This document shows, one piece after another, positions 1 through 64,000 of a stretch of 64,000 nt of DNA. The notes below the pieces were generated by a model. The model saw only the letters and a list, made by a program, of their open reading frames with translations. It did not search any database and was not told the origin of the DNA. Origin of the DNA: Pseudomonas mendocina (GTDB taxonomy: Bacteria; Pseudomonadota; Gammaproteobacteria; Pseudomonadales; Pseudomonadaceae); NCBI RefSeq assembly GCF_003008615.1, contig NZ_CP027657.1:4712001-4776000 (forward strand), in the 5' to 3' direction. The translations under genes were made by a program, and so were the position numbers. How positions within the stretch are numbered: position 1 is the stretch's first letter; every line of letters starts with the position of its first letter.

Positions 1-183
1 GAGGCGGTCAGTGGCAGCAAGAAGATCAAGATCGACAACTTCGACTGTGCGGTGTTCGATGGCAAGTACGTGACCGGTGATGTCGACGAGGCCTACCTGA
101 ACCGTATCGAGCAAGCGCGCAACGATGCGAGCAAGGTCAAGTCGCAAGCGGTCAGCGCGATCATCGACCTGTACAACAATTGA
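1..183 (+). CDS. purF: Amidophosphoribosyltransferase, C-terminal end (partial)
   Basis: The first 60 codons form an open frame ending in TGA at 181-183; the 5' part lies outside the window. The encoded tail (motifs KIKIDNFDCAVFDGKYVTGD and AIIDLYNN at the end) resembles the C-terminus of Pseudomonas PurF, the first committed enzyme of purine synthesis, which transfers glutamine ammonia to PRPP in the cytoplasm. The neighbour metZ directly downstream is the usual Pseudomonas arrangement and supports the call. The catalytic glutaminase and PRPP sites are not visible here, so identity rests on the tail and the context. Confidence 0.8.
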   Translation, partial: EAVSGSKKIKIDNFDCAVFDGKYVTGDVDEAYLNRIEQARNDASKVKSQAVSAIIDLYNN

Positions 184-244
184 CGCAGGCGGGCAGGGGT
201 GACCCTGTCCGTTTCGAGGGCGCGCATGGCGCCCCCTAAAGTCC

Positions 245-305
245 GTAGCCCGGATGCAATCCGGGGGAATATCACATTGAATTTCCCGGATTGCATCCGG
301 GCTAC
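245..305. repeat. Family A palindromic repeat, complete inverted pair
   Basis: A 21-base arm starting GTAGCCCGGATGCAATCC (245-265) is repeated as an exact reverse complement at 285-305, with a 19-base spacer and then TTTT. It lies between purF and metZ and could end purF transcription. Further copies occur at 16484, 19491, 33539, 36595 and 51718. Confidence 0.85.
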
Positions 306-323
306 TTTTCGTGAGGTAGCGAT

Positions 324-1535
324 ATGACCCAGGAATGGGATGCCGGTCGGCTCGACAGCGACCTGGATGGCGTAGGTTTCGATACCCTGGCGGTGCGTGC
401 TGGCCAACACCGTTCGCCCGAGGGCGAGCATGGCGAGGCGCTGTTCCTGACCTCCAGCTATGTGTTCCGTACCGCAGCCGATGCGGCCGCTCGTTTTGCT
501 GGTGAAGTGCCGGGCAACGTCTATTCGCGTTACACCAACCCCACCGTGCGCACCTTCGAGGAGCGTATCGCCGCCCTGGAAGGGGCCGAGCAGGCGGTGG
601 CCACTGCTTCCGGCATGTCGGCCATTCTCGCCATCGTCATGAGCCTGTGCAGCGCCGGTGATCATGTGCTGGTGTCGCGTAGCGTGTTCGGTTCGACCAT
701 CAGCCTGTTCGAGAAGTACCTCAAGCGTTTCGGTATCTCTGTCGATTACGTGCCGCTGGCTGATCTCGATGCCTGGCAGGCGGCCTTCAAGGCAAACACC
801 AAGCTGTTGTTCGTCGAGTCTCCGTCGAACCCCTTGGCCGAGTTGGTGGATATCGCGGCACTGGCCGAAATCGCTCATGCGCGTGGTGCGCTGCTGGCGG
901 TGGACAACTGCTTCTGCACCCCAGCCCTGCAACAGCCGCTCAAGCTTGGTGCTGATATCGTCATGCATTCGGCGACCAAGTACATCGATGGTCAGGGTCG
1001 TGGGTTGGGTGGTGTGGTCGCTGGCCGCAAGGCGCAGATGGAGCTTGTAGTCGGCTTCTTGCGTACTGCTGGCCCGACGCTCAGCCCATTCAACGCCTGG
1101 CTGTTCATCAAGGGGCTGGAAACCCTGCGTATTCGCATGCGTGCGCAAAGCGACAGTGCCCTGCAGCTGGCGCTGTGGCTGGAGCAGCAGCCTCAGGTCG
1201 AACGCGTGTACTACGCTGGCCTGCCCAGCCACCCTCAGCACGAGTTGGCGAAGAAGCAGCAGAGCGCCTTCGGCGCGGTGGTCAGTTTCGAGGTCAAGGG
1301 CGGGCGTGATGCTGCCTGGAAGGTAATCGATGGCACTCGCGTCATTTCGATCACCACCAACCTGGGTGACACCAAGACCACCATCGCTCATCCGGCCACC
1401 ACTTCGCACGGCCGTTTGACGCCCCAGGAGCGTGCCAACGCTGGCATCAGCGACAGCCTGATCCGCGTTGCCGTAGGCCTGGAAGAGCTCGAAGACCTCA
1501 AGGCGGATCTGGCGCGCGGCTTGGCCTCGCTCTGA
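324..1535 (+). CDS. metZ: O-succinylhomoserine sulfhydrylase
   Basis: This 403-residue protein is a PLP enzyme of the Cys/Met metabolism family. In pseudomonads MetZ makes homocysteine directly from O-succinylhomoserine and sulfide, bypassing cystathionine. The PLP-binding lysine is in the motif [12 protein letters not shown] (Lys219), the substrate/PLP-phosphate region SRYTNPTV is near residue 70, and ATASGMSAI is near residue 95. Length matches the family. It follows purF and a strong hairpin, and its stop is separated by 2 bases from the SDR start, so the two are probably cotranscribed. Cystathionine gamma-synthase is the main alternative, but the SDR neighbour and the [17 protein letters not shown] signature fit MetZ. 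Confidence 0.92.
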
Positions 1536-1537
1536 GC

Positions 1538-2314
1538 ATGCTGGAGTGGGGGACGAATGGCACGCCCAACAACGGGCGTGTCGCGTTGGTCACCGGTGCC
1601 GCGCGCGGCATCGGTCTGGGCATCAGTGCCTGGTTGATCACCGAGGGTTGGCAGGTGGTGCTGGCGGACGTCGACCGTGAGCGGGGCTCCAAGGTAGCGC
1701 GTGCGCTGGGTGACAACGCCTGGTTCGTCGCCATGGACGTAGCCAAGGAGGATCAGGTCAGTGTCGGCGTTGCCGAGATACTCGGTCAGTTCGGCCGCCT
1801 CGATGCATTGGTGTGCAACGCGGCCATTTCCGATCCTTATACACCGCCGCTGGAATCGCTCGATCTGCGGCGCTGGAATCGCATGCTGGCGGTGAACCTG
1901 ACCGGGCCCATGCTGCTGGCCAAGCATTGCGCGCCTTATCTGCGCGGCCATCGTGGCGCCATCGTCAACATTGCCTCGACCCGGGCCAACCAGTCTGAAG
2001 CCGATTGCGAAGCTTACGCTGCGAGCAAGGGCGGGCTGGTGGCGCTGACTCATGCGCTGTCGGTCAGCCTGGGGCCGGAGGTGCGGGTGAACTGCGTCAG
2101 CCCTGGCTGGATCGATGCCCGTGACCCTTCGCAACAACGTCTGGAGCCATTGTCGGTGTTCGATCACGCGCAGCATCCTGTCGGCCGCGTCGGTACGGTG
2201 GAAGATGTCGCGGCGCAGGTCGCCTGGCTACTCTCCGATGGGGCTGGTTTCGTCACCGGGCAAGAGTTCGTGATTGATGGCGGCATGAGCCGCAAGATGA
2301 TCTACCAGGACTGA
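1538..2314 (+). CDS. SDR-family oxidoreductase downstream of metZ
   Basis: A 258-residue classical short-chain dehydrogenase/reductase. The dinucleotide-binding motif TGAARGIG is near residue 20, the structural motif CNAA replaces the usual NNAG, the catalytic Ser lies in [10 protein letters not shown] and the catalytic Tyr/Lys in YAASK. The C-terminal [11 protein letters not shown] is typical of SDRs. It starts 2 bases after metZ and ends before a bidirectional terminator. The metZ-SDR pair is conserved in pseudomonads as I recall it, but the substrate is not known and I do not assign one. Confidence 0.88.
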
Positions 2315-2370
2315 GTATCCTGCCCCTTGCCAGGCTGTGGCTGGATGCTGTTGCAGATTTGGCAAAAACG

Positions 2371-2396
2371 AAAAAGGCTCCCTAGGGAGCCTTTTT
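2371..2396. terminator. Bidirectional rho-independent terminator
   Basis: The stem AGGCTCCC/GGGAGCCT is flanked by an A-run and a T-run, so it works in both directions. It separates the rightward metZ-SDR unit from the leftward ETF-QO gene. Confidence 0.92.
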
Positions 2397-2409
2397 CGTC
2401 TGAGGCGAA

Positions 2410-4074
<1,665 letters not shown>

Positions 4075-4397
4075 AGGCTATCTCCTACTCAGGCTCTTCG
4101 ATGTTTTATGTGGGAGGACGCGGCTCGCTCCCTAAGCACGGCGTGCGCATTATATCTACACCCTCTCAACGGGCCAATACAAACGTTTGTTTGAATTTTC
4201 TGTAGGCCTGTTAGAATCGTACTACATCGCGGATGACCGGCCAGTTCGCTGTATTGACCGGGCCATGCCGCGGGGTCAAGATACGGGCGGTTTTGCGCTC
4301 GCCGTCTGAGCTGAAAGGTTGGATGCGGCCGATTTTGCATCACCGGCCAGGCTCGCCTTGGCGACATTCTTATTCACCGGAGAGTAACGAGGAATCC
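4075..4397. other. Divergent promoter region ETF-QO / etfBA
   Basis: This 323-base gap separates the two divergent ETF units. It contains a PsrA-like palindrome at 4180-4193 and otherwise no gene I can support. An open frame runs upstream of etfB from 4233, but the family start is the ATG at 4398. Confidence 0.7.
4180..4193. promoter_or_regulatory. PsrA-type operator candidate
   Basis: The sequence CAAAC-GTTT-GTTTG matches the PsrA consensus (G/C)AAAC-N2-4-GTTT(G/C). PsrA is the fatty-acid-responsive TetR regulator of Pseudomonas, and the P. aeruginosa ETF genes are, as I recall, among its described targets. The site sits between the divergent ETF-QO and etfBA genes. Confidence 0.7.
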
Positions 4398-5147
4398 ATG
4401 AAGGTTCTTGTAGCTGTCAAACGAGTGGTTGACTACAACGTCAAGGTTCGCGTCAAGGCGGACAACAGCGGCGTCGACCTCGCCAACGTCAAGATGTCCA
4501 TGAACCCCTTCTGCGAAATCGCCGTGGAAGAAGCCGTACGCCTGAAGGAGAAAGGCGTGGCGAGCGAAATCGTCGTCGTCTCCATCGGCCCGGCCACTGC
4601 CCAGGAGCAACTGCGCACCGCGCTGGCCCTCGGTGCCGACCGTGCCATCCTGGTCGAGTCCAATGACGAGCTGAACTCCCTGGCCGTGGCCAAGCTGCTC
4701 AAGGCAGTGGTCGACAAGGAGCAGCCGCAGCTGGTCATCATGGGTAAGCAAGCCATCGACAGCGACAACAACCAGACCGGCCAGATGCTGGGCGCCCTGA
4801 CTGGCTTCGGCCAAGGCACCTTCGCCTCCAAGGTCGAAGTGGCTGGCGACAAGGTCAACGTCACCCGTGAGATCGATGGCGGTCTGCAGACCGTTGCGCT
4901 GAATCTGCCGGCGATCGTCACCACCGACCTGCGCCTGAACGAGCCGCGCTACGCGTCGCTGCCGAACATCATGAAGGCCAAGAAGAAGCCGCTGGAAACC
5001 GTTACCCCGGACGCACTGGGCGTTTCCACCGCTTCCACCGTCAAGACCCTGAAAGTCGAAGCGCCGGCTGCTCGCAGCGCTGGCATCAAGGTCAAGTCCG
5101 TGGCTGAACTGGTCGAGAAACTGAAGAACGAGGCGAAGGTAATCTAA
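4398..5147 (+). CDS. etfB: Electron transfer flavoprotein beta subunit
   Basis: A 249-residue subunit beginning [20 protein letters not shown], the standard EtfB N-terminus, with the AMP-binding core around [20 protein letters not shown]. The open frame extends upstream, but the ATG at 4398, with GAGGA just before it, gives the family length. The stop TAA abuts the etfA ATG directly. EtfB with EtfA forms the soluble FAD/AMP heterodimer that collects electrons from acyl-CoA dehydrogenases such as AtuD and LiuA in this window. Confidence 0.97.
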
Positions 5148-6077
5148 ATGACTATCCTGGTTATCGCTGAACACACCAATGCCGCTCTGGCTGCCGCTAC
5201 CCTGAACACCGTTGCAGCTGCGCAGAAGATCGGTGGCGACATTCACGTTCTGGTAGCCGGTGCCAACGCTGGCGCTGCTGCCGAAGCTGCTGCCAAGATC
5301 GCTGGCGTGGCCAAGGTTCTGGTTGCAGACAACGCTGCCTATGCCAACCAACTGCCGGAGAACGTCGCTCCGCTGGTAGCCGAGCTGGGCAAGGGCTACA
5401 GCCACATCCTGGCTGCCGCCACCAGCAACGGCAAGAACATCCTACCGCGCGTCGCTGCCGCGCTGGACGTCGATCAGATCTCCGAGATCATCGCCGTTGA
5501 GAGCGCTGACACCTTCAAGCGCCCGATCTATGCCGGTAACGCCATCGCGACCGTGCAGTCCTCGGCTGCCATCAAGGTGATCACCGTGCGTAGCACCGGT
5601 TTCGATGCCGCTGCTGCCGAAGGCGGCTCCGCTGCCGTTGAGGCCGTTTCCGGCCCGGCCGATGCCGGCAAGTCCGCCTTCGTTGGCGAAGAGCTGGCCA
5701 AGTCCGACCGTCCGGAGCTGACCGCTGCCAAGATCGTCGTTTCCGGCGGTCGTGGCATGGGCAATGGTGACAACTTCAAGCATCTGTACGCGCTGGCCGA
5801 CAAGCTGGGTGCTGCCGTTGGTGCTTCCCGCGCTGCGGTCGACGCCGGCTTCGTGCCGAACGACATGCAGGTCGGTCAGACCGGCAAGATCGTTGCGCCG
5901 CAGTTGTACATCGCCGTCGGTATCTCCGGCGCGATCCAGCACCTGGCCGGTATGAAAGACTCCAAGGTGATCGTCGCGATCAACAAGGACGAAGAGGCGC
6001 CGATCTTCCAGGTTGCCGACTATGGTCTGGTTGCCGACCTGTTCGAAGCTGTACCGGAGCTGGAGAAACTGGTGTAA
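5148..6077 (+). CDS. etfA: Electron transfer flavoprotein alpha subunit
   Basis: A 309-residue protein. The C-terminal FAD-binding domain is clear: SGGRGMG near residue 200, then [20 protein letters not shown] and [18 protein letters not shown]. It starts on the base after the etfB stop, which indicates tight cotranslation, and is followed by a strong bidirectional terminator. Its role is to hold the FAD that is reduced by acyl-CoA dehydrogenases and reoxidised by the ETF-QO encoded divergently. It matches the family in length and motifs. Confidence 0.97.
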
Positions 6078-6102
6078 AAACCGCTTTCTTCGCTACGAAA
6101 AA

Positions 6103-6126
6103 CCCGCTCCTGAGAGCGGGTTTTTT
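6103..6126. terminator. Rho-independent terminator after etfBA
   Basis: The stem CCCGCTC/GAGCGGG with a 4-base loop is followed by six Ts and preceded by an A-run. It can end both etfBA and the convergent hydrolase gene. Confidence 0.93.
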
Positions 6127-6137
6127 GTTGCCTGCAA

Positions 6138-7064
6138 TCAGTCCAGCGCCTGTAGAAAACGTCGGTAGAGCAGGGCGCTTTCCTCGGGGCGCTCGAGCAT
6201 CGGGGCATGACCGACACCTTCCATGATCGTCACGCTGGGCTTTTGCAGCAGCGGGTACATAACCTCGATGCTCGAGACATCCAGCACACGATCCTGTTTG
6301 CCCCATAACAAGAGAGTGGGTGCCTGAATCTTGGGCAGTTCGGGCTCCAGGGGGATATAGCGCTCGATCAGTTGCTGGAACACCTGCTCGTAATGCGCTG
6401 CGTTGGCCATGGCGCGCTCGGCCATATACCCCTTGAGCGACGCTGGCAGATAGGGTGGCTCGACGAAGACGAACTGCAGCAAGCGCTGAAAATCCTCCGG
6501 CCGTCTGACCACCAGCGGGTTTGGAGCGCCGCGCTCCACCAGCTTGAAAAGCTCGCTCTTGTTTGGCGTGTCGATCCCGGCATTGGCAAATAACGCCAGT
6601 GAGCGCACGCGATCTGGATAGCGCGCGGCAAAGAGCGCGGCAATATGCCCGCCCATGGAATTACCCAGCAGATGCGCCTGCTCGATTCCCAAGGCGTCGA
6701 GAATGTCGGCCAGGCGTTCGGCCTGGGTGCCGACATCGTAACTGCCGGCTGGACGATCACTCTCACCGAAGCCCGGCAGATCGAGAGCGATGACTCGATA
6801 GCCGTCGGTCAGGTGGCGGGAAAAGCGTAGCCAGTTATCCTTGTCAGCAGCAAAGCCGTGAAGCAGCACCAGGGTTTCGCCGTTTGCCGATCCTCCCTCG
6901 TAGTAATGGATGTTAAGATCGCGGACATGTAGCTGTTGAGGGCTGAGACCTGCGCGCTGTTGTTCGATCAGTCGCAGGCTGGCCAACTGAGTCGCCGGGA
7001 AGCAGTACAGTATTGTCGCGATGCCGATGAGCAGTACGAGTAGACCAAAGAGCAGTTTTTTCAT
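6138..7064 (-). CDS. Alpha/beta hydrolase with N-terminal membrane anchor
   Basis: A 308-residue lipase/esterase-like hydrolase. An uncleaved or signal-like hydrophobic segment spans residues 2-23. The oxyanion region is LLHGFAADKDNW, the nucleophile elbow is GNSMGG (Ser136), the acid is in LLWGKQDRVLD and the histidine in GVGHAPMLERPE, so the triad is complete. It sits convergent to etfBA, as the 'probable lipase' gene next to etfA does in P. aeruginosa. It is probably exported or membrane-tethered. The substrate is unknown. Confidence 0.88.
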   Translation of the reverse strand: MKKLLFGLLVLLIGIATILYCFPATQLASLRLIEQQRAGLSPQQLHVRDLNIHYYEGGSANGETLVLLHGFAADKDNWLRFSRHLTDGYRVIALDLPGFGESDRPAGSYDVGTQAERLADILDALGIEQAHLLGNSMGGHIAALFAARYPDRVRSLALFANAGIDTPNKSELFKLVERGAPNPLVVRRPEDFQRLLQFVFVEPPYLPASLKGYMAERAMANAAHYEQVFQQLIERYIPLEPELPKIQAPTLLLWGKQDRVLDVSSIEVMYPLLQKPSVTIMEGVGHAPMLERPEESALLYRRFLQALD

Positions 7065-7176
7065 GGCGCGTCCTTATCGCGAATTATTATTGCGGCGCCA
7101 TTAAGCTAGCATGAACACGGAAGCTTTCCGGAGCTGTCCCAACCTTACCGATCACCGCACGAACCGAGAGTAGCCA

Positions 7177-8010
7177 ATGCCCGAGCGTTGTCTGTTTAAG
7201 TCACTGTTGCTGTGGTGTGCCCTGGCGCTGATGCCGGCAACTGCCTTGGCCGTGGGTAAATGCGAGCGCCTGGTGGCGACCGGTAACCCCGAGTATCCAC
7301 CCTACCTATGGCGCGATCCGCAGAATCCGCAGCAGCTGATTGGCGCGAATGCCGATCTGCTCAAGCACCTGGCCAAAGAGTTGGGTGTCGTGGTGGATGT
7401 GATCTATACCGGCCCCTGGTCTCGTGCGCAGGACGAGGTGCGCACCGGCCGGGTCGACCTGATCGCTGGCGCCTTCTTGACGCTGCCGCGCCTGGATAGC
7501 ATGGATTACGTGCACCCGGCGTTCTTCTTCACGCCCAGCGTGGTCTGGGTGCGCAAGGGTGAGGCATTTCCCTACGGCAGCTGGATCGATCTGCAGGGGC
7601 ATACCGGCGACACCCTGGTGGGCAACAGCTTTGGTCAGCAATTCGATGCTTTCGCCAAGCAGAATCTCACCCTGGAAGGAGTGTCCAGCCTGACCCAGGC
7701 GTTCCAGAAGCTCATGCTCGGGCGCACCGACTATGTGCTTTACGAGCGCTATCCCGGCCTGGCCCTGGCCGAAACCCTGGGCATGGAAGATGACCTCGAA
7801 GTGTTGGATCCGCCGATTTCCAGTGAGGGTCTTTATCTGACCCTGTCGCACAACTCGGCTTGCAACGAGCCCTGGCTGCGCGGACAGCTGGCGCGGAAAA
7901 TGACAGAATTGGTCGCCGCCGGGCTGCCCGAGCAATTGCTACAGCGCAATCTGGAACTGTGGAAAGCCCAGCAGATGCAGCCCGATCCGGTCGGCGACAT
8001 CAATCAGTAG
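7177..8010 (+). CDS. Periplasmic solute-binding protein (SBP_bac_3 family), orphan
   Basis: A 277-residue protein with a signal peptide (about residues 1-25, ending ALA) and an amino-acid-ABC-type binding fold: a TGNPEYPPYLW start to the mature domain and GRVDLIAGAFLTLPR in lobe 1. No permease or ATPase gene is nearby. Instead, two lipoprotein genes follow at 9 bases and then in overlap, suggesting an envelope or sensing role rather than classic transport. The ligand is unknown. It is one of three such orphan binding proteins in the window. Confidence 0.85.
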   Translation: MPERCLFKSLLLWCALALMPATALAVGKCERLVATGNPEYPPYLWRDPQNPQQLIGANADLLKHLAKELGVVVDVIYTGPWSRAQDEVRTGRVDLIAGAFLTLPRLDSMDYVHPAFFFTPSVVWVRKGEAFPYGSWIDLQGHTGDTLVGNSFGQQFDAFAKQNLTLEGVSSLTQAFQKLMLGRTDYVLYERYPGLALAETLGMEDDLEVLDPPISSEGLYLTLSHNSACNEPWLRGQLARKMTELVAAGLPEQLLQRNLELWKAQQMQPDPVGDINQ

Positions 8011-8019
8011 GATATTTTT

Positions 8020-8367
8020 GTGAATCGATTTCTTCTCGTGCTGCTGGCATTGGGCCTGACCGCCTGCGCCAGCGACCCGGCCCCCAATGAACAGCTGCGT
8101 CTGACCGAGCAGGCACTGACCCAGGCGAAGGCGCTCGGTGTGGACGGCGAACAATCGGAGTCGCTGCGTCTGGCCGAAGACAAGTTCGTGCGAGCGCAAG
8201 CTGCACTGCAGGACGGGCAGAACAAGGAGGCGCGTTTGCTGGCCGAGCAGGCTGAACTGGATGTGCGCTTGGCTGAGGCCGAGCACCTCAATGGCAAGGG
8301 GCGTGAACAACTGGCGGAACTGAATCATCGTATCAGCCGCCTGCGTCAGCAACTGGGGGCCATGTGA
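8020..8367 (+). CDS. DUF4398-type lipoprotein
   Basis: A 115-residue protein with a GTG start (8020). The N-terminus MNRFLLVLLALGLTAC ends in a lipobox (Cys16), followed by a highly helical, charged segment with repeated QAL, LAE and RLAE stretches that resembles the DUF4398 domain. It is probably anchored to the outer membrane. It lies 9 bases after the solute-binding protein and its TGA overlaps the ATG of the OmpA-like gene, so the three form one operon. Function is unknown; tethering or periplasmic scaffolding would fit the fold. Confidence 0.85.
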   Translation: MNRFLLVLLALGLTACASDPAPNEQLRLTEQALTQAKALGVDGEQSESLRLAEDKFVRAQAALQDGQNKEARLLAEQAELDVRLAEAEHLNGKGREQLAELNHRISRLRQQLGAM

Positions 8368-9179
8368 TGGGTGGCTTGAAAGCAATCTCTAGCCTGTTGC
8401 TGGCCAGTGCCGTGCTTGGCGGTTGTGCGGCTCACCAGCCGGCAAGCGAGCAGGCATTGGAGGCGGCTCGCATCAGCTTCCAGTCGGTCAAGGAAGATCC
8501 CAATGTACTGCGCGCTGCACCCAAGGATGTGATTCGCGCTGGCGAATCCCTGGGGCGTGCCGAGCGACTGTCGAGCTATTGGGGCAGTGCGGAGGATGTA
8601 CGGCATTACGCCTACCTCAGCCAGCGCTATGCCGAAATCGCCCGGCAGCACAGCGAGATCAGTCTCAATCAAGAGCGTGCTGCCAAGCTGGAGCTGGAGC
8701 GCCAACGTCTGCAACTGACCTTGCGCGAAGCCAAGTTGCTCAGCGTGCAGCAGCACAGTGGATGGCTCGAAGAACAGATGGTCAGCCTCGCCACCAGCGA
8801 GACCGAGCGCGGGCTGGTCATGACCCTGGGCGACATGCTGTTCGATGCAGGTCGTGCCGAGTTGCAGCCAGCGGCCAATCGTACGGTACTCAAGCTCGTG
8901 CAATTCCTGCAGATCAACCCGCAGCGCCGTGTGCGTATAGAGGGTTATACCGATAACACCGGCAGTGCTGAGGAAAACCTCGAGCTGTCACGCGCCCGTG
9001 CGCAGGCGGTGGCTGACTTGCTGGTCGACCTTGGCGTCGACCCCAAGCGTATTCAGGTGGTCGGCTACGGTGTCGACTTCCCCGTGGCAGAGAATGCTTC
9101 GGCGCGGGGGCGTGCGCAGAACCGTCGAGTGGAGATCGTCTTCTCCGATGAGCGAGGCCAGCTCGGCGCTGAGCGCTGA
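8367..9179 (+). CDS. OmpA-family lipoprotein with DUF4398-like N-terminal part
   Basis: A 270-residue protein. The ATG at 8367 overlaps the upstream TGA (TGATG), so I prefer it over the GTG three bases earlier. The lipobox is LGGC (Cys20). The middle is helical and resembles the preceding small lipoprotein. The C-terminal OmpA peptidoglycan-binding domain (about residues 150-260) shows MLFDAGRAEL, RIEGYTDNTG and AQNRRVEIVF, the usual NR-R peptidoglycan contacts. The protein should link the outer membrane to peptidoglycan. A rho-independent terminator follows. Confidence 0.9.
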   Translation: MGGLKAISSLLLASAVLGGCAAHQPASEQALEAARISFQSVKEDPNVLRAAPKDVIRAGESLGRAERLSSYWGSAEDVRHYAYLSQRYAEIARQHSEISLNQERAAKLELERQRLQLTLREAKLLSVQQHSGWLEEQMVSLATSETERGLVMTLGDMLFDAGRAELQPAANRTVLKLVQFLQINPQRRVRIEGYTDNTGSAEENLELSRARAQAVADLLVDLGVDPKRIQVVGYGVDFPVAENASARGRAQNRRVEIVFSDERGQLGAER

Positions 9180-9197
9180 TTTTGGTGTAACCCCTAA

Positions 9198-9221
9198 CCC
9201 CGGCTTTGTCCGGGGTTTTTT
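9198..9221 (+). terminator. Rho-independent terminator
   Basis: The stem CCCCGG/CCGGGG with a 6-base loop is followed by six Ts. It closes the solute-binding protein / DUF4398 / OmpA operon. Confidence 0.92.
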
Positions 9222-9292
9222 ATGTCTACTCGATAGTCGTATCGGGAATACAGCTGCTGGCTAAGGGCTGTATGGCGAAGACTGTTGCGATC

Positions 9293-9304
9293 TGTGCCGG
9301 TACA
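9293..9304. promoter_or_regulatory. Candidate MocR autoregulatory palindrome
   Basis: TGTGCCGGTACA is a palindrome with one mismatched pair, lying 53 bases before the MocR ATG. A second small inverted repeat, TACAA-TT-TTGTA, overlaps it at 9301-9312. The position suits self-regulation. The link is inference from position and from a remembered CTGTNCCGG-type motif of MocR regulators. Confidence 0.4.
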
Positions 9305-9356
9305 ATTTTGTAGCAATAGGTTACTGTTATGGTTCAGTGATCCGGAGGAGGCCGCC

Positions 9357-10802
9357 ATGACCAATCTGTTGCTTTATCAACGTATCGCCGGGCAGTTGGC
9401 CGAGGATATTCGTCGTGGCGTCTATCAGCCGGGTGAGCGCGTGCCCTCGGTGCGCAAGATGAGTGCGCAGCTCAACGTCAGCCATGCCACGGTTTTGCAG
9501 GCCTACGCCAATCTCGAAGACCAGGGCTTGATTCGTGCCCGCCCGCAATCCGGCTTCTATGTGCACCAGACGCCAGCGCTGACGGCACCGACGCCGGATA
9601 TCGCCAAGGTCGAGCGTCCGGGTCTGGTCACCCGTTCCAGCATCATCAATCAGGTGCTCACCGAGTCGCGCCGCGAGGGTGTGTTCCCACTGGGTGCTGC
9701 AGTGCCGCATGTGGACTACCTGCCGGTTCGTGCACTGCACCAGCAGTTGGCCAAGGTCACTCGTTTCCACAGCCCGCGTGCCTTCAGCTACATGTTCAGC
9801 CCTGGTTTCGAGCCGCTGCGTCGCCAGGTGGCGATCCGCATGCGTGATGCCGGCGTGGTGGTCGATCCATCCGAGGTGGTGATCACCCACGGCTGCGTCG
9901 ATGCGCTGCAGATGAGCCTGCGCGTGCTGACCAAGCCGGGCGATCTGATCGCGGTGGAGTCGCCGACCTACTACGGCCTGCTGCAACTGGCCGATCTGCT
10001 CGGCCTCAAGGTCATCGAGATTCCCTGCGACCCGACAACCGGCATCAGCCTCGAAGCACTGCAACTGGCGGCCAACCAGTGGCCGATCAAGGCATTGGTG
10101 CTGACCGCTCGGCTATCCAACCCGCTCGGCGGCACCATTCCCGAGGAACGTCAGCGTCAGTTGCTGCGTCTGGCCGGCGATTACGATTTCCAGATCGTCG
10201 AGGACGATATCTATGGTGAACTGATGTTCGAGCAGGGGCCGCCCAAGGCGCTTAAGTCGCATGATCGCGACAGTCGGGTGATCTATTGCTCTAGTTTCTC
10301 CAAGACGCTTTCGCCCGGTGTGCGCATTGGTTGGATCGTCGCCGGCAAGTATCAGGACGAGATTCAGCGGTTGCAGACCTTTTCCACTCATTCGGCGTGC
10401 AGCGTCACCCAGATGGCAGTGGCGGCTTATCTGGAAAATGGTGGTTATGACCGTCATCTGCGACATATCCGTCAGGAGTACCGCAAGAACCTCAGTGCCT
10501 TCCAATTGGCGGTACAGCAGTACTTCCCGACTGGTACGCAGATAACCCGGCCCAAGGGCGGCTTCATCCTCTGGGTCAGCCTGCCGGCGCGGGTCAACAC
10601 CAAGGATCTGCACGTGCGCGCGCTGCAGCAGGGCATTTCCATCGCGCCGGGGCTGATCTTCAGCAATACCGAGCAGTTCAACCATTGCGTACGGCTCAAC
10701 TGCGGCATCCCGTGGAACCGCGAGGCGGAGCGTGCGCTGATGACGTTGGGCATGCTGGCGACGCAGCTATGCCAGGAGGCGGGCGGTTCCTGGGAAGATT
10801 GA
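9357..10802 (+). CDS. MocR-type regulator (GntR HTH fused to PLP aminotransferase fold)
   Basis: A 481-residue protein. The ATG at 9357 follows GGAGGAG by 6 bases and begins the GntR domain, so I reject the upstream start at 9285. Residues about 1-70 are the winged helix (YQRIAGQLAEDIRRGVYQPG, VSHATVLQAYANLEDQG). The rest is a fold-type I aminotransferase with NPLGG, the acidic EDDIYGEL and the PLP lysine in SSFSKTLSPGVRIGW. It is a PLP-sensing regulator rather than an active transaminase. No typical PLP-linked target gene is adjacent, so it may regulate itself or distant genes. Confidence 0.92.
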   Translation: MTNLLLYQRIAGQLAEDIRRGVYQPGERVPSVRKMSAQLNVSHATVLQAYANLEDQGLIRARPQSGFYVHQTPALTAPTPDIAKVERPGLVTRSSIINQVLTESRREGVFPLGAAVPHVDYLPVRALHQQLAKVTRFHSPRAFSYMFSPGFEPLRRQVAIRMRDAGVVVDPSEVVITHGCVDALQMSLRVLTKPGDLIAVESPTYYGLLQLADLLGLKVIEIPCDPTTGISLEALQLAANQWPIKALVLTARLSNPLGGTIPEERQRQLLRLAGDYDFQIVEDDIYGELMFEQGPPKALKSHDRDSRVIYCSSFSKTLSPGVRIGWIVAGKYQDEIQRLQTFSTHSACSVTQMAVAAYLENGGYDRHLRHIRQEYRKNLSAFQLAVQQYFPTGTQITRPKGGFILWVSLPARVNTKDLHVRALQQGISIAPGLIFSNTEQFNHCVRLNCGIPWNREAERALMTLGMLATQLCQEAGGSWED

Positions 10803-10887
10803 AATAACCTTCCTGGCTTAACCCGGTTCATCGAAGGTCTGCGTCTACCTGAGCGAAGGTCTCGTGCCATTACTCAGGAGATGCACT

Positions 10888-12588
10888 ATGTCCGTTTATT
10901 CCTCGCTGCTAATTCGTCCGTTCACCGTCGGTTTTTCGGCGGGCACATTGCTTCTGCTCGCCGCCTGTAGCGCCTCTGGCCCGGAGCCGGAAGCCCAGGC
11001 AAACTCGGAGCCGGCGGCGTCACTCGTCCACGAGCGGCTGGCTGCGCCTGCGGCTGCCGAGATGCATGCCGAGGCCAGTCAGAAGCGCATGGCGCCGATG
11101 GCCTACGCGCCGGCCCCCATCGCCGATATCCTGCCGCCGAGCTACCGTGACGAGTCGCGCGAGCAGTACCAGGCCTATGCCGACAACCCGGTGTTCGCCG
11201 TTGCCGAGACGCCGGTGTCCACCTTCAGCATCGACGTTGATACTGGCAGCTATGCCAACGTGCGTCGCTTCCTCAATGACGGGCAACTGCCACCGAAGGA
11301 TGCCGTGCGCCTGGAGGAACTGGTCAACTACTTCCCCTATGCCTATCCGTTGCCGCAGGGGGATGTGCCTTTCGGCGTCAGCACCGAACTGGCGGTGACG
11401 CCGTGGAACCCGCAGACGCGTCTGCTGCGCATCGCCATCAAGGCATCGGATCGCAGCGTTGATGAACTGCCGCCAGCCAACCTGGTGTTTCTGGTCGACG
11501 TGTCTGGTTCGATGCATCGCCGCGAAGGCCTGCCGATGGTGCAGGGCACGCTGAAGTTGCTGGTCGATCAGTTGCGCCCGCAGGATCGTGTCTCGCTGGT
11601 CACCTATGCCGGTGACAGTCAGGTGGTGCTGGACTCCACACCCGGCAGTGACAAGGCGAAGATCCGTGCGGCTATCGATCAACTCACTGCCAGTGGCTCG
11701 ACGGCAGGCGAGTCGGGCATTCAGCTGGCCTATCAGCAGGCGAGCAAGCACCTGATCGACGGCGGTATCAACCGCATCCTGCTGGCCACCGATGGCGACT
11801 TCAACGTCGGCATCAGCGACTTCGACAGCCTCAAGCAACTGGCCGCCGACAAGCGCAAGAGCGGCGTCTCGCTGACTACCCTGGGTTTCGGCGTGGACAA
11901 CTACAACGAACGACTGATGGAGCAGTTGGCCGACGCCGGCAATGGCAATTACGCCTATATCGACAACCTGCGCGAGGCGCGCAAGGTGTTGGTGGATCAG
12001 CTCGGCTCGACCCTGGCCACTGTGGCTAGCGATGTGAAGCTGCAACTGGAATTCAACCCGAGCGAGGTTAGCGAGTACCGCTTGCTGGGCTACGAGAACC
12101 GCGCACTCAAGCGTGAGGATTTCAGCAATGACAAGGTCGATGCCGGCGATATCGGCGCAGGGCATACCGTTACCGCGCTGTACGAGATCGTCCCGGCCGG
12201 TGCCAAGGGCTGGCTGGAGCCGCTGCGTTATCAGACCAGTGCCCAGCCCGCGAGCAATAGTGGCGAACTGGCCTGGTTGCGGATTCGCTACAAGACGCCG
12301 GGGGAGGCGTCCAGCCGGATGCTGGAGCGGCCCATTGCGCGTGCCGAGGCGACGCCGGTAGCGGCTGCCAGCGAGGATCTGAGGTTCGCCGCTGCGGTCG
12401 CGGCCTTCGCCCAACAGCTCAAGGACGGTCGCTACACCGGCGACTTCGATCTGGCGCAGAGCATCTCGCTGGCGCGCTCGGCCAAGGGCGAGGATCGCTT
12501 CGGCCTGCGCGGCGAATTCATCCAACTGGCCGAAATTGCCCAGAGCCTGCACACTTCCGGTTCCACCCCTGAACGAGTTCAGCAGTGA
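10888..12588 (+). CDS. vWA-domain lipoprotein (YfbK/DUF3520 type)
   Basis: A 566-residue lipoprotein with lipobox LAAC (Cys27), an N-terminal low-complexity stretch, a von Willebrand factor A domain and a C-terminal DUF3520-like region. The metal-ion-dependent adhesion site is intact: DVSGSMHRR, SGSTAGESG and LATDGDFNVG. The start ATG follows CAGGAG by 7 bases; an upstream start at 10864 is less likely. Its TGA overlaps the GTG of the ECF sigma factor, so the lipoprotein, sigma and anti-sigma genes are translationally linked. A role in envelope monitoring upstream of the sigma factor is inference. Confidence 0.88.
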   Translation: MSVYSSLLIRPFTVGFSAGTLLLLAACSASGPEPEAQANSEPAASLVHERLAAPAAAEMHAEASQKRMAPMAYAPAPIADILPPSYRDESREQYQAYADNPVFAVAETPVSTFSIDVDTGSYANVRRFLNDGQLPPKDAVRLEELVNYFPYAYPLPQGDVPFGVSTELAVTPWNPQTRLLRIAIKASDRSVDELPPANLVFLVDVSGSMHRREGLPMVQGTLKLLVDQLRPQDRVSLVTYAGDSQVVLDSTPGSDKAKIRAAIDQLTASGSTAGESGIQLAYQQASKHLIDGGINRILLATDGDFNVGISDFDSLKQLAADKRKSGVSLTTLGFGVDNYNERLMEQLADAGNGNYAYIDNLREARKVLVDQLGSTLATVASDVKLQLEFNPSEVSEYRLLGYENRALKREDFSNDKVDAGDIGAGHTVTALYEIVPAGAKGWLEPLRYQTSAQPASNSGELAWLRIRYKTPGEASSRMLERPIARAEATPVAAASEDLRFAAAVAAFAQQLKDGRYTGDFDLAQSISLARSAKGEDRFGLRGEFIQLAEIAQSLHTSGSTPERVQQ

Positions 12589-13157
12589 ACGCACCTCTCA
12601 CGGATGACGACGCCGCCTTGCTGCGGCGTTACCGCCGCGGCGATGCCGCGGCCTTCAACGTGCTGTACCAGCGCCATCGGCTGGGGCTGTTCCGCTTTCT
12701 GCTCGGCCTGTGTGGCGACCATGCCCTGGCCGAGGAAGTGTTCCAGGAAACCTGGATGAGTCTGATCCGCAGCCAGAGCGAGCAGCGCGAGGCGGTGCTG
12801 TTCAAGACCTGGCTGTACCAGATCGCCCGCAACCGTTTGATCGACCACTGGCGCAAGACGGGCCGTCATCAGACAGGGCATGACGAATATGACGAAGGCC
12901 AGCACGCCCAGGCCGACCCGCAGCCGGGCCCCGAGCAGCAGTGGAGCCTGAGCCGCGATAGCGAGCGGCTGCAGGCGGCGCTGGCCGACCTGCCGGAAGA
13001 CCAGCGCGAGGTGTTCCTGCTGCGCGCCCATGGCGACCTGGAACTGAACGAGATTGCCGAGTTGACCCGCACGCCGGCCGAGACGGTCAAGAGCCGTCTG
13101 CGCTATGCCCTGCAGAAACTGCGCCGGCTGCTGGCCACCGAGGAGTTGTCCGCATGA
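12585..13157 (+). CDS. sbrI: ECF sigma factor, SbrI-like
   Basis: A 190-residue sigma-70 family factor. Region 2 includes FKTWLYQIARNRLIDHWRK and region 4 includes LPEDQREVFLLRAHGDLELN and AETVKSRLRYALQKLRRLL. The start is GTG overlapping the vWA stop; the end overlaps the next ATG (ATGA). In P. aeruginosa the ECF factor SbrI (PA2896) and anti-sigma SbrR (PA2895) lie close to atuH and control swarming and biofilm. The same local order here supports orthology, but without alignment the symbol is tentative. Domain assignment as ECF sigma is firm. Confidence 0.75.
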   Translation: MNAPLTDDDAALLRRYRRGDAAAFNVLYQRHRLGLFRFLLGLCGDHALAEEVFQETWMSLIRSQSEQREAVLFKTWLYQIARNRLIDHWRKTGRHQTGHDEYDEGQHAQADPQPGPEQQWSLSRDSERLQAALADLPEDQREVFLLRAHGDLELNEIAELTRTPAETVKSRLRYALQKLRRLLATEELSA

Positions 13158-13828
13158 CCCATGAACGAGAACCGCTGGATCACGAACAGGCGCTGCTGGC
13201 GCATTTCCGTGCCCATGCTAGCGGCGAGCCCTCGGCCGAGCTGGATGCGCGTATTCTGGCGGCGGCCAGTGCGGCGGCTCGCCAAACGCATCAGGCTGCC
13301 AAGGTTGAAGCTGGCTGGGCGCAGCGCCTGTACCAATGGCTGTTCGGCAGCGGCCGCCAGCGCTGGTCGGTGGCCGTGGCCGGGCTGGCCTGTGTCGGGA
13401 TTGGTGTCAGCCTGACCTGGCGTACGCTGGAGCAGACGCCGGATGCCTTCGATGCCGTGCCGCCCAGCGTGGCGATGAGCCCTGCAGCGCCAGCCCCCGC
13501 GCCGATGGCGGCCAAGCGTGCTACCGAGGGCGAGTCGGTGGCGCGCATGGCCGTACCTCAGGAGCAGATGAAAGCCGAGGCCATGGCTCGCTCGGCGCCA
13601 CCGGCCGCGATGGCGGATGCGCCGATGGCCAGTTCAGCGGTGATTGCCCCCATGGCCGAGCTGGTGATCCAGAGTGAGCCGCGTGAGGCACTGCTGCAGT
13701 TGCTGGCGCTGCGTAAGGCGGGCGAGCAGAAACAGGCGCAGCAGTTGCTGGAGCAGCTCAAGGCCGATTATCCGCAACTGGATATCGAGGCCGAACTTGC
13801 ACACCTGGCCGCGGAGCCACCGAAGTAA
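13154..13828 (+). CDS. sbrR: Putative anti-sigma factor, SbrR-like
   Basis: A 224-residue protein overlapping the sigma gene by 4 bases (ATGA). An N-terminal cytoplasmic region of about 70 residues is followed by one membrane segment (WSVAVAGLACVGIGVSLTW) and a Pro/Ala/Met-rich periplasmic part. No zinc-binding HxxxCxxC motif is visible, so it is not a ZAS-type anti-sigma by motif. The topology, overlap and order after an ECF factor are what support the anti-sigma call. The symbol depends on the SbrI/SbrR synteny argument. Confidence 0.65.
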   Translation: MTHEREPLDHEQALLAHFRAHASGEPSAELDARILAAASAAARQTHQAAKVEAGWAQRLYQWLFGSGRQRWSVAVAGLACVGIGVSLTWRTLEQTPDAFDAVPPSVAMSPAAPAPAPMAAKRATEGESVARMAVPQEQMKAEAMARSAPPAAMADAPMASSAVIAPMAELVIQSEPREALLQLLALRKAGEQKQAQQLLEQLKADYPQLDIEAELAHLAAEPPK

Positions 13829-13906
13829 AAGTCATGTAAGTCGGCTTGTCAGGCGCGCCCAGGCGGAGGAGCATGGGCGCGTTACTGATCGAGCTACCCT
13901 TGTCCC

Positions 13907-14407
13907 ATGATACGTAAGTCCATTCTCCTCTTGCTGTGCCTGGGTTGGCTGAGCGCCTGTGAGCGTGAGCCAGAGCCCGTTGCGCAGCAACCTGAGGCAA
14001 AGCCGGCAGTGGCTGCAGCACCTGAGCCTGCACCCGTTGCCGAGGTCGCCAAGCCTGAGCCTGTCGAACCCGCGCCGCCTGCCAAGGTGGTCGAAAGCAA
14101 ACCCGTGCCCCCCGCCAAACCGCCTGTCGCCGCCAAGCCCAAGCCTGCTGCAGTGCCACAGCCCAAGCCAGCGGAGCCCGAACCGAAACTGGCGCTGGAT
14201 TTGAGCGTGCCGCAGGAGTTGTTCGAGCAGGCGCTGGAAAGCGAAACCCGCGAGGATCTGGCGCCGGTGTTGCCGCCGCTGTTTGGTGAGAAACCCGAAG
14301 TCCAGAGCCCGTTCCAGATCAGCGGTCGGCTGATCAGCAACGAGCGTGTGGACGACTACTGGGATTCCATCGAAGGTGCTGAGCTGCAGTTCGAGTTCAA
14401 GCAGTAG
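13907..14407 (+). CDS. Pro/Ala/Lys-rich lipoprotein, function unknown
   Basis: A 166-residue protein with lipobox LSAC (Cys18). Residues about 20-100 are a low-complexity tract built of PxPKP, PEPVE and PPAK units, a likely extended spacer across the periplasm. The C-terminal 70 residues are more ordered (LSVPQELFEQALE, SPFQISGRLISN). It lies 79 bases after the anti-sigma gene and 41 bases from the convergent atuH stop. No function is recognised; a similar small gene lies at this position in P. aeruginosa between sbrR and atuH as I recall. Confidence 0.75.
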   Translation: MIRKSILLLLCLGWLSACEREPEPVAQQPEAKPAVAAAPEPAPVAEVAKPEPVEPAPPAKVVESKPVPPAKPPVAAKPKPAAVPQPKPAEPEPKLALDLSVPQELFEQALESETREDLAPVLPPLFGEKPEVQSPFQISGRLISNERVDDYWDSIEGAELQFEFKQ

Positions 14408-14448
14408 CCGGAGCGGCGCACCCTGACCAGGGCGTGGCCCCAGGCTGC

Positions 14449-16275
14449 TTAGAATCGGTAGTGTTGCTGCTCGATGGCTGCATGGGTTTCGTGACTCAGC
14501 GGCTGGAAGCTGTCCGCGCCGGGCAGGCGCACGTAGAGCGGGCCATCGACCTGGCTCGGGTCATAGCTGGCCTGCTTCAGATCGGTCTTCTTGTATTTGA
14601 AGGTGCCGGTGGTCTCGACTTCGCCGAGCAGACGAACGAATAACGGCGCGGCGTAGGCGGGCAGTTCGGCATCGAGGTGGGCGGCCAGCGCTGCGCCATC
14701 CAGCACGCAACCTGACGCCAGGCGTAGCGCGGCCATGCCGCAGCGGCCATTGGTGCCGGGAATCTCCACGCCGTAGACCACGGCATCCTCCACACCGGGG
14801 AAGGCGCCGAGCACGTTTTCCACTTCGGTAGTGGAGACGTTCTCGCCTTTCCAGCGGAAGGTATCGCCGAGGCGGTCGACGAACTGCGCATGCTTGCAGC
14901 CGATGTCGCGCATCAGGTCGCCGGTGTTGAACCAGGCGTCGCCCTTCTTGAACACGTCACGCAGGATCGCCGCCTCGCTCTTGGCCGGATCGGTGTAGCC
15001 ATCGAACGGCCATTTGGCGCTGATCTCGCTGATCAGCAGGCCGGCTTCGCCCTTGTCGGCCTTCTGCAGGAAGCCGTTGCTGCCACGCACGGGGCGGTCG
15101 TTCTCCAGGTCGTAGCGGACGATGGCGTAGGTGGCTGGGGTGTAGCCGACGGTATTGTCGAAGTTGAAGACGTTGGTGAAGCCGATGTTGCCTTCGCTGG
15201 AGGCATAGAACTCGGTGATCTGCTCGACGCCGAAGCGTTGCTTGAACTCGGCCCAGATCGAGGGGCGCAGCCCGTTGCCGATCATGCAGCGCAGGCTGTT
15301 ACCTCGTTCTGCTGGATGTACGGGCTGGTTGAGCAGATAGCGGCACAGTTCGCCGATGTAGCCGAAGCAAGTGGCCTGGTAGCGCGCCACGTCGCTCCAG
15401 AAGGCGCTGGCAGAGAACTTGCGGCGTAGGGCGATGGCCGCGCCGCCGGCCAGCACCGCGCTCCAGCACACAGTGACGGCGTTGTTGTGGTAGCAGGGCA
15501 GGGTGAGGTAGAGCACGTCGCGTTCGTTCAGCGTCAGGCCGGAATGACCGAAGCCGCCATAGGCCTTGATCCACTTGCCATGGCTCATGATCGAGGCCTT
15601 GGGCAGGCCGGTGGTGCCGGAGGTGTAGATCAGAAAACAAGCGTCCTTCATGCGCACGCTCAGGCTGTCCGGCGGGTTGTCCTCGGCCTGGCCGCTGGCG
15701 ATCTGCATGAGGTTGAGCCAGCCATCTGGCGCCTGGCCGGGATCACGCAGGCAATCCTGGTCGGCGATCCAGTAGCGGCACGCCTGCGGGTTGTGAAGTT
15801 GTGCCGCGATTTCGTCGAAGGCGTCGCGCAGTTCGTCACCGATGACCAGAAAGCCGGGCTTTACCAGATTGAAGCTATGCGCCAGTACCTTGCCGCGCTG
15901 GGTGGTGTTGATCAGGGCGCCGACCGCACCGAGCTTACTCAGCGCGGCGAGGATCGTCAGCAGTTCCAGGCGGTTCTCCAGCATTACCGCGACCACGTCG
16001 CCATGGCCGACACCTTCGGCCTTGAACGTCCAGGCCAGTCGGTTGGCCCAGGCATTGAACGTGCGATAACTGAGCTGGCGGTGTTCATCCATCAGCGCCG
16101 GACGCTCGGGGTGGCGTTCGGCGGTGCGCTGCAGCGCCCAGGCCAGTGACAGATTCTTCTCGCGGTTGCGGATGCCGGCGTAGTAAAGGCCACGCAGCAT
16201 GCGCGGCACACGCGGCAGGTGTTGCGGCAGGTGGGCCAGGAAGCGGAAGGGCGAAATCAGATCGGCTTGGCTCAT
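14449..16275 (-). CDS. atuH: Acyl-CoA synthetase, AtuH (very-long-chain/FATP type)
   Basis: A 608-residue AMP-forming ligase, last gene of the atu cluster. The start is the ATG giving MSQADLISPFRFLAHLPQHL; longer upstream frames are not family-like. The AMP-binding P-loop is IYTSGTTGLPKASIM, followed by ASSEGNIGFTN and the hinge GDTFRWKGENVSTTEVENVL, with TGTFKYKKTDL near the C-terminus containing the adenylation lysine. FATP-type synthetases fit this signature. In the Atu pathway it is proposed to activate terpenoid acids (citronellate, geranate) to CoA esters. It is separated from atuG by 290 bases holding two palindromic repeats. Confidence 0.9.
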   Translation of the reverse strand: MSQADLISPFRFLAHLPQHLPRVPRMLRGLYYAGIRNREKNLSLAWALQRTAERHPERPALMDEHRQLSYRTFNAWANRLAWTFKAEGVGHGDVVAVMLENRLELLTILAALSKLGAVGALINTTQRGKVLAHSFNLVKPGFLVIGDELRDAFDEIAAQLHNPQACRYWIADQDCLRDPGQAPDGWLNLMQIASGQAEDNPPDSLSVRMKDACFLIYTSGTTGLPKASIMSHGKWIKAYGGFGHSGLTLNERDVLYLTLPCYHNNAVTVCWSAVLAGGAAIALRRKFSASAFWSDVARYQATCFGYIGELCRYLLNQPVHPAERGNSLRCMIGNGLRPSIWAEFKQRFGVEQITEFYASSEGNIGFTNVFNFDNTVGYTPATYAIVRYDLENDRPVRGSNGFLQKADKGEAGLLISEISAKWPFDGYTDPAKSEAAILRDVFKKGDAWFNTGDLMRDIGCKHAQFVDRLGDTFRWKGENVSTTEVENVLGAFPGVEDAVVYGVEIPGTNGRCGMAALRLASGCVLDGAALAAHLDAELPAYAAPLFVRLLGEVETTGTFKYKKTDLKQASYDPSQVDGPLYVRLPGADSFQPLSHETHAAIEQQHYRF

Positions 16276-16397
16276 AGGGCTCGCACGTGGGCTGTTATGA
16301 ATTGGAGGCGAGTCATGACTGTAGTCAGCCCAGCGCGCACCAGCCATGGCTCTGGTGCGCTCCTCGGCGGGCAGATCGGCAAATAGCCTTGCCGCTC

Positions 16398-16468
16398 GTA
16401 GGGGGCGCTGTGCGCACCGAACCAGGCACAAATCCCAATGTTGTCTCGGTACGCGCCGCGCACCCTAC
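16398..16468. repeat. Family B repeat, inverted pair
   Basis: Two divergent copies of the GTAGGGTGCGCCGTGCGC element face each other at 16398-16418 and 16448-16468. It lies in the atuG-atuH gap, immediately next to a family A pair. Confidence 0.7.
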
Positions 16469-16483
16469 GGGTCAAGGCGCCCC

Positions 16484-16543
16484 GTAGCCCGCATGAAATC
16501 CGGGGAGATCCGCGCATGGGATCCCCGGATTGCATCCGGGCTA
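16484..16543. repeat. Family A repeat, imperfect inverted pair
   Basis: The arm GTAGCCCGCATGAAATCC faces CCCGGATTGCATCCGGGC. Together with the preceding family B pair it fills most of the 290-base gap between atuG and atuH. Confidence 0.8.
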
Positions 16544-16565
16544 TGAAGCCAATGCATCCGAGACT

Positions 16566-17390
16566 TCAATCGACGAACAGATCAGGCACCAGGCTGCCGC
16601 CGGCGGGATCGAAGCGGTATTGCTCGAAGTCAGTGACGCCCTGTTCACGCAGGATGTCCTCGTCGATCAGCAGGCGCCCGGTGATGCTGCGGCCCTGGCT
16701 GGCGAGGATCGCATGGGCTGCGTCGGCCATGATCGCCGGGATGCGCGCGCGCTTGAAGGCGTCGCGGCTGCCCAGCTCGAACTCGATGGCGGCGGTGGCG
16801 ATCATGGTCTTCGGCCACAGCGAGTTGACGCTGATGCCGTACTTCTTGAACTCCTCGCTCATGCCCAGGGTGAGCATGCTCATGCCGTACTTGGTGACGG
16901 TGTAGGGGCCGTGCTGGGCGAACCACTTGGCGTCTAGGTTGAGCGGTGGGGAGAGGTTGAGGATATGCCCGCCCGCGCTCTTCTTCAGATAGGGCAGGGC
17001 CGCCTGGCTGCAGACCATCACCGCGCGGGTGTTGATCTGGTACATCAGGTCGAAACGCTTGGGTTCGAGCTTCTCCACACCTACCAGCTTGATCGCGCCT
17101 GCGTTGTTGACCAGCGCGTCGATGCCGCCGAAATGCTCGGCGGCCTGGGCCATGGCGGCTGCCACAGCCTGTTCGTCGCGCACGTCCAGTTGCAGGGCCA
17201 GGGCCTTGCCGCCTGCGGCTTCGACCTCGGCGGCGACGCTGAAGATGGTGCCTTCCAGTTTCGGGTGGGGCTCGGCGCTCTTGGCTGCGATTACGATGTT
17301 GGCGCCATCGGCGGCGGCCTTGAGGGCGATCTCGCGGCCGATGCCACGGCTGGCGCCAGTGATGAACAGGGTCTTGCCGGAAAGTGACAT
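16566..17390 (-). CDS. atuG: SDR oxidoreductase AtuG
   Basis: A 274-residue SDR of the hydroxysteroid-dehydrogenase-like 2 type. The nucleotide motif is TGASRGIG, the structural motif NNAG, and the catalytic YTVTK is close to HILNLSPPLN, which has Ser in the usual place. The C-terminal extension SLVPDLFVD fits this subfamily. It lies between atuF and atuH in the order known from P. aeruginosa. Its step in citronellol catabolism is not settled; oxidation of an alcohol or hydroxyacyl intermediate is likely. Gene identity rests on order plus fold. Confidence 0.9.
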   Translation of the reverse strand: MSLSGKTLFITGASRGIGREIALKAAADGANIVIAAKSAEPHPKLEGTIFSVAAEVEAAGGKALALQLDVRDEQAVAAAMAQAAEHFGGIDALVNNAGAIKLVGVEKLEPKRFDLMYQINTRAVMVCSQAALPYLKKSAGGHILNLSPPLNLDAKWFAQHGPYTVTKYGMSMLTLGMSEEFKKYGISVNSLWPKTMIATAAIEFELGSRDAFKRARIPAIMADAAHAILASQGRSITGRLLIDEDILREQGVTDFEQYRFDPAGGSLVPDLFVD

Positions 17391-17447
17391 GGGCGTGCTC
17401 CGGTATTGTTGTTATGAGGGAAGAGGGACTCTAATTGTGAGTTTCCG

Positions 17448-17469
17448 TCGCGGCTAAAGCCCCTCCCAC
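17448..17469. repeat. Family E repeat, single arm
   Basis: The arm TCGCGGCTAAAGCCCCTCCC lies between atuF and atuG. The same family occurs as full inverted pairs at 47380 and 52968. Confidence 0.75.
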
Positions 17470-17478
17470 AGCGATATT

Positions 17479-19467
17479 TCAGGCCCCTACAGCTTCGATT
17501 TCCACCAGCAACTGGCGATTCTTCACCTGGTCGCCCTGGCTTACGCCGACGCGGCGAACGATGCCGTCGACGCCAGCCTTGAGCGGGTGCTCCATCTTCA
17601 TCGCTTCCAGCACCACCAGCAGTTGTCCCTTGCTCACGCTGGCACCCTCGGCGATCAGTACGTCGACGATGGCGCCATCCATCGGTGCCTTCACCGCGCC
17701 GCTGCTGGCGGCGTTCTGGCCGCCGGCCGGCTCGTGGGTGACATCGACCAGTTCCAGGTTACCGTGCTCACCATACAGCCACAGGTGCTCGCCTTCGATG
17801 TGGTAGGCCTGGCGGCGGCGCACGCCGTCTAGTTCCAGGGTCAGCCAACGACCGTCGCTGGCCAGCAGGCGTAGGGACAGCTGTTCTTCGCCCCGACGCA
17901 CGCAAAGGTGCGCTTGGGCGCCGCTGGCGAGCACGTCCAGCTCCACGGCGTGCTTGTGTTCGCCCTGCTTGAGGACGAAACGCCAAGGCGCACTGCCAGC
18001 GCTGCGCCAGCCGGACAGGCCGGGCTGGTGCGCACGGGCGTCGGCCGAAACCTGGTAGAGCAGGGCAGCGGCCATGGCCAGCTCGGCCAGGCTGGCGGTA
18101 TGCGGATGCAGGCTGGGGTCATCTGCGAAATGCTCGGCGATGAACGCCGTGGTGGCGTTGCCGGCAGCGAACTCCGGGTTCTTGAGCAGGTTGGCGAGGA
18201 AGCGCTGGTTGCCGTTGACGCCGAGCAGCACGCATTGCTCGACGGCGCGTACCAGCTTGCGCCGGGCTTCGTCGCGGGTTTCGCCGTAGGCGATGACCTT
18301 GGCCAGCATCGGATCGTAGAAGGGGGTGACGGCCTGGCCTTCGACCAGGCCGTGGTCGATGCGCACGCCGGCCAGCAGTTCGGGCTCCCAACGAAGCACC
18401 TGGCCGGTTTGCGGCAGGAAACCGGCGGCTGAGTCCTCGGCGTACAGGCGCACCTCCATGGCGTGGCCGGTGAGGCGAATGTCGTCCTGCTGCAGCGGCA
18501 GGGGCTGGCCCTCGGCAACGCGAATCTGCCAGGCCACCAGATCCTGCCCGGTGATCAGCTCGGTGACCGGATGCTCGACCTGCAGGCGCGTGTTCATTTC
18601 CAGGAAGAAGAACTCGCCGCTGGCGTCGAGCAGAAATTCCACGGTGCCGGCGCCGACGTAGCTCACCGAGGCTGCAGCCTTGACCGCCGCCTCGCCCATT
18701 GCGCGGCGCAGCTCGGGCGTCATCACCGGGCAGGGCGCTTCCTCGACCACCTTCTGGTGACGACGCTGCACCGAGCAGTCGCGCTCGCCGAGGTAGACGA
18801 TAGTGCCGTGCTGATCGCCAAAGACCTGGATTTCCACGTGGCGAGGGCGGATCACCGCGCGTTCGAGGATCAGCTCGCCGGAGCCGAAGGCGTTCTGCGC
18901 TTCGGAACGGGCGGTGCGGATCTGCCCCAGCAGCTCGGAGGACTCATGCACCAGACGCATGCCGCGACCACCGCCACCGGCGCTGGCCTTGATCATCAGC
19001 GGATAGCCGATGCGTTCGGCTTCGCTGGCCAGGGTTTCGTCATCCTGGGCGGCGCCCTCAAAGCCGGGAATGCAGGGCACGCCGGCTTCGAGCATGGCTA
19101 TCTTCGACAGGCGCTTGCTGCCCATCAGGTGGATGGCTTCCACGGTCGGGCCGATAAAGACGATGCCGGCGGCTTCACAGGCGCGGGCGAAATCGGCGTT
19201 CTCGGAGAGAAAACCATAGCCGGGGTGGATGGCGTCGGCGCCGGTCTTGCGTGCGGCTTCGATGATGGCGTCGATGCGCAGGTAGGACTGGTTGACCTGG
19301 GCCGGGCCGATGCACATGGCTTCGTCGGCGATCTGCACATGGCGGGCGTCGGCATCGGCCTCGGAGTACACGGCCACGGTGCGGTAGCCGAGCTCGATGG
19401 CGGTGCGCATCACCCGGCAGGCGATCTCGCCGCGGTTGGCGATCAGGATCTTGTTGAATGCGGGCAT
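17479..19467 (-). CDS. atuF: Geranyl-CoA carboxylase, alpha (biotin-containing) subunit
   Basis: A 662-residue biotin carboxylase plus biotin carboxyl carrier protein. It begins MPAFNKILIANRGEIACRVM, with GGGGRGM in the ATP-grasp domain and ERDCSVQRRHQKVVEEAPCP before the catalytic core. The biotinyl-lysine motif VLEAMKMEHPL is near the C-terminus. With AtuC it carboxylates geranyl-CoA (cis-geranyl-CoA) in the cytosol. Family start chosen; CAGGAG lies 7 bases upstream. The closely related LiuD is encoded at 44611-46557, and the two differ in neighbours: this one travels with AtuC, the geranyl-type beta subunit. Confidence 0.95.
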   Translation of the reverse strand: MPAFNKILIANRGEIACRVMRTAIELGYRTVAVYSEADADARHVQIADEAMCIGPAQVNQSYLRIDAIIEAARKTGADAIHPGYGFLSENADFARACEAAGIVFIGPTVEAIHLMGSKRLSKIAMLEAGVPCIPGFEGAAQDDETLASEAERIGYPLMIKASAGGGGRGMRLVHESSELLGQIRTARSEAQNAFGSGELILERAVIRPRHVEIQVFGDQHGTIVYLGERDCSVQRRHQKVVEEAPCPVMTPELRRAMGEAAVKAAASVSYVGAGTVEFLLDASGEFFFLEMNTRLQVEHPVTELITGQDLVAWQIRVAEGQPLPLQQDDIRLTGHAMEVRLYAEDSAAGFLPQTGQVLRWEPELLAGVRIDHGLVEGQAVTPFYDPMLAKVIAYGETRDEARRKLVRAVEQCVLLGVNGNQRFLANLLKNPEFAAGNATTAFIAEHFADDPSLHPHTASLAELAMAAALLYQVSADARAHQPGLSGWRSAGSAPWRFVLKQGEHKHAVELDVLASGAQAHLCVRRGEEQLSLRLLASDGRWLTLELDGVRRRQAYHIEGEHLWLYGEHGNLELVDVTHEPAGGQNAASSGAVKAPMDGAIVDVLIAEGASVSKGQLLVVLEAMKMEHPLKAGVDGIVRRVGVSQGDQVKNRQLLVEIEAVGA

Positions 19468-19490
19468 CTTTGTGCTCCTGTGGGGCGCTC

Positions 19491-19511
19491 CCCGGATTGC
19501 ATCCGGGCTAC
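19491..19511. repeat. Family A repeat, single arm
   Basis: The arm CCCGGATTGCATCCGGGCTA lies between atuE and atuF without a partner arm. Confidence 0.75.
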
Positions 19512-19523
19512 GGTCTATTTGTT

Positions 19524-19546
19524 CCCTCTCCCGCAGCGGGAGAGGG
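19524..19546. repeat. Perfect 23-base palindrome
   Basis: CCCTCTCCCGC-A-GCGGGAGAGGG forms a strong hairpin just after the atuE stop. It has no T-run, so it is more likely a repeat or processing hairpin than a terminator. Confidence 0.7.
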
Positions 19547-19552
19547 GAGCTA

Positions 19553-20350
19553 CTACTGGGCCCACTTGGGCTTGCGTTTCTGCACGAAAGCCATGGTGCC
19601 CTCGGCGCCCTCTGCACCGGTCACGGCGGCGGCGAACTGCTCAGCCGCGCGGTCGAGCAGCGGGCCGAGTGCTTCGCGTTCGCTGGCCAGCAGCAGTGCC
19701 TTGGTCTGCGCGTTAGCCTGTGGCGCACATTGGCGAATCTGCTCCAGGGTTTCGTCCAGGCGCTGCTGCAGTGCAGCTTCATCGTGCTCGCAGTAGTGCA
19801 CCAGACCCAGGCGCAGGGCCTCGGTACCGTCGAAACGGGCAGCGGTCAGGGCCAGGCGGCGTGCCTGGGTCAGACCGATGCGGTGCACGACGAAGGGGGC
19901 GATCTGCGCCGGGAGGATGCCCAGCGTGGTTTCCGGCAGGCCGAACTTGGCGCCGCTGGCAGCGATGGCCACGTCGGATACGCAGGCCAGGCCGAAGCCG
20001 CCACCCAGTACGGCACCTTCCAGCACGGCCACCAGTACCTGCGGCGCGGCCTGGGCTTCTTCCAGCAGCGCACCGAAGGCGCGGTTCAGCTCGCGGTAAG
20101 CATCGCCACCCTTGACACGCGCACCGGCCATGTCCTTGATATCGCCGCCGGCGCAGAAGTGGCCGCCGGCTCCGCGCAGAACGAGGGCACGCACGCTCGG
20201 ATCATGGCGCACGGCCTCCAGGGTGGCGCGCAGCTCGCCGACCATGGCCAGGCTCATGGCGTTGCGGCTGTCCGGTCGGTTGAGGGTGATGTGCAGCACG
20301 CCACCGACGACGTTCAGCAGCAGGGTTTCGCAGTGGGGCAGATCGTTCAT
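19553..20350 (-). CDS. atuE: Isohexenylglutaconyl-CoA hydratase
   Basis: A 265-residue crotonase-fold protein. The start MNDLPHCETLLLNVVGGVL is chosen over an extended upstream frame. Family motifs include LNRPDSRNAMS, the oxyanion-hole LRGAGGHFCAGGDIKDM and GAVLGGGFGLACVSDVAIA. In the Atu pathway AtuE hydrates the product of geranyl-CoA carboxylase before retro-aldol cleavage to acetate and 7-methyl-3-oxo-6-octenoyl-CoA. Placement between atuD and atuF and the family match support the identity. The parallel LiuC hydratase is at 46554-47348. Confidence 0.93.
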   Translation of the reverse strand: MNDLPHCETLLLNVVGGVLHITLNRPDSRNAMSLAMVGELRATLEAVRHDPSVRALVLRGAGGHFCAGGDIKDMAGARVKGGDAYRELNRAFGALLEEAQAAPQVLVAVLEGAVLGGGFGLACVSDVAIAASGAKFGLPETTLGILPAQIAPFVVHRIGLTQARRLALTAARFDGTEALRLGLVHYCEHDEAALQQRLDETLEQIRQCAPQANAQTKALLLASEREALGPLLDRAAEQFAAAVTGAEGAEGTMAFVQKRKPKWAQ

Positions 20351-20368
20351 CGCATAGCCTCGATGTAG

Positions 20369-20385
20369 GGCGGGTGAAACCCGCC
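20369..20385. repeat. Short hairpin repeat GGCGGGT-gaa-ACCCGCC
   Basis: A 7-base perfect stem with a 3-base loop follows GTAG in the atuD-atuE gap. It resembles common short Pseudomonas intergenic repeats. Confidence 0.65.
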
Positions 20386-20405
20386 GCAACGGTATGAGTG
20401 GCGGG

Positions 20406-21566
20406 TCAGCCTTTCTTTTTCCCTGGGAGAATGCCCATCAGCTTGCAGATGATGCCGAGCATGATTTCGTCGGCGCCGCCGCCGATGCTGACCAGGCGCA
20501 CGTCGCGGTAGGCGCGCGACACCGGGTTGTCCCACATGAAGCCCATGCCGCCCCAGTACTGCAGGCAGGCGTCGGACACCTCGCGACCCAGGCGCCCGGC
20601 CTTGAGCTTGGCCATTGACGCCAGCTTGGTCACGTCGCGGCCTTTCACGTACTGCTCGGTTGCCTGGTAGACCAGTGCGCGCAGGCACTCGATCTCGGTC
20701 TGCAGTTCGGCCAGGCGGAAGTGGATGACCTGGTTGTCGATCAGCGGTTGGCCGAAGGTGTGGCGCTGCTTGCAGTAGTCGATGGTGGTGTCGACGCAAT
20801 GCTCCAGGCCCTTGATCATGTTGGCCGCGCCGAACAGGCGTTCTTCCTGGAACTGCAGCATCTGCATCATGAAACCGGCGCCTTCGTGGCCGATGCGATA
20901 GCGCTGCGGCACGCGTACGTTGTCGAAGAACACCTGGGCGGTCTCGGAGCTGCGCATGCCTAGCTTGTCCAGGTGCGGGCTGACGCTGACGCCTGGGGTC
21001 TTCATCGGCACCACGATCAGCGACTTGTTGACGTGCGGCTTGTCGTCGCTGGTGTTGGCCAGCAGGCAGATGAAGTCGGCCGACGGCGAGTTGGTGATCC
21101 ACATCTTGCTACCGTTGATCACGTAGTCGTCGCCGTCCTTGCGCGCAGTGGTCTTCAGGCCCGCCACGTCGGAGCCGGCGCCAACTTCGGAGACGCCGAT
21201 GCAGCCAACCATCTCGCCGCTGATGGCCGGGCGCAGAAATTCTTCGCGCAGCTCATCGGAGCCGAAGCGGGCCAGGGCAGGGGTGCACATGTCGGTCTGC
21301 ACGCCGATGGACATCGGGATGCCGCCGCAATGGATGGTGCCGAACTCTTCGGCTGCGACGATGGAGTAGCTGTAGTCCAGGCCCATGCCGCCGAATTTCT
21401 CCGGCTTGGAGATGCCCAGCAGGCCCAGTTCGCCGGCTTTCTTGAAAATGTCATGGATGGGGAAGCGGCCTTCCTTTTCCCACTCATCGACGTGCGGGTT
21501 GATTTCCTTGTCGACGAAGTTGCGGACGGTGCGGCGGAGTTCTTCGTGTTCCTGGGTGAAGATCAT
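20406..21566 (-). CDS. atuD: Citronellyl-CoA dehydrogenase
   Basis: A 386-residue acyl-CoA dehydrogenase. FAD and substrate contacts include CIGVSEVGAGSDVAG, MWITNSPSADF and QRHTFGQPL. The Glu that usually follows the YEGT turn is absent (GGGADEIM), and the likely base is instead in the helix LQFQEERLFG, as in isovaleryl-CoA dehydrogenases; this is inference by alignment. The protein oxidises citronellyl-CoA to geranyl-CoA and hands electrons to ETF. It is preceded by atuC with a 25-base gap, with no repeat in it. Confidence 0.94.
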   Translation of the reverse strand: MIFTQEHEELRRTVRNFVDKEINPHVDEWEKEGRFPIHDIFKKAGELGLLGISKPEKFGGMGLDYSYSIVAAEEFGTIHCGGIPMSIGVQTDMCTPALARFGSDELREEFLRPAISGEMVGCIGVSEVGAGSDVAGLKTTARKDGDDYVINGSKMWITNSPSADFICLLANTSDDKPHVNKSLIVVPMKTPGVSVSPHLDKLGMRSSETAQVFFDNVRVPQRYRIGHEGAGFMMQMLQFQEERLFGAANMIKGLEHCVDTTIDYCKQRHTFGQPLIDNQVIHFRLAELQTEIECLRALVYQATEQYVKGRDVTKLASMAKLKAGRLGREVSDACLQYWGGMGFMWDNPVSRAYRDVRLVSIGGGADEIMLGIICKLMGILPGKKKG

Positions 21567-21591
21567 TGTTGTTGTGCTCCGATGATGAGGG

Positions 21592-23208
21592 TCAGAAACG
21601 GGCGACGCCGAAACGGTTGGATTTCAGAGGCCGCAGATTGGCTTCGGCGCAGATGTCCAGCAAAAAGCCCAGCAGCTTGCGCGTATCACGTGGGTCGATC
21701 AGGCCGTCATCCCACAGGCTGGCGGTGCCATAGAGGGCGGTGGACTGGCTGTCGAGTTTCTGCGCAGTGACTTGCTCGAGCATGTCGAGCATTTTCGGAT
21801 CGGCTTCCTTGCCTTCCTTGGCGTGCTTGTCCTCGGTGACGATGCGCAGCACCTTGCCGGCCTGGGCACCGCCCATCACGGCGGTGCGGCTGTTGGGCCA
21901 GGCGAAGATGAAGCGTGGGTCGAGGCCACGGCCGCACATGGCGTAGTTGCCGGCGCCGTAGGAGCCACCAACGACGATGGTGAGCTTGGGCACGGTGGCG
22001 TTGGCCACGGCCTGGATCATCTTCGAGCCGTGCTTGATCACGCCGTTCTGTTCCGATTCCGTCCCGACCATAAAGCCGGTGGTGTTGTGGAAGAACAGGA
22101 TCGGTGTGTTGCTCTGCTCGCACAGCTGGATGAACTGCGCCGCCTTGGCCGCACCCTGCGGGGTGATCGGGCCGTTGTTGCCGATGAAACCGCAGGCCTG
22201 ACCTTCGATCTGCAGGTGGCCGCAGACGGTCTGGCTGTCGAACTCGTTCTTGAAGTCGAGGAACTCCGAGCCATCGGCGATGCGCGCGATGATCTCGCGT
22301 ACGTCGTAGGGCTTCTTGGCGTCGGCTGGCACCAGGCCGAGCAGCTCCTCGGCCGGGTACAGCGGCTCGCGCCAGCTTTTCGCCGGGCGCGCCGGCAACT
22401 GTTGATTCCATGGCAGCATGCCCAGGATCTCGCGCGCCAGGCGTACACCGTCGGCGTCGTTCTCGGCCAGGTACTCGGCGGTGCCGGCGACCTGAGCGTG
22501 CATCTCGGCGCCGCCGAGTTGCTCGTCGGTGGCGATCTCGCCGGTGGCGGCTTTCAGCAGAGGCGGGCCGGCGAGGAACATCTTGGCCTTGCCGCGTACC
22601 ACTACCACGTAGTCCGACAGGCCAGGCTGGTAGGCCCCGCCAGCGGTGCTGGAACCATGCACCACGGTGACCTGCGGCAGGCCCATGGCGGACATGCGTG
22701 CCTGGTTGGCGAAGCCGCGTGCACCTTCGACGAAGATGTCGGCGGCATAGTTGAGGTTGGCGCCGCCGCTCTCGGCCAGGGTCACCACCGGCAGCTTGTT
22801 CTCGACGGCGATCTGCTGCAGGCGCAGGGACTTCTTCAGTCCGGTGGGGGAGATGGTGCCGCCCTTGATCGCGCTGTTGTTGGCGAGCACCAGGCAGCGA
22901 ATGCCGGCGATGTAGCCGATGCCGGCGATGATTCCACCACCGGCTTGGCTGCCATCCTTGTCGTCGTGCAGCTTGTAGCCGGCCAGCGAGGACAGCTCGA
23001 GGAAGGGCGCGCCGGCATCGAGCAACAGGTTGATGCGTTCACGCGGTAGCAACTGGCCACGCTTCTCGAACTTGGCCTTGGCTTCCTGCGCCTTGTCGAG
23101 CACCTTTTGTTCGACGTCGCGGAAGGTCGCGATGGCTGCCAGCATGGCTTCGCGGTTCTGCGCGAAGGCTTCGCCATGGACATCGATTTCCGATTGGATC
23201 ACGGGCAT
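21592..23208 (-). CDS. atuC: Geranyl-CoA carboxylase, beta (carboxyltransferase) subunit
   Basis: A 538-residue carboxyltransferase. The two crotonase-like halves show FLAGPPLLKAATGE and VVGGSYGAGNYAMCGRGLDP. Beside LiuB in this window, the active-site loop reads ARGFANQARMSAMG where LiuB has [13 protein letters not shown], smaller side chains in AtuC. Published structural work attributes geranyl- versus methylcrotonyl-CoA selectivity to a residue change in this enzyme class; I cannot fix its number here, but the visible difference is consistent. It lies 4 bases after atuB and 25 before atuD. Confidence 0.94.
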   Translation of the reverse strand: MPVIQSEIDVHGEAFAQNREAMLAAIATFRDVEQKVLDKAQEAKAKFEKRGQLLPRERINLLLDAGAPFLELSSLAGYKLHDDKDGSQAGGGIIAGIGYIAGIRCLVLANNSAIKGGTISPTGLKKSLRLQQIAVENKLPVVTLAESGGANLNYAADIFVEGARGFANQARMSAMGLPQVTVVHGSSTAGGAYQPGLSDYVVVVRGKAKMFLAGPPLLKAATGEIATDEQLGGAEMHAQVAGTAEYLAENDADGVRLAREILGMLPWNQQLPARPAKSWREPLYPAEELLGLVPADAKKPYDVREIIARIADGSEFLDFKNEFDSQTVCGHLQIEGQACGFIGNNGPITPQGAAKAAQFIQLCEQSNTPILFFHNTTGFMVGTESEQNGVIKHGSKMIQAVANATVPKLTIVVGGSYGAGNYAMCGRGLDPRFIFAWPNSRTAVMGGAQAGKVLRIVTEDKHAKEGKEADPKMLDMLEQVTAQKLDSQSTALYGTASLWDDGLIDPRDTRKLLGFLLDICAEANLRPLKSNRFGVARF

Positions 23209-23212
23209 CGCC

Positions 23213-24082
23213 TTACTCCTGATCTTTCAGTACGTTGGGCACGTAGGCCCGGTGGAAACCGTTGTAGGACTCGCTGTTTTTCGCCTTGCCCAGCGTCCAG
23301 GCGCGGGTGCCCTGGCTGGCGGCACCATCGATGCGAATGGAGTTGCCGCTGATGAAGTTGGCGCCGGGACTGAGCAGGAAGACGATCGCCGCAGCCACCT
23401 CGGACTCGGTGCCGATGCGTTGCAACGGCACGTGATCCTTGAGGTTGCGGATCATGTTCTTCATCGACTCGGGGTAGGTGTCCATGCCGCTGGAGGCGAT
23501 CCAGCCCGGCGCTACGGCATTGACCCGCACACCGGCGTGGCCCCACTCGTAGGCGGCGGTCTTGGTGAAGTTCTCCATGCCGGCCCGCGCCGCCCCCGAA
23601 TGGCCCATGCCGGGCATGCCGCCCCACATGTCGGCGAGCATGTTGACGATGCTGCCGCCGTGCTTGCTCATGCTCTGCAGGAAGACTTCCTTGGCCACCA
23701 GAAATCCGCCCACCAGGTTGGTGCGTACCACGGCCTCGAAGCCTTTCTGGTTGATGCCGATCAGCGGTGCGGGGAACTGGCCGCCGGCGTTGTTCACAAG
23801 CTGATGGATGCGCCCGTGCTCCCTGATCACCGCGCCGACCATGGCCTTCACGGCTTCTTCGTCACGGATGTCGCAAACCTGGAAGCTGGCGCTGCCGCCG
23901 TCCTCGGTGATCTCGGTGCAGGTCTTCTCCAGCTTTTCCTGCTTGCGCCCGACCAGCACCACATGGGCGCCGAGGTGGGCCAGTTCGTGGGCCACGCAGC
24001 GACCGATGCCGCTGCCACCACCGGTGACCAGGATGGTCTGTTCATTGAACAGGCCAGGTTTGAATACGGAGTCGTAGCTCAT
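23213..24082 (-). CDS. atuB: SDR oxidoreductase AtuB
   Basis: A 289-residue SDR starting MSYDSVFKPGLFNEQ. Its nucleotide motif is TGGGSGIGR, the structural motif NNAGG, catalytic Ser is in GSIVNMLADMWGG and the region GAARAGMENFTK replaces the usual YxxxK with the lysine kept, resembling trans-2-enoyl-CoA reductase / peroxisomal SDRs of the 2,4-dienoyl-CoA reductase type. In the pathway it may handle the unsaturated intermediate. Four bases separate it from atuC, so the two are tightly coupled. The gene name is well supported by order; the exact reaction is not. Confidence 0.92.
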   Translation of the reverse strand: MSYDSVFKPGLFNEQTILVTGGGSGIGRCVAHELAHLGAHVVLVGRKQEKLEKTCTEITEDGGSASFQVCDIRDEEAVKAMVGAVIREHGRIHQLVNNAGGQFPAPLIGINQKGFEAVVRTNLVGGFLVAKEVFLQSMSKHGGSIVNMLADMWGGMPGMGHSGAARAGMENFTKTAAYEWGHAGVRVNAVAPGWIASSGMDTYPESMKNMIRNLKDHVPLQRIGTESEVAAAIVFLLSPGANFISGNSIRIDGAASQGTRAWTLGKAKNSESYNGFHRAYVPNVLKDQE

Positions 24083-24109
24083 TGTTCTTGTTGTCCTTCT
24101 CGGTTCCGT

Positions 24110-24185
24110 TGGAGCGGCTGGGCGGCATTCCGCTTTAGCCGCGATGCTTTTGTCTAAGCCCAATCGCGGCTGAAGCCGCTCCTAC
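24110..24185. repeat. Family C repeat, imperfect inverted pair
   Basis: The left arm GGAGCGGCT (24111-24119) is followed by TAGCCGCGA and then TCGCGGCTGAAGCCGCTCC, ending at 24185. It occupies the atuA-atuB gap. Other copies are at 43423 and 51622. Confidence 0.75.
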
Positions 24186-24190
24186 AAGAT

Positions 24191-24259
24191 GTAGGGTGGA
24201 AAACCGTGGAGCGTTTTCCACCAGAAGCCGGTGGATGGATGAAGCGTCATCCACCCTAC
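24191..24259. repeat. Family D inverted repeat GTAGGGTGGA...TCCACCCTAC
   Basis: The 10-base ends are exact reverse complements and the interior holds further paired segments (TTTTCCACC, GGTGGATGG). It directly follows a family C element, so the atuA-atuB gap is almost entirely repeat. Confidence 0.75.
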
Positions 24260-24268
24260 GATTAGCAT

Positions 24269-26056
24269 CTACAGCGCTTCAGCCAGCGCTCTTGGTACTG
24301 GCACTGGAAATTCCAGCAACTGCTGAGCGAAAGCCTTGCCCTGCGGGTCGATGCGCAGGCTGGCGACGCCGCCGCCGCCCAGCGCGTTTTCCAGCAGGAA
24401 GTTGAGGCTGTGGCTGCCCGGCAGATACCAGCGGCTGACGCGGCCCTGCTCGGCATCCAGGGTATGCGCCATCCAGTTGGCCACGGCTTCGGGCGTCAGC
24501 GCAGCAGCGATCCATGCCAGGTATTCGGGCTTTCTGGCCATCACACCGATGTTGCTGTGGTTGCCCTTGTCGCCGGAGCGGGCCACGGCCAGGCGGATCA
24601 GGGGTACGGCGGAGTCGGCTTCACCCATTGGCACGGGCAGAGCGGCCGGTGCACGAAGCTGGGCTGGGTCGAAGGTATCGATCTGGGGCAGGGCGACCGG
24701 CTGGCGCTCACCGTTGATTTCGACGCTCAGGGCGCAGGCACTCTTGTCCACCAGGAAGCTGAACAGGCGGATCACCGGGTAGACGGTGGGGCGGCCGCCG
24801 ACAATGCCGGTCAGGCCCGGAGCCATGCCGGTGGCGGCCTGGGCGATCTCGCGGGAGAACAGGATCAGCGCCTCCTTCTTGGCATGCCGTGCGGCGATCT
24901 TCACCACCACTTCGCGGCTGTATTTGCGGTGAGCATGGACGCCATAAGTGGCTTCGCTGCCGAGCAGCTCGACGCTGACTTCCTGGTAACGGCCCCAGCC
25001 GCGCTCGGCGAACAGCTCTTCGGTCTTCTTGATGATCGCCTCGCTGACCCGTTCGGCCTTGGCCACGGCATCGATACCGGCGAGCAGGAAGCTGGCGGTG
25101 CAGCGGAAACCGTCCGGATGGGTGGCACTGACCTTGTACTGGTCGGTGGGCGGCAGGCCGCGTGCGCCCTGCAGCTGCACGCGGTTGTCGCCGGCCTGGC
25201 TCAGCTCGACCTGGGTGAAGTCGCAGATCACGTCCGGCAGCAGATAGGCGCGCGGATCGCCGATCTCGTAGAGCATCTGCTCGCCAACGGTAAAAGGCGT
25301 GACCAAGCCGCCGGAACCATCCGGCTTGGTCACGACGAAACGGCCATCGTCTTCGACTTCGACGATGGGGAAGCCGATGTGCTCGTAGTCCGGCACGTCG
25401 CGCCAGTCGGTGAAGTTGCCACCGGTGCACTGCGCGCCGCATTCGATGATGTGTCCGGCCAGCGCGGCCTGGGCCAGCTTGTCGTAGTCGCTCCAGGCCC
25501 AGCCGAACTCGTGCACCAGAGCGGCGCTGACTACGGCGCTGTCGACCACGCGGCCGGTGATGACGATGTCGGCGCCCTGTTCCAGCGCGGCGACGATGCC
25601 CGGCGCGCCCAGGTAAGCGTTGACCGAGACGCAGAAGGGCGGCAATGCGGCGCCAGTGAACATCTCGCGGGTGCCGGCCTTGACCAGCTCGCCGAGCTTG
25701 GGTTGCAGGTTGTCACCGTGCAGCACGGCGATCTTCAGGTTCACCCCGGCCTGCTCGCAGGCGGCGCTCAGAGCCGCAGCGCAGGCCATCGGATTAACCC
25801 CGCCGGCGTTGCTGATGACGCGGGTTTTCTTCGCCGCCAGTTCGCCGAGCAGAGGCGCGAGCACTTCGACGAAGTCGCGGGCATAGCCATCATCCGGCTT
25901 CTTCATGCGGGCGCCGGCCATGATCGACATGGTGATCTCGGCCAGGTAGTCGAACACCAGGTAATCCAGTTCGGCGCCGCGAACCAGTTGAGCGGCAGCG
26001 GTGGAGGTGTCGCCCCAGAAAGCGGAGGCGCAGCCGATGCGTACGGTTTTGGTCAT
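24269..26056 (-). CDS. atuA: Acyclic terpene utilisation protein AtuA (DUF1446)
   Basis: A 595-residue protein, first of the operon. The start [20 protein letters not shown] is family-like; an upstream in-frame extension to 26134 is rejected. The DUF1446 region contains [28 protein letters not shown] and [22 protein letters not shown]-terminal domain with [16 protein letters not shown] is typical of the family. AtuA is required for acyclic terpene growth in Pseudomonas, but its biochemical role is not firmly known. It is transcribed divergently from atuR with two operator palindromes in between. Confidence 0.95.
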
Positions 26057-26099
26057 TGGAATTGGCCCGTCACACATTTGAGAAGGTGAGCTCACACTA

Positions 26100-26115
26100 C
26101 CAAGCAAGCGCTTGG
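26100..26115. promoter_or_regulatory. AtuR operator copy 1
   Basis: CCAAGCAAGCGCTTGG contains the inverted repeat CCAAGC-N4-GCTTGG. It lies 44 bases upstream of the atuA start. P. aeruginosa AtuR is known to bind two 13-bp inverted repeats in the atuA-atuR gap. Confidence 0.85.
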
Positions 26116-26156
26116 TTGAAAAGTGGCAAAACACGACAAACTGGCCAAAAGTGCGG

Positions 26157-26172
26157 CCAAGCGCTTGCTTGG
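26157..26172. promoter_or_regulatory. AtuR operator copy 2 (inverted)
   Basis: CCAAGCGCTTGCTTGG is the exact reverse complement of copy 1, with 57 bases between centres (about five to six helical turns). The two sites could cooperate or loop. Confidence 0.85.
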
Positions 26173-26206
26173 TTCATCCGCCAGGCATAAATTTCACCAA
26201 CAACGA

Positions 26207-26216
26207 CAAGCACTTG
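26207..26216. promoter_or_regulatory. Possible third, weak AtuR half-site
   Basis: CAAG-CA-CTTG resembles the operator core but lacks the outer bases. It lies 61 bases before the AtuR start. Low confidence. Confidence 0.3.
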
Positions 26217-26277
26217 CTGGCAGTTGCTCGAATTACGGGTAACTGCGGGCAAGGCCAAGAAATGGGGAGAAGCCAGC

Positions 26278-26901
26278 GTGGATGAACAAAATGCCCAGGC
26301 GGTGATGCAGGCGCTGGTCGGCAGCGGCCAGCTCACCGACCCGGAGAGCGCACGCGGCAAGCTGCTGCAGATGGCGGCCCACCTGTTCCGCAGCAAGGGC
26401 TACGAGCGCACCACGGTGCGTGACCTGGCCAGCGCCATCGGCATCCAGTCGGGCAGCATCTTTCACCACTTCAAGAGCAAGGACGAGATCCTGCGTGCGG
26501 TGATGGAGGAAACCATCGTCTATAACACCGCGCTGATGCGCGCTGATCTTGCTGCAGCCAAGGGCACGCGTGAGCGCCTGCTGGCGTTGATTCGCTGCGA
26601 GCTGCAATCGATCATGGGCGGTACCGGTGAGGCCATGGCGGTGTTGGTTTACGAATGGCGATCGCTGTCGACACAGGGCCAAGCTCAGGTATTGGCGTTG
26701 CGAGACACTTACGAGCAGATCTGGCTGCAGGTGCTGGCCGAAGCCCGTGATGCGGGGTACTTCAAGGGCGATCCGTTCATTCAGCGCCGTTTCCTTACCG
26801 GCGCTCTGAGCTGGAGCACTACCTGGTTCCGTCCGGAAGGGCCGATGAGCCTGGATCAACTGGCCGAGGAAGCGTTGTCGCTGGTGTGCAAGGGCGCTTG
26901 A
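26278..26901 (+). CDS. atuR: TetR-family repressor AtuR
   Basis: A 207-residue TetR regulator. The HTH comprises RGKLLQMAAHLFRSKGYERT and VRDLASAIGIQSGSIFHHFK. The start GTG at 26278 follows GGGGAG; a longer frame from 26224 is not needed. Divergence from atuA, two identical operators between them and P. aeruginosa precedent make this the repressor of the atu operon, relieved by terpenoid CoA or acid intermediates. A rho-independent terminator follows. Confidence 0.93.
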   Translation: MDEQNAQAVMQALVGSGQLTDPESARGKLLQMAAHLFRSKGYERTTVRDLASAIGIQSGSIFHHFKSKDEILRAVMEETIVYNTALMRADLAAAKGTRERLLALIRCELQSIMGGTGEAMAVLVYEWRSLSTQGQAQVLALRDTYEQIWLQVLAEARDAGYFKGDPFIQRRFLTGALSWSTTWFRPEGPMSLDQLAEEALSLVCKGA

Positions 26902-26925
26902 GCAAGCGAGTCGCCAGCGGTTCCG

Positions 26926-26949
26926 TGGCGCTTGGATGACGCCATTTTT
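26926..26949 (+). terminator. Terminator after atuR
   Basis: TGGCG-N9-CGCCA is followed by TTTTT. A short stem, but correctly placed 25 bases after the atuR stop. Confidence 0.65.
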
Positions 26950-27088
26950 CGGGCACCATGGTAATGGCGTGGGTTGTCGTCAGACGCGGTCTGGAAAGCG
27001 ACATGAGACTGAAAAACCATCTAGTCGGTCAGGGTAAGACTGGAGTAGGCTGCTTCGCACTAGAAGAAGGATTTTTTGGGGGTGCGAG

Positions 27089-27907
27089 ATGCGGCATTGG
27101 GGGTGCTGGAATCATGGATGGCTGGCCGCTATCTGCTTGCTGTCGACCGGCTTGCTGTATGCCGCAGAAGTTGTCCGAGTTGGCGGTGCACACTTTCCGC
27201 CCTATGTGATCAAGTCCAATCTGAACGAGTCCAGTGGACTGCTGCCGCAGTTGCTCGATTCACTCAATCAGGCGCAAGACGACTACCACTTCACCATGTT
27301 GCCCACCGCTATAGTGCGTCGCTTCAGCGATCTGCAACGTGGGCGCATCGACATGGCCATCTTCGAAAACCCGAAATGGGGCTGGCAGGGAATCGACGTA
27401 GCCGCTGTCGACATGGGCCTGGAGGACGCCGAGTTGTTCGTCGCGCGTGACGAGCAAGGGCGCGACCAGGGCTATTTCGAACGGGTACAGGGTAAGCGCC
27501 TGGCACTGTACCGCGGTTATCACTACGGGTTTGCGGGTTTCAACAGTGACCCCGAATACCTGACCCAAACCTTCAATGCCAACCTTGGCCATTCGCATGA
27601 CAGCAATCTGCTGATGGTGCTGCGCGGGCGTGCCGATGTCGCTCTGGTCACGCGCTCCAATCTCTATGACTTCATCAAGCGCAATCGTGAGCATGCTCGC
27701 GCGTTGCTGATTTCCGAGCGGGCCGACCAGGTCTATCGTCATCACGCGATGATTCGTACCGGTGCGCCGATCACTCCCGAGCGTTTCGCCGAGCTGCTAG
27801 AAGACCTTCGGCTCAAAGGCGAGCTGGCGCGAATTTTTTCGCCTTATCGCATCGCAGTCATGCCAGTCGTAGCGGATAACTCAACAGCGATAGATGTAGA
27901 AGATTGA
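27089..27907 (+). CDS. Periplasmic solute-binding protein (SBP_bac_3 family), orphan
   Basis: A 272-residue protein with an N-terminal signal peptide (cleavage near LYAA). The mature part starts VVRVGGAHFPPYV and has RGRIDMAIFENP, typical of amino-acid-type binding proteins. No permease is nearby. Its last 50 bases overlap the 3' end of the convergent CPBP gene, so both strands code there. The ligand is unknown, and a sensory role is possible because it lacks transporter partners. Confidence 0.82.
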   Translation: MRHWGCWNHGWLAAICLLSTGLLYAAEVVRVGGAHFPPYVIKSNLNESSGLLPQLLDSLNQAQDDYHFTMLPTAIVRRFSDLQRGRIDMAIFENPKWGWQGIDVAAVDMGLEDAELFVARDEQGRDQGYFERVQGKRLALYRGYHYGFAGFNSDPEYLTQTFNANLGHSHDSNLLMVLRGRADVALVTRSNLYDFIKRNREHARALLISERADQVYRHHAMIRTGAPITPERFAELLEDLRLKGELARIFSPYRIAVMPVVADNSTAIDVED

Positions 27908-28616
27908 CCGCGCCATGCAACGCGACCGCCAGGCTCAGGCAGCCGCTGTAGTGAAAGACCAGGCCATAACCCAGGCCTGCGAGGGTCGCCAGCATGGCGA
28001 ACAATGGGCTGAAGGGCAGGTGTACCGCACCGAAGATTGCAGCCGTCAGCAACAGCCCTGGCCAAGACCCTAAGCGCTGCACCAGAGCCGGCTGCAATAC
28101 GCCGCGAAACAGAAGTTCCTCGGCCAGCACGGCCACGCCCAGATTCACCAGCAACCACAGCAGCAGGCCTTCCGGCCATTTCGGTTGCCAGGCCACCAGC
28201 CCTACTGCGATTGCCAGCACCGGCACCGCCAGCAAGGTCAGTAAGCAGACCCACAATGCACGTGCTGGAGAAATGACCGGTCTGGAGGGCTGCCCCAGCC
28301 ACCAGGCCAGCAGCGCCGTGCCGAGCAGCAACTTGTCCCAGGACAGACGCAACGCATAGGGCGGTGCGTCAGGGCTGATCTGGCGTGGTTGCCATAGAGT
28401 CCAGGGGCTGAAGCCAGGTAGCAAGTGGGCCACCAGTGTGACGCCAGCTACAAGCACCAGCGCTTGCCACAGCCAGGTCGGCAGGCGCTGTTCGCCAAAC
28501 AGGATCAGGACGCAGGCACCTGTACCAAGCAACAGACCGATTGGCTGGATAAAACCCAAGGCATGACCCAGCGCCAGGGTGAAGGCCGGTAGCAGCAGTC
28601 GCAGATGCAGGGGCAT
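27858..28616 (-). CDS. CPBP-family intramembrane metalloprotease
   Basis: A 252-residue multispanning membrane protein. The CPBP (Abi) motifs are present: EELLFRG (EExxxR), FGAVHLPFSP (FxxxH) and a later HGAVNLLH, giving putative metal ligands Glu, His and His. Such proteases cleave within membranes or serve in prenyl/peptide processing or immunity. The Shine-Dalgarno GGAGG sits inside a hairpin that abuts the ATG. Its 3' end overlaps the convergent binding-protein gene by 50 bases. Confidence 0.85.
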   Translation of the reverse strand: MPLHLRLLLPAFTLALGHALGFIQPIGLLLGTGACVLILFGEQRLPTWLWQALVLVAGVTLVAHLLPGFSPWTLWQPRQISPDAPPYALRLSWDKLLLGTALLAWWLGQPSRPVISPARALWVCLLTLLAVPVLAIAVGLVAWQPKWPEGLLLWLLVNLGVAVLAEELLFRGVLQPALVQRLGSWPGLLLTAAIFGAVHLPFSPLFAMLATLAGLGYGLVFHYSGCLSLAVALHGAVNLLHLSLLSYPLRLA

Positions 28617-28617
28617 G

Positions 28618-28642
28618 GCGCCTCCTCAGGAGAAGGAGGCGC
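28618..28642 (-). promoter_or_regulatory. Hairpin sequestering the ribosome binding site of the CPBP gene
   Basis: On the coding strand, GCGCCTCC-N9-GGAGGCGC folds into an 8-base perfect stem. Its 3' arm contains the GGAGG Shine-Dalgarno 4 bases before the ATG. If it forms, initiation would be restrained. Confidence 0.55.
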
Positions 28643-28684
28643 AGTCTAGCAGGCTGTCAGAGTAGAGATGACGCACAGGACGAA

Positions 28685-28852
28685 TCAGCGTTCTTGGCTG
28701 TCCTTAGCGTCCTGTTCGACGTTGCGCTCGTGGATACGCTTGAGCTGTTCCTCGGTCAGCGGCAGTTTCTTGGCTGTATCGCGCAGCATCAGCAGGCTGC
28801 CGAGGATGGAGCCCAAGGCCAGGATCAGGATGAGCCAGGCGTACCAGGGCAT
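28685..28852 (-). CDS. DUF2897-type small membrane protein
   Basis: A 55-residue gene, short enough to be missed by length-filtered prediction. It begins MPWYAWLILILALGSILGSL, a single N-terminal membrane helix, followed by a charged helix (AKKLPLTEEQLKRIHERN). This is the DUF2897 layout found widely in Pseudomonas and Vibrio relatives. It is bounded by the eutC gene and the CPBP gene, same strand. Function unknown. Confidence 0.85.
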   Translation of the reverse strand: MPWYAWLILILALGSILGSLLMLRDTAKKLPLTEEQLKRIHERNVEQDAKDSQER

Positions 28853-28907
28853 GATCGATTCCTCTTGCGGGTAGGGACTTCCACCATACCCGCTCGCAAC
28901 CGGCTTG

Positions 28908-29672
28908 TCAGGCCGGTTGCGAGCGCACCGGCTGCAGGTTGCTGTCGTCCTTGAGCGACACGCAGCTGAGTTGCAGGCGCAACGCCTGGCGGGTGAGGTA
29001 GTCGAGCTTGTGCGCCGCCAGCGCGTAGGGCAGCCCCTCGGGGCGCACGTTGGAGATGCAGTTGCGCGCGCTGTCCGGGCAGGCGATCCGCGGCGCGTAG
29101 GTCAGGTACAGGCCGAGACTGTCCGGTGAGGTCAGGCCTGGGCGTTCGCCGATCATCACGATCACCAGGCGTGCGCGTAGCGCCTCGGCGATGCCGTCGC
29201 CGATGGCGACACGGCCCTGTTCGGCGAGTACTACCGGGGTGTTGGCCCAGTCGGTGTCGAAGTGCGCCCGGAAGGCTTGCAGCAGGGGCAGGGCATGACG
29301 TTGCACGGCAATGGCCGAGAGGCCGTCGGCCAGCACGATCACCAGTTCCGGCGCCGGTGCTTCCTGCAGCAGCCGCTGGCGACATTCTTCGTGCAGTTGC
29401 CGACCATGATCCGGGCGTAGCAGGTAGGCCTGACGATCCTCGGCGTTGCTGCGCACCTGCAGGGAGCGAAAACCAGCATTCTGCAACTGGGTCTGCAGCT
29501 CGGCGAAGTCCAGCGGGCGGTGCACGGCGTCGCGTGCCTGAGCATGGGCCAGGCCGAATTTCAGCACCTCGGTGGTAGGCAGGCTGCAGCCGACCCGACC
29601 AAGGGCGATGCGTGCCGACGTATGCGCGCGCAGTTCGTCCCAGGGATTGTGCTGGATCAGGTCGTTGGCCAT
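28908..29672 (-). CDS. eutC: Ethanolamine ammonia-lyase, small subunit
   Basis: A 254-residue protein starting MANDLIQHNPWDELRAHTSA. Core motifs ELVIVLADGLSAIAVQRHAL, GVAIGDGIAEAL-like region and MIGERPGLTSPDSLGLYLTY are typical EutC. Longer upstream frames overlap eutB and are not family-like. The ATG overlaps the eutB stop (TGATG). With EutB it forms the adenosylcobalamin-dependent lyase that splits ethanolamine into acetaldehyde and ammonia. Confidence 0.95.
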   Translation of the reverse strand: MANDLIQHNPWDELRAHTSARIALGRVGCSLPTTEVLKFGLAHAQARDAVHRPLDFAELQTQLQNAGFRSLQVRSNAEDRQAYLLRPDHGRQLHEECRQRLLQEAPAPELVIVLADGLSAIAVQRHALPLLQAFRAHFDTDWANTPVVLAEQGRVAIGDGIAEALRARLVIVMIGERPGLTSPDSLGLYLTYAPRIACPDSARNCISNVRPEGLPYALAAHKLDYLTRQALRLQLSCVSLKDDSNLQPVRSQPA

Positions 29673-31066
29673 CAGGCGGCTCCCGAGATATGTGGCAACT
29701 GCTTGAGCAGGTGGTGACCACGACCGATATCGCGCAGTCGGCCTCCCGGCTCGGTGATGGCCATGCGCGCCAGCCAGGCGTCGAATTCCGGTGCGCGTTT
29801 GAGGCCCAGCACGCTGCGCAGGTACAGCGCGTCGTGGAACGAGGTGCTCTGGTAGTTGAGCATGATGTCGTCGGCACCGGGGATGCCCATGATGAAGTTG
29901 ATGCCCGCCGCACCGAGCAGGGTGAGCAGGTTGTCCATGTCGTCCTGATCGGCTTCGGCGTGGTTGGTGTAGCAGACGTCGCAGCCCATCGGCAGACCGA
30001 GCAACTTGGCGCAGAAGTGATCCTCCAGCCCGGCGCGAGTGATCTGCTTGCCGTCGTAGAGATATTCCGGTCCGATGAAGCCGACCACGGTATTGACCAG
30101 CAGCGGTCGGAATTCGCGGGCCACGGCGTAGGCGCGAGCTTCGCAGGTCTGCTGGTCGACGCCATGGTGACCGCCGGCCGAGAGTGCGCTGCCCTGGCCG
30201 GTTTCGAAGTACATGACGTTGTCGCCGAGCGTGCCACGGCTCAGTGATAGCGCCGCCTCGTGCGCCTCGCGAAGGATCGCCAGGGATACGCCGAAACCGG
30301 TATTGGTAGCCTCGGTGCCAGCGATGGACTGGAACACCAGATCGATTGGTGCGCCGGCTTCGATGGCCTGGATCTGCGTGGTGACATGAGTCAGCACGCA
30401 GCTCTGCATGGGGATTTCGAAGTGCTGGCGTACCTCGTCCATCATCTGCCACAGACGCATCAGCGTCGGCAGCGAGTCGCTGGCCGGGTTGATGCCCACC
30501 ACGGCGTCGCCGGAGCCGTAAAGCAGGCCGTCGAGCATGCTCGCGGCGATGCCGCGCACGTCGTCGGTGGGGTGGTTGGGCTGCAGGCGCACGGCGAGGT
30601 GGCCGGGCAGGCCCAGGGTGTTGCGGAAACGGCTGACTACCTGACATTTGCGCGCCACCAGAATCAGATCCTGATTGCGCATCAGCTTGCTCACCGCGGC
30701 GACCATTTCCGGTATCAGGCCAGCGGCAACGGCAGTAAGCCGGGCGCTATCGGTCTTTTCCAGCAGCAGCCAGTCGCGCAGGTCGCCCACGGTCAGGTGA
30801 CTGATCGGGGCGAAAGCGGCAGCGTCATGACGATCGATGATCAGGCGGGTGACTTCGTCCTGCTCGTAAGGGATCAGCGCCTCTTCGAGAAAACGCTTGA
30901 GCGGCACCTCGGCCAGGGCCAGTTTGGCGGCCATACGTTCTTCATAGGTAGCGGCGGCGAGTCCGGCCAGATAGTCACCGGAGCGAGCAGGACTGGCCTT
31001 GGCCAGCAGCGTCTTGAGGTCGGCGAAACGGTAGATGAGATCACCGATGGTGGTCTGGTAGGACAT
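29672..31066 (-). CDS. eutB: Ethanolamine ammonia-lyase, large subunit
   Basis: A 464-residue TIM-barrel subunit starting MSYQTTIGDLIYRFADLKTL. It has VVGINPASDSLPTLMRLW, YFETGQGSALSAGGHHGVDQ and CDVCYTNHAEADQDDMDNLL, the EutB landmarks for substrate and cobalamin binding. Length equals the family. No ethanolamine permease, eutR, reactivase or microcompartment gene is nearby, so this is a minimal eutBC pair. Confidence 0.96.
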   Translation of the reverse strand: MSYQTTIGDLIYRFADLKTLLAKASPARSGDYLAGLAAATYEERMAAKLALAEVPLKRFLEEALIPYEQDEVTRLIIDRHDAAAFAPISHLTVGDLRDWLLLEKTDSARLTAVAAGLIPEMVAAVSKLMRNQDLILVARKCQVVSRFRNTLGLPGHLAVRLQPNHPTDDVRGIAASMLDGLLYGSGDAVVGINPASDSLPTLMRLWQMMDEVRQHFEIPMQSCVLTHVTTQIQAIEAGAPIDLVFQSIAGTEATNTGFGVSLAILREAHEAALSLSRGTLGDNVMYFETGQGSALSAGGHHGVDQQTCEARAYAVAREFRPLLVNTVVGFIGPEYLYDGKQITRAGLEDHFCAKLLGLPMGCDVCYTNHAEADQDDMDNLLTLLGAAGINFIMGIPGADDIMLNYQSTSFHDALYLRSVLGLKRAPEFDAWLARMAITEPGGRLRDIGRGHHLLKQLPHISGAA

Positions 31067-31309
31067 GGCTGCAGCCCATGTTGAGAAGGATGAGTTTGGC
31101 GACGTCCTTTTCCGTGCAGCGCCCATGCCAGGCTGGGCAAGTGGCGTCTGTATGGGCGTTCAGCGACAACGGCAGTATAGAAGTCGATCCACGCTGGTGC
31201 GCGATGCGCTGAGTTGCACCGGGCTGATTCGCGCGGGGAGGGTTGTCACATGATGGCAACCTGGCACTGTTTGAATGGCGACTTTCCGATCACAGGGAGA
31301 GACCGCCCC

Positions 31310-32611
31310 ATGAGCCGTGCCAGCGCTCTGCAGTCCCTGCTTCGAGCGGTCACGCCGCTGACGCCGCAAATGAGCATCAGCGAAGTGGCGGATCGTTTGC
31401 TCACACCCGAACATAAGGCCTTTCTGTCGCTGCCGGTGGTGGATGCCGGTGGCCAGCCTCTCGGTCTGGTCAGCCGTACACGTTTGCAGGACATCTTCAT
31501 GCAGCGTTTCGGCCGCGACCTGCGGGGCCGCCATCCGGTCAGTGAAGTGATGAACAGCGAGCCGCTTATCGTCAGCCTGGAGGCCGACCTGGAAGCAGCG
31601 GCCAAGCAGGTCACCGGACAGCTGCAATACCCCATCACCGAGGACTTCATCCTGGTCGACGGGCAGGGTCGCTATTGCGGCCTGGGCACTGTACTCGACC
31701 TGCTCAAGGCCATGGAAGCGCGCATCGCCCAGCGCAATCGCGTGCTGCGCCAGGCGCTGGTGGATCTCAAGGAGTCGCAGACGCAGTTGCTGCAGTCCGA
31801 GAAGATGGCCTCCCTGGGGCAGATGGTCGCCGGTGTCGCCCACGAGCTGAACACGCCACTGGGGTACGTGAAGAACAACGTGCAGTTACTGCGAGAGTTG
31901 AGCGAGCCACTGTTCGACCTGGCGGCGGCGCAGGCCCGGTTGGGGCAGTGCCTGAACGACCCGGTCTGTGATCAAGCGCGTCTCGGCGAAGCCCTGCAGG
32001 CCGCCGAGCTGGCGCGTCAGCAAGCCGCTCCGGAGTTGCTGGCCGAAGACCTGCAGCAGCTCTACGGTGACACCCTGTATGGCCTCGAGCAGATCGCCGA
32101 GCTGGTCGTGGGGCTCAAGGATTTTGCCCGGGTCGACCGCGCCCTGAGCGAGGAGATCGACCTCAACGACTGCATTCGCAGCGCCTTGTTGATCGCCCGC
32201 AACCACCTCAAGGATAAGGTCGAGGTGATCCAACAACTCGGTGAGCTGCCGCGCATCGCCTGCGCGCCGTCGCAGATCAATCAGGTGTTGCTCAATCTGT
32301 TGACCAACGCGGCGCAGGCCATCGATGTGGCCGGGCGGATTCAGATCCGCAGCTGGGCGGACGAGCAGGGCATTCACATCTCTTTGCAGGACAACGGTCG
32401 TGGCATGCCCGCACAGGTCATGGCGAAGATCTTCGATCCGTTCTTCACCACCAAGCCAGTCGGGCAGGGCACCGGTCTGGGCCTGTCCATCAGCTACAGG
32501 ATCGTTCGCGACCACGGCGGCCAGATCCGCGTCGCCTCCGAGCCTGGCCGCGGTACGCGCTTTCTCGTCAGCCTGCCGTTGCCTGCCGCCATCATGAAAA
32601 GGAGCGCCTGA
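31310..32611 (+). CDS. Histidine kinase with N-terminal CBS pair
   Basis: A 433-residue cytoplasmic sensor kinase without membrane segments. Residues about 15-140 form two CBS motifs ([20 protein letters not shown] and [20 protein letters not shown]), followed by a coiled segment, the H-box [20 protein letters not shown] (His178) and an HATPase domain with [14 protein letters not shown] and GTGLGLS. The start ATG at 31310 follows GGGAGA. CBS pairs usually bind adenine nucleotides, so it may sense energy status. It is followed 1 base later by a tandem-receiver regulator. It matches the PA2882-type sensor in position. Confidence 0.9.
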
Positions 32612-32612
32612 A

Positions 32613-33527
32613 ATGACTGCCCCCATCCGCATTCTGTTCGTCGATGACGAGGAGCGCATTCTGCGCAGCCTTGCCATGCAGTTTCGTCGCCAGTACCAGG
32701 TGCTGACCGAGAGTGACCCGCTGCGTGCGTTGCAAAGACTGCGCGAGGAGCCGGTGCATATCCTCGTCAGCGACCAGCGTATGCCCCTGATGAGCGGATC
32801 GCAGTTGCTCGCCCAGGCCCGGGAAATCGCTCCGGATACTCTGCGCATTCTGTTGACCGGCTATTCCGATCTGGATGCTGCCGTGGACGCGCTCAATAGC
32901 GGTGGCATCTTCCGTTATCTGACCAAGCCCTGGGATCAGCAGGAGATGGCGTTCACCCTGCGCCAGGCTGCCGAAATGGCCGCGCGGCATACGCCCCAGG
33001 CCAGCGCTCTGATGAGCAGCGCATTGGCCGCACCGTTGTCCGTATTGTTGCTCGACGACGACGCGGACACCCAGGCAGTGGTCGACGAGTTCTGCGTGGC
33101 TGGCGGGCACCAGTTGCTGCGTGCGCGCAATCTGGCCGAAGCCATGCTGCAGCTCAACAATGAGGCGGTGGATATTCTGGTCAGTGACCTGAAGCTCGCA
33201 GGCGAAGACACCGCGCCGTTGCTCAAGAGCCTGGCGCAAGCTCATCCGCGCCTGCTCAGCCTGGTGGTGACGCCGTTCCGCGACACCCAGGCCTTGCTGC
33301 GTCTGGTCAACGAGGCGCAGATCTTTCGCTACCTGCCCAAACCGGTGCGTCGCGGCCTGTTCGAGAAGGGCCTGAAGGCCGCTGCCGAACAGGCGCTGAT
33401 CTGGCGTGCACAGCCGCAACAGGTCGTGACCCGCCTGGCCGAGGTGCCGCGAGATGAGCGCGAGCAGGAGAAGGTCGGCAGCCTGCTGGGGATGCTCGGG
33501 CGGTTGCGTGAGCGGTTGATCGCCTGA
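32613..33527 (+). CDS. Tandem-receiver response regulator without output domain
   Basis: A 304-residue protein with two REC domains. REC1 has DDEE (residues 11-14), phosphoacceptor Asp54 in SDQRMP and Lys105 in YLTKPW; REC2 has LLDDD near 150, Asp192 in SDLKLAG and Lys243 in YLPKPV. Both aspartates and lysines look intact. After REC2 only a short helical tail is seen, no DNA-binding, GGDEF or HD domain. It partners the CBS kinase, starting 1 base after its stop with AAAGGAG upstream. It probably works through protein contact or phosphorelay. Confidence 0.88.
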
Positions 33528-33538
33528 GAGTCAGCGAG

Positions 33539-33600
33539 GTAGCCCGGATGAAGTCCGGGATCATCTGCCGCGAAACTGCCGCGGATTTCATCCGGGCTAC
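33539..33600. repeat. Family A repeat, inverted pair
   Basis: GTAGCCCGGATGAAGTCC faces GCGGATTTCATCCGGGCTAC with a pairable interior (TGCCGCG...). It follows the response regulator and precedes the pyrF promoter region. Confidence 0.8.
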
Positions 33601-33678
33601 AGGCGGGCGGTTCATCCCAGCGCCGGGTGGCTTTGCGTTACAATGCGCGGCGTTTTTATCCTGTTTGAGACCCGCCCA

Positions 33679-34380
33679 ATGTCCGCCTGCCAGACCCCGA
33701 TCATCGTTGCCCTCGACTTTCCCAGCCGCGAAGCCGCTCTGCGCCTGGCCGACCAGCTCGATCCGGCGCTGTGTCGGGTCAAGGTCGGCAAGGAGCTGTT
33801 CACCCGTAGCGGCCCGCAAGTGGTCGAAGCGTTGCAGACCAAGGGTTTCGAGCTGTTTCTCGACCTGAAATTTCACGACATTCCCAATACCACCGCCATG
33901 GCGGTCAAGGCTGCTGCCGAGCTGGGCGTGTGGATGGTCAACGTGCACTGTTCCGGCGGCCTGCGGATGATGGCGGCGTGCCGTAACGAACTGGACAAGC
34001 TCGCAGGCGCCAAACCGCTGTTGATCGGCGTGACGGTGCTGACCAGCATGGAGCAGCAGGATCTGGCCGGCATCGGCCTGGAAGTGCCGCCGCAGGAGCA
34101 GGTGCTGCGCCTGGCCGGCCTGGCTGCGGATGCCGGGCTCGATGGCCTGGTCTGCTCCGCACAGGAGGCTCAGGCACTGAAGGTTGCCCAGCCGCGCCTG
34201 CAACTGGTGACGCCAGGTATTCGTCCGACCGGCAGCAGCGCGGACGATCAGAAGCGCATCCTCACCCCACGCCAGGCGCTGGATGCGGGCTCCGATTATT
34301 TGGTGATCGGTCGCCCGATCAGCCAGGCTGCCGACCCGGCCCAGGCGCTGGCTGCCGTGGTCGCCGAACTGCGCGGCTGA
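33679..34380 (+). CDS. pyrF: Orotidine 5'-phosphate decarboxylase
   Basis: A 233-residue TIM-barrel enzyme that decarboxylates OMP to UMP. The ATG at 33679 gives the family N-terminus [17 protein letters not shown]; an upstream start at 33643 is rejected. Active-site motifs are VALDFPS, KVGKELF, the signature [11 protein letters not shown] and the C-terminal TPGIRP and [10 protein letters not shown] -10-like TACAAT lies at 33639-33644. Length matches the short bacterial PyrF. Confidence 0.97.
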
Positions 34381-34731
34381 AACGGGCGGGGTAAGGGCAG
34401 GATGCGTCGCTGGTGGGATCGGCAGTCAACTGACGATTTTTCGCAGGGTGGGTTAGTCGCTTTTCACCGTGGCAAGCGGCTGGCGTTACCCGCTACGGCG
34501 TCCCCGTAGGCTGTAGCTTGCCTGGTTGCTTGAAGCCCTCGCGTATCCCTGAGACGCCGTCGTTGGTGCGCACGGCGCACCCTACAGATGTTGGCCGCGG
34601 TAGATATTCAGCTCCGTTTCATCACCAATTCGCATGACCTCGCACTCCAAACCCTGATAGTGCTGCTCGCCGGCTGCACGGCTGGCTAGACTCCTCGCAA
34701 CTTCAATAAGAATCACTGCGAGGAAGCAGAC
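34381..34731. other. Intergenic region without gene
   Basis: No supported gene. It holds a degenerate repeat (GGGTGGGTTAG...CGTTACCCGC, about 34445-34495) and one family B arm at 34565-34585. The SDR promoter must lie near the right end. Confidence 0.6.
34565..34585. repeat. Family B repeat, single arm
   Basis: GGTGCGCACGGCGCACCC followed by TAC, the reverse arm of family B, with no partner arm nearby. Confidence 0.75.
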
Positions 34732-35493
34732 ATGAGTTTGACGTTTTCCGGGCAGGTCGCCCTGGTCACTGGCGGTGCTGCCGGTATTGGTCGTGCTGCG
34801 GCTCTGGCTTTCGCAGCAGAAGGGCTCAAGGTCGTGGTGTCCGATGTCGACAGCGCTGGCGGTGAAGGCACCGTCGAGCTGATTCGCGCTGCTGGCGGTG
34901 ATGCGCATTTCGTGCGCTGCGACGTGACCCGTGACGCCGATGTGCAGGCGCTGATGGCCGGCACCATGGCTGCCTATGGTCGCCTGGACTACGCCTTCAA
35001 CAACGCCGGTATCGAGATCGAGAAGGGCAAGCTGGCAGACGGCAGCGAAGCCGAGTTCGACGCCATCATGGGCGTCAACGTCAAAGGCGTCTGGCTGTGC
35101 ATGAAGCACCAGATCCCGTTGCTGCTGGCTCAGGGTGGCGGCGCCATCGTCAATACCGCCTCGGTGGCCGGCCTCGGCGCGGCGCCGAAAATGAGCATCT
35201 ACGCGGCCTCCAAGCACGCAGTGATCGGCCTGACCAAGTCGGCGGCAATCGAATACGCCAAGAAGAAGGTACGGGTCAACGCGGTGTGCCCGGCGGTGAT
35301 CGACACCGATATGTTCCGCCGCGCCTATGAGGCCGATCCGAAGAAGGCTGAATTCGCCGCCGCCATGCACCCGGTCGGGCGTATCGGCAAGGTCGAGGAA
35401 ATCGCCGCCGCCGTGTTGTACCTGTGCAGCGATCACGCGGCCTTTACCACTGGCCAGGCATTGGCGGTGGACGGTGGCGCCACCGCGATATAA
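34732..35493 (+). CDS. SDR-family oxidoreductase
   Basis: A 253-residue classical SDR. Motifs are VTGGAAGIGR, the structural NNAG (FNNAGIE), catalytic Ser in IVNTASVAGL and YAASK, with C-terminal GQALAVDGG. A GAGG-type ribosome site precedes the ATG. The glucose/cyclohexanol-dehydrogenase-like sequence IVNTASVAGLGAAPKMSIYA is common in such SDRs. No specific substrate is recognised; neighbours give no pathway. Confidence 0.88.
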   Translation: MSLTFSGQVALVTGGAAGIGRAAALAFAAEGLKVVVSDVDSAGGEGTVELIRAAGGDAHFVRCDVTRDADVQALMAGTMAAYGRLDYAFNNAGIEIEKGKLADGSEAEFDAIMGVNVKGVWLCMKHQIPLLLAQGGGAIVNTASVAGLGAAPKMSIYAASKHAVIGLTKSAAIEYAKKKVRVNAVCPAVIDTDMFRRAYEADPKKAEFAAAMHPVGRIGKVEEIAAAVLYLCSDHAAFTTGQALAVDGGATAI

Positions 35494-35663
35494 ACGCTTG
35501 TAGCTGGGTGCTGCAGGGCTCTAGCTTGCGGTTTTCGTGACCTCTCGGTCACTCGCATTTTGTTACAAGTGTGTCCCGATTCTGGCGCGCGAAGCCACTA
35601 TCGCTAGCGTGACGGGTTACGCAGAATCGGCTGCAGGTCCCTACCTAGACAGAGAACAACAAG

Positions 35664-36563
35664 ATGACCGCAAGCCTTCTGAGCACCGTTTTCCTTCCCC
35701 TGGCGCTGGGCATCATCATGCTCGGTCTCGGGCTTTCCCTGACCCTGGCGGATTTCACCCGCGTGGTGAAATACCCCAAACCGGTGATGATTGGTCTCGG
35801 CTGCCAGATCCTGCTGCTGCCGCTGGCCTGCTTCTTCCTGGTCAAGGGGTTCCAGCTGGAGGCGGCGCTGGCCGTCGGCATGATGCTGCTGGCAGCCTCG
35901 CCGGGCGGCACCACGGCCAACCTCTACAGCCACCTGGCGCATGGCGACGTGGCGCTGAACATCACCCTGACGGCGGTCAATTCGGTGATTGCCATCCTCA
36001 CCATGCCGCTGATCGTCAACCTGTCGCTGATGTACTTCATGGACGGCGATCAGGCCATTCCGCTGCAGTTCGCCAAGGTCGTCCAGGTGTTCGCCATCGT
36101 GCTGGGGCCGGTGGCCATCGGCATGTGGATTCGCAGCCGCTTCTCCAGCTTCGCGGCACGCATGGAGAAGCCGGTGAAGATCATCTCCGCGTTGTTCCTG
36201 GCGCTGATCGTGCTGTTGGCGGTGGTCAAGGATTGGCAGACCTTCGTCGATTACGCGCCACTGGTGGGCCTGGCAGCGCTGAGCTTCAATCTGCTCAGCC
36301 TGGGCGTCGGTTATTTCGTGCCGCGCCTGCTCAAGCTCTCGCAACGCCAGGCGGTGGCCATCGGCATGGAGATCGGCATCCACAACGGCACCCTGGCCAT
36401 CGCCCTGGCGCTGAGCCCGATGCTGCTGAACAACCCGACCATGGCCATTCCGGCGGCGATCTACAGCATCATCATGTTCTTCACCGCAGGCATCTTTGGC
36501 TGGTGGGTGAATCGTGTGCATGGTGCTTCGCTGGCCCGTGAAGAGGCGGCCGAGCAGGGCTGA
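35664..36563 (+). CDS. Bile acid:sodium symporter (BASS) family transporter
   Basis: A 299-residue, roughly 9-10-helix membrane protein. The family signatures are visible: ASPGGTTANLYSHLAHGDVA and EIGIHNGTLAIALA near the C-terminal half, which carry sodium/substrate contacts. It is likely a Na+-coupled transporter of organic anions. The overlapping longer + strand frame is not used. It is followed by a hairpin plus T-run. Confidence 0.9.
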   Translation: MTASLLSTVFLPLALGIIMLGLGLSLTLADFTRVVKYPKPVMIGLGCQILLLPLACFFLVKGFQLEAALAVGMMLLAASPGGTTANLYSHLAHGDVALNITLTAVNSVIAILTMPLIVNLSLMYFMDGDQAIPLQFAKVVQVFAIVLGPVAIGMWIRSRFSSFAARMEKPVKIISALFLALIVLLAVVKDWQTFVDYAPLVGLAALSFNLLSLGVGYFVPRLLKLSQRQAVAIGMEIGIHNGTLAIALALSPMLLNNPTMAIPAAIYSIIMFFTAGIFGWWVNRVHGASLAREEAAEQG

Positions 36564-36594
36564 GGCGCTCGCGACATTCCAAGCTGCACGAATG

Positions 36595-36623
36595 GCCCGG
36601 ACTTGATCCGGGCTATTTTTTTC
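36595..36623 (+). terminator. Terminator formed by a family A repeat
   Basis: GGCCCGGACTTGATCCGGGC folds to a CCCGGA/TCCGGG stem followed by a T-run. A repeat that appears to have been used as terminator for the BASS gene. Confidence 0.8.
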
Positions 36624-36661
36624 TACCGCTCGTCATGATCCGCAAAAAAGATTTGCCACTG

Positions 36662-36700
36662 GAGAATGATCGTTCTACCTTATTGAGAACGATCATTCTC
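36662..36700. promoter_or_regulatory. Large palindromic operator for the TetR regulator
   Basis: A perfect 15-base inverted repeat, GAGAATGATCGTTCT (36662-36676) and its complement (36686-36700), with a 9-base spacer. Each arm is itself a near-palindrome (AGAATGATCGTTCT), so the site could take two dimers. It ends 13 bases before the regulator ATG. Confidence 0.8.
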
Positions 36701-36713
36701 AAGGGCGATGCTC

Positions 36714-37304
36714 ATGTTCGACGATCAATCCACCGAACTCAGACTGCTGCAGGCCACCGAGAGCCTGGTGTACGCCGGAGGCATCAATGCCACTGGTATG
36801 GATGCCATCGTCAAGGCCTCGGGTGTGGCGCGAAAGAGCATCTACCGTCTCTATCCGACCAAGGAGGCTCTGGTAGCGGCTGCGCTGCGTGCCCGCGATG
36901 AACGCTGGATGAACTGGTTCATCGACGGAACCGGCGAGGGCGCGCCAGGTGAGCGCCTGCTGGCGGTGTTTCCACTGCTGCGCAGGTGGTTCGCTTCGCC
37001 TGATTTCCACGGCTGCGCCTTCATCAATGCGGCAGGCGAGATCGGTGATCCCGACAGCGAAATCCGCGCGGTCTCCCTGCTGCACAAGCAACGCTTGCTG
37101 GCCTATCTGCAGGAACTGACCGCTGCCTGCGGCTTTGCCGAGCCTGAACAAATGGCCGCGCAGTTTCTCCTGCTGATCGATGGCGCCACGGCCGTGGCCA
37201 TGGTCACTGGCCAGGTCGAGGCGGCCGATAGCGCTGCCCGAACCGCACAACTGCTCCTGCAAACCCTGTCGCCCAATGATGGGCTCAATCCCCCGCAAGC
37301 CTGA
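36714..37304 (+). CDS. TetR/AcrR-family regulator
   Basis: A 196-residue TetR regulator with the HTH LLQATESLVYAGGINATGMD and ASGVARKSIYRLYPTKEALV. The start at 36714 has AAGGG 8 bases upstream; the ATG at 36708 is an alternative. A large palindrome lies just upstream and the DUF1348 gene follows 9 bases later, a pairing seen repeatedly in proteobacteria. The inducer is unknown. Confidence 0.88.
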   Translation: MFDDQSTELRLLQATESLVYAGGINATGMDAIVKASGVARKSIYRLYPTKEALVAAALRARDERWMNWFIDGTGEGAPGERLLAVFPLLRRWFASPDFHGCAFINAAGEIGDPDSEIRAVSLLHKQRLLAYLQELTAACGFAEPEQMAAQFLLLIDGATAVAMVTGQVEAADSAARTAQLLLQTLSPNDGLNPPQA

Positions 37305-37313
37305 GGTGTCGTC

Positions 37314-37793
37314 ATGTCGTTCAATCCTGAAATCCGCCCCCCACTGCCGCCGTTCACGCGTGAGAGTGCCATCGAGAAAGTCCGCCTGGCCGAAGATGGC
37401 TGGAACAGCCGTGATGCCGCCAAGGTCGCCCTGGCCTACAGCCTGGACACGCGCTGGCGCAACCGTGCCGAGTTCGCCAACGGCCGTGATCAGGCGCGTG
37501 GGTTCCTCGAGCGCAAATGGGCCAAGGAGCTGGAGTACCGCCTGATCAAGGAACTCTGGGCGTTCACCGACAACCGCATCGCCGTGCGCTATGCCTACGA
37601 GTGGCGCGACGACTCCGGCAACTGGTTCCGTTCCTACGGCAACGAGAATTGGGAGTTCGGCGCCGATGGTCTGATGGTCAATCGCTACGCCTGCATCAAC
37701 GACCTGCCCATCAAGGAGTCCGAGCGCAAGTTCCGCTGGCCGCTGGGGCGCCGTCCTGACGATCATCCGGGCTTGTCCGACCTCGGGCTCTGA
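37314..37793 (+). CDS. DUF1348 / NTF2-like protein
   Basis: A 159-residue SnoaL/NTF2-like protein with the DUF1348 signature ([38 protein letters not shown]). It is probably regulated by the TetR gene 9 bases upstream. The NTF2 fold often has a small hydrophobic ligand pocket. Its function is unknown; no enzyme activity can be claimed. Confidence 0.86.
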
Positions 37794-37861
37794 TCCGGGC
37801 TATATGGGCACGGACGTTGCTGCTTTAATGCGCCAACCAATCTGTGCTCCGAGGCCTCTGG

Positions 37862-38773
37862 ATGAATCGCAACGACCTGCGCCGCGTCGATCTGAACCTG
37901 CTGGTGATCTTCGAGACGCTGATGTTCGAGAAGAACCTGACCCGTGCGGCCGAGAAGCTGTTTCTCGGTCAGCCCGCGGTCAGTGCGGCGTTGGCTCGTT
38001 TGCGTGATCTGTTCGATGACCCGCTGCTGGTGCGCAATGGCCGGACGTTCGAACCGACGGCGCGAGCGCTGGCGATTCTCAAGGAACTGCAGCCGGCGAT
38101 GGATACCATCTCCGGCGCTGTCAGCCGGGCGCGTGAGTTCAACCCGGCGACCAACCGCGACACCTTCCGCATCGGCCTCTCGGACGATGCCGAGTTTGGC
38201 CTGTTCCCGGCACTGCTCAACCAGATTCGCGAAGAAGCACCGGAGGTGGTGATCGTCGTGCGGCGGGTCAATTTCCTGCTGATGTCGTCGATGCTGGCCT
38301 CGGGGGAAATCTCCGTCGGCGTCAGCTATACCACCGAGCTGCCGGCCAATGCCAAGCGCCGCAAGCTGCGCGAGATGAAGGTCAAGGTGCTGCGCGGCGA
38401 CGACCGGCCTGGGCCGTTGACACTGGATGAGTACTGCTCGCGTCCCCATGCGCTGGTGTCGTTCTCGGGCGATCTGTGCGGCAACATCGACAACGACCTG
38501 GCGCGTCTGAACCGTTCGCGTCGCGTGGTGTTGGCGGTGCCGCAGTTCAGTGGCTTGCGCTCGATCATCGCCGGTACCGAAATGCTTGCCACGGTTCCGG
38601 ATTTCGCGGCGGCAGCGTTGATCGAAGGCACCCGTCTGCGTGCGGACGACCCGCCATTCGAGTTGGTCAACTCGGATCTGTCGATGGTCTGGAGTGGGGT
38701 GACCGACAACGATCCTGCCGAGCGTTGGCTACGGGGCAAGATCGTCGAGCACATGGGCGAGCCAGGCGTCTGA
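37862..38773 (+). CDS. LysR-family transcriptional regulator
   Basis: A 303-residue LysR regulator. The HTH spans NRNDLRRVDLNLLVIFETLM through NLTRAAEKLFLGQPAVSAAL, followed by the substrate-binding domain (FRIGLSDDAEFGLFPALLNQ). The ATG at 37862 is chosen; an upstream start at 37844 adds six residues. It ends 6 bases before the convergent ppiC stop. Target genes and effector are unknown. In P. aeruginosa a LysR gene also lies near pyrF. Confidence 0.88.
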   Translation: MNRNDLRRVDLNLLVIFETLMFEKNLTRAAEKLFLGQPAVSAALARLRDLFDDPLLVRNGRTFEPTARALAILKELQPAMDTISGAVSRAREFNPATNRDTFRIGLSDDAEFGLFPALLNQIREEAPEVVIVVRRVNFLLMSSMLASGEISVGVSYTTELPANAKRRKLREMKVKVLRGDDRPGPLTLDEYCSRPHALVSFSGDLCGNIDNDLARLNRSRRVVLAVPQFSGLRSIIAGTEMLATVPDFAAAALIEGTRLRADDPPFELVNSDLSMVWSGVTDNDPAERWLRGKIVEHMGEPGV

Positions 38774-38779
38774 GGCCGT

Positions 38780-39058
38780 TCAGTCGCGGTAGAACACCTG
38801 GATCAGGTGATAGCCGAACTGGGTCTTCACCGGGCCATGCACTTCACGCAGTGGCTTCTTGAAAATTACCTGATCGACCGCCCGCACCATTTGGCCGGGA
38901 CGCACTTCACCGAGGTCGCCGCCTTTCTTGCCGGAGGGGCAGGTGGAGTACTTGCGCGCCAGGACGTCGAAGGCCTCGCCAGCGGCAATGCGCTTCTTCA
39001 GCGCAGCGGCCTCCGCTTCGGTCTTGACCAGGATGTGGCGGGCCATTGCCTTTGCCAT
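38780..39058 (-). CDS. ppiC: Peptidyl-prolyl cis-trans isomerase C (parvulin)
   Basis: A 92-residue single-domain parvulin, nearly equal in length to E. coli PpiC (93). It begins MAKAMARHILVKTEAEA and contains YSTCPSGKKGGDLGEVRPGQ and FGYHLIQVFYRD, the parvulin signature. An upstream extension is rejected on length. It is cytoplasmic, catalysing prolyl isomerisation. No signal peptide is visible. Confidence 0.93.
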   Translation of the reverse strand: MAKAMARHILVKTEAEAAALKKRIAAGEAFDVLARKYSTCPSGKKGGDLGEVRPGQMVRAVDQVIFKKPLREVHGPVKTQFGYHLIQVFYRD

Positions 39059-39193
39059 TGATGGATTCCTCATTTTTGCTGGGGCGCTATTGTGCCAGCA
39101 ATCGTTGCGCCAGCAGAATGGCGCCAAATTTACGGTTATGCATTGCCTGCGATGTCGGCAGAAACGGTCGGGAGCGATTCTCGACTCGTCTGC

Positions 39194-39213
39194 AGCGACC
39201 CCTCGGGGTCGCT
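39194..39213. repeat. Hairpin AGCGACCCC-TC-GGGGTCGCT
   Basis: A 9-base perfect stem with a 2-base loop in the ppiC-ATPase divergent gap. No T-run, so more likely a repeat than a terminator. Confidence 0.65.
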
Positions 39214-39275
39214 CGGGATGGCAGGCAACAGAACATGGCCTATGGTATTTCAATCGCGCCCACGGAAACGCCGTC

Positions 39276-40499
39276 ATGGATCTCCACGCAATGCTGAAAG
39301 TGCTGTCCAGCCAGGACGGCTCCGACCTTTACCTGTCCACCGGGGCGCCGCCCTGCGCCAAGTTCAATGGCATGCTCAAGGCGCTCAGCCAGGAGCCCCT
39401 GAAGTCCGGTGAGGTGGCCGCCATCGCCGACTCGATCATGGATAGCGCGCAGCGCGAGGAGTTCGAGCGCGAGCTGGAAATGAACCTGGCGATTTCCCTG
39501 TCTGGCGTCGGGCGCTTTCGCATCAATATCTTCAAGCAGCGCAACGAGGTTTCCATCGTGGCGCGCAACATCAAGCTGGATATCCCGCGCTTCGAAGACC
39601 TCAAGCTGCCCGAGGTGCTGCTCAGTACGGTGATGGAAAAACGCGGCCTGGTGTTGTTCGTCGGCGGCACCGGTTCGGGCAAGTCGACCTCGCTGGCGGC
39701 ACTGATCGACTACCGCAACCGCAACAGCGGCGGCCATATCATCACCATCGAAGACCCGGTGGAGTACGTGCACCGGCACAAGAAGTCGATCATCAACCAG
39801 CGTGAGGTGGGCGTCGACACCCGCAGCTTCCATGCTGCGTTGAAGAACACCCTGCGCCAGGCGCCGGACGTGATCCTGATCGGCGAGATCCGTGACCGTG
39901 AAACCATGGAGCATGCCCTGGCTTTCGCCGACACCGGGCACCTGGCGATTTCCACGTTGCACGCCAACAATGCCAATCAGGCGCTGGATCGCATCATCAA
40001 CTTCTTTCCCGAAGATCGTCGCCCACAGTTGCTCAACGACCTGGGCAACAACCTCAAGGCCTTCGTCTCCCAGCGCCTGGTCAAGACCGTGGACGGTAAG
40101 CGCCGCGCTGCGGTGGAGGTGCTGCTGGGCACGCCGACCATTCGTGACTTGATCAAGCGCAACGAGTTTTCCGAGATCAAGGAAATCATGGAAAAGTCGA
40201 AGAATCTCGGTATGCAGACCTTCGATCAGGCGCTGATCGATCTGGTACACGAAGGCGCTATCGACGAAGAGGAAGCGGTGAAGAACGCCGACTCGGCAAA
40301 CAACGTGCGTCTGAAACTCAAGTTGCATCGCGACAATCCAGCCAATGCCAGGCCTGCGCCAGCGGCGCCTGCTGCGCCCGTCACGACCCCGGCAGCAGCC
40401 CCGAAAGTCGCTGCCTCCGTGGATTGGGGGTTGGAGCTGAAGCTGGAGGATATCGAAGAGGAGCAGCCACCAGAGGATCCGGGGCGGCAGGGTATCTAA
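39276..40499 (+). CDS. PilT/PilU-family type IV pilus ATPase
   Basis: A 407-residue ATPase of the PilT/PilU retraction family. It starts MDLHAMLKVLSSQDGSDLYL; longer upstream frames are rejected. Walker A is GGTGSGKST, Walker B DVILIGEIRDRETM, the AIRNLIRE-type motif is replaced by PTIRDLIKRNE, and the Asp/His boxes are in HLAISTLHANNANQALDR. The C-terminus beyond about residue 345 is a Pro/Ala-rich tail with an acidic end. It stands alone, not with a second pil gene, so it may be a third paralogue rather than PilT or PilU proper. Confidence 0.88.
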   Translation: MDLHAMLKVLSSQDGSDLYLSTGAPPCAKFNGMLKALSQEPLKSGEVAAIADSIMDSAQREEFERELEMNLAISLSGVGRFRINIFKQRNEVSIVARNIKLDIPRFEDLKLPEVLLSTVMEKRGLVLFVGGTGSGKSTSLAALIDYRNRNSGGHIITIEDPVEYVHRHKKSIINQREVGVDTRSFHAALKNTLRQAPDVILIGEIRDRETMEHALAFADTGHLAISTLHANNANQALDRIINFFPEDRRPQLLNDLGNNLKAFVSQRLVKTVDGKRRAAVEVLLGTPTIRDLIKRNEFSEIKEIMEKSKNLGMQTFDQALIDLVHEGAIDEEEAVKNADSANNVRLKLKLHRDNPANARPAPAAPAAPVTTPAAAPKVAASVDWGLELKLEDIEEEQPPEDPGRQGI

Positions 40500-41245
40500 G
40501 GATCAGGCTGCAAGGGCATGTAGGCCTCGCGCAAGCGCTGGCTGACGCCTTCCTGCTCCAGTTCACCGATGGCGGTGCGTAGCTCCTCGACCAGTTGCGC
40601 ATCGCAGTCCTTCGAGCAGGCGAGATAGAGGCCGGTGCTGGCGAGTGTCGCGCTCTTGCGCAGGTTCTGCCGGCGATGCTCCGATCCTTCCCAGATGTAC
40701 AGGGCCTCCGGCACACCAGTGAACCAGGCGTCGATCCGCCCCAGCGTCAGCAGTCGAGCCGGGTTCTCGCCAAGTTTCAGCTGAACGATCTGACTATCGT
40801 CGAAGCCTTCGCGCTGCAGGATGGCCACCTGCGCCGTGCCCATCCCCACGCCGATGCGCTTATAGCGCTGGCGCGCTTCGGCGAAGCTGTTGACCGGTTC
40901 GTCCAGGGTGAAAAAGGCGCGCTCCAGCACCATGATCGACGTGACCCAGGTGTACTGATCTTCACGCTCTGGGGTGCGTGAAAGCGGGATGATCAACAGG
41001 TTCTTGCCGTTGGTAACCCGAAGCTGAGCCCGTGGCCATGGCTCGGCGACGATCTGAGTGAGCCTGCCCAGACGTGCCAGCGCTGTCAGCACCACGTCGC
41101 CGACCATGCCGTGGCCACCCGCGTAATGATGCAGAGTCAGCGGCGGTGCATCCGGCATGTAGAGCTTCAGTGGTTCCCTGGCTGAAGCGGCGCCCATGAA
41201 CAGCAAGGCGAAAAGCAGGCAGACAAGCTTGAGCACGGCGAACAT
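40496..41245 (-). CDS. Periplasmic solute-binding protein (SBP_bac_3-like), orphan
   Basis: A 249-residue protein with a signal peptide (cleavage near ASA-RE). The binding-domain features include LKLYMPDAPPLTLHHYAGG and AEPWPRAQLRV and a late FVTGV-type site (DAWFTGVPEAL). Two Cys residues, LACSKDCDAQL, could form a disulfide. Its stop overlaps the ATPase stop by 4 bases on the other strand. No permease is nearby. Ligand unknown. Confidence 0.8.
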   Translation of the reverse strand: MFAVLKLVCLLFALLFMGAASAREPLKLYMPDAPPLTLHHYAGGHGMVGDVVLTALARLGRLTQIVAEPWPRAQLRVTNGKNLLIIPLSRTPEREDQYTWVTSIMVLERAFFTLDEPVNSFAEARQRYKRIGVGMGTAQVAILQREGFDDSQIVQLKLGENPARLLTLGRIDAWFTGVPEALYIWEGSEHRRQNLRKSATLASTGLYLACSKDCDAQLVEELRTAIGELEQEGVSQRLREAYMPLQPDP

Positions 41246-41314
41246 CCTGTTGCTCTGGTCGAGGCAGTATAGAGCCCGTATGGCTCAGGTGTTTACCAGG
41301 CAATCGCTGTCGGG

Positions 41315-43270
<1,956 letters not shown>

Positions 43271-43422
43271 GCTGAATCCTCGTCGTTCTTGTTCGTATGC
43301 TTCAGCTTAGTGGTCGCGGGGTGTCAGGCCTATAACCCAGGCGACCTTTGTTGCCATTGCGCCGACCTTTTCATGCGCTCGGGGCAAGTTGCAAGCAGTG
43401 ATTCGATACAGAGCATCTACCT

Positions 43423-43469
43423 GTAGGAGCGTATTCATCCGCGATTTTCGCGGCTAAAGCCGCTCCTAC
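43423..43469. repeat. Family C repeat, inverted pair
   Basis: GTAGGAGCG faces CGCTCCTAC with a pairable interior TTTTCGCGGCTAAAGCCG. It lies between liuE and the acetoacetyl-CoA synthetase. Confidence 0.75.
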
Positions 43470-43483
43470 ATGCAGGTGGGCGC

Positions 43484-44386
43484 TCAGCGATTCGCCAGTC
43501 GGGCACGTGCTACGCGCGAGCCATTGGCCTTGCCCAGCACTTCACAGATGCGTGTGCCAGCGTCGATCAGCTTGTCCATATCCACGCCGGTTTCGATACC
43601 CAGCCCCTGCAGCAGGTAGAGCACGTCTTCGGTGGCGACGTTACCGGTGGCACCCTTGGCGTAGGGGCAGCCGCCCAGGCCGGCGACCGAGCTGTCGAAC
43701 ACGCTGATGCCTTCGAGCAGGCTGGCGTAGACGTTGGTCAGTGCCTGGCCGTAGGTGTCATGAAAGTGCCCGGCGAGCAGGTGACATGGCACCTCGCGGC
43801 CGACCACGTTGATCAGGTGGCGGGTCTGCCCCGCGGTGCCGGTGCCGATGGTGTCGCCCAGCGAAACCTCGTAGCAGCCCATGGCGTACAGCTCGCGGGC
43901 GACGCTGGCGACCTGGGCGGCATCGACCTCGCCATCGTAGGGGCAGCCGAGCACGCAGGACACATAACCGCGCACGCGCACGTTTGCCGCTTTGGCCGCC
44001 TCCATCAACGGCACGAAACGCTGCAGGCTTTCGGCGATGGAGCAGTTGATATTCTTCTGCGAGAAGGCCTCGCTGGCGGCGGCGAAGACTGCGACTTCCT
44101 CGACCTTGGCTTCAAGCGCTGCCTCAAGGCCGCGCATATTGGGCGCCAGTGCGGCGTAGGTGACTCCAGGTTTGCGCTGGATGCCGGCGAACACCTCGGC
44201 GGAGCCAGCCATCTGCGGCACCCACTTGGGCGAGACGAAGCTGCCCACCTCCACGTAGCTCAGGCCGGCGGCGGTGAGGTCATCGGTAAGGCGCACCTTG
44301 TCGGCGACGCTGATCGGCTGTTTCTCGTTCTGCAGGCCGTCGCGCGGGCCGACTTCGACCAAACGTACGGAGTGGGGCAGGGTCAT
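43484..44386 (-). CDS. liuE: Hydroxymethylglutaryl-CoA lyase
   Basis: A 300-residue TIM-barrel enzyme cleaving HMG-CoA into acetyl-CoA and acetoacetate. Signatures are VEVGPRDGLQNEK near the N-terminus, GHFHDTYGQALTN (metal His residues) and the catalytic Cys loop GLGGCPYAKGATGNVATEDV. Length fits the family. It is the last step of leucine and terpene breakdown. It lies downstream of liuD in the standard order. Confidence 0.96.
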   Translation of the reverse strand: MTLPHSVRLVEVGPRDGLQNEKQPISVADKVRLTDDLTAAGLSYVEVGSFVSPKWVPQMAGSAEVFAGIQRKPGVTYAALAPNMRGLEAALEAKVEEVAVFAAASEAFSQKNINCSIAESLQRFVPLMEAAKAANVRVRGYVSCVLGCPYDGEVDAAQVASVARELYAMGCYEVSLGDTIGTGTAGQTRHLINVVGREVPCHLLAGHFHDTYGQALTNVYASLLEGISVFDSSVAGLGGCPYAKGATGNVATEDVLYLLQGLGIETGVDMDKLIDAGTRICEVLGKANGSRVARARLANR

Positions 44387-44415
44387 CAGGTTTCCTCGTA
44401 TTTATCCGGTTGAGC

Positions 44416-44436
44416 GTAGGGTGCGCCGTGCGCACC
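44416..44436. repeat. Family B repeat, single arm
   Basis: GTAGGGTGCGCCGTGCGCAC lies at the 5' side of liuE in the liuD-liuE gap. Confidence 0.75.
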
Positions 44437-44473
44437 GCCAGAGGCAAGACGGGGGAGCGGTGATTGCAGTGCG

Positions 44474-44614
44474 GTAGGGCGTACTCGGCTTTGGCTTCCT
44501 GCGTCGCTCTACCTCCTGCATCCATGCAGTCGTCGCGAAGCAGCACGCCGTTGGAGGGCGTGCGACTCGACATAAACCGGCTGGCTGCTCGCTTCGCTCG
44601 CGAGACCGCCCTAC
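44474..44614. repeat. 141-base element with GTAGGGCG...CGCCCTAC ends
   Basis: The ends are exact 8-base complements and match further inward imperfectly (TACTCG/CGAGAC). The interior contains a perfect 7-base hairpin, GCACGCC-N7-GGCGTGC at 44543-44563. Its right end includes the liuD stop codon (TAG, 44611-44613). It could be a small mobile-like element; no flanking duplication can be proven here. Confidence 0.5.
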
Positions 44615-46557
44615 GTCTGCCCTTGTATCTCGAGCTCAACCAGCACTGCGCCTTCGCTGACCATTTCCCCTTCGCGGCAATACAGCGCCTTGACCGTGCC
44701 GGCTTCGGGCGCGCGGATACTGTGCTCCATCTTCATCGCTTCGAGCACCACCAGCGCGGTGCCGGCCTCGACCGCCTGGCCGGGCTCGACCAGTACACGG
44801 ACGATGCTGCCGTTCATGGGGGCGCTCAGTCCGCCCTGCTGGGCATGGCTGGCTTCGGCGGCGGCGATGGGGTCGAAGCGGCTGATGGCGTGCAGTTCGC
44901 TTTGCCATTGCAGGTAGAGGGTTTCGCCACGGCGAATGGCGCGTAGACGCTGGCGCGTGCCGTCGATTTCCGCCAGCAGCTCTTCGCCCTGCAAGCGGGC
45001 CTGGTTGCTCGCGCGCACCTTGTGGCTCTCGCCCTGGCAGCTCAGGTGCAGCTCGATTTCCGCTGCGCCGCCGGCGCGCCAACCACTGCGGGCTGACCAG
45101 GGCGAATGCGGGTCATCGTCGCGCTGCAGGGGCGTTTCGCTCTGCGCCCAGGCATCGGCCGCGAGTTGCCAGAAGGTTTCCGGCAACTCGCTGGGTGCAG
45201 GCAGCAACTGCTGCTGATGACGCGGGATAAAGCCGGTATCCAGCTCGCACGCGGCGAACGCCGGGTGGGCGAGGATGCGGCGCAGGAAGGCCAAGTTGGT
45301 CTTCACGCCGCCGACCAGGGTGTCGTCGAGCATCGCCAGCAGGCGCAGGCGTGCCTGCTCGCGGTTCTCGCCCCAGGCGATCAGTTTGCCCAGCATGGGG
45401 TCGTAGAAGGGCGACACGCTGTCGTCCTCGGTCACGCCGCTGTCGATACGCCGGCCATTGTCGCTGGCGGCCTCGCGGTACAGCGCCAGGGTGCCGGTGG
45501 CAGGGAGGAAATCGTGATCCGGGTCTTCGGCGTACAGCCGCACCTCGATGGCGTGGCCGTTCAGCGGTACCTGTGCCTGGCTGATCGGCAGCGCCTCGCC
45601 ACGGGCGACACGAATCTGCCAGGCCACCAGATCGAGCCCGGTGATGGCTTCGGTAACCGGGTGCTCCACCTGCAGGCGGGTATTCATCTCCATGAAGAAG
45701 AAGTCGCCACGCTCATCGAGCAGAAACTCCACGGTGCCGGCACCGACATAGCCGATGGCCTGCGCGGCCTTGACCGCCGCTTCGCCCATGGCGCGGCGCA
45801 GTTCGGGGCTGAGGCCCGGCGCTGGCGCTTCTTCCACCACCTTCTGGTGGCGGCGCTGGATCGAGCAGTCGCGCTCATTCAGATACAGGCAGTTACCGTG
45901 CTGGTCGGCGAATACCTGGATCTCCACATGGCGCGGCTTGAGTACGTATTTTTCCACCAGCATGCGCGAGTCGCCGAAGGCCGATTGCGCTTCGCGCTGC
46001 GCCGACTCCAGCGTTTCGGCGAGCTGCGCCTCGGACTCGGCGACCTTCATGCCCTTGCCACCGCCGCCAGCAGCAGCCTTGAGCAGCACCGGGTAGCCGA
46101 TACGTGCGGCGGCCTCGCGGAAGGTGTCGAGATCCTGCTTGTCACCGTGATAGCCCGGCACCAGCGGCACGCCGGCAGCCTCCATTAGCGACTTGGCCGC
46201 CGACTTACTGCCCATGGCATCGATGGCCGAGGCGGGAGGGCCGAGGAAGATCAAACCGGCCTGCTCGATGGCGCGGGCGAAGCCGGCGTTCTCCGAGAGA
46301 AAACCGTAGCCGGGGTGAATGGCTTGCGCGCCGCTGGCCTTGGCGGCGGCGATGATCTTGTCGATCAGCAGGTAGCTTTCGCCGGGTTTGGCGCCGCCAA
46401 GGTTCACCGCGATGTCAGCTTCGCGCACATGCCGTGCATGGGCATCGATGGTGCTGTGCACGGCGACAGTGCGAATGCCCATGGCCTTGGCCGTGCGCAT
46501 CACGCGGCAGGCGATCTCGCCACGATTGGCGACCAGCAGGGTATCGATCATGGTCAT
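44611..46557 (-). CDS. liuD: Methylcrotonyl-CoA carboxylase, alpha (biotin-containing) subunit
   Basis: A 648-residue biotin carboxylase/BCCP. N-terminal IDTLLVANRGEIACRVMRTA, ATP-grasp GGGGKGMKV, NERDCSIQRRHQKVVEEAPA and the biotinyl motif VLEAMKMEHSIRAP. The ATG at 46557 overlaps the liuC stop (ATGA), so the two are coupled; an in-frame ATG at 46551 has better Shine-Dalgarno spacing. With LiuB it carboxylates 3-methylcrotonyl-CoA. The stop TAG is contributed by the flanking 141-base element. Confidence 0.95.
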   Translation of the reverse strand: MTMIDTLLVANRGEIACRVMRTAKAMGIRTVAVHSTIDAHARHVREADIAVNLGGAKPGESYLLIDKIIAAAKASGAQAIHPGYGFLSENAGFARAIEQAGLIFLGPPASAIDAMGSKSAAKSLMEAAGVPLVPGYHGDKQDLDTFREAAARIGYPVLLKAAAGGGGKGMKVAESEAQLAETLESAQREAQSAFGDSRMLVEKYVLKPRHVEIQVFADQHGNCLYLNERDCSIQRRHQKVVEEAPAPGLSPELRRAMGEAAVKAAQAIGYVGAGTVEFLLDERGDFFFMEMNTRLQVEHPVTEAITGLDLVAWQIRVARGEALPISQAQVPLNGHAIEVRLYAEDPDHDFLPATGTLALYREAASDNGRRIDSGVTEDDSVSPFYDPMLGKLIAWGENREQARLRLLAMLDDTLVGGVKTNLAFLRRILAHPAFAACELDTGFIPRHQQQLLPAPSELPETFWQLAADAWAQSETPLQRDDDPHSPWSARSGWRAGGAAEIELHLSCQGESHKVRASNQARLQGEELLAEIDGTRQRLRAIRRGETLYLQWQSELHAISRFDPIAAAEASHAQQGGLSAPMNGSIVRVLVEPGQAVEAGTALVVLEAMKMEHSIRAPEAGTVKALYCREGEMVSEGAVLVELEIQGQT

Positions 46558-47348
46558 TGCTCCTGCCAGCTTGGTTGGCGTTTTTCCAGGAAGGCGCGCA
46601 GGCCTTCCTGACCCTCGGCGCTGACGCGCAGGCGGGCGATTGCGTTTTCGGTATAGCGGCGCAGGGCCGGGGTCAGCTCGCCGCTGCCGACTTCGCGCAG
46701 CAGATCCTTGCTGGCGCGCATGGCTTGCGGGCTGTTGTGCAGCAGGTTGGCGACCCAGGCCTCGACCTGCGCCTTCAGCTCATCGGCCGGGAAGCACTCG
46801 GCGAGCAGACCCAGTTCGCGGGCGCGCTTGCCGTCGAAACGCTCGGCGGTGAGCGCGTAGCGTTTGGCGGCGCGCTCGCCGATGGCCTGCACGACGAAGG
46901 GGCTGATCACCGCCGGGGCCAGGCCGATGCGTACCTCGGATAGGGAAAACAGCGCATCTTCGGCGCCAATGGCCATGTCGCAGCAACTGGCCAGGCCCAC
47001 CGCACCGCCGAAGGCCGCGCCCTGGATGACGGCCAGTGTGGGGATCTTCAGGCCGTGCAGGTTGTACATCAGCTCGGCCAGTTCGCGGGCATCACTCAGG
47101 TTGGCGTTGTAGTCGAGAGTCGCGGCGTGCTGCATCCAGGCCAGGTCGGCGCCTGCGGAGAAGTGCTTGCCACGGCCACGCAGCAGGAGAAAACGCAGGC
47201 TCTTGTCTTCACCGACGGCGTCGAGGGCGAGGATCAGCTCGCGGATCATCTCGGCGTTGAAGGCGTTGTTCTTCTCCGGGCGGTTCAGCCACAGGGTGGC
47301 GAAGCCGCGTGGATCTTTCTCAAGCTGTACGGTGGTGAAGTCGGTCAT
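46554..47348 (-). CDS. liuC: Methylglutaconyl-CoA hydratase
   Basis: A 264-residue crotonase. Motifs include LNRPEKNNAFN, LRGRGKHFSAGADLAWM with the oxyanion hole and GAAFGGAVGLASCCDMAIG. It hydrates 3-methylglutaconyl-CoA to HMG-CoA. It is coupled to liuD by a 4-base overlap. Position between liuB and liuD is the usual order. Confidence 0.94.
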   Translation of the reverse strand: MTDFTTVQLEKDPRGFATLWLNRPEKNNAFNAEMIRELILALDAVGEDKSLRFLLLRGRGKHFSAGADLAWMQHAATLDYNANLSDARELAELMYNLHGLKIPTLAVIQGAAFGGAVGLASCCDMAIGAEDALFSLSEVRIGLAPAVISPFVVQAIGERAAKRYALTAERFDGKRARELGLLAECFPADELKAQVEAWVANLLHNSPQAMRASKDLLREVGSGELTPALRRYTENAIARLRVSAEGQEGLRAFLEKRQPSWQEQ

Positions 47349-47379
47349 GGTGTCAGGCTCGAAATATGCGCTGGCTCTG

Positions 47380-47439
47380 GTGGGAGGGGGCTTTAGCCGC
47401 GAGCTTTGCTGTGGCTGTCGCGGCTAAAGCCCCTCCCAC
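47380..47439. repeat. Family E repeat, complete inverted pair
   Basis: GTGGGAGGGGGCTTTAGCCG faces CGGCTAAAGCCCCTCCCAC across a short spacer. It fills most of the liuB-liuC gap and could form a strong hairpin in the operon message. Confidence 0.85.
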
Positions 47440-47442
47440 GGA

Positions 47443-49050
47443 TTACATGCGGAACACCCCGAAACGAGTCGGCTCGATGGGGGCGTTGAGGCTGGCGGAC
47501 AGGGCCAGGGCCAGCACCTGGCGGGTCTGCGCCGGGTCGATTACGCCGTCGTCCCACAGTCGGGCGCTGGAGTAGAAGGCGTGTGCCTGCTGCTCGTATT
47601 GCTCGACGATGGGTTGCTTCAAACGCTGTTCGTCCTCGTCGGAGTAGGGCTGGCCGGCGCGTGCGGCCTGTTCGCGCTTGACCTGCACCAGCACGCCGGC
47701 AGCCTGCTGCGCGCCCATCACGCCGATACGCGCGTTGGGCCACATCCACAGAAAGCGCGGGTCATAGGCACGGCCACACATGCCGTAGTTGCCGGCGCCG
47801 AAGCTGCCGCCGATGATCACGGTGAATTTCGGTACCTGGGCGCAGGCCACGGCGGTGACCAGCTTGGCGCCGTGCTTGGCGATACCGCCTTCCTCGTACT
47901 TCTTGCCGACCATGAAGCCTGTGATGTTCTGCAGGAACAGCAGCGGAATGCCGCGCTGGCAGGCCAGTTCGACGAAATGCGCGCCTTTCTGCGCCGCCTC
48001 GGCAAACAAGATGCCGTTGTTGGCCAGGATTGCCACCGGATAGCCGTTGATGCGGGCGAAACCGCAAACCAGGGTAGTGCCGAACAGTGCCTTGAATTCA
48101 TCCAGTTGCGAGTCGTCGACGATCCGTGCGATCACCTCGCGCACATCGAAAGGTTGCTTGGCGTCGGCCGGGATCACCCCGTACAGCTCTTCGGCCGGGT
48201 AGCGCGGGGCAATGGGCGCGCGGCTGTCGAGCTGGCCGAGCTTGCGCCAATTGAGGTTGGCGATGCAGCGCCGGGCCAGGGCCAGGGCGTGTTCGTCGTT
48301 CTCGGCGTAGTGGTCGGCCACGCCGCTGGTCTTGCAGTGCACGTCGGCGCCGCCCAGTTCTTCGGCGGTCACCACTTCGCCGGTGGCGGCCTTCACCAGC
48401 GGCGGGCCGGCGAGGAAGATGGTGGCCTGCTCGCGCACCATGATGGTTTCATCAGACATGGCCGGAACGTAGGCGCCGCCTGCGGTGCACGAGCCCATCA
48501 CTACGGCGATCTGCGGGATGCCCAGCGCGCTCATATTGGCCTGGTTGAAGAAGATCCGGCCGAAGTGTTCGCGATCCGGGAACACCTCGTCCTGACGCGG
48601 CAGGTTGGCGCCGCCGGAATCCACCAGGTAGATGCACGGCAGGCGGTTCTCGCGGGCGATGGCCTGGGCGCGCAGGTGCTTCTTCACCGTCAGCGGGTAG
48701 TAGGAGCCGCCCTTAACCGTGGCATCGTTGGCCACGATCATGCATTCGACGCCTTCGACGCGGCCGATACCGGCGATCACCCCGGCGGCGGGCACGTCTT
48801 CGCCGTAGACCTCATGGGCGGCGAGTTGGCCGATCTCGAGAAAGGGCGAGCCGGCATCGAGCAGGCGGTTGATGCGTTCGCGCGGCAGTAACTTGCCACG
48901 TGATGTATGGCGCTCCTGTGCCTTGGCGCCGCCGCCTTCGTGGACGCGGGCGAGCAGGGCGCGCAGTTCGTCCACCTGGGTGAGCATGGACGCTTGATTG
49001 GCGGCGAACTCCGGTGAGCGGGTGTTGATCTGGGTATGCAGGATGGCCAT
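47443..49050 (-). CDS. liuB: Methylcrotonyl-CoA carboxylase, beta (carboxyltransferase) subunit
   Basis: A 535-residue carboxyltransferase. It has [20 protein letters not shown] oxyanion loop ([16 protein letters not shown]), [14 protein letters not shown] and [18 protein letters not shown]. The active-site loop [13 protein letters not shown] contrasts with AtuC (RGFANQ), in line with a smaller methylcrotonyl substrate. The N-terminal part [15 protein letters not shown] matches the family. It is followed by liuC after a family E hairpin. Confidence 0.95.
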
Positions 49051-49079
49051 CTGGCGCGCTCCGTTTCTGGCTACCGCCT

Positions 49080-49135
49080 GTAGGGTGCGCCGTGCGCACC
49101 AAGTCGTTGTGGGTGGTGCGCGTGGCGCACCCTAC
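49080..49135. repeat. Family B repeat, complete inverted pair
   Basis: GTAGGGTGCGCCGTGCGCAC at 49080-49100 faces GGTGCGCGTGGCGCACCCTA at 49115-49135. It occupies the liuA-liuB gap. Confidence 0.85.
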
Positions 49136-49151
49136 GGGTCAGTGGCCGTTG

Positions 49152-50315
49152 TTATTTCGTTTCGTTGAACAGCTCGCGGCCGATCAGCATGCGGCGGATT
49201 TCGCTGGTGCCGGCGCCGATCTCGTAGAGCTTGGCATCACGCAGCAGGCGTCCAGCCGGGTATTCGTTGGTGTAGCCGTTGCCGCCCAGCAGCTGGATGG
49301 TGTCGAGCGCCATCTTGGTGGCCATCTCGGCGGTGTAGAGAATCACCGCGGCGGCGTCCTTGCGCGATTCCTCGCCGCGGTCGCAGGCCTTGGCCACGTT
49401 GTACAGGTAGGACTTGGAGGCGTTCATGCCGGCGTACATGTCGGCGAGCTTGCCCTGCACCAGCTGGAACTCGCCGATGGACTGCTTGAACTGCTGGCGC
49501 TCGTGCACGTAGGGGAGCACCACGTCCATGCAGGCGCTCATGATCCCGGTCGGGCCGCCGGAGAGCACGGTGCGCTCAAAATCCAGGCCGCTCATCAGCA
49601 CGCGCACGCCACCGCCCTCGCTGCCTAAGATGTTCTCTTCCGGCACTTCGCAGCCCTCGAACAGCAGCTCGCAGGTGTTGGAGCCGCGCATGCCCAGCTT
49701 GTCCAGCTTCTGGTGACGGGAGAAACCCTTGAAGTCGCGCTCGACGATGAAGGCGGTCATGCCGCGCGAGCCGGCGTTGATGTCGGTCTTGGCGTAGATC
49801 ACGTAGGTGTGGGCATCCGGGCCGTTGGTGATCCACATCTTGTTGCCGTTGAGGATGTAGCGGTCGCCGCGTTTTTCCGCGCGCAGTTTCATCGACACCA
49901 CGTCGGAGCCGGCGTTGGGCTCGCTCATGGCCAGTGCACCGATGTGCTCGCCGGAGCACAGCTTGGGCAGGTATTTCTGCTTCTGCGCCTCGCTGCCATT
50001 CTTGTGGATCTGGTTGACGCAGAGGTTGGAGTGCGCGCCGTAGGACAGACCCACCGAGGCCGAGGCACGGCTGATCTCCTCCATGGCCAGCACATGCGCC
50101 AGGTAGCCCATGTCGGTGCCGCCGTATTCCTCCTTGACCGTCATGCCGAGCAGGCCCATGTCGCCGAACTTGCGCCACATGTCCATGGGGAATTCGTTGT
50201 CGCGGTCGATCTGCGCGGCGCGCGGCGCCAGCTCGTTCTGGGCGAACTGGTGCACCGAATCGCGCAGCATGTCGAGGGTTTCGCCGAGGCCGAAGTTGAG
50301 GGTGGGGTAGCTCAT
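49152..50315 (-). CDS. liuA: Isovaleryl-CoA dehydrogenase
   Basis: A 387-residue acyl-CoA dehydrogenase, start [20 protein letters not shown]. Typical motifs are [17 protein letters not shown] and [17 protein letters not shown]. The catalytic Glu lies in the isovaleryl-type helix [13 protein letters not shown] rather than at the turn GAGTSEI. The ETF pair at 4.4-6.1 kb should take its electrons. It is the first structural gene after liuR, 49 bases from its stop. Confidence 0.95.
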
Positions 50316-50347
50316 GGGGTCACCTGCTGTTGTTCTTGTTGTGGGGC

Positions 50348-50368
50348 GGTGCGCATGGCGCACCCTAC
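50348..50368. repeat. Family B repeat arm carrying the liuR stop codon
   Basis: GGTGCGCATGGCGCACCCTA overlaps liuR, whose TAG stop (50365-50367) falls in the GTAGGG end of the repeat. The liuR reading frame therefore ends inside it. Confidence 0.75.
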
Positions 50369-50751
50369 GCTTGAGTTTCGGCCAAGGCAGCCAGGCAGCG
50401 CTCCTCGGCGGTATCCAGTTCCAGCTGCATCTGCTGGATATCCAGCAACTGCTGTTCAAGCTGCAGGCGGCGTTCGGCGATCTTGCCCATGAAGGTCTCC
50501 AGCTGCTTGCGGCTGCCGGTTTCCGGGTCGTACAGCTCGATCAGCTCGCGGCATTCGGCCAGCGAGAAGCCGATGCGCTTGCCACGCAGGATGAGTTTCA
50601 GCGTCACCTTGTCCTTGGCGCTGTAGATGCGCTCCTGGCCGCGCCGCTCCGGCGCGAGCATGCCTTGCTCCTCGTAGAAGCGGATGGCACGCGTGGTGAT
50701 GTCCAGTTCGCGGGCCAGGTCGGAGATGGAGTAGGTGGTTGCCATGGTCAT
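50365..50751 (-). CDS. liuR: MerR-family regulator LiuR
   Basis: A 128-residue MerR regulator. The N-terminal HTH is [20 protein letters not shown] followed by [12 protein letters not shown], and a long helix ends in LAALAETQA. The ATG at 50751 or 50745 could be used. It lies upstream of liuA and, in Pseudomonas and relatives, controls branched-chain amino acid and fatty acid catabolism. A perfect LiuR-type palindrome lies 13 bases upstream. The stop is supplied by a family B repeat. Confidence 0.93.
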
Positions 50752-50763
50752 TGCTCGTTTACC

Positions 50764-50779
50764 TTTACGTTAACGTAAA
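50764..50779. promoter_or_regulatory. LiuR operator
   Basis: TTTACGTTAACGTAAA is a perfect 16-base palindrome equal to the published LiuR motif shape TTTACGTNNACGTAAA. It is 54 bases left of the SDR start and 13 bases before liuR, so it may govern both directions. Confidence 0.88.
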
Positions 50780-50832
50780 CCTGTGCAAATCTGCCTGTCA
50801 ATCTCACCGCACAACAATCACAGAGGTTGAGC

Positions 50833-51600
50833 ATGCGTATCGACGAATCGGTATTCCTGATCAGTGGCGGCGCCTCCGGCCTGGGCCTGGCCACTGCCCG
50901 TGAGCTGGTCGGGCAGGGCGGCAAGGTGCTGCTGCTGGACATCAACGCGCAAGCGGGCCAGCAGGCCCTCGCCGAGCTGGGCGACGCTGCGCGCTTCGTG
51001 CGCGCCGATATCACTCGCGAAGAGGATGGTCACGCCGCCGTGGCCCAGGCGTTGACGGCTTTCGGCGCCCTGCATGGGTTGGTCAATTGCGCCGGTATCG
51101 CGCCGGCCGAGAAGGTGTTGGGGCGTAATGGCGCTCATGGCCTGGACAGCTTTCGGCGTACCGTCGAGGTCAACCTGATCGGCACGTTCAATCTGTTGCG
51201 CCTGGCCGCCGAGGCCATGGCGCAGAACACGCCGAACGCTGGTGGTGAGCGCGGCGTCATTATCAATACCGCCTCGGTGGCGGCGTTCGACGGACAGATG
51301 GGGCAGGCTGCCTATGCGGCTTCCAAGGGTGGCGTTGCCGCGCTGACGTTGCCGGCAGCGCGCGATCTGGCGCGCTCGGGTATCCGCGTGATGTGTATCG
51401 CCCCCGGTGTGTTCGAGACGCCAATGATGGCTGGCATGCCGCAGGAGGTACGTGATTCGTTGGCGGCCAACGTGCCGTTCCCACCGCGCCTGGGTCGCCC
51501 CGACGAATACGCCGCGCTGGTGCGGCATATCGTCGAGAACGCGATGCTCAATGGCGAAGTGATCCGCCTCGATGGCGCGCTGCGCATGGCGGCGAAATAG
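50833..51600 (+). CDS. SDR 3-hydroxyacyl-CoA dehydrogenase (HSD17B10-like)
   Basis: A 255-residue SDR. The ATG at 50833 follows AGAGG by 6 bases. Motifs: [14 protein letters not shown] (VNCAGIA), [19 protein letters not shown] and YAASKGG. This YDGQ-type sequence is typical of type II hydroxyacyl-CoA dehydrogenases that oxidise 2-methyl-3-hydroxybutyryl-CoA in isoleucine breakdown. It shares the LiuR operator with liuR and is followed by thiolase and acyl-CoA dehydrogenase genes, which agrees with an isoleucine/short-chain role. Confidence 0.85.
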
Positions 51601-51621
51601 CCGGAGCGACCAGGTGTTTTT

Positions 51622-51681
51622 GTCGGAGCGGTTGGGGCGGCATTCCAGCCTCGTCATGATCGCGGCTGAAGCCGCTCCTAC
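51622..51681. repeat. Family C repeat, inverted pair
   Basis: GTCGGAGCGG faces CCGCTCCTAC with a pairable interior. It lies between the SDR and thiolase genes. Confidence 0.75.
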
Positions 51682-51717
51682 GCTCAGGCCCACGATCGGC
51701 ACACGCAGAACAATCTT

Positions 51718-51738
51718 CCCGGATTGCATCCGGGCTAC
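51718..51738. repeat. Family A repeat, single arm
   Basis: CCCGGATTGCATCCGGGCTA lies 20 bases upstream of the thiolase start, next to a family C element. Confidence 0.75.
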
Positions 51739-51758
51739 GCGATTCGAAGGTGAAACTC

Positions 51759-52949
51759 ATGAAACAACAACTCGATCCCGTCGTCATCGTCAGTGTCGCG
51801 CGCACGCCCATGGGCGGCTTTCTCGGCGATCTGGCCGGCCTTACGGCGGCCGAACTCGGTGCAGCGGCGATTCGCGCGAGCTTGGAGCGTGCCGGCCTGG
51901 CTGCCGAGGCGGTGGACACCGTATTGATGGGCTGCGTGCTGCAGGCCGGACAGGGCCAGGCACCGGCGCGTCAGGCGGCGCTGGGCGCCGGGCTGAGCCA
52001 GGCGGTGCAGTGCACCACGCTGAACAAGATGTGTGGCTCCGGCATGCAGGCGCTGATGCTCGGCCATGACCAGTTGCTCGCCGGCAGCGCCGACGTGCTG
52101 GTGGCCGGCGGCATGGAGAGCATGTCCAACGCGCCGTACCTGCTGGCTCGTGCCCGCGGTGGCTATCGCATGGGCCATGGCCAGGTGCTCGACCATATGT
52201 TCCTCGATGGTCTGGAGGACGCCTACGAGCGTGGCCGGTTGATGGGCACCTTCGCCGAAGACTGCGCGCAGCAGTATCGTTTCAGCCGCGAGGAACAGGA
52301 CGCCTATGCGCTGGAGTCGCTGCGTCGCGCCCAGCAGGCGATAGCGGACGGTTCGTTCGCCGGCGAAATCGTCGCCGTGGAGGCGCCACTGGGCCGCGAG
52401 CGGCGCCTGGTCGATACCGATGAGCAGCCGCCCAAGGCCCGACCGGACAAGATCCCTGGCCTGAAACCGGCGTTCCGTGAGGGCGGTACGGTGACGGCGG
52501 CCAATGCCAGTTCCATTTCCGATGGCGCCGCCGCGCTGCTGTTGATGCGTCTGTCCGAGGCTCAGGAGCGAGGGTTGGAGCCGCTGGCGCGTATCGTCGG
52601 GCATGCCGGCCACGCCCAGGCACCGAACCTGTTCACCACAGCCCCGGTGGCAGCAATCCAGCGCCTGCTGACGCGTATCGAGTGGGCGCTGGAGACGGTC
52701 GATCTGTTCGAGATCAACGAGGCCTTCGCCGTGGTGCCCATGGTCGCCATGCGCGAGCTGGGCATCGACCACGCCAAACTCAATGTACACGGTGGCGCAT
52801 GCGCTCTGGGCCATCCCATCGGCGCGTCCGGCGCGCGCATCCTGGTGACGCTACTGGCGGCGCTGCAGCAGCGGGGTCTCAAGCGTGGTGTGGCGTCCGT
52901 GTGCATTGGTGGCGGCGAGGCCACTGCCGTGGCCATCGAGTTGTATTGA
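51759..52949 (+). CDS. Acetyl-CoA C-acyltransferase (thiolase)
   Basis: A 396-residue thiolase. The ATG at 51759 follows GAAGG by 8 bases. The acyl-accepting Cys is in TTLNKMCGSGMQALM, then NEAFAVVPMV, the His-containing GGACALGHPIGASGAR and the second Cys in ASVCIGGGEAT. It should cleave acetoacetyl-CoA or 2-methylacetoacetyl-CoA. With the acetoacetyl-CoA synthetase it completes acetoacetate recovery. It sits between the HSD17B10-like SDR and the acyl-CoA dehydrogenase, separated by repeat elements. Confidence 0.94.
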   Translation: MKQQLDPVVIVSVARTPMGGFLGDLAGLTAAELGAAAIRASLERAGLAAEAVDTVLMGCVLQAGQGQAPARQAALGAGLSQAVQCTTLNKMCGSGMQALMLGHDQLLAGSADVLVAGGMESMSNAPYLLARARGGYRMGHGQVLDHMFLDGLEDAYERGRLMGTFAEDCAQQYRFSREEQDAYALESLRRAQQAIADGSFAGEIVAVEAPLGRERRLVDTDEQPPKARPDKIPGLKPAFREGGTVTAANASSISDGAAALLLMRLSEAQERGLEPLARIVGHAGHAQAPNLFTTAPVAAIQRLLTRIEWALETVDLFEINEAFAVVPMVAMRELGIDHAKLNVHGGACALGHPIGASGARILVTLLAALQQRGLKRGVASVCIGGGEATAVAIELY

Positions 52950-52967
52950 GCACTGCGCAAATGACTT

Positions 52968-53014
52968 GTGGGAGGGGCTTGAGCCGCGACAGTCGCCGCT
53001 GAAGCGCCTCCCAC
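52968..53014. repeat. Family E repeat, inverted pair
   Basis: GTGGGAGGGGCTTGAGCCGC faces GCTGAAGCGCCTCCCAC across a short spacer, between the thiolase and acyl-CoA dehydrogenase genes. Confidence 0.8.
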
Positions 53015-53043
53015 AGTGATTAACCCGTTTACCGGAGCCAGCC

Positions 53044-54171
53044 ATGCTGCCTAACGAAGAAGACATCCTTATCCGTGACATGGCCCGCCAGTTTGCCCAG
53101 GAGCGGCTGAAACCCTTCGCCGCTGATTGGGATCGCGAGCATCGTTTTCCTGCCGAGGCCATCGCCGAGATGGGGCAGCTGGGTTTCATGGGCATGCTGG
53201 TGGCGCAGCAGTGGGGCGGTGCCGAAACCGGCCATCTGGCCTATGCCATGGCCCTGGAGGAAGTGGCGGCTGGCGATGGCGCCTGTTCGACCATCATGAG
53301 CGTGCATAACTCAGTGGGCTGCATGCCGATCCTCAAATACGGCAGCGAGGAGCAGAAGCAGCGCTTTCTCCGTCCGCTGGCCGAGGGCAGCATGCTCGGT
53401 GCCTTCGCCCTGACCGAGCCGCAGGCAGGTTCCGACGCCAGCGATCTGCGCACCCGTGCGCGGCGCGATGGCGACCATTACGTGCTCAACGGTGCCAAGC
53501 AGTTCATCACCTCCGGCAGCCACGCCGGTATGGTCATCGTGTTCGCCGTCACCGATCCGCAAGCGGGCAAGAAGGGCATCAGCGCCTTTATCGTGCCGAC
53601 CGATACACCGGGGTTTTCGGTGGTGCGAGTGGAGGACAAGCTTGGCCAGCATGCCTCAGACACCTGCCAGCTGCAGCTCGACGACGTGCGCATCCCGGTC
53701 GATCTACGCCTGGGCGAGGAGGGCGAGGGCTATCGCATCGCCCTGGCCAACCTCGAAGGCGGACGCATCGGCATCGCCGCGCAATCGGTGGGCATGGCGC
53801 GGGCCGCGTTCGAGGCGGCGCGTGATTACGCCCATGAGCGGGTGACCTTCGGCAAGCCGATCATCGAGCATCAGGCGGTGGCGTTTCGCCTGGCGGACAT
53901 GGCCACGCAGATCGCCGTGGCGCGGCAGATGGTGCATCACGCTGCCAGCCTGCGCGAAGCGGGCCAGGCGTGCCTGACCGAGGCGTCGATGGCCAAGTTG
54001 TTCGCCTCGGAGATGGCCGAGCGCGTGTGCTCGGCGGCGATCCAGACCCTGGGGGGGTATGGCTACCTCAAGGACTTCCCGGTCGAGCGCATCTACCGCG
54101 ACGTGCGCGTGTGCCAGATCTATGAAGGCACCAGCGATGTGCAGCGGATGGTGATTGCCCGCGGTTTGTAA
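53044..54171 (+). CDS. Short-chain acyl-CoA dehydrogenase (short/branched type)
   Basis: A 375-residue acyl-CoA dehydrogenase. Motifs: [31 protein letters not shown] and the catalytic Glu in the turn [17 protein letters not shown], the normal position, unlike AtuD and LiuA. The overall layout resembles 2-methylbutyryl-/short-branched-chain dehydrogenases, which fits the thiolase and HSD17B10-like neighbours. It follows a family E hairpin. The exact chain length is inference. Confidence 0.9.
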
Positions 54172-54173
54172 GC

Positions 54174-54194
54174 GTAGGGTGTGCCGTGCGCACC
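54174..54194. repeat. Family B repeat, single arm (left)
   Basis: GTAGGGTGTGCCGTGCGCAC begins just after the acyl-CoA dehydrogenase stop. It pairs with the arm at 54285-54305. Confidence 0.75.
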
Positions 54195-54284
54195 GTGGCT
54201 GACGCCGCGGTGTCATGAGATCCCTTGTTACATGCTGTGCAAAGGAAGCTGCTGCGCTGTGGCGAACTCGGTGCCAGGCCTGGC

Positions 54285-54305
54285 GGTGCGCACGGCGCAC
54301 CCTAC
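54285..54305. repeat. Family B repeat, single arm (right)
   Basis: GGTGCGCACGGCGCACCCTA, the inverted partner of 54174-54194 across a 90-base spacer. Confidence 0.75.
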
Positions 54306-54362
54306 GTGATGTCGTCATTGCGTCGGGTGGATCACGGGTTACCGATCCACCATGAGCGCTGA

Positions 54363-56438
54363 TCAGTCGAACTGGTACTGCACGCCCGCACCGACGTACC
54401 AGGCGCGTTCCGGGCCAGGCTCGTAATAGCGGCCGTTGCCATCACCGACGATCACCGAGCCGATGTATTCGCGATCGAACAGGTTGTCGATACGGAGCAC
54501 CTGGTTGAAGGTCAGCGCACCGGCTTTCTGCTCGAAGCGCGCCTGCCAGTTGAACAGTGCATAACTGGGCGCCGCCTTGGCGGTGTTGCTGTCCTCGACG
54601 TACAGCTGGCTGCGGTACAGGCCTTCGACGGCGGTGCTGAACCAACCCACCGGCTGCCAGGCGAGTTCGCCATACAGGCTGCGGGTAGGAATGCCCGGCA
54701 GATGGTTACCCGACTCGATCAGGCGGCCGTTGCTGGTGAAATCCTTGCTGTATGTGGCATCGATATGGGTGTAGGCAAGGTTGGCGCGCAGGGTTTCGCT
54801 CAGGCGGCTTTCCAGCGCCAGCTCGATGCCACGGCGGCGGGTCTGGGCGGCGTTCTGGAAACGTGAACGGCCACCGCTGGCCGATTCCACCACCAGTTCG
54901 TCGTCGGTATCGATCTGGAACAGTGCCAGTTGCAGGCTGGTGGCCTCGGCCAGGCGCGCCTTTAGGCCGACTTCGATCTGCTCGCTGGTGGCTGGTTTCA
55001 GGTCGAAGCCGAAACCGCCACCGTTGCCGGAATAGGACAGCTCGTTCAGCGTCGGCGTCTCCACGCCCTTGCCCCAACTGGCGTAGATATTCAGGCTTGG
55101 CAGCAGGGCATAGCTGGCGCCCAGGGTCGGTGTGAGCTCGCGGTAGGTCACCGAGCCGCTGTCGTCGCCATTGCTCAGAAAGCGGTCATCCACGTCGAAT
55201 TCTACCTGGCTGTGGCGCAGACCGGCCTGCAGGTCGAGCTTGCCCAGTTGCCAGGCTGCCTGGACATAGGGCGACAGGCTGGTGACCTCGTTGCGCTCGT
55301 CGCGGCGCAGGTTGCCTTTCACGCCCAGGGTGGTGCCGACGAAGTTCTCGTAACCCTGGCGGTCATCGCGCGAGTAGTCGTAATCCAACCCTGTCGTAAC
55401 CGTCAGCAGGCTGCTGCCCAGGTCGAATGATTGAATCCAGCGATTACCGATGCCATGGAAGCGTCGCTCGAAGTCGATCACTCCACCAGATTGTGTTGGG
55501 TTGTTTTCTTGGAACGCCTTCCCAATCGACTGGTACTGAATCACCCGTCGCGTGCCGCTATACAGCGTGCTCTGCCAGGTGCCGTGGGCGAAGCTGCGTT
55601 CGTAGTTGAGCGCGAGCTGACGATGGTCGACGGTCTTGCGTGTATTGAATTCCAGGGCGCTGGGGGCTGCGGCACGGCGGTCGCTCTGTACCTGTTGCCA
55701 GGTCAAACCCTGTGGGTCTTGCGTGTCGTTCTGATCCAGCTCGCTGAAGCTCAGGCTGAGCTTGCTGACATCGTCCGGGTACAGGGTCAGCTTGGCGAAG
55801 GTCTTGTCGAGGATGGCGCCGCTGTGGTCGCGATAACCGTCGGTTTCGAAGTGCGAGCGGTTGATGATGAAACCGGCCTTGTCGTTGCCACCTTCGGCGG
55901 CGACGCGGGTACGGCTGGTACCGTAGGCGGCCTGGGAGGTGTCGACCGATACCTTGGGCGCGCCTTCGCCATCGCGCGAGAACAACTGGATCACGCCGCC
56001 GGAGTTGCTGCCGTAGACACTGGCGAACGGGCCGCGCAGGACTTCGATGCGTTCCAGGGTGTCGAGGTCGAAGGTCGCCGCCTGACCCTGACCATCCGGG
56101 TTGGACAGCGGCACGCCATCGGCCAATAGCTTGATGCCGCGAATGCCGAAGGCCGAGCGGGCGCCGAAGCCGCGCGAGGAGATCTGCAGATCCTGGGCGT
56201 AGTTCTGCCGGTTCTGCACCACCAGCCCCGGCACGCTGCCGAGCGCTTCTGACAGGTTGACGCCCGGTTTGCCCAGGGTGGCCTGTTCGGCGTCGATGCG
56301 GTTGACGGAGAAGGGCAGTTGCCAGCCGCTGGCCTGATAGCGGCTGCCGGTGATCACCAGTTCGTCGATCTCGTAGGGCGTCTGCTCGGCCAGTGTCAGT
56401 CCCGGGAGCAGAGCGATGCAGGTCAACTTGAGGCGCAT
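54363..56438 (-). CDS. pqqU: TonB-dependent receptor, PqqU/YncD-like
   Basis: A 691-residue outer-membrane receptor. The signal peptide is MRLKLTCIALLPGLTLA, followed by a TonB-box-like DELVITGS and a plug with NRQNYAQDLQISSRGFGARS and LRGPFASVYGSNSGGVIQLF. Against remembered E. coli YncD/PqqU it shares NLSEALGSVPGLVVQNRQNY, GYRDHSG, QTRRRGIELA and DREYIGSVIVGDGNGRYYEP, a striking match. YncD was shown to import pyrroloquinoline quinone. Here the gene diverges from a PQQ-dependent alcohol dehydrogenase, supporting a PQQ-scavenging role. I reject the upstream extension of the frame. Confidence 0.85.
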   Translation of the reverse strand: MRLKLTCIALLPGLTLAEQTPYEIDELVITGSRYQASGWQLPFSVNRIDAEQATLGKPGVNLSEALGSVPGLVVQNRQNYAQDLQISSRGFGARSAFGIRGIKLLADGVPLSNPDGQGQAATFDLDTLERIEVLRGPFASVYGSNSGGVIQLFSRDGEGAPKVSVDTSQAAYGTSRTRVAAEGGNDKAGFIINRSHFETDGYRDHSGAILDKTFAKLTLYPDDVSKLSLSFSELDQNDTQDPQGLTWQQVQSDRRAAAPSALEFNTRKTVDHRQLALNYERSFAHGTWQSTLYSGTRRVIQYQSIGKAFQENNPTQSGGVIDFERRFHGIGNRWIQSFDLGSSLLTVTTGLDYDYSRDDRQGYENFVGTTLGVKGNLRRDERNEVTSLSPYVQAAWQLGKLDLQAGLRHSQVEFDVDDRFLSNGDDSGSVTYRELTPTLGASYALLPSLNIYASWGKGVETPTLNELSYSGNGGGFGFDLKPATSEQIEVGLKARLAEATSLQLALFQIDTDDELVVESASGGRSRFQNAAQTRRRGIELALESRLSETLRANLAYTHIDATYSKDFTSNGRLIESGNHLPGIPTRSLYGELAWQPVGWFSTAVEGLYRSQLYVEDSNTAKAAPSYALFNWQARFEQKAGALTFNQVLRIDNLFDREYIGSVIVGDGNGRYYEPGPERAWYVGAGVQYQFD

Positions 56439-56868
56439 GGAGCGATCCTTCTTCAGGTTCTTCTTGTGCGTACCGTACAGGTGCGGTCGATGTTCATCGC
56501 GACGCAGACGTTGCCGACGTTGTATCGCGTCGCAGGGCAAGGTCATCGATGGCCGCTGGAGCGAGTGACATCCATGGGCCGTGCCAGGTTTGATGAACGC
56601 TTGGCGAGCCACGTGCGCGCAAGGGTTGAGTTGTCTCGAAAATGCCGTCCAATGACCATGGCCAGAAGGTTTCCAGCGGCTTCGACATTGGTCGTGGTTC
56701 TTTGGTCGCATGCTGGTGCTGTGCGGCTCTGCGTGGTTTCCAAGTATGCAAGACGAGCCTCGCAGGGTAGCAGGCGAACCTACGGGATACGGTCGTGAGC
56801 GAGGTGAATTTGTTTCCCCGCATTTGCCGCGGCACTGCGGCCTGCTGCTGTAGCGTCGCTGCAACAGC

Positions 56869-56901
56869 TGTCGCGTTCGGCGCTACACCTGTTGCGCGAC
56901 A
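56869..56901. promoter_or_regulatory. Candidate activator-binding (upstream activating) site
   Basis: TGTCGCG at 56869-56875 faces the TGTTGCGCGACA near-palindrome at 56890-56901. TGTCGC/GCGACA half-sites are typical of AcoR-type enhancer-binding proteins. It lies about 75-105 bases upstream of the sigma-54 promoter, the normal distance. Confidence 0.55.
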
Positions 56902-56973
56902 GTGCTCCATGCGTTGTCGTCGTCAACTGCGCAAGGCCCCATAAAACAAGGGCTGCGCCCATTCTCCAGGCCC

Positions 56974-56989
56974 TGGCACAGCCGTTGCT
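56974..56989 (+). promoter_or_regulatory. Sigma-54 promoter
   Basis: TGGCAC-N5-TTGCT matches the -24/-12 consensus TGGCAC-N5-TTGC(A/T) exactly. It lies 59 bases upstream of the alcohol dehydrogenase ATG, and a sigma-54 activator gene is at 60893-62824. Confidence 0.85.
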
Positions 56990-57048
56990 CCAGCGCTTGC
57001 AAGCCGCGATATCGCGTTCGCGGTCACAACAAGAACTGGAGAAAAACC

Positions 57049-59226
57049 ATGAGTTCGATTGGCCTCGACTTGCCTATCGCCCGCTCGACGCTCGACAGGC
57101 AACCCACCTTGCGCCTCCCACGTACTGCCCTGGTCGCAGCTTTGCTGCTGACCGGCTTCTGTCAGGCGGTGCAGGCCGCCGATGTCGACGGCAAGCGCAT
57201 CATCGCCGCCGACCAGGAACCCGGTAACTGGATGAGCCACGGGCGTACCTACGACGAACAACGCTATAGCCCGCTGGAGCAGATCGACCAGCAGAACGTC
57301 GACCAGCTCGGCCTGGCCTGGAGCTACAAGCTGGACATCGATCGTGGTGTGGAAGCCACGCCTATCGTGGTCGATGGCGTGATGTACACCACCGGGCCGT
57401 TCTCGGTGGTCTACGCCCTGGATGCGCGTAACGGCAAGCTGTTGTGGAAGTACGACCCGAAATCCGACCGCAGCCGTGCCGGCGAAGCCTGCTGCGACGC
57501 GGTCAACCGTGGCGTGGCCGTGTGGAAGGGCAAGGTCTACGTCGGAGTGCTAGACGGCCGTCTGGAGGCTATTGACGCCAAGACGGGCGAACGCGTCTGG
57601 TCCGTCGACACCCGCGCCGATCACAAGCGTAGCTACACCATTACCGGTGCGCCGCGCGTGGTGAACGGCAAGGTGATCATCGGCAATGGCGGTGCCGAGT
57701 TTGGCGTGCGCGGTTACGTGACCGCCTACGATGCCGAAAGCGGCAAGCAGGCCTGGCGCTTCTACACGGTGCCGGGCGACCCCAAGCTGCCACCGGAAGA
57801 CAAAGCCATGGAAATTGCTGCCAAGACCTGGCACGGCGATGCCTTCGCCGAACAGGGCGGCGGCGGTACCGCCTGGGATTCCTTCGCCTTCGACCCGGAG
57901 CTGAACCTGCTCTACATCGGTGTCGGCAACGGCTCGCTGTGGGATCCGAAGTGGCGCAGCCAGGCCAAGGGCGACAACCTGTTCCTGTCGTCAATCGTCG
58001 CCATCGATGCCGATACCGGCGAGTATGCCTGGCACTACCAGACCACACCGGGCGACGCCTGGGACTTCACCGCCACCCAACACATGATCCTCGCCGAGCT
58101 GCAGATCGACGGCAAGGAGCGCAAGGTGCTGATGCAGGCGCCGAAGAACGGCTTCTTCTACGTCATCGACCGTGCCACGGGCGAGTTGCTGTCGGCCGAG
58201 AACATCGTGCCGGTGAACTGGGCCAAGGGCATCGACATGAAGACCGGTCGACCCATCGTCGACGACGAGGCCGCCGCCTATTGGAAAGATGGCAAGCGCA
58301 AGCTGGTGACCCCGGCGTTCTGGGGGGCGCATGACTGGCACCCTATGTCGTTCAACCCCAAGACCGGCCTGGTCTACATTCCGGCGCACATCATGTCCGC
58401 CTACTACGAGCACATCCCGCAGGCGCCTGCGCGCAACCCGTTCAAGAGCATGTACCAGCTCGGCCTGCGCACCGGCATGATGCCGGAAGGCCCGGATGGC
58501 CTGCTGGAGATGGCCAAGACCTGGTCCGGCAAGCTGATCGCCTGGGATCCGGTGAAGCAGAAGGCCGCCTGGGAGGTGCCCTACATCACCATCTTCAACG
58601 GCGGCACGCTGAGCACTGCCGGCAATCTGGTGTTCGAGGGCAGCGCAGATGGTCGGGTGATCGCCTACGCCGCCGAGGATGGCAAGAAGCTCTGGGAACA
58701 GCCGGCTGCTAGTGGCGTGATGGCTGCGCCGATCACCTACTCGGTGGACGGTGAGCAATACGTGACCTTCATGGCTGGCTGGGGTGGGGCGTTCTCCACC
58801 TTCGCTGGCGCCCTGTCGCTACGGGCCGGCGTGCAGCCTTTCGCTCAGGTGCTGACCTACAAGCTCGGCGGCACCGCCAAGCTGCAGGAGCCGGCGCCGC
58901 CTGCCGATGCGCCGAAGCCGCCGGCACTGACAGCCGATGCCGCCACCGTCGAGGCCGGCGCCAAGCTGTACGACGGCTATTGCTCGCAGTGCCATGGCAT
59001 CCACGCCGTGAGCGGTGGTGTGCTGCCGGATCTGCGCAAGCTGGCGCCGGAGAAGCACGAGATGTTCCTCGGCATCCTCTATGGCGGCCGCGTGCCCGAC
59101 GGCATGCCGTCGTTCGCCGAGGCCTTCGATGCCAAGCAAGTCGATCAGATTCACCAGTACCTGATCAAGCGTGCCCACGACCTTCAGCAGGAAGGCGACG
59201 CCTGGAAGAAATTCAGCGCCAACTGA
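57049..59226 (+). CDS. Quinohemoprotein (PQQ) alcohol dehydrogenase, type II
   Basis: A 725-residue periplasmic enzyme with signal peptide ending VQA (about residue 43). The PQQ propeller shows the vicinal disulfide Cys148-Cys149, the catalytic Asp339 in GDAWDFTATQ and W-docking repeats. The residue two after the catalytic Asp is Thr341, not Asp, so it is a Ca-type rather than a lanthanide-type enzyme. A C-terminal cytochrome c domain has CSQCH (645-649) and Met in PDGMPSF (about 686). The ADH-IIB/IIG-type layout suggests a primary or secondary alcohol substrate; which alcohol is not known. Confidence 0.93.
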   Translation: MSSIGLDLPIARSTLDRQPTLRLPRTALVAALLLTGFCQAVQAADVDGKRIIAADQEPGNWMSHGRTYDEQRYSPLEQIDQQNVDQLGLAWSYKLDIDRGVEATPIVVDGVMYTTGPFSVVYALDARNGKLLWKYDPKSDRSRAGEACCDAVNRGVAVWKGKVYVGVLDGRLEAIDAKTGERVWSVDTRADHKRSYTITGAPRVVNGKVIIGNGGAEFGVRGYVTAYDAESGKQAWRFYTVPGDPKLPPEDKAMEIAAKTWHGDAFAEQGGGGTAWDSFAFDPELNLLYIGVGNGSLWDPKWRSQAKGDNLFLSSIVAIDADTGEYAWHYQTTPGDAWDFTATQHMILAELQIDGKERKVLMQAPKNGFFYVIDRATGELLSAENIVPVNWAKGIDMKTGRPIVDDEAAAYWKDGKRKLVTPAFWGAHDWHPMSFNPKTGLVYIPAHIMSAYYEHIPQAPARNPFKSMYQLGLRTGMMPEGPDGLLEMAKTWSGKLIAWDPVKQKAAWEVPYITIFNGGTLSTAGNLVFEGSADGRVIAYAAEDGKKLWEQPAASGVMAAPITYSVDGEQYVTFMAGWGGAFSTFAGALSLRAGVQPFAQVLTYKLGGTAKLQEPAPPADAPKPPALTADAATVEAGAKLYDGYCSQCHGIHAVSGGVLPDLRKLAPEKHEMFLGILYGGRVPDGMPSFAEAFDAKQVDQIHQYLIKRAHDLQQEGDAWKKFSAN

Positions 59227-59290
59227 CCCATACGGGCGCATGCCGGCCTGGCATGCGCTCGTCCGCCCACTCCGCATAGCGAGAGCGACC

Positions 59291-60724
59291 ATGAGCGAAA
59301 CCACCTACCAAAACTACATCGACAGCGCCTTCGTCGGCAGCGACAAGCTGATCGAAGTGCGTAACCCGGCCAACGGCGAACTGCTGGCGCGTATCCCAGA
59401 GGCCAGCAGCGAGCAGGTCGACCACGCCATCGCTGCCGCACGCCAGGCGCAGAAGGGCTGGGCCGCCAAGCCGGCTATCGAACGTGCCGGCTACCTGCGC
59501 CGTATTGCCGAAAAGGTGCGCGCCAATGCGCCGCGCCTGGCCCGGATCATCACCCAGGAAGGCGGCAAGGTGCCGGCGCTGGCCGAGGTGGAAGTCAACT
59601 TCACCGCCGACTACCTCGATTACATGGCCGAATGGGCACGCCGCCTGGAAGGCGAGGTGTTGACCAGCGATCGCGCCGGCGAGCATATCTTCCTGCTGCG
59701 CAAGCCGCTGGGCGTGGTGGCCGGCATCTTGCCGTGGAATTTCCCGTTCTTCCTGATCGCGCGCAAGATGGCGCCGGCGCTGCTGACCGGTAACACCATC
59801 GTCATCAAGCCCAGCGAGGAAACCCCGATCAACTGCTTCGAGTTCGCCAGGCTGGTGGCTGAAGTCGAGCTGCCGACTGGTGTGTTCAACGTCGTCGGTG
59901 GCACTGGCGCAGGGGCCGGCAGTGCACTGACCCGTCATGCTGGCGTCGACCTGATCAGCTTCACCGGCAGCGTCGGCACCGGCTCGCGGATCATGGCCGC
60001 CGCTGCGCCACATATCACCAAGCTCAACCTGGAACTGGGAGGCAAGGCGCCGGCCATCGTCCTGGCCGATGCTGATCTGGATCTGGCGGTCAACGCCATC
60101 AAGGCTTCGCGGGTGATCAACACCGGACAGGTGTGCAACTGTGCTGAGCGCGTCTACGTCGAGCGCAAGGTGGCGGATCAGTTCATCGATCGAATCGCCT
60201 CGGCAATGGCGGCTACCCGCTATGGCGATCCGTCCGCCCAGGCCGATCTGGACATGGGGCCGCTGATCAACCAGGCCGGTCTGGACAAGGTGGCGCAGAT
60301 GGTGCGCACGGCAGTCGGGCAGGGCGCGCAGGTGATTACCGGCGGCAATATTGCTGACCTGGGCAAGGGCTTTCACTATCAGCCGACGGTGCTTGCCGGC
60401 TGCGCCACCGACATGGAAATCATGCGCAAGGAAATCTTCGGTCCTGTGCTGCCGATCCAGATCGTCGATGATCTCGACGAGGCTATCGCGCGGGCCAACG
60501 ACAGCGAGTACGGCCTGACCTCGTCGATCTACACCCGTAACCTCAGTGCTGCGCTCAAGGCCAGCCGTGAGCTGGACTTCGGCGAGACCTACATCAACCG
60601 TGAGAACTTCGAGGCGATGCAGGGCTTCCATGCCGGCACGCGCAAGTCCGGCATCGGCGGCGCGGATGGCAAGCATGGGCTGTACGAGTACACCCATACC
60701 CATGTGATCTACGCGCAGGAATAA
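59291..60724 (+). CDS. NAD(P)-dependent aldehyde dehydrogenase, AldA (lactaldehyde DH) type
   Basis: A 477-residue ALDH close in sequence to E. coli AldA: AEVEVNFTADYLDYMAEWAR, PWNFPFFLIARKMAPALLTG, LELGGKAPAIV with catalytic Glu, and the catalytic Cys in NTGQVCNCAERVYV. The C-terminus FEAMQGFHAGTRKSGIGGAD also fits. It lies 64 bases after the PQQ-alcohol dehydrogenase and should oxidise its aldehyde product in the cytoplasm. The exact aldehyde is unknown. I choose the ATG at 59291 over earlier starts. Confidence 0.92.
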   Translation: MSETTYQNYIDSAFVGSDKLIEVRNPANGELLARIPEASSEQVDHAIAAARQAQKGWAAKPAIERAGYLRRIAEKVRANAPRLARIITQEGGKVPALAEVEVNFTADYLDYMAEWARRLEGEVLTSDRAGEHIFLLRKPLGVVAGILPWNFPFFLIARKMAPALLTGNTIVIKPSEETPINCFEFARLVAEVELPTGVFNVVGGTGAGAGSALTRHAGVDLISFTGSVGTGSRIMAAAAPHITKLNLELGGKAPAIVLADADLDLAVNAIKASRVINTGQVCNCAERVYVERKVADQFIDRIASAMAATRYGDPSAQADLDMGPLINQAGLDKVAQMVRTAVGQGAQVITGGNIADLGKGFHYQPTVLAGCATDMEIMRKEIFGPVLPIQIVDDLDEAIARANDSEYGLTSSIYTRNLSAALKASRELDFGETYINRENFEAMQGFHAGTRKSGIGGADGKHGLYEYTHTHVIYAQE

Positions 60725-60857
60725 CGAGCGATGCTTGAGCGGGCCGGCGCGTGAGTGCCAGTTCGCTCTTTTTGTCTGTTCGAGTGAGGCGATACACAGG
60801 CGGGACTACGCTTCAGCCGACCTGGTGGTGGGGCCGAACGGTGCCATCTGACACTAC

Positions 60858-60881
60858 CGGTAGGGTGCGACATGCCTACCG
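60858..60881. repeat. Inverted repeat CGGTAGG...CCTACCG
   Basis: A 7-base perfect stem around a 10-base loop, between the converging aldehyde dehydrogenase and activator genes. It resembles degenerate family B. It has no T-run. Confidence 0.6.
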
Positions 60882-60892
60882 CTCCCTGGTTT

Positions 60893-62824
60893 TCAGAACA
60901 ACGCGTTGGGCTGCACGATGCCGTGCTTCTTCATCTTGCGGTAGAGGGTCGAGCGGGCCACGCCGAAGGTTTCGGCCACGGCGCTGATGTTCCAGCGATG
61001 TTCGCGTAGCGCCGCGCGCAGATGGCGTTCTTCGTCATTTTCCAGCCGATCAGCAAGACGGCTTTCGGGCGCACGTACCGATTCCTCGCCAGACTGGCTC
61101 AACGCTTGTAGTTCGGCTGGCAGGCAGTCCACGTCGATGCAACCATCCTCGGCCAGCGCCGCGGCATAACGCAGGCAGCTGGACAGTTGGCGGATATTGC
61201 CGGGCCATGGGTGATTGAGCAGGCGCTGGCGCGCCTCATCGGTCAGGCGGAACTGACCATGGCTGCGCAGCAGGCTGTCGACCAGGGCATTGCGGTCACT
61301 GCGCTCACGCAGCGCTGGCAGGGCCAGCGGCATGCCGTTGAGGCGATAGAACAGATCTTCGCGGAATGTCTTGTTGCCGATCATTTGCGCCAGGTTCTGG
61401 TGGGTGGCGGAGATCACCTGCACGTCCAGCGGCACAGGGTTCTCGGCACCCAGTGGAGAGATTTCGCGCTCGGCCAGCACGCGCAGCAGGCGTGTCTGCA
61501 AATGGGCCGGCATGTCACCGATCTCGTCAAGAAACAGCGTGCCGCCATTGGCCTGTTCCAGTTTGCCTTTCATGCCTTTCTTGTTGGCGCCGGTGAAGCT
61601 GCCGCCGCGGTAACCGAACAGTTCACTTTCGATCAGGCTTTCCGGAATCGCCGCGCAGTTCAGTGCGACGAATGGGCCGCGGGCGCGGGCGCTGGCCTGG
61701 TGAATGGCACGGGCGAAGGCTTCCTTGCCGGTGCCGGTTTCGCCGGTGATGAGGATCGGGATGTCCTTGTCCAGCACTTTGCGCAGGCGGCGTACACCCT
61801 CCAGAAGACGCGTATCCTGGCCGCCAAGGCGCTGCAGATCCGGGTGTTCGCCCGCTGTGGCTGTGCTCGAGCGGATACGCATGGACGGTGTTGCCGGCAC
61901 GCGCAGGCTGACACCGACCAGCGCTTCGTTCGCCAGCGTGCGCAGGTTCAGACTGCGGGCGCCACCGTTGCTCAGGCTCAGCAATTCATCGACGCCCGCC
62001 GGCAGCAACTGGTCGATACGACTGCCGAGCAGGTCGATCTGGTGCTCTTGCTGGTAGCTGACGAAGGCCGCGTGGTTGGCGCCGATGATCCGCCCCTGTT
62101 CGTCGAGTGCCAGCAATTGCTCGTTGGCCAGGTCGCTGATGTCGTCGTGAGATTTCACCGAGAGGGTCATGCGGTCGCGATAGCGTTGGCGGAAGCTGGC
62201 GTTCTCGATCATCCGCGCATACATGATCACCAGTTGCAGGGTGAGATACTGCGTTTGCTTGGGCCCCTCGCTGTTCAGGCAGGTGGCGTTGAGGCAGCCG
62301 CGCAGCACGTTCTGCGCATCGTAAATGGGCGAGACCGAGCAGCTCAGGCGAAAGTTGGAGATCAGGAAGTGTTCCTGATGATGGATGGTCATCGCCTGGC
62401 GCGAGGCCAGTGCGGTGCCGATGCCATTGGTGCCCACCGTGGATTCGTCCCAGCAGGCGCCAACGATGAGCCCGGCCTGGGTGTAGGTGTCGTACTGCAA
62501 TGGCAGGCGAGTGTCGAGGGTGACGCCGTGCTCATCGCTGAGCAGTACCGCGAACCCGGCCGGAACCACGCGCCTGGCGAGCCCGGTGACGCCCTGGCCA
62601 GCGATGTTCAGATAGTCCTGATGTGCGCGCTGGTGTTCGCGTAGCTCGTCCGCGGTCAGTACGTGTTTCTCGCCGTGGCCATACGGATCGAGGCGATGTT
62701 GCATCACGCTGCGGTACCAGGAGCGGGCGATCTGCTCGTCGGGATGGATGCAGCGCTCCGGAAAATGATCGGCCACGAAGGCAGTGAGATCACTAGGGCA
62801 TACCCCAGGTGCATGGATGCTCAT
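60893..62824 (-). CDS. Sigma-54-dependent activator, AcoR-like (GAF, AAA+, Fis-HTH)
   Basis: A 643-residue enhancer-binding protein starting MSIHAPGVCPSDLTAF after CAGGAG. The N-terminal GAF-type sensory region is AcoR-like (WDESTVGTNGIGTALASRQA). The AAA+ domain has GETGTGKE, the sigma-54 contact loop GSFTGA (standard GAFTGA with A to S) and GGTLFLDEIGD. The C-terminal Fis helix-turn-helix includes WNISAVAETFGVARSTLYRK. It converges on the aldehyde dehydrogenase and probably activates the sigma-54 promoter at 56974. The inducer is unknown. Confidence 0.92.
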   Translation of the reverse strand: MSIHAPGVCPSDLTAFVADHFPERCIHPDEQIARSWYRSVMQHRLDPYGHGEKHVLTADELREHQRAHQDYLNIAGQGVTGLARRVVPAGFAVLLSDEHGVTLDTRLPLQYDTYTQAGLIVGACWDESTVGTNGIGTALASRQAMTIHHQEHFLISNFRLSCSVSPIYDAQNVLRGCLNATCLNSEGPKQTQYLTLQLVIMYARMIENASFRQRYRDRMTLSVKSHDDISDLANEQLLALDEQGRIIGANHAAFVSYQQEHQIDLLGSRIDQLLPAGVDELLSLSNGGARSLNLRTLANEALVGVSLRVPATPSMRIRSSTATAGEHPDLQRLGGQDTRLLEGVRRLRKVLDKDIPILITGETGTGKEAFARAIHQASARARGPFVALNCAAIPESLIESELFGYRGGSFTGANKKGMKGKLEQANGGTLFLDEIGDMPAHLQTRLLRVLAEREISPLGAENPVPLDVQVISATHQNLAQMIGNKTFREDLFYRLNGMPLALPALRERSDRNALVDSLLRSHGQFRLTDEARQRLLNHPWPGNIRQLSSCLRYAAALAEDGCIDVDCLPAELQALSQSGEESVRAPESRLADRLENDEERHLRAALREHRWNISAVAETFGVARSTLYRKMKKHGIVQPNALF

Positions 62825-63187
62825 GGGCACTCCTGACAATGGTGCGTTGGCTCGCAGCCTCTTGTTGTTGTGTCGGCTCGCCCGGCGGATAGACCGTGGG
62901 TGCGACCGTAACGACTGCAACTCTAGCCGCAATCAGGCGGGTTGGGAACCGACAGGTCTGATGGCGACCGTGCATGCCAGGCGCTGTCTGCATGCCGTTT
63001 TCTGCAGGTTTCCGTCAGCGCTGCGAGTGCGCTACGGGCTACGTGATGATCAGCGCCAGATCGATTTCGAGAGGCTGGGTGGTGAACGATGAAATGTTGA
63101 AAAAGGAGGGTTGTCGAACGATTTGGATAGCGCCAACATCCAGCTCAAACAATGAGCGGCCCACGTCGATGGTGCCCAGGAGTTCCC
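62825..63187. other. Divergent promoter region activator / kinase-permease
   Basis: No gene is supported here. The right end has AGGAG 5 bases before the gene at 63188. Several G/C-rich inverted stretches occur without a clear match to a regulator motif. Confidence 0.6.
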
Positions 63188-64000
63188 ATGCAACCGCAGC
63201 CTCTCGCACCTGTTGCTGTGCCCGCCGCCATGACCCTGGTGGTCATGGGTGTCAGTGGTTCTGGCAAGAGTGATATCAGCCGGGCCGTCGCCACCCACCT
63301 TGGCTGGCGGCATATCGAAGCCGATCATTTCCATTCCCGTGAGAACGTCGAGCGTATGCGCTCCGGGATTGCGCTGAGCGATGCCGACCGCCAGCACTGG
63401 CTGGCTACCCTGAGTCAGGAGATGCAGGCGGCGCAACTGAGCGGGCAGGGCTTCGTTCTGGCCTGCTCGGCGCTCAAGCGGGCCTACCGCGAGCGCTTGC
63501 GCGATGCCGTGCCAGGCCTGCAATTCGTGCACCTGCAGATCGACCAGGCTACCGCGTTGCAGCGTGTCGGTGAGCGCCCAGGGCATTTCATGCCGCCATC
63601 ATTGGTCGACAGCCAGTTCGCCACCCTCGAAGCACCTCTCGATGAGCCTCATGTGCTGGTGCTGGACGCTGCTCGCCCGCGTGAGGAGCTGGTGGCGGAT
63701 GTCTGCACCTGGTTGCAACGTGATGCCCTGGAGTTGTCGGATGCCGAGACCGTTTTCGTCAGCGAAGTTGATAGCGCTAACAGTGTCAGCGTGACAGGTA
63801 CCGAACACATCTATGGCGGCCGCCTGGCGCGACTGTTCGACCAGCTTACCGACGGCATGATGGCGCTGTTGATGGCCTTCATGGTGGTGGCGGTATTCGG
63901 CAACGTGGTGCTGCGCTACGCCTTCGGCACCGGCTGGGCGGGAGCCGAGGAGCTGTCGCGGCTGGCGTTCGTCTGGCTGGTATTCGTTGGCGTGGCGTCG
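63188..64000 (+). CDS. Gluconokinase fused to TRAP transporter small permease (partial)
   Basis: An open frame of 271 codons that leaves the window. Residues about 15-170 match GntK-type gluconokinases: Walker A MGVSGSGKSD, ADHFHSRENVERMRSGIALS, ACSALKRAYRERLR and RPGHFMPPSLVDSQFATLE. A linker of about 45 residues is followed from about residue 215 by a DctQ-like small permease, with a membrane helix (MMALLMAFMVVAVFGNVVLR) and WAGAEELSRLAFVWLVFVGV. There is no stop between the parts. It would couple sugar-acid uptake by a TRAP system with phosphorylation. The DctP and DctM genes are not in the window. Confidence 0.88.
   Translation, partial: MQPQPLAPVAVPAAMTLVVMGVSGSGKSDISRAVATHLGWRHIEADHFHSRENVERMRSGIALSDADRQHWLATLSQEMQAAQLSGQGFVLACSALKRAYRERLRDAVPGLQFVHLQIDQATALQRVGERPGHFMPPSLVDSQFATLEAPLDEPHVLVLDAARPREELVADVCTWLQRDALELSDAETVFVSEVDSANSVSVTGTEHIYGGRLARLFDQLTDGMMALLMAFMVVAVFGNVVLRYAFGTGWAGAEELSRLAFVWLVFVGVAS

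Follow-up and report, generated by a model that had tools for sequence, protein, structure and literature searches.

A PqqU-type receptor gene beside a PQQ-dependent alcohol dehydrogenase in Pseudomonas mendocina: a known kind of importer in what looks like a swapped-in pairing

The locus and its control elements

The window, which is the whole 64,000-nucleotide stretch of DNA analysed here, is taken from Pseudomonas mendocina contig NZ_CP027657.1 (positions 4,712,001 to 4,776,000), a genome of 5.77 Mb on a single contig; at this locus, the closest named relatives belong to the mendocina/oleovorans kind of Pseudomonas. The locus contains a TonB-dependent receptor gene and a gene for a pyrroloquinoline quinone (PQQ)-dependent alcohol dehydrogenase (ADH), which are divergent and 610 bp apart. 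The features, and the evidence on which each is assigned, are as follows.

54363 to 56438, minus strand: pqqU orthologue, predicted TonB-dependent PQQ receptor of 691 aa (PDB match, contact residues, Pfam plug and barrel domains)
56571 to 56590, minus strand: sigma54-like site facing pqqU (TGGCACG..., imperfect -12), candidate only (12 of 14 consensus positions)
56860 to 56875, no strand: enhancer-like palindrome A (1 mismatch to CGCNACANNTGTNGCG; the four linked loci agree in 12 of 16 columns)
56881 to 56896, no strand: enhancer-like palindrome B (perfect palindrome match; the four linked loci agree in 16 of 16 columns)
56973 to 56989, plus strand: putative sigma54 promoter of the ADH gene (CTGGCAC-N5-TTGCT; 13 of 14 consensus positions)
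57049 to 59226, plus strand: PQQ- and haem-dependent ADH of the ADH-IIG type (PDB 1yiq, Pfam PQQ propeller and cytochrome domains, TIGR03075 over cut-off)
59291 to 60724, plus strand: aldehyde dehydrogenase (AldDH), second gene of the block (Pfam Aldedh; NF007497 over cut-off)
60893 to 62824, minus strand: sigma54 activator with GAF, AAA+ and Fis-type HTH domains (Pfam; company of ADH and AldDH at other loci), presumably AcoR-like
63152 to 64000, plus strand: start of the gluconate-kinase/TRAP operon (positions in relatives; gene names read from the sequence)

The ADH gene starts at the ATG at 57049, and the best PDB match of its product is the quinohemoprotein alcohol dehydrogenase 1yiq (1445 bits, ungapped over residues 44-724), which we take to be ADH-IIG of Pseudomonas putida HK5, consistent with a reference title in PMC12997753. 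The domain order is that of a type II quinohaemoprotein, with PF01011 at residues 61-382 and a C-terminal cytochrome c domain (PF13442) at residues 633-705. The original prediction had held that the neighbour of the receptor needs PQQ, and by family (1yiq and Pfam) this is so. The window ADH differs from that of strain HK5, which was compared by protein only, in its placement beside a PqqU gene. The trio of ADH, AldDH and activator is found together at six of eight further ADH loci inspected in the genus, the exceptions being one locus cut by a contig end (L095) and one in which no activator was found (L096); pqqU lies within about 20 kb at none of the eight. As a separate observation, the distance between pqqE and an ADH-IIG gene is about 6-7 kb in two genomes of the comparison (G013, contig C22, and G166, contig C1). 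Beyond the block, the frame that opens at 63152 and continues to 64318 in the genome (L159) joins gluconate-kinase-like and TRAP small-permease-like parts in a single 388-aa frame, an arrangement also present in relatives such as L078 (names again read from the sequence).

The consensus for sigma54 promoters is TGGCAY-N5-TTGC, and the pattern on the ADH side of the spacer agrees with it. The same pattern is located upstream of all 24 ADH genes compared when its first base is left free, and upstream of 15 of 21 in a stricter form, where the 24 are the best 21 loci of the genus draw (window included) plus three relatives in which ADH is likewise linked to pqqU. No such site was found in five more distant ADH-like genes (53-60%), which were left out of the 24. 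A palindrome like YGCNACANNTGTNGCR, with at most two mismatches, accompanies 21 of the 24 ADH genes and is missing from L049, L050 and L059. The idea of a wider regulon defined by this palindrome was rejected, as the pattern occurs at four places in its own genome, two of them at this locus, versus five for a reversed control pattern.

The site facing pqqU has an intact -24 element, while its -12 element is without the usual GC and carries ATGG in place of TTGC. It is present in all four linked loci, and 31 other upstream rows, a set that includes outgroups, broken copies and duplicates, all score lower. Among 2000 random spacers, which were first-order random sequences and not exact shuffles, 112 contained one such sigma54-like site and four contained two. 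Furthermore, the conservation of the site is unexceptional, with 39 of 599 spacer stretches equal or better; given this and the imperfect -12 element, the site is regarded as a candidate only.

The receptor and the PQQ economy of the genome

A structure of a PqqU homologue with bound ligand is already in print. The stop codon of the window receptor ends at 54363 on the minus strand, where the original prediction had placed it, and translation likely starts at the ATG at 56438 versus the TTG of the longer listed frame. The top PDB matches in a phmmer search are chains of Escherichia coli YncD, or PqqU (6v81, E = 2.4e-164; 9c4o, E = 5.2e-163), which are aligned over nearly the full length, and the next family, FhuA, follows at E = 7e-15. 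Judged by these scores, the match to YncD is far beyond chance. Identity to the E. coli copies is 40.9-41.7% among the tblastn matches listed.

The available parts of PMC12124388 define a PqqU signature of Tyr, Phe or Trp at position 99 together with Arg304 and Arg365, and describe Lys274 and Arg536 as important in E. coli PqqU and less conserved. The corresponding residues of the window receptor are Q84, F99, Q121, K274, R304, Q308, Q310, R365, N477, Y481 and R536. Ten of the eleven PQQ contacts named in those parts are therefore identical to E. coli, and the eleventh is Phe for Tyr99, an accepted substitution; the signature is present as F, R and R, and K274 and R536 are kept as well. The signature is also found in 91 of 94 aligned homologue rows (91 different sequences, as some genomes were fetched twice) and is incomplete in L129, L133 and L138, while the single paralogue tested from this genome has none of the three residues. 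The NCBIfam model for PqqU (NF041535) scores the window receptor at 659.7 bits, which is below its curated cut-off of 1200 and yet makes it the best family by 500 bits; we read the cut-off as set for close relatives of E. coli. Results from these comparisons indicate that the receptor is, by sequence, a PqqU/YncD orthologue, in agreement with the resemblance to YncD first noted in the original prediction, and that it very likely imports PQQ.

Two further ideas about the receptor were set aside. Position 274 has been linked to a possible metal (PMC12124388, parts available), and metal co-transport through a glutamate there is not supported, the window receptor having lysine. A plasmid origin of the window pqqU was likewise rejected, since the plasmid matches are less than 60% identical.

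The original prediction suggested that the strain may import PQQ made by others "even if it can make it", and proposed looking for pqqABCDE in the genome. All five genes are found, clustered and each over its curated cut-off, almost 1 Mb from the window pqqU on the contig, and the qualification was right. A peptidase frame beside them gave no match to any PQQ family model. An obligate need to import PQQ is ruled out by the presence of these genes, and imported PQQ would come from recapture or scavenging. In this respect the organism differs from E. coli, which makes no PQQ, and the two also differ in gene order, as pqqU faces yncE in E. coli K-12 and the ADH gene in the window. The genome contains four PF01011 genes, namely the window ADH and genes at 494074 (gcd-type), 5721192 and 5728574. 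Across the genus draw, a strong pqqE match is present in 178 of 199 genomes.

Distribution of the pairing among relatives

Comparison with 21 named loci of the P. mendocina group (L097-L115, L117 and L118) reveals that the pairing is confined to a few members. The block of ADH, AldDH and activator lies between pqqU and gntK in the window and in three of the 21 loci (Pseudomonas sp. 8O, P. mendocina PSB00032 and P. composti CCUG 59231). The other 18 relatives keep pqqU without ADH, and in 17 of these pqqU faces the gntK/TRAP operon directly, in divergent orientation; the remaining locus, that of sp. 8Z, has no gntK there either. Two loci named P. composti differ from one another, LY1 being empty and CCUG 59231 filled, and since each species is represented by a single genome in the collection, these may be different species. 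Three loci without ADH (L100, L102 and L118) have pqqU copies with a stop or frameshift, which may be real or derived from sequencing.

The exchange is not limited to the block. The N-terminus of the receptor before the conserved TGSR motif is 93-100% identical to that of the window in the linked loci and 14-39% identical in the unlinked loci of the group, with the exception of L113 at 76% (the values for L078, L100, L105 and L106 depend on a start codon chosen by script). The intact receptor bodies of the group, in contrast, are 86-94% alike in linked and unlinked loci alike. When the region upstream of the window pqqU was used as a query, only the three linked loci matched. On a tree of the receptor bodies (24 rows, with duplicates, broken copies and some outgroups left out), the linked pqqU genes require four changes, and 0% of 200 bootstrap trees unite them; the starred branches force only two changes, and 8 of the 21 inner branches are unresolved. 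This pattern suggests recombination in which one boundary fell within the 5' part of pqqU, and the pqqU-ADH pair is probably a recent arrangement that spread in this way. The signal peptide of L113, which is of the linked type (76%) in a locus without ADH, may be a trace of an earlier block or of some other exchange.

Beyond the group, pqqU adjacency to PQQ dehydrogenases recurs above chance. The receptor was matched at 35% identity or more in at least 73 genomes of the genus draw among the matches listed, and 69 of these also have a PF01011 gene. A PF01011 dehydrogenase lies within 2 kb of pqqU in six of the 69 (the genome of the window, G120, G149, G181, G130 and G194), versus 0.16 expected under even placement; without the genome of the window, five are observed versus 0.15 expected, and 63 of the 69 have no dehydrogenase within this distance. 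Outside the genus, a homologue is present in 37 genomes of the class draw and a PF01011 gene in 22 of them, with the two genes within 2, 10 and 20 kb in 2, 5 and 7 genomes (0.09, 0.45 and 0.88 expected). One of these seven (G463) has a receptor that lacks the PqqU signature, and a second PqqU of another genome (G318) was left out of the count. The gene numbers and distances behind these chance figures were read by eye from tables, draft contigs hide some distances, and the genomes are related, so that the figures overstate independence.

The individual arrangements are varied. A gcd-type gene lies just upstream of pqqU in G149 and divergent from it in G120, and neither genome gave a pqqE match. 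The ADH and pqqU frames overlap as called in G236. A PQQ dehydrogenase follows pqqU on a Rahnella aceris plasmid, while none is annotated within about 9 kb of pqqU on an Ideonella plasmid. G130 contains two PqqU-like genes (L088 and one on contig C187, which was matched as two overlapping pieces), and the two have different PQQ dehydrogenases nearby. Outside the genus, L122 (G473) has a similar gene set in another order, a sigma54 activator separating pqqU from a PQQ alcohol dehydrogenase.

In the published record, linkage of pqqU to the pqq biosynthesis operon is described for four Burkholderiales, and this is the only gene-neighbourhood statement in the available parts of PMC12124388. Those loci resemble the window in that pqqU shares one locus with other PQQ genes, and differ from it in that the partner in the window is a user of PQQ. 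The available parts of PMC12997753, PMC11658791 and PMC13088180 contain no mention of a pairing of pqqU with a PQQ dehydrogenase, and in PMC10875860, also available in part, the legend of a figure that compares xoxF3 clusters includes a TonB-dependent receptor, which is not named there as PqqU. Literature searches, which covered sources in part, returned no publication on such a pairing.

Interpretation of the pairing

The explanation we favour, with a probability of roughly 0.8, is that the PqqU orthologue serves in the recapture and scavenging of PQQ, and that the ADH block was recombined beside its gene. First, the receptor would act as a high-affinity binding site for PQQ on the cell surface. 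Next, TonB energy would drive PQQ into the periplasm, where it could load the apo-enzymes of the quinoproteins of the cell, the ADH next door included. Since PQQ is also produced by the cell itself, the receptor would probably be used mainly for recapture of leaked cofactor together with scavenging at times of high demand. The block of ADH, AldDH and sigma54 activator would have entered the spacer between pqqU and gntK, and its entry would have replaced the upstream region and the signal peptide of pqqU.

The original prediction is confirmed as an observation and partly supported in its interpretation. Its link between a cofactor importer and the user of that cofactor in one locus stands as to the divergent adjacency, and does not stand as a conserved feature. 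A conserved importer-enzyme module is rejected, as pqqU mostly occurs without ADH and the eight ADH loci inspected elsewhere have no pqqU within about 20 kb.

It is an even question whether PqqU imports PQQ beside an accidental neighbour, with the ADH block sitting in a permissive spacer under its own control and pqqU mainly serving glucose dehydrogenase and the gluconate operon. The orientation of pqqU towards gntK at nearly all loci without ADH is consistent with this, as are the gcd-type gene at 494074 and the same promoter pattern before the ADH trio where no pqqU is near; what argues against it is that pqqU had its 5' end and the sequence upstream replaced, and that pqqU recurs beside PQQ dehydrogenases. 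A further proposal would give the exchange a function, in that a recombining cassette would bring a sigma54-controlled ADH and, in one event, renew the promoter of the resident pqqU along with its signal peptide and TonB-box region. Regulation of the importer would then be tied to the enzyme that depends on its cofactor, such that an alcohol would induce PQQ recapture and apo-enzyme together. We consider this proposal possible, with the odds somewhat against it, and alcohol-controlled co-expression of pqqU and ADH through shared control is, on the upstream sequences, plausible in a tentative sense.

Alternatively, the pairing could be ancestral in the group and have been lost, not gained, in most members, as might be read from L113, an early branch (modest support, 90/76) with the linked-type N-terminus and no ADH. 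This is unlikely, since the outgroup G166 has an N-terminus of the unlinked type (32%) and its ADH on another contig, and each repeated loss would need to restore the same unlinked 5' end. It is very improbable that the receptor imports something other than PQQ itself, for example a siderophore or a metal-PQQ complex, as the contacts kept at about 41% overall identity, the lysine at 274 and the repeated adjacency to PQQ enzymes outweigh the missed model cut-off and the difficulty of predicting substrates of TonB-dependent receptors from overall similarity (PMC12124388, parts available).

On the favoured explanation, the importer is of a known kind, and its pairing with ADH looks like the product of a swapped-in DNA block. 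The locus adds evidence from genome context that PqqU may serve quinoproteins, also in bacteria that make their own PQQ. Furthermore, close relatives with and without the pairing, including the two strains named P. composti, could be used to test whether the uptake of PQQ follows the requirement of a single enzyme.
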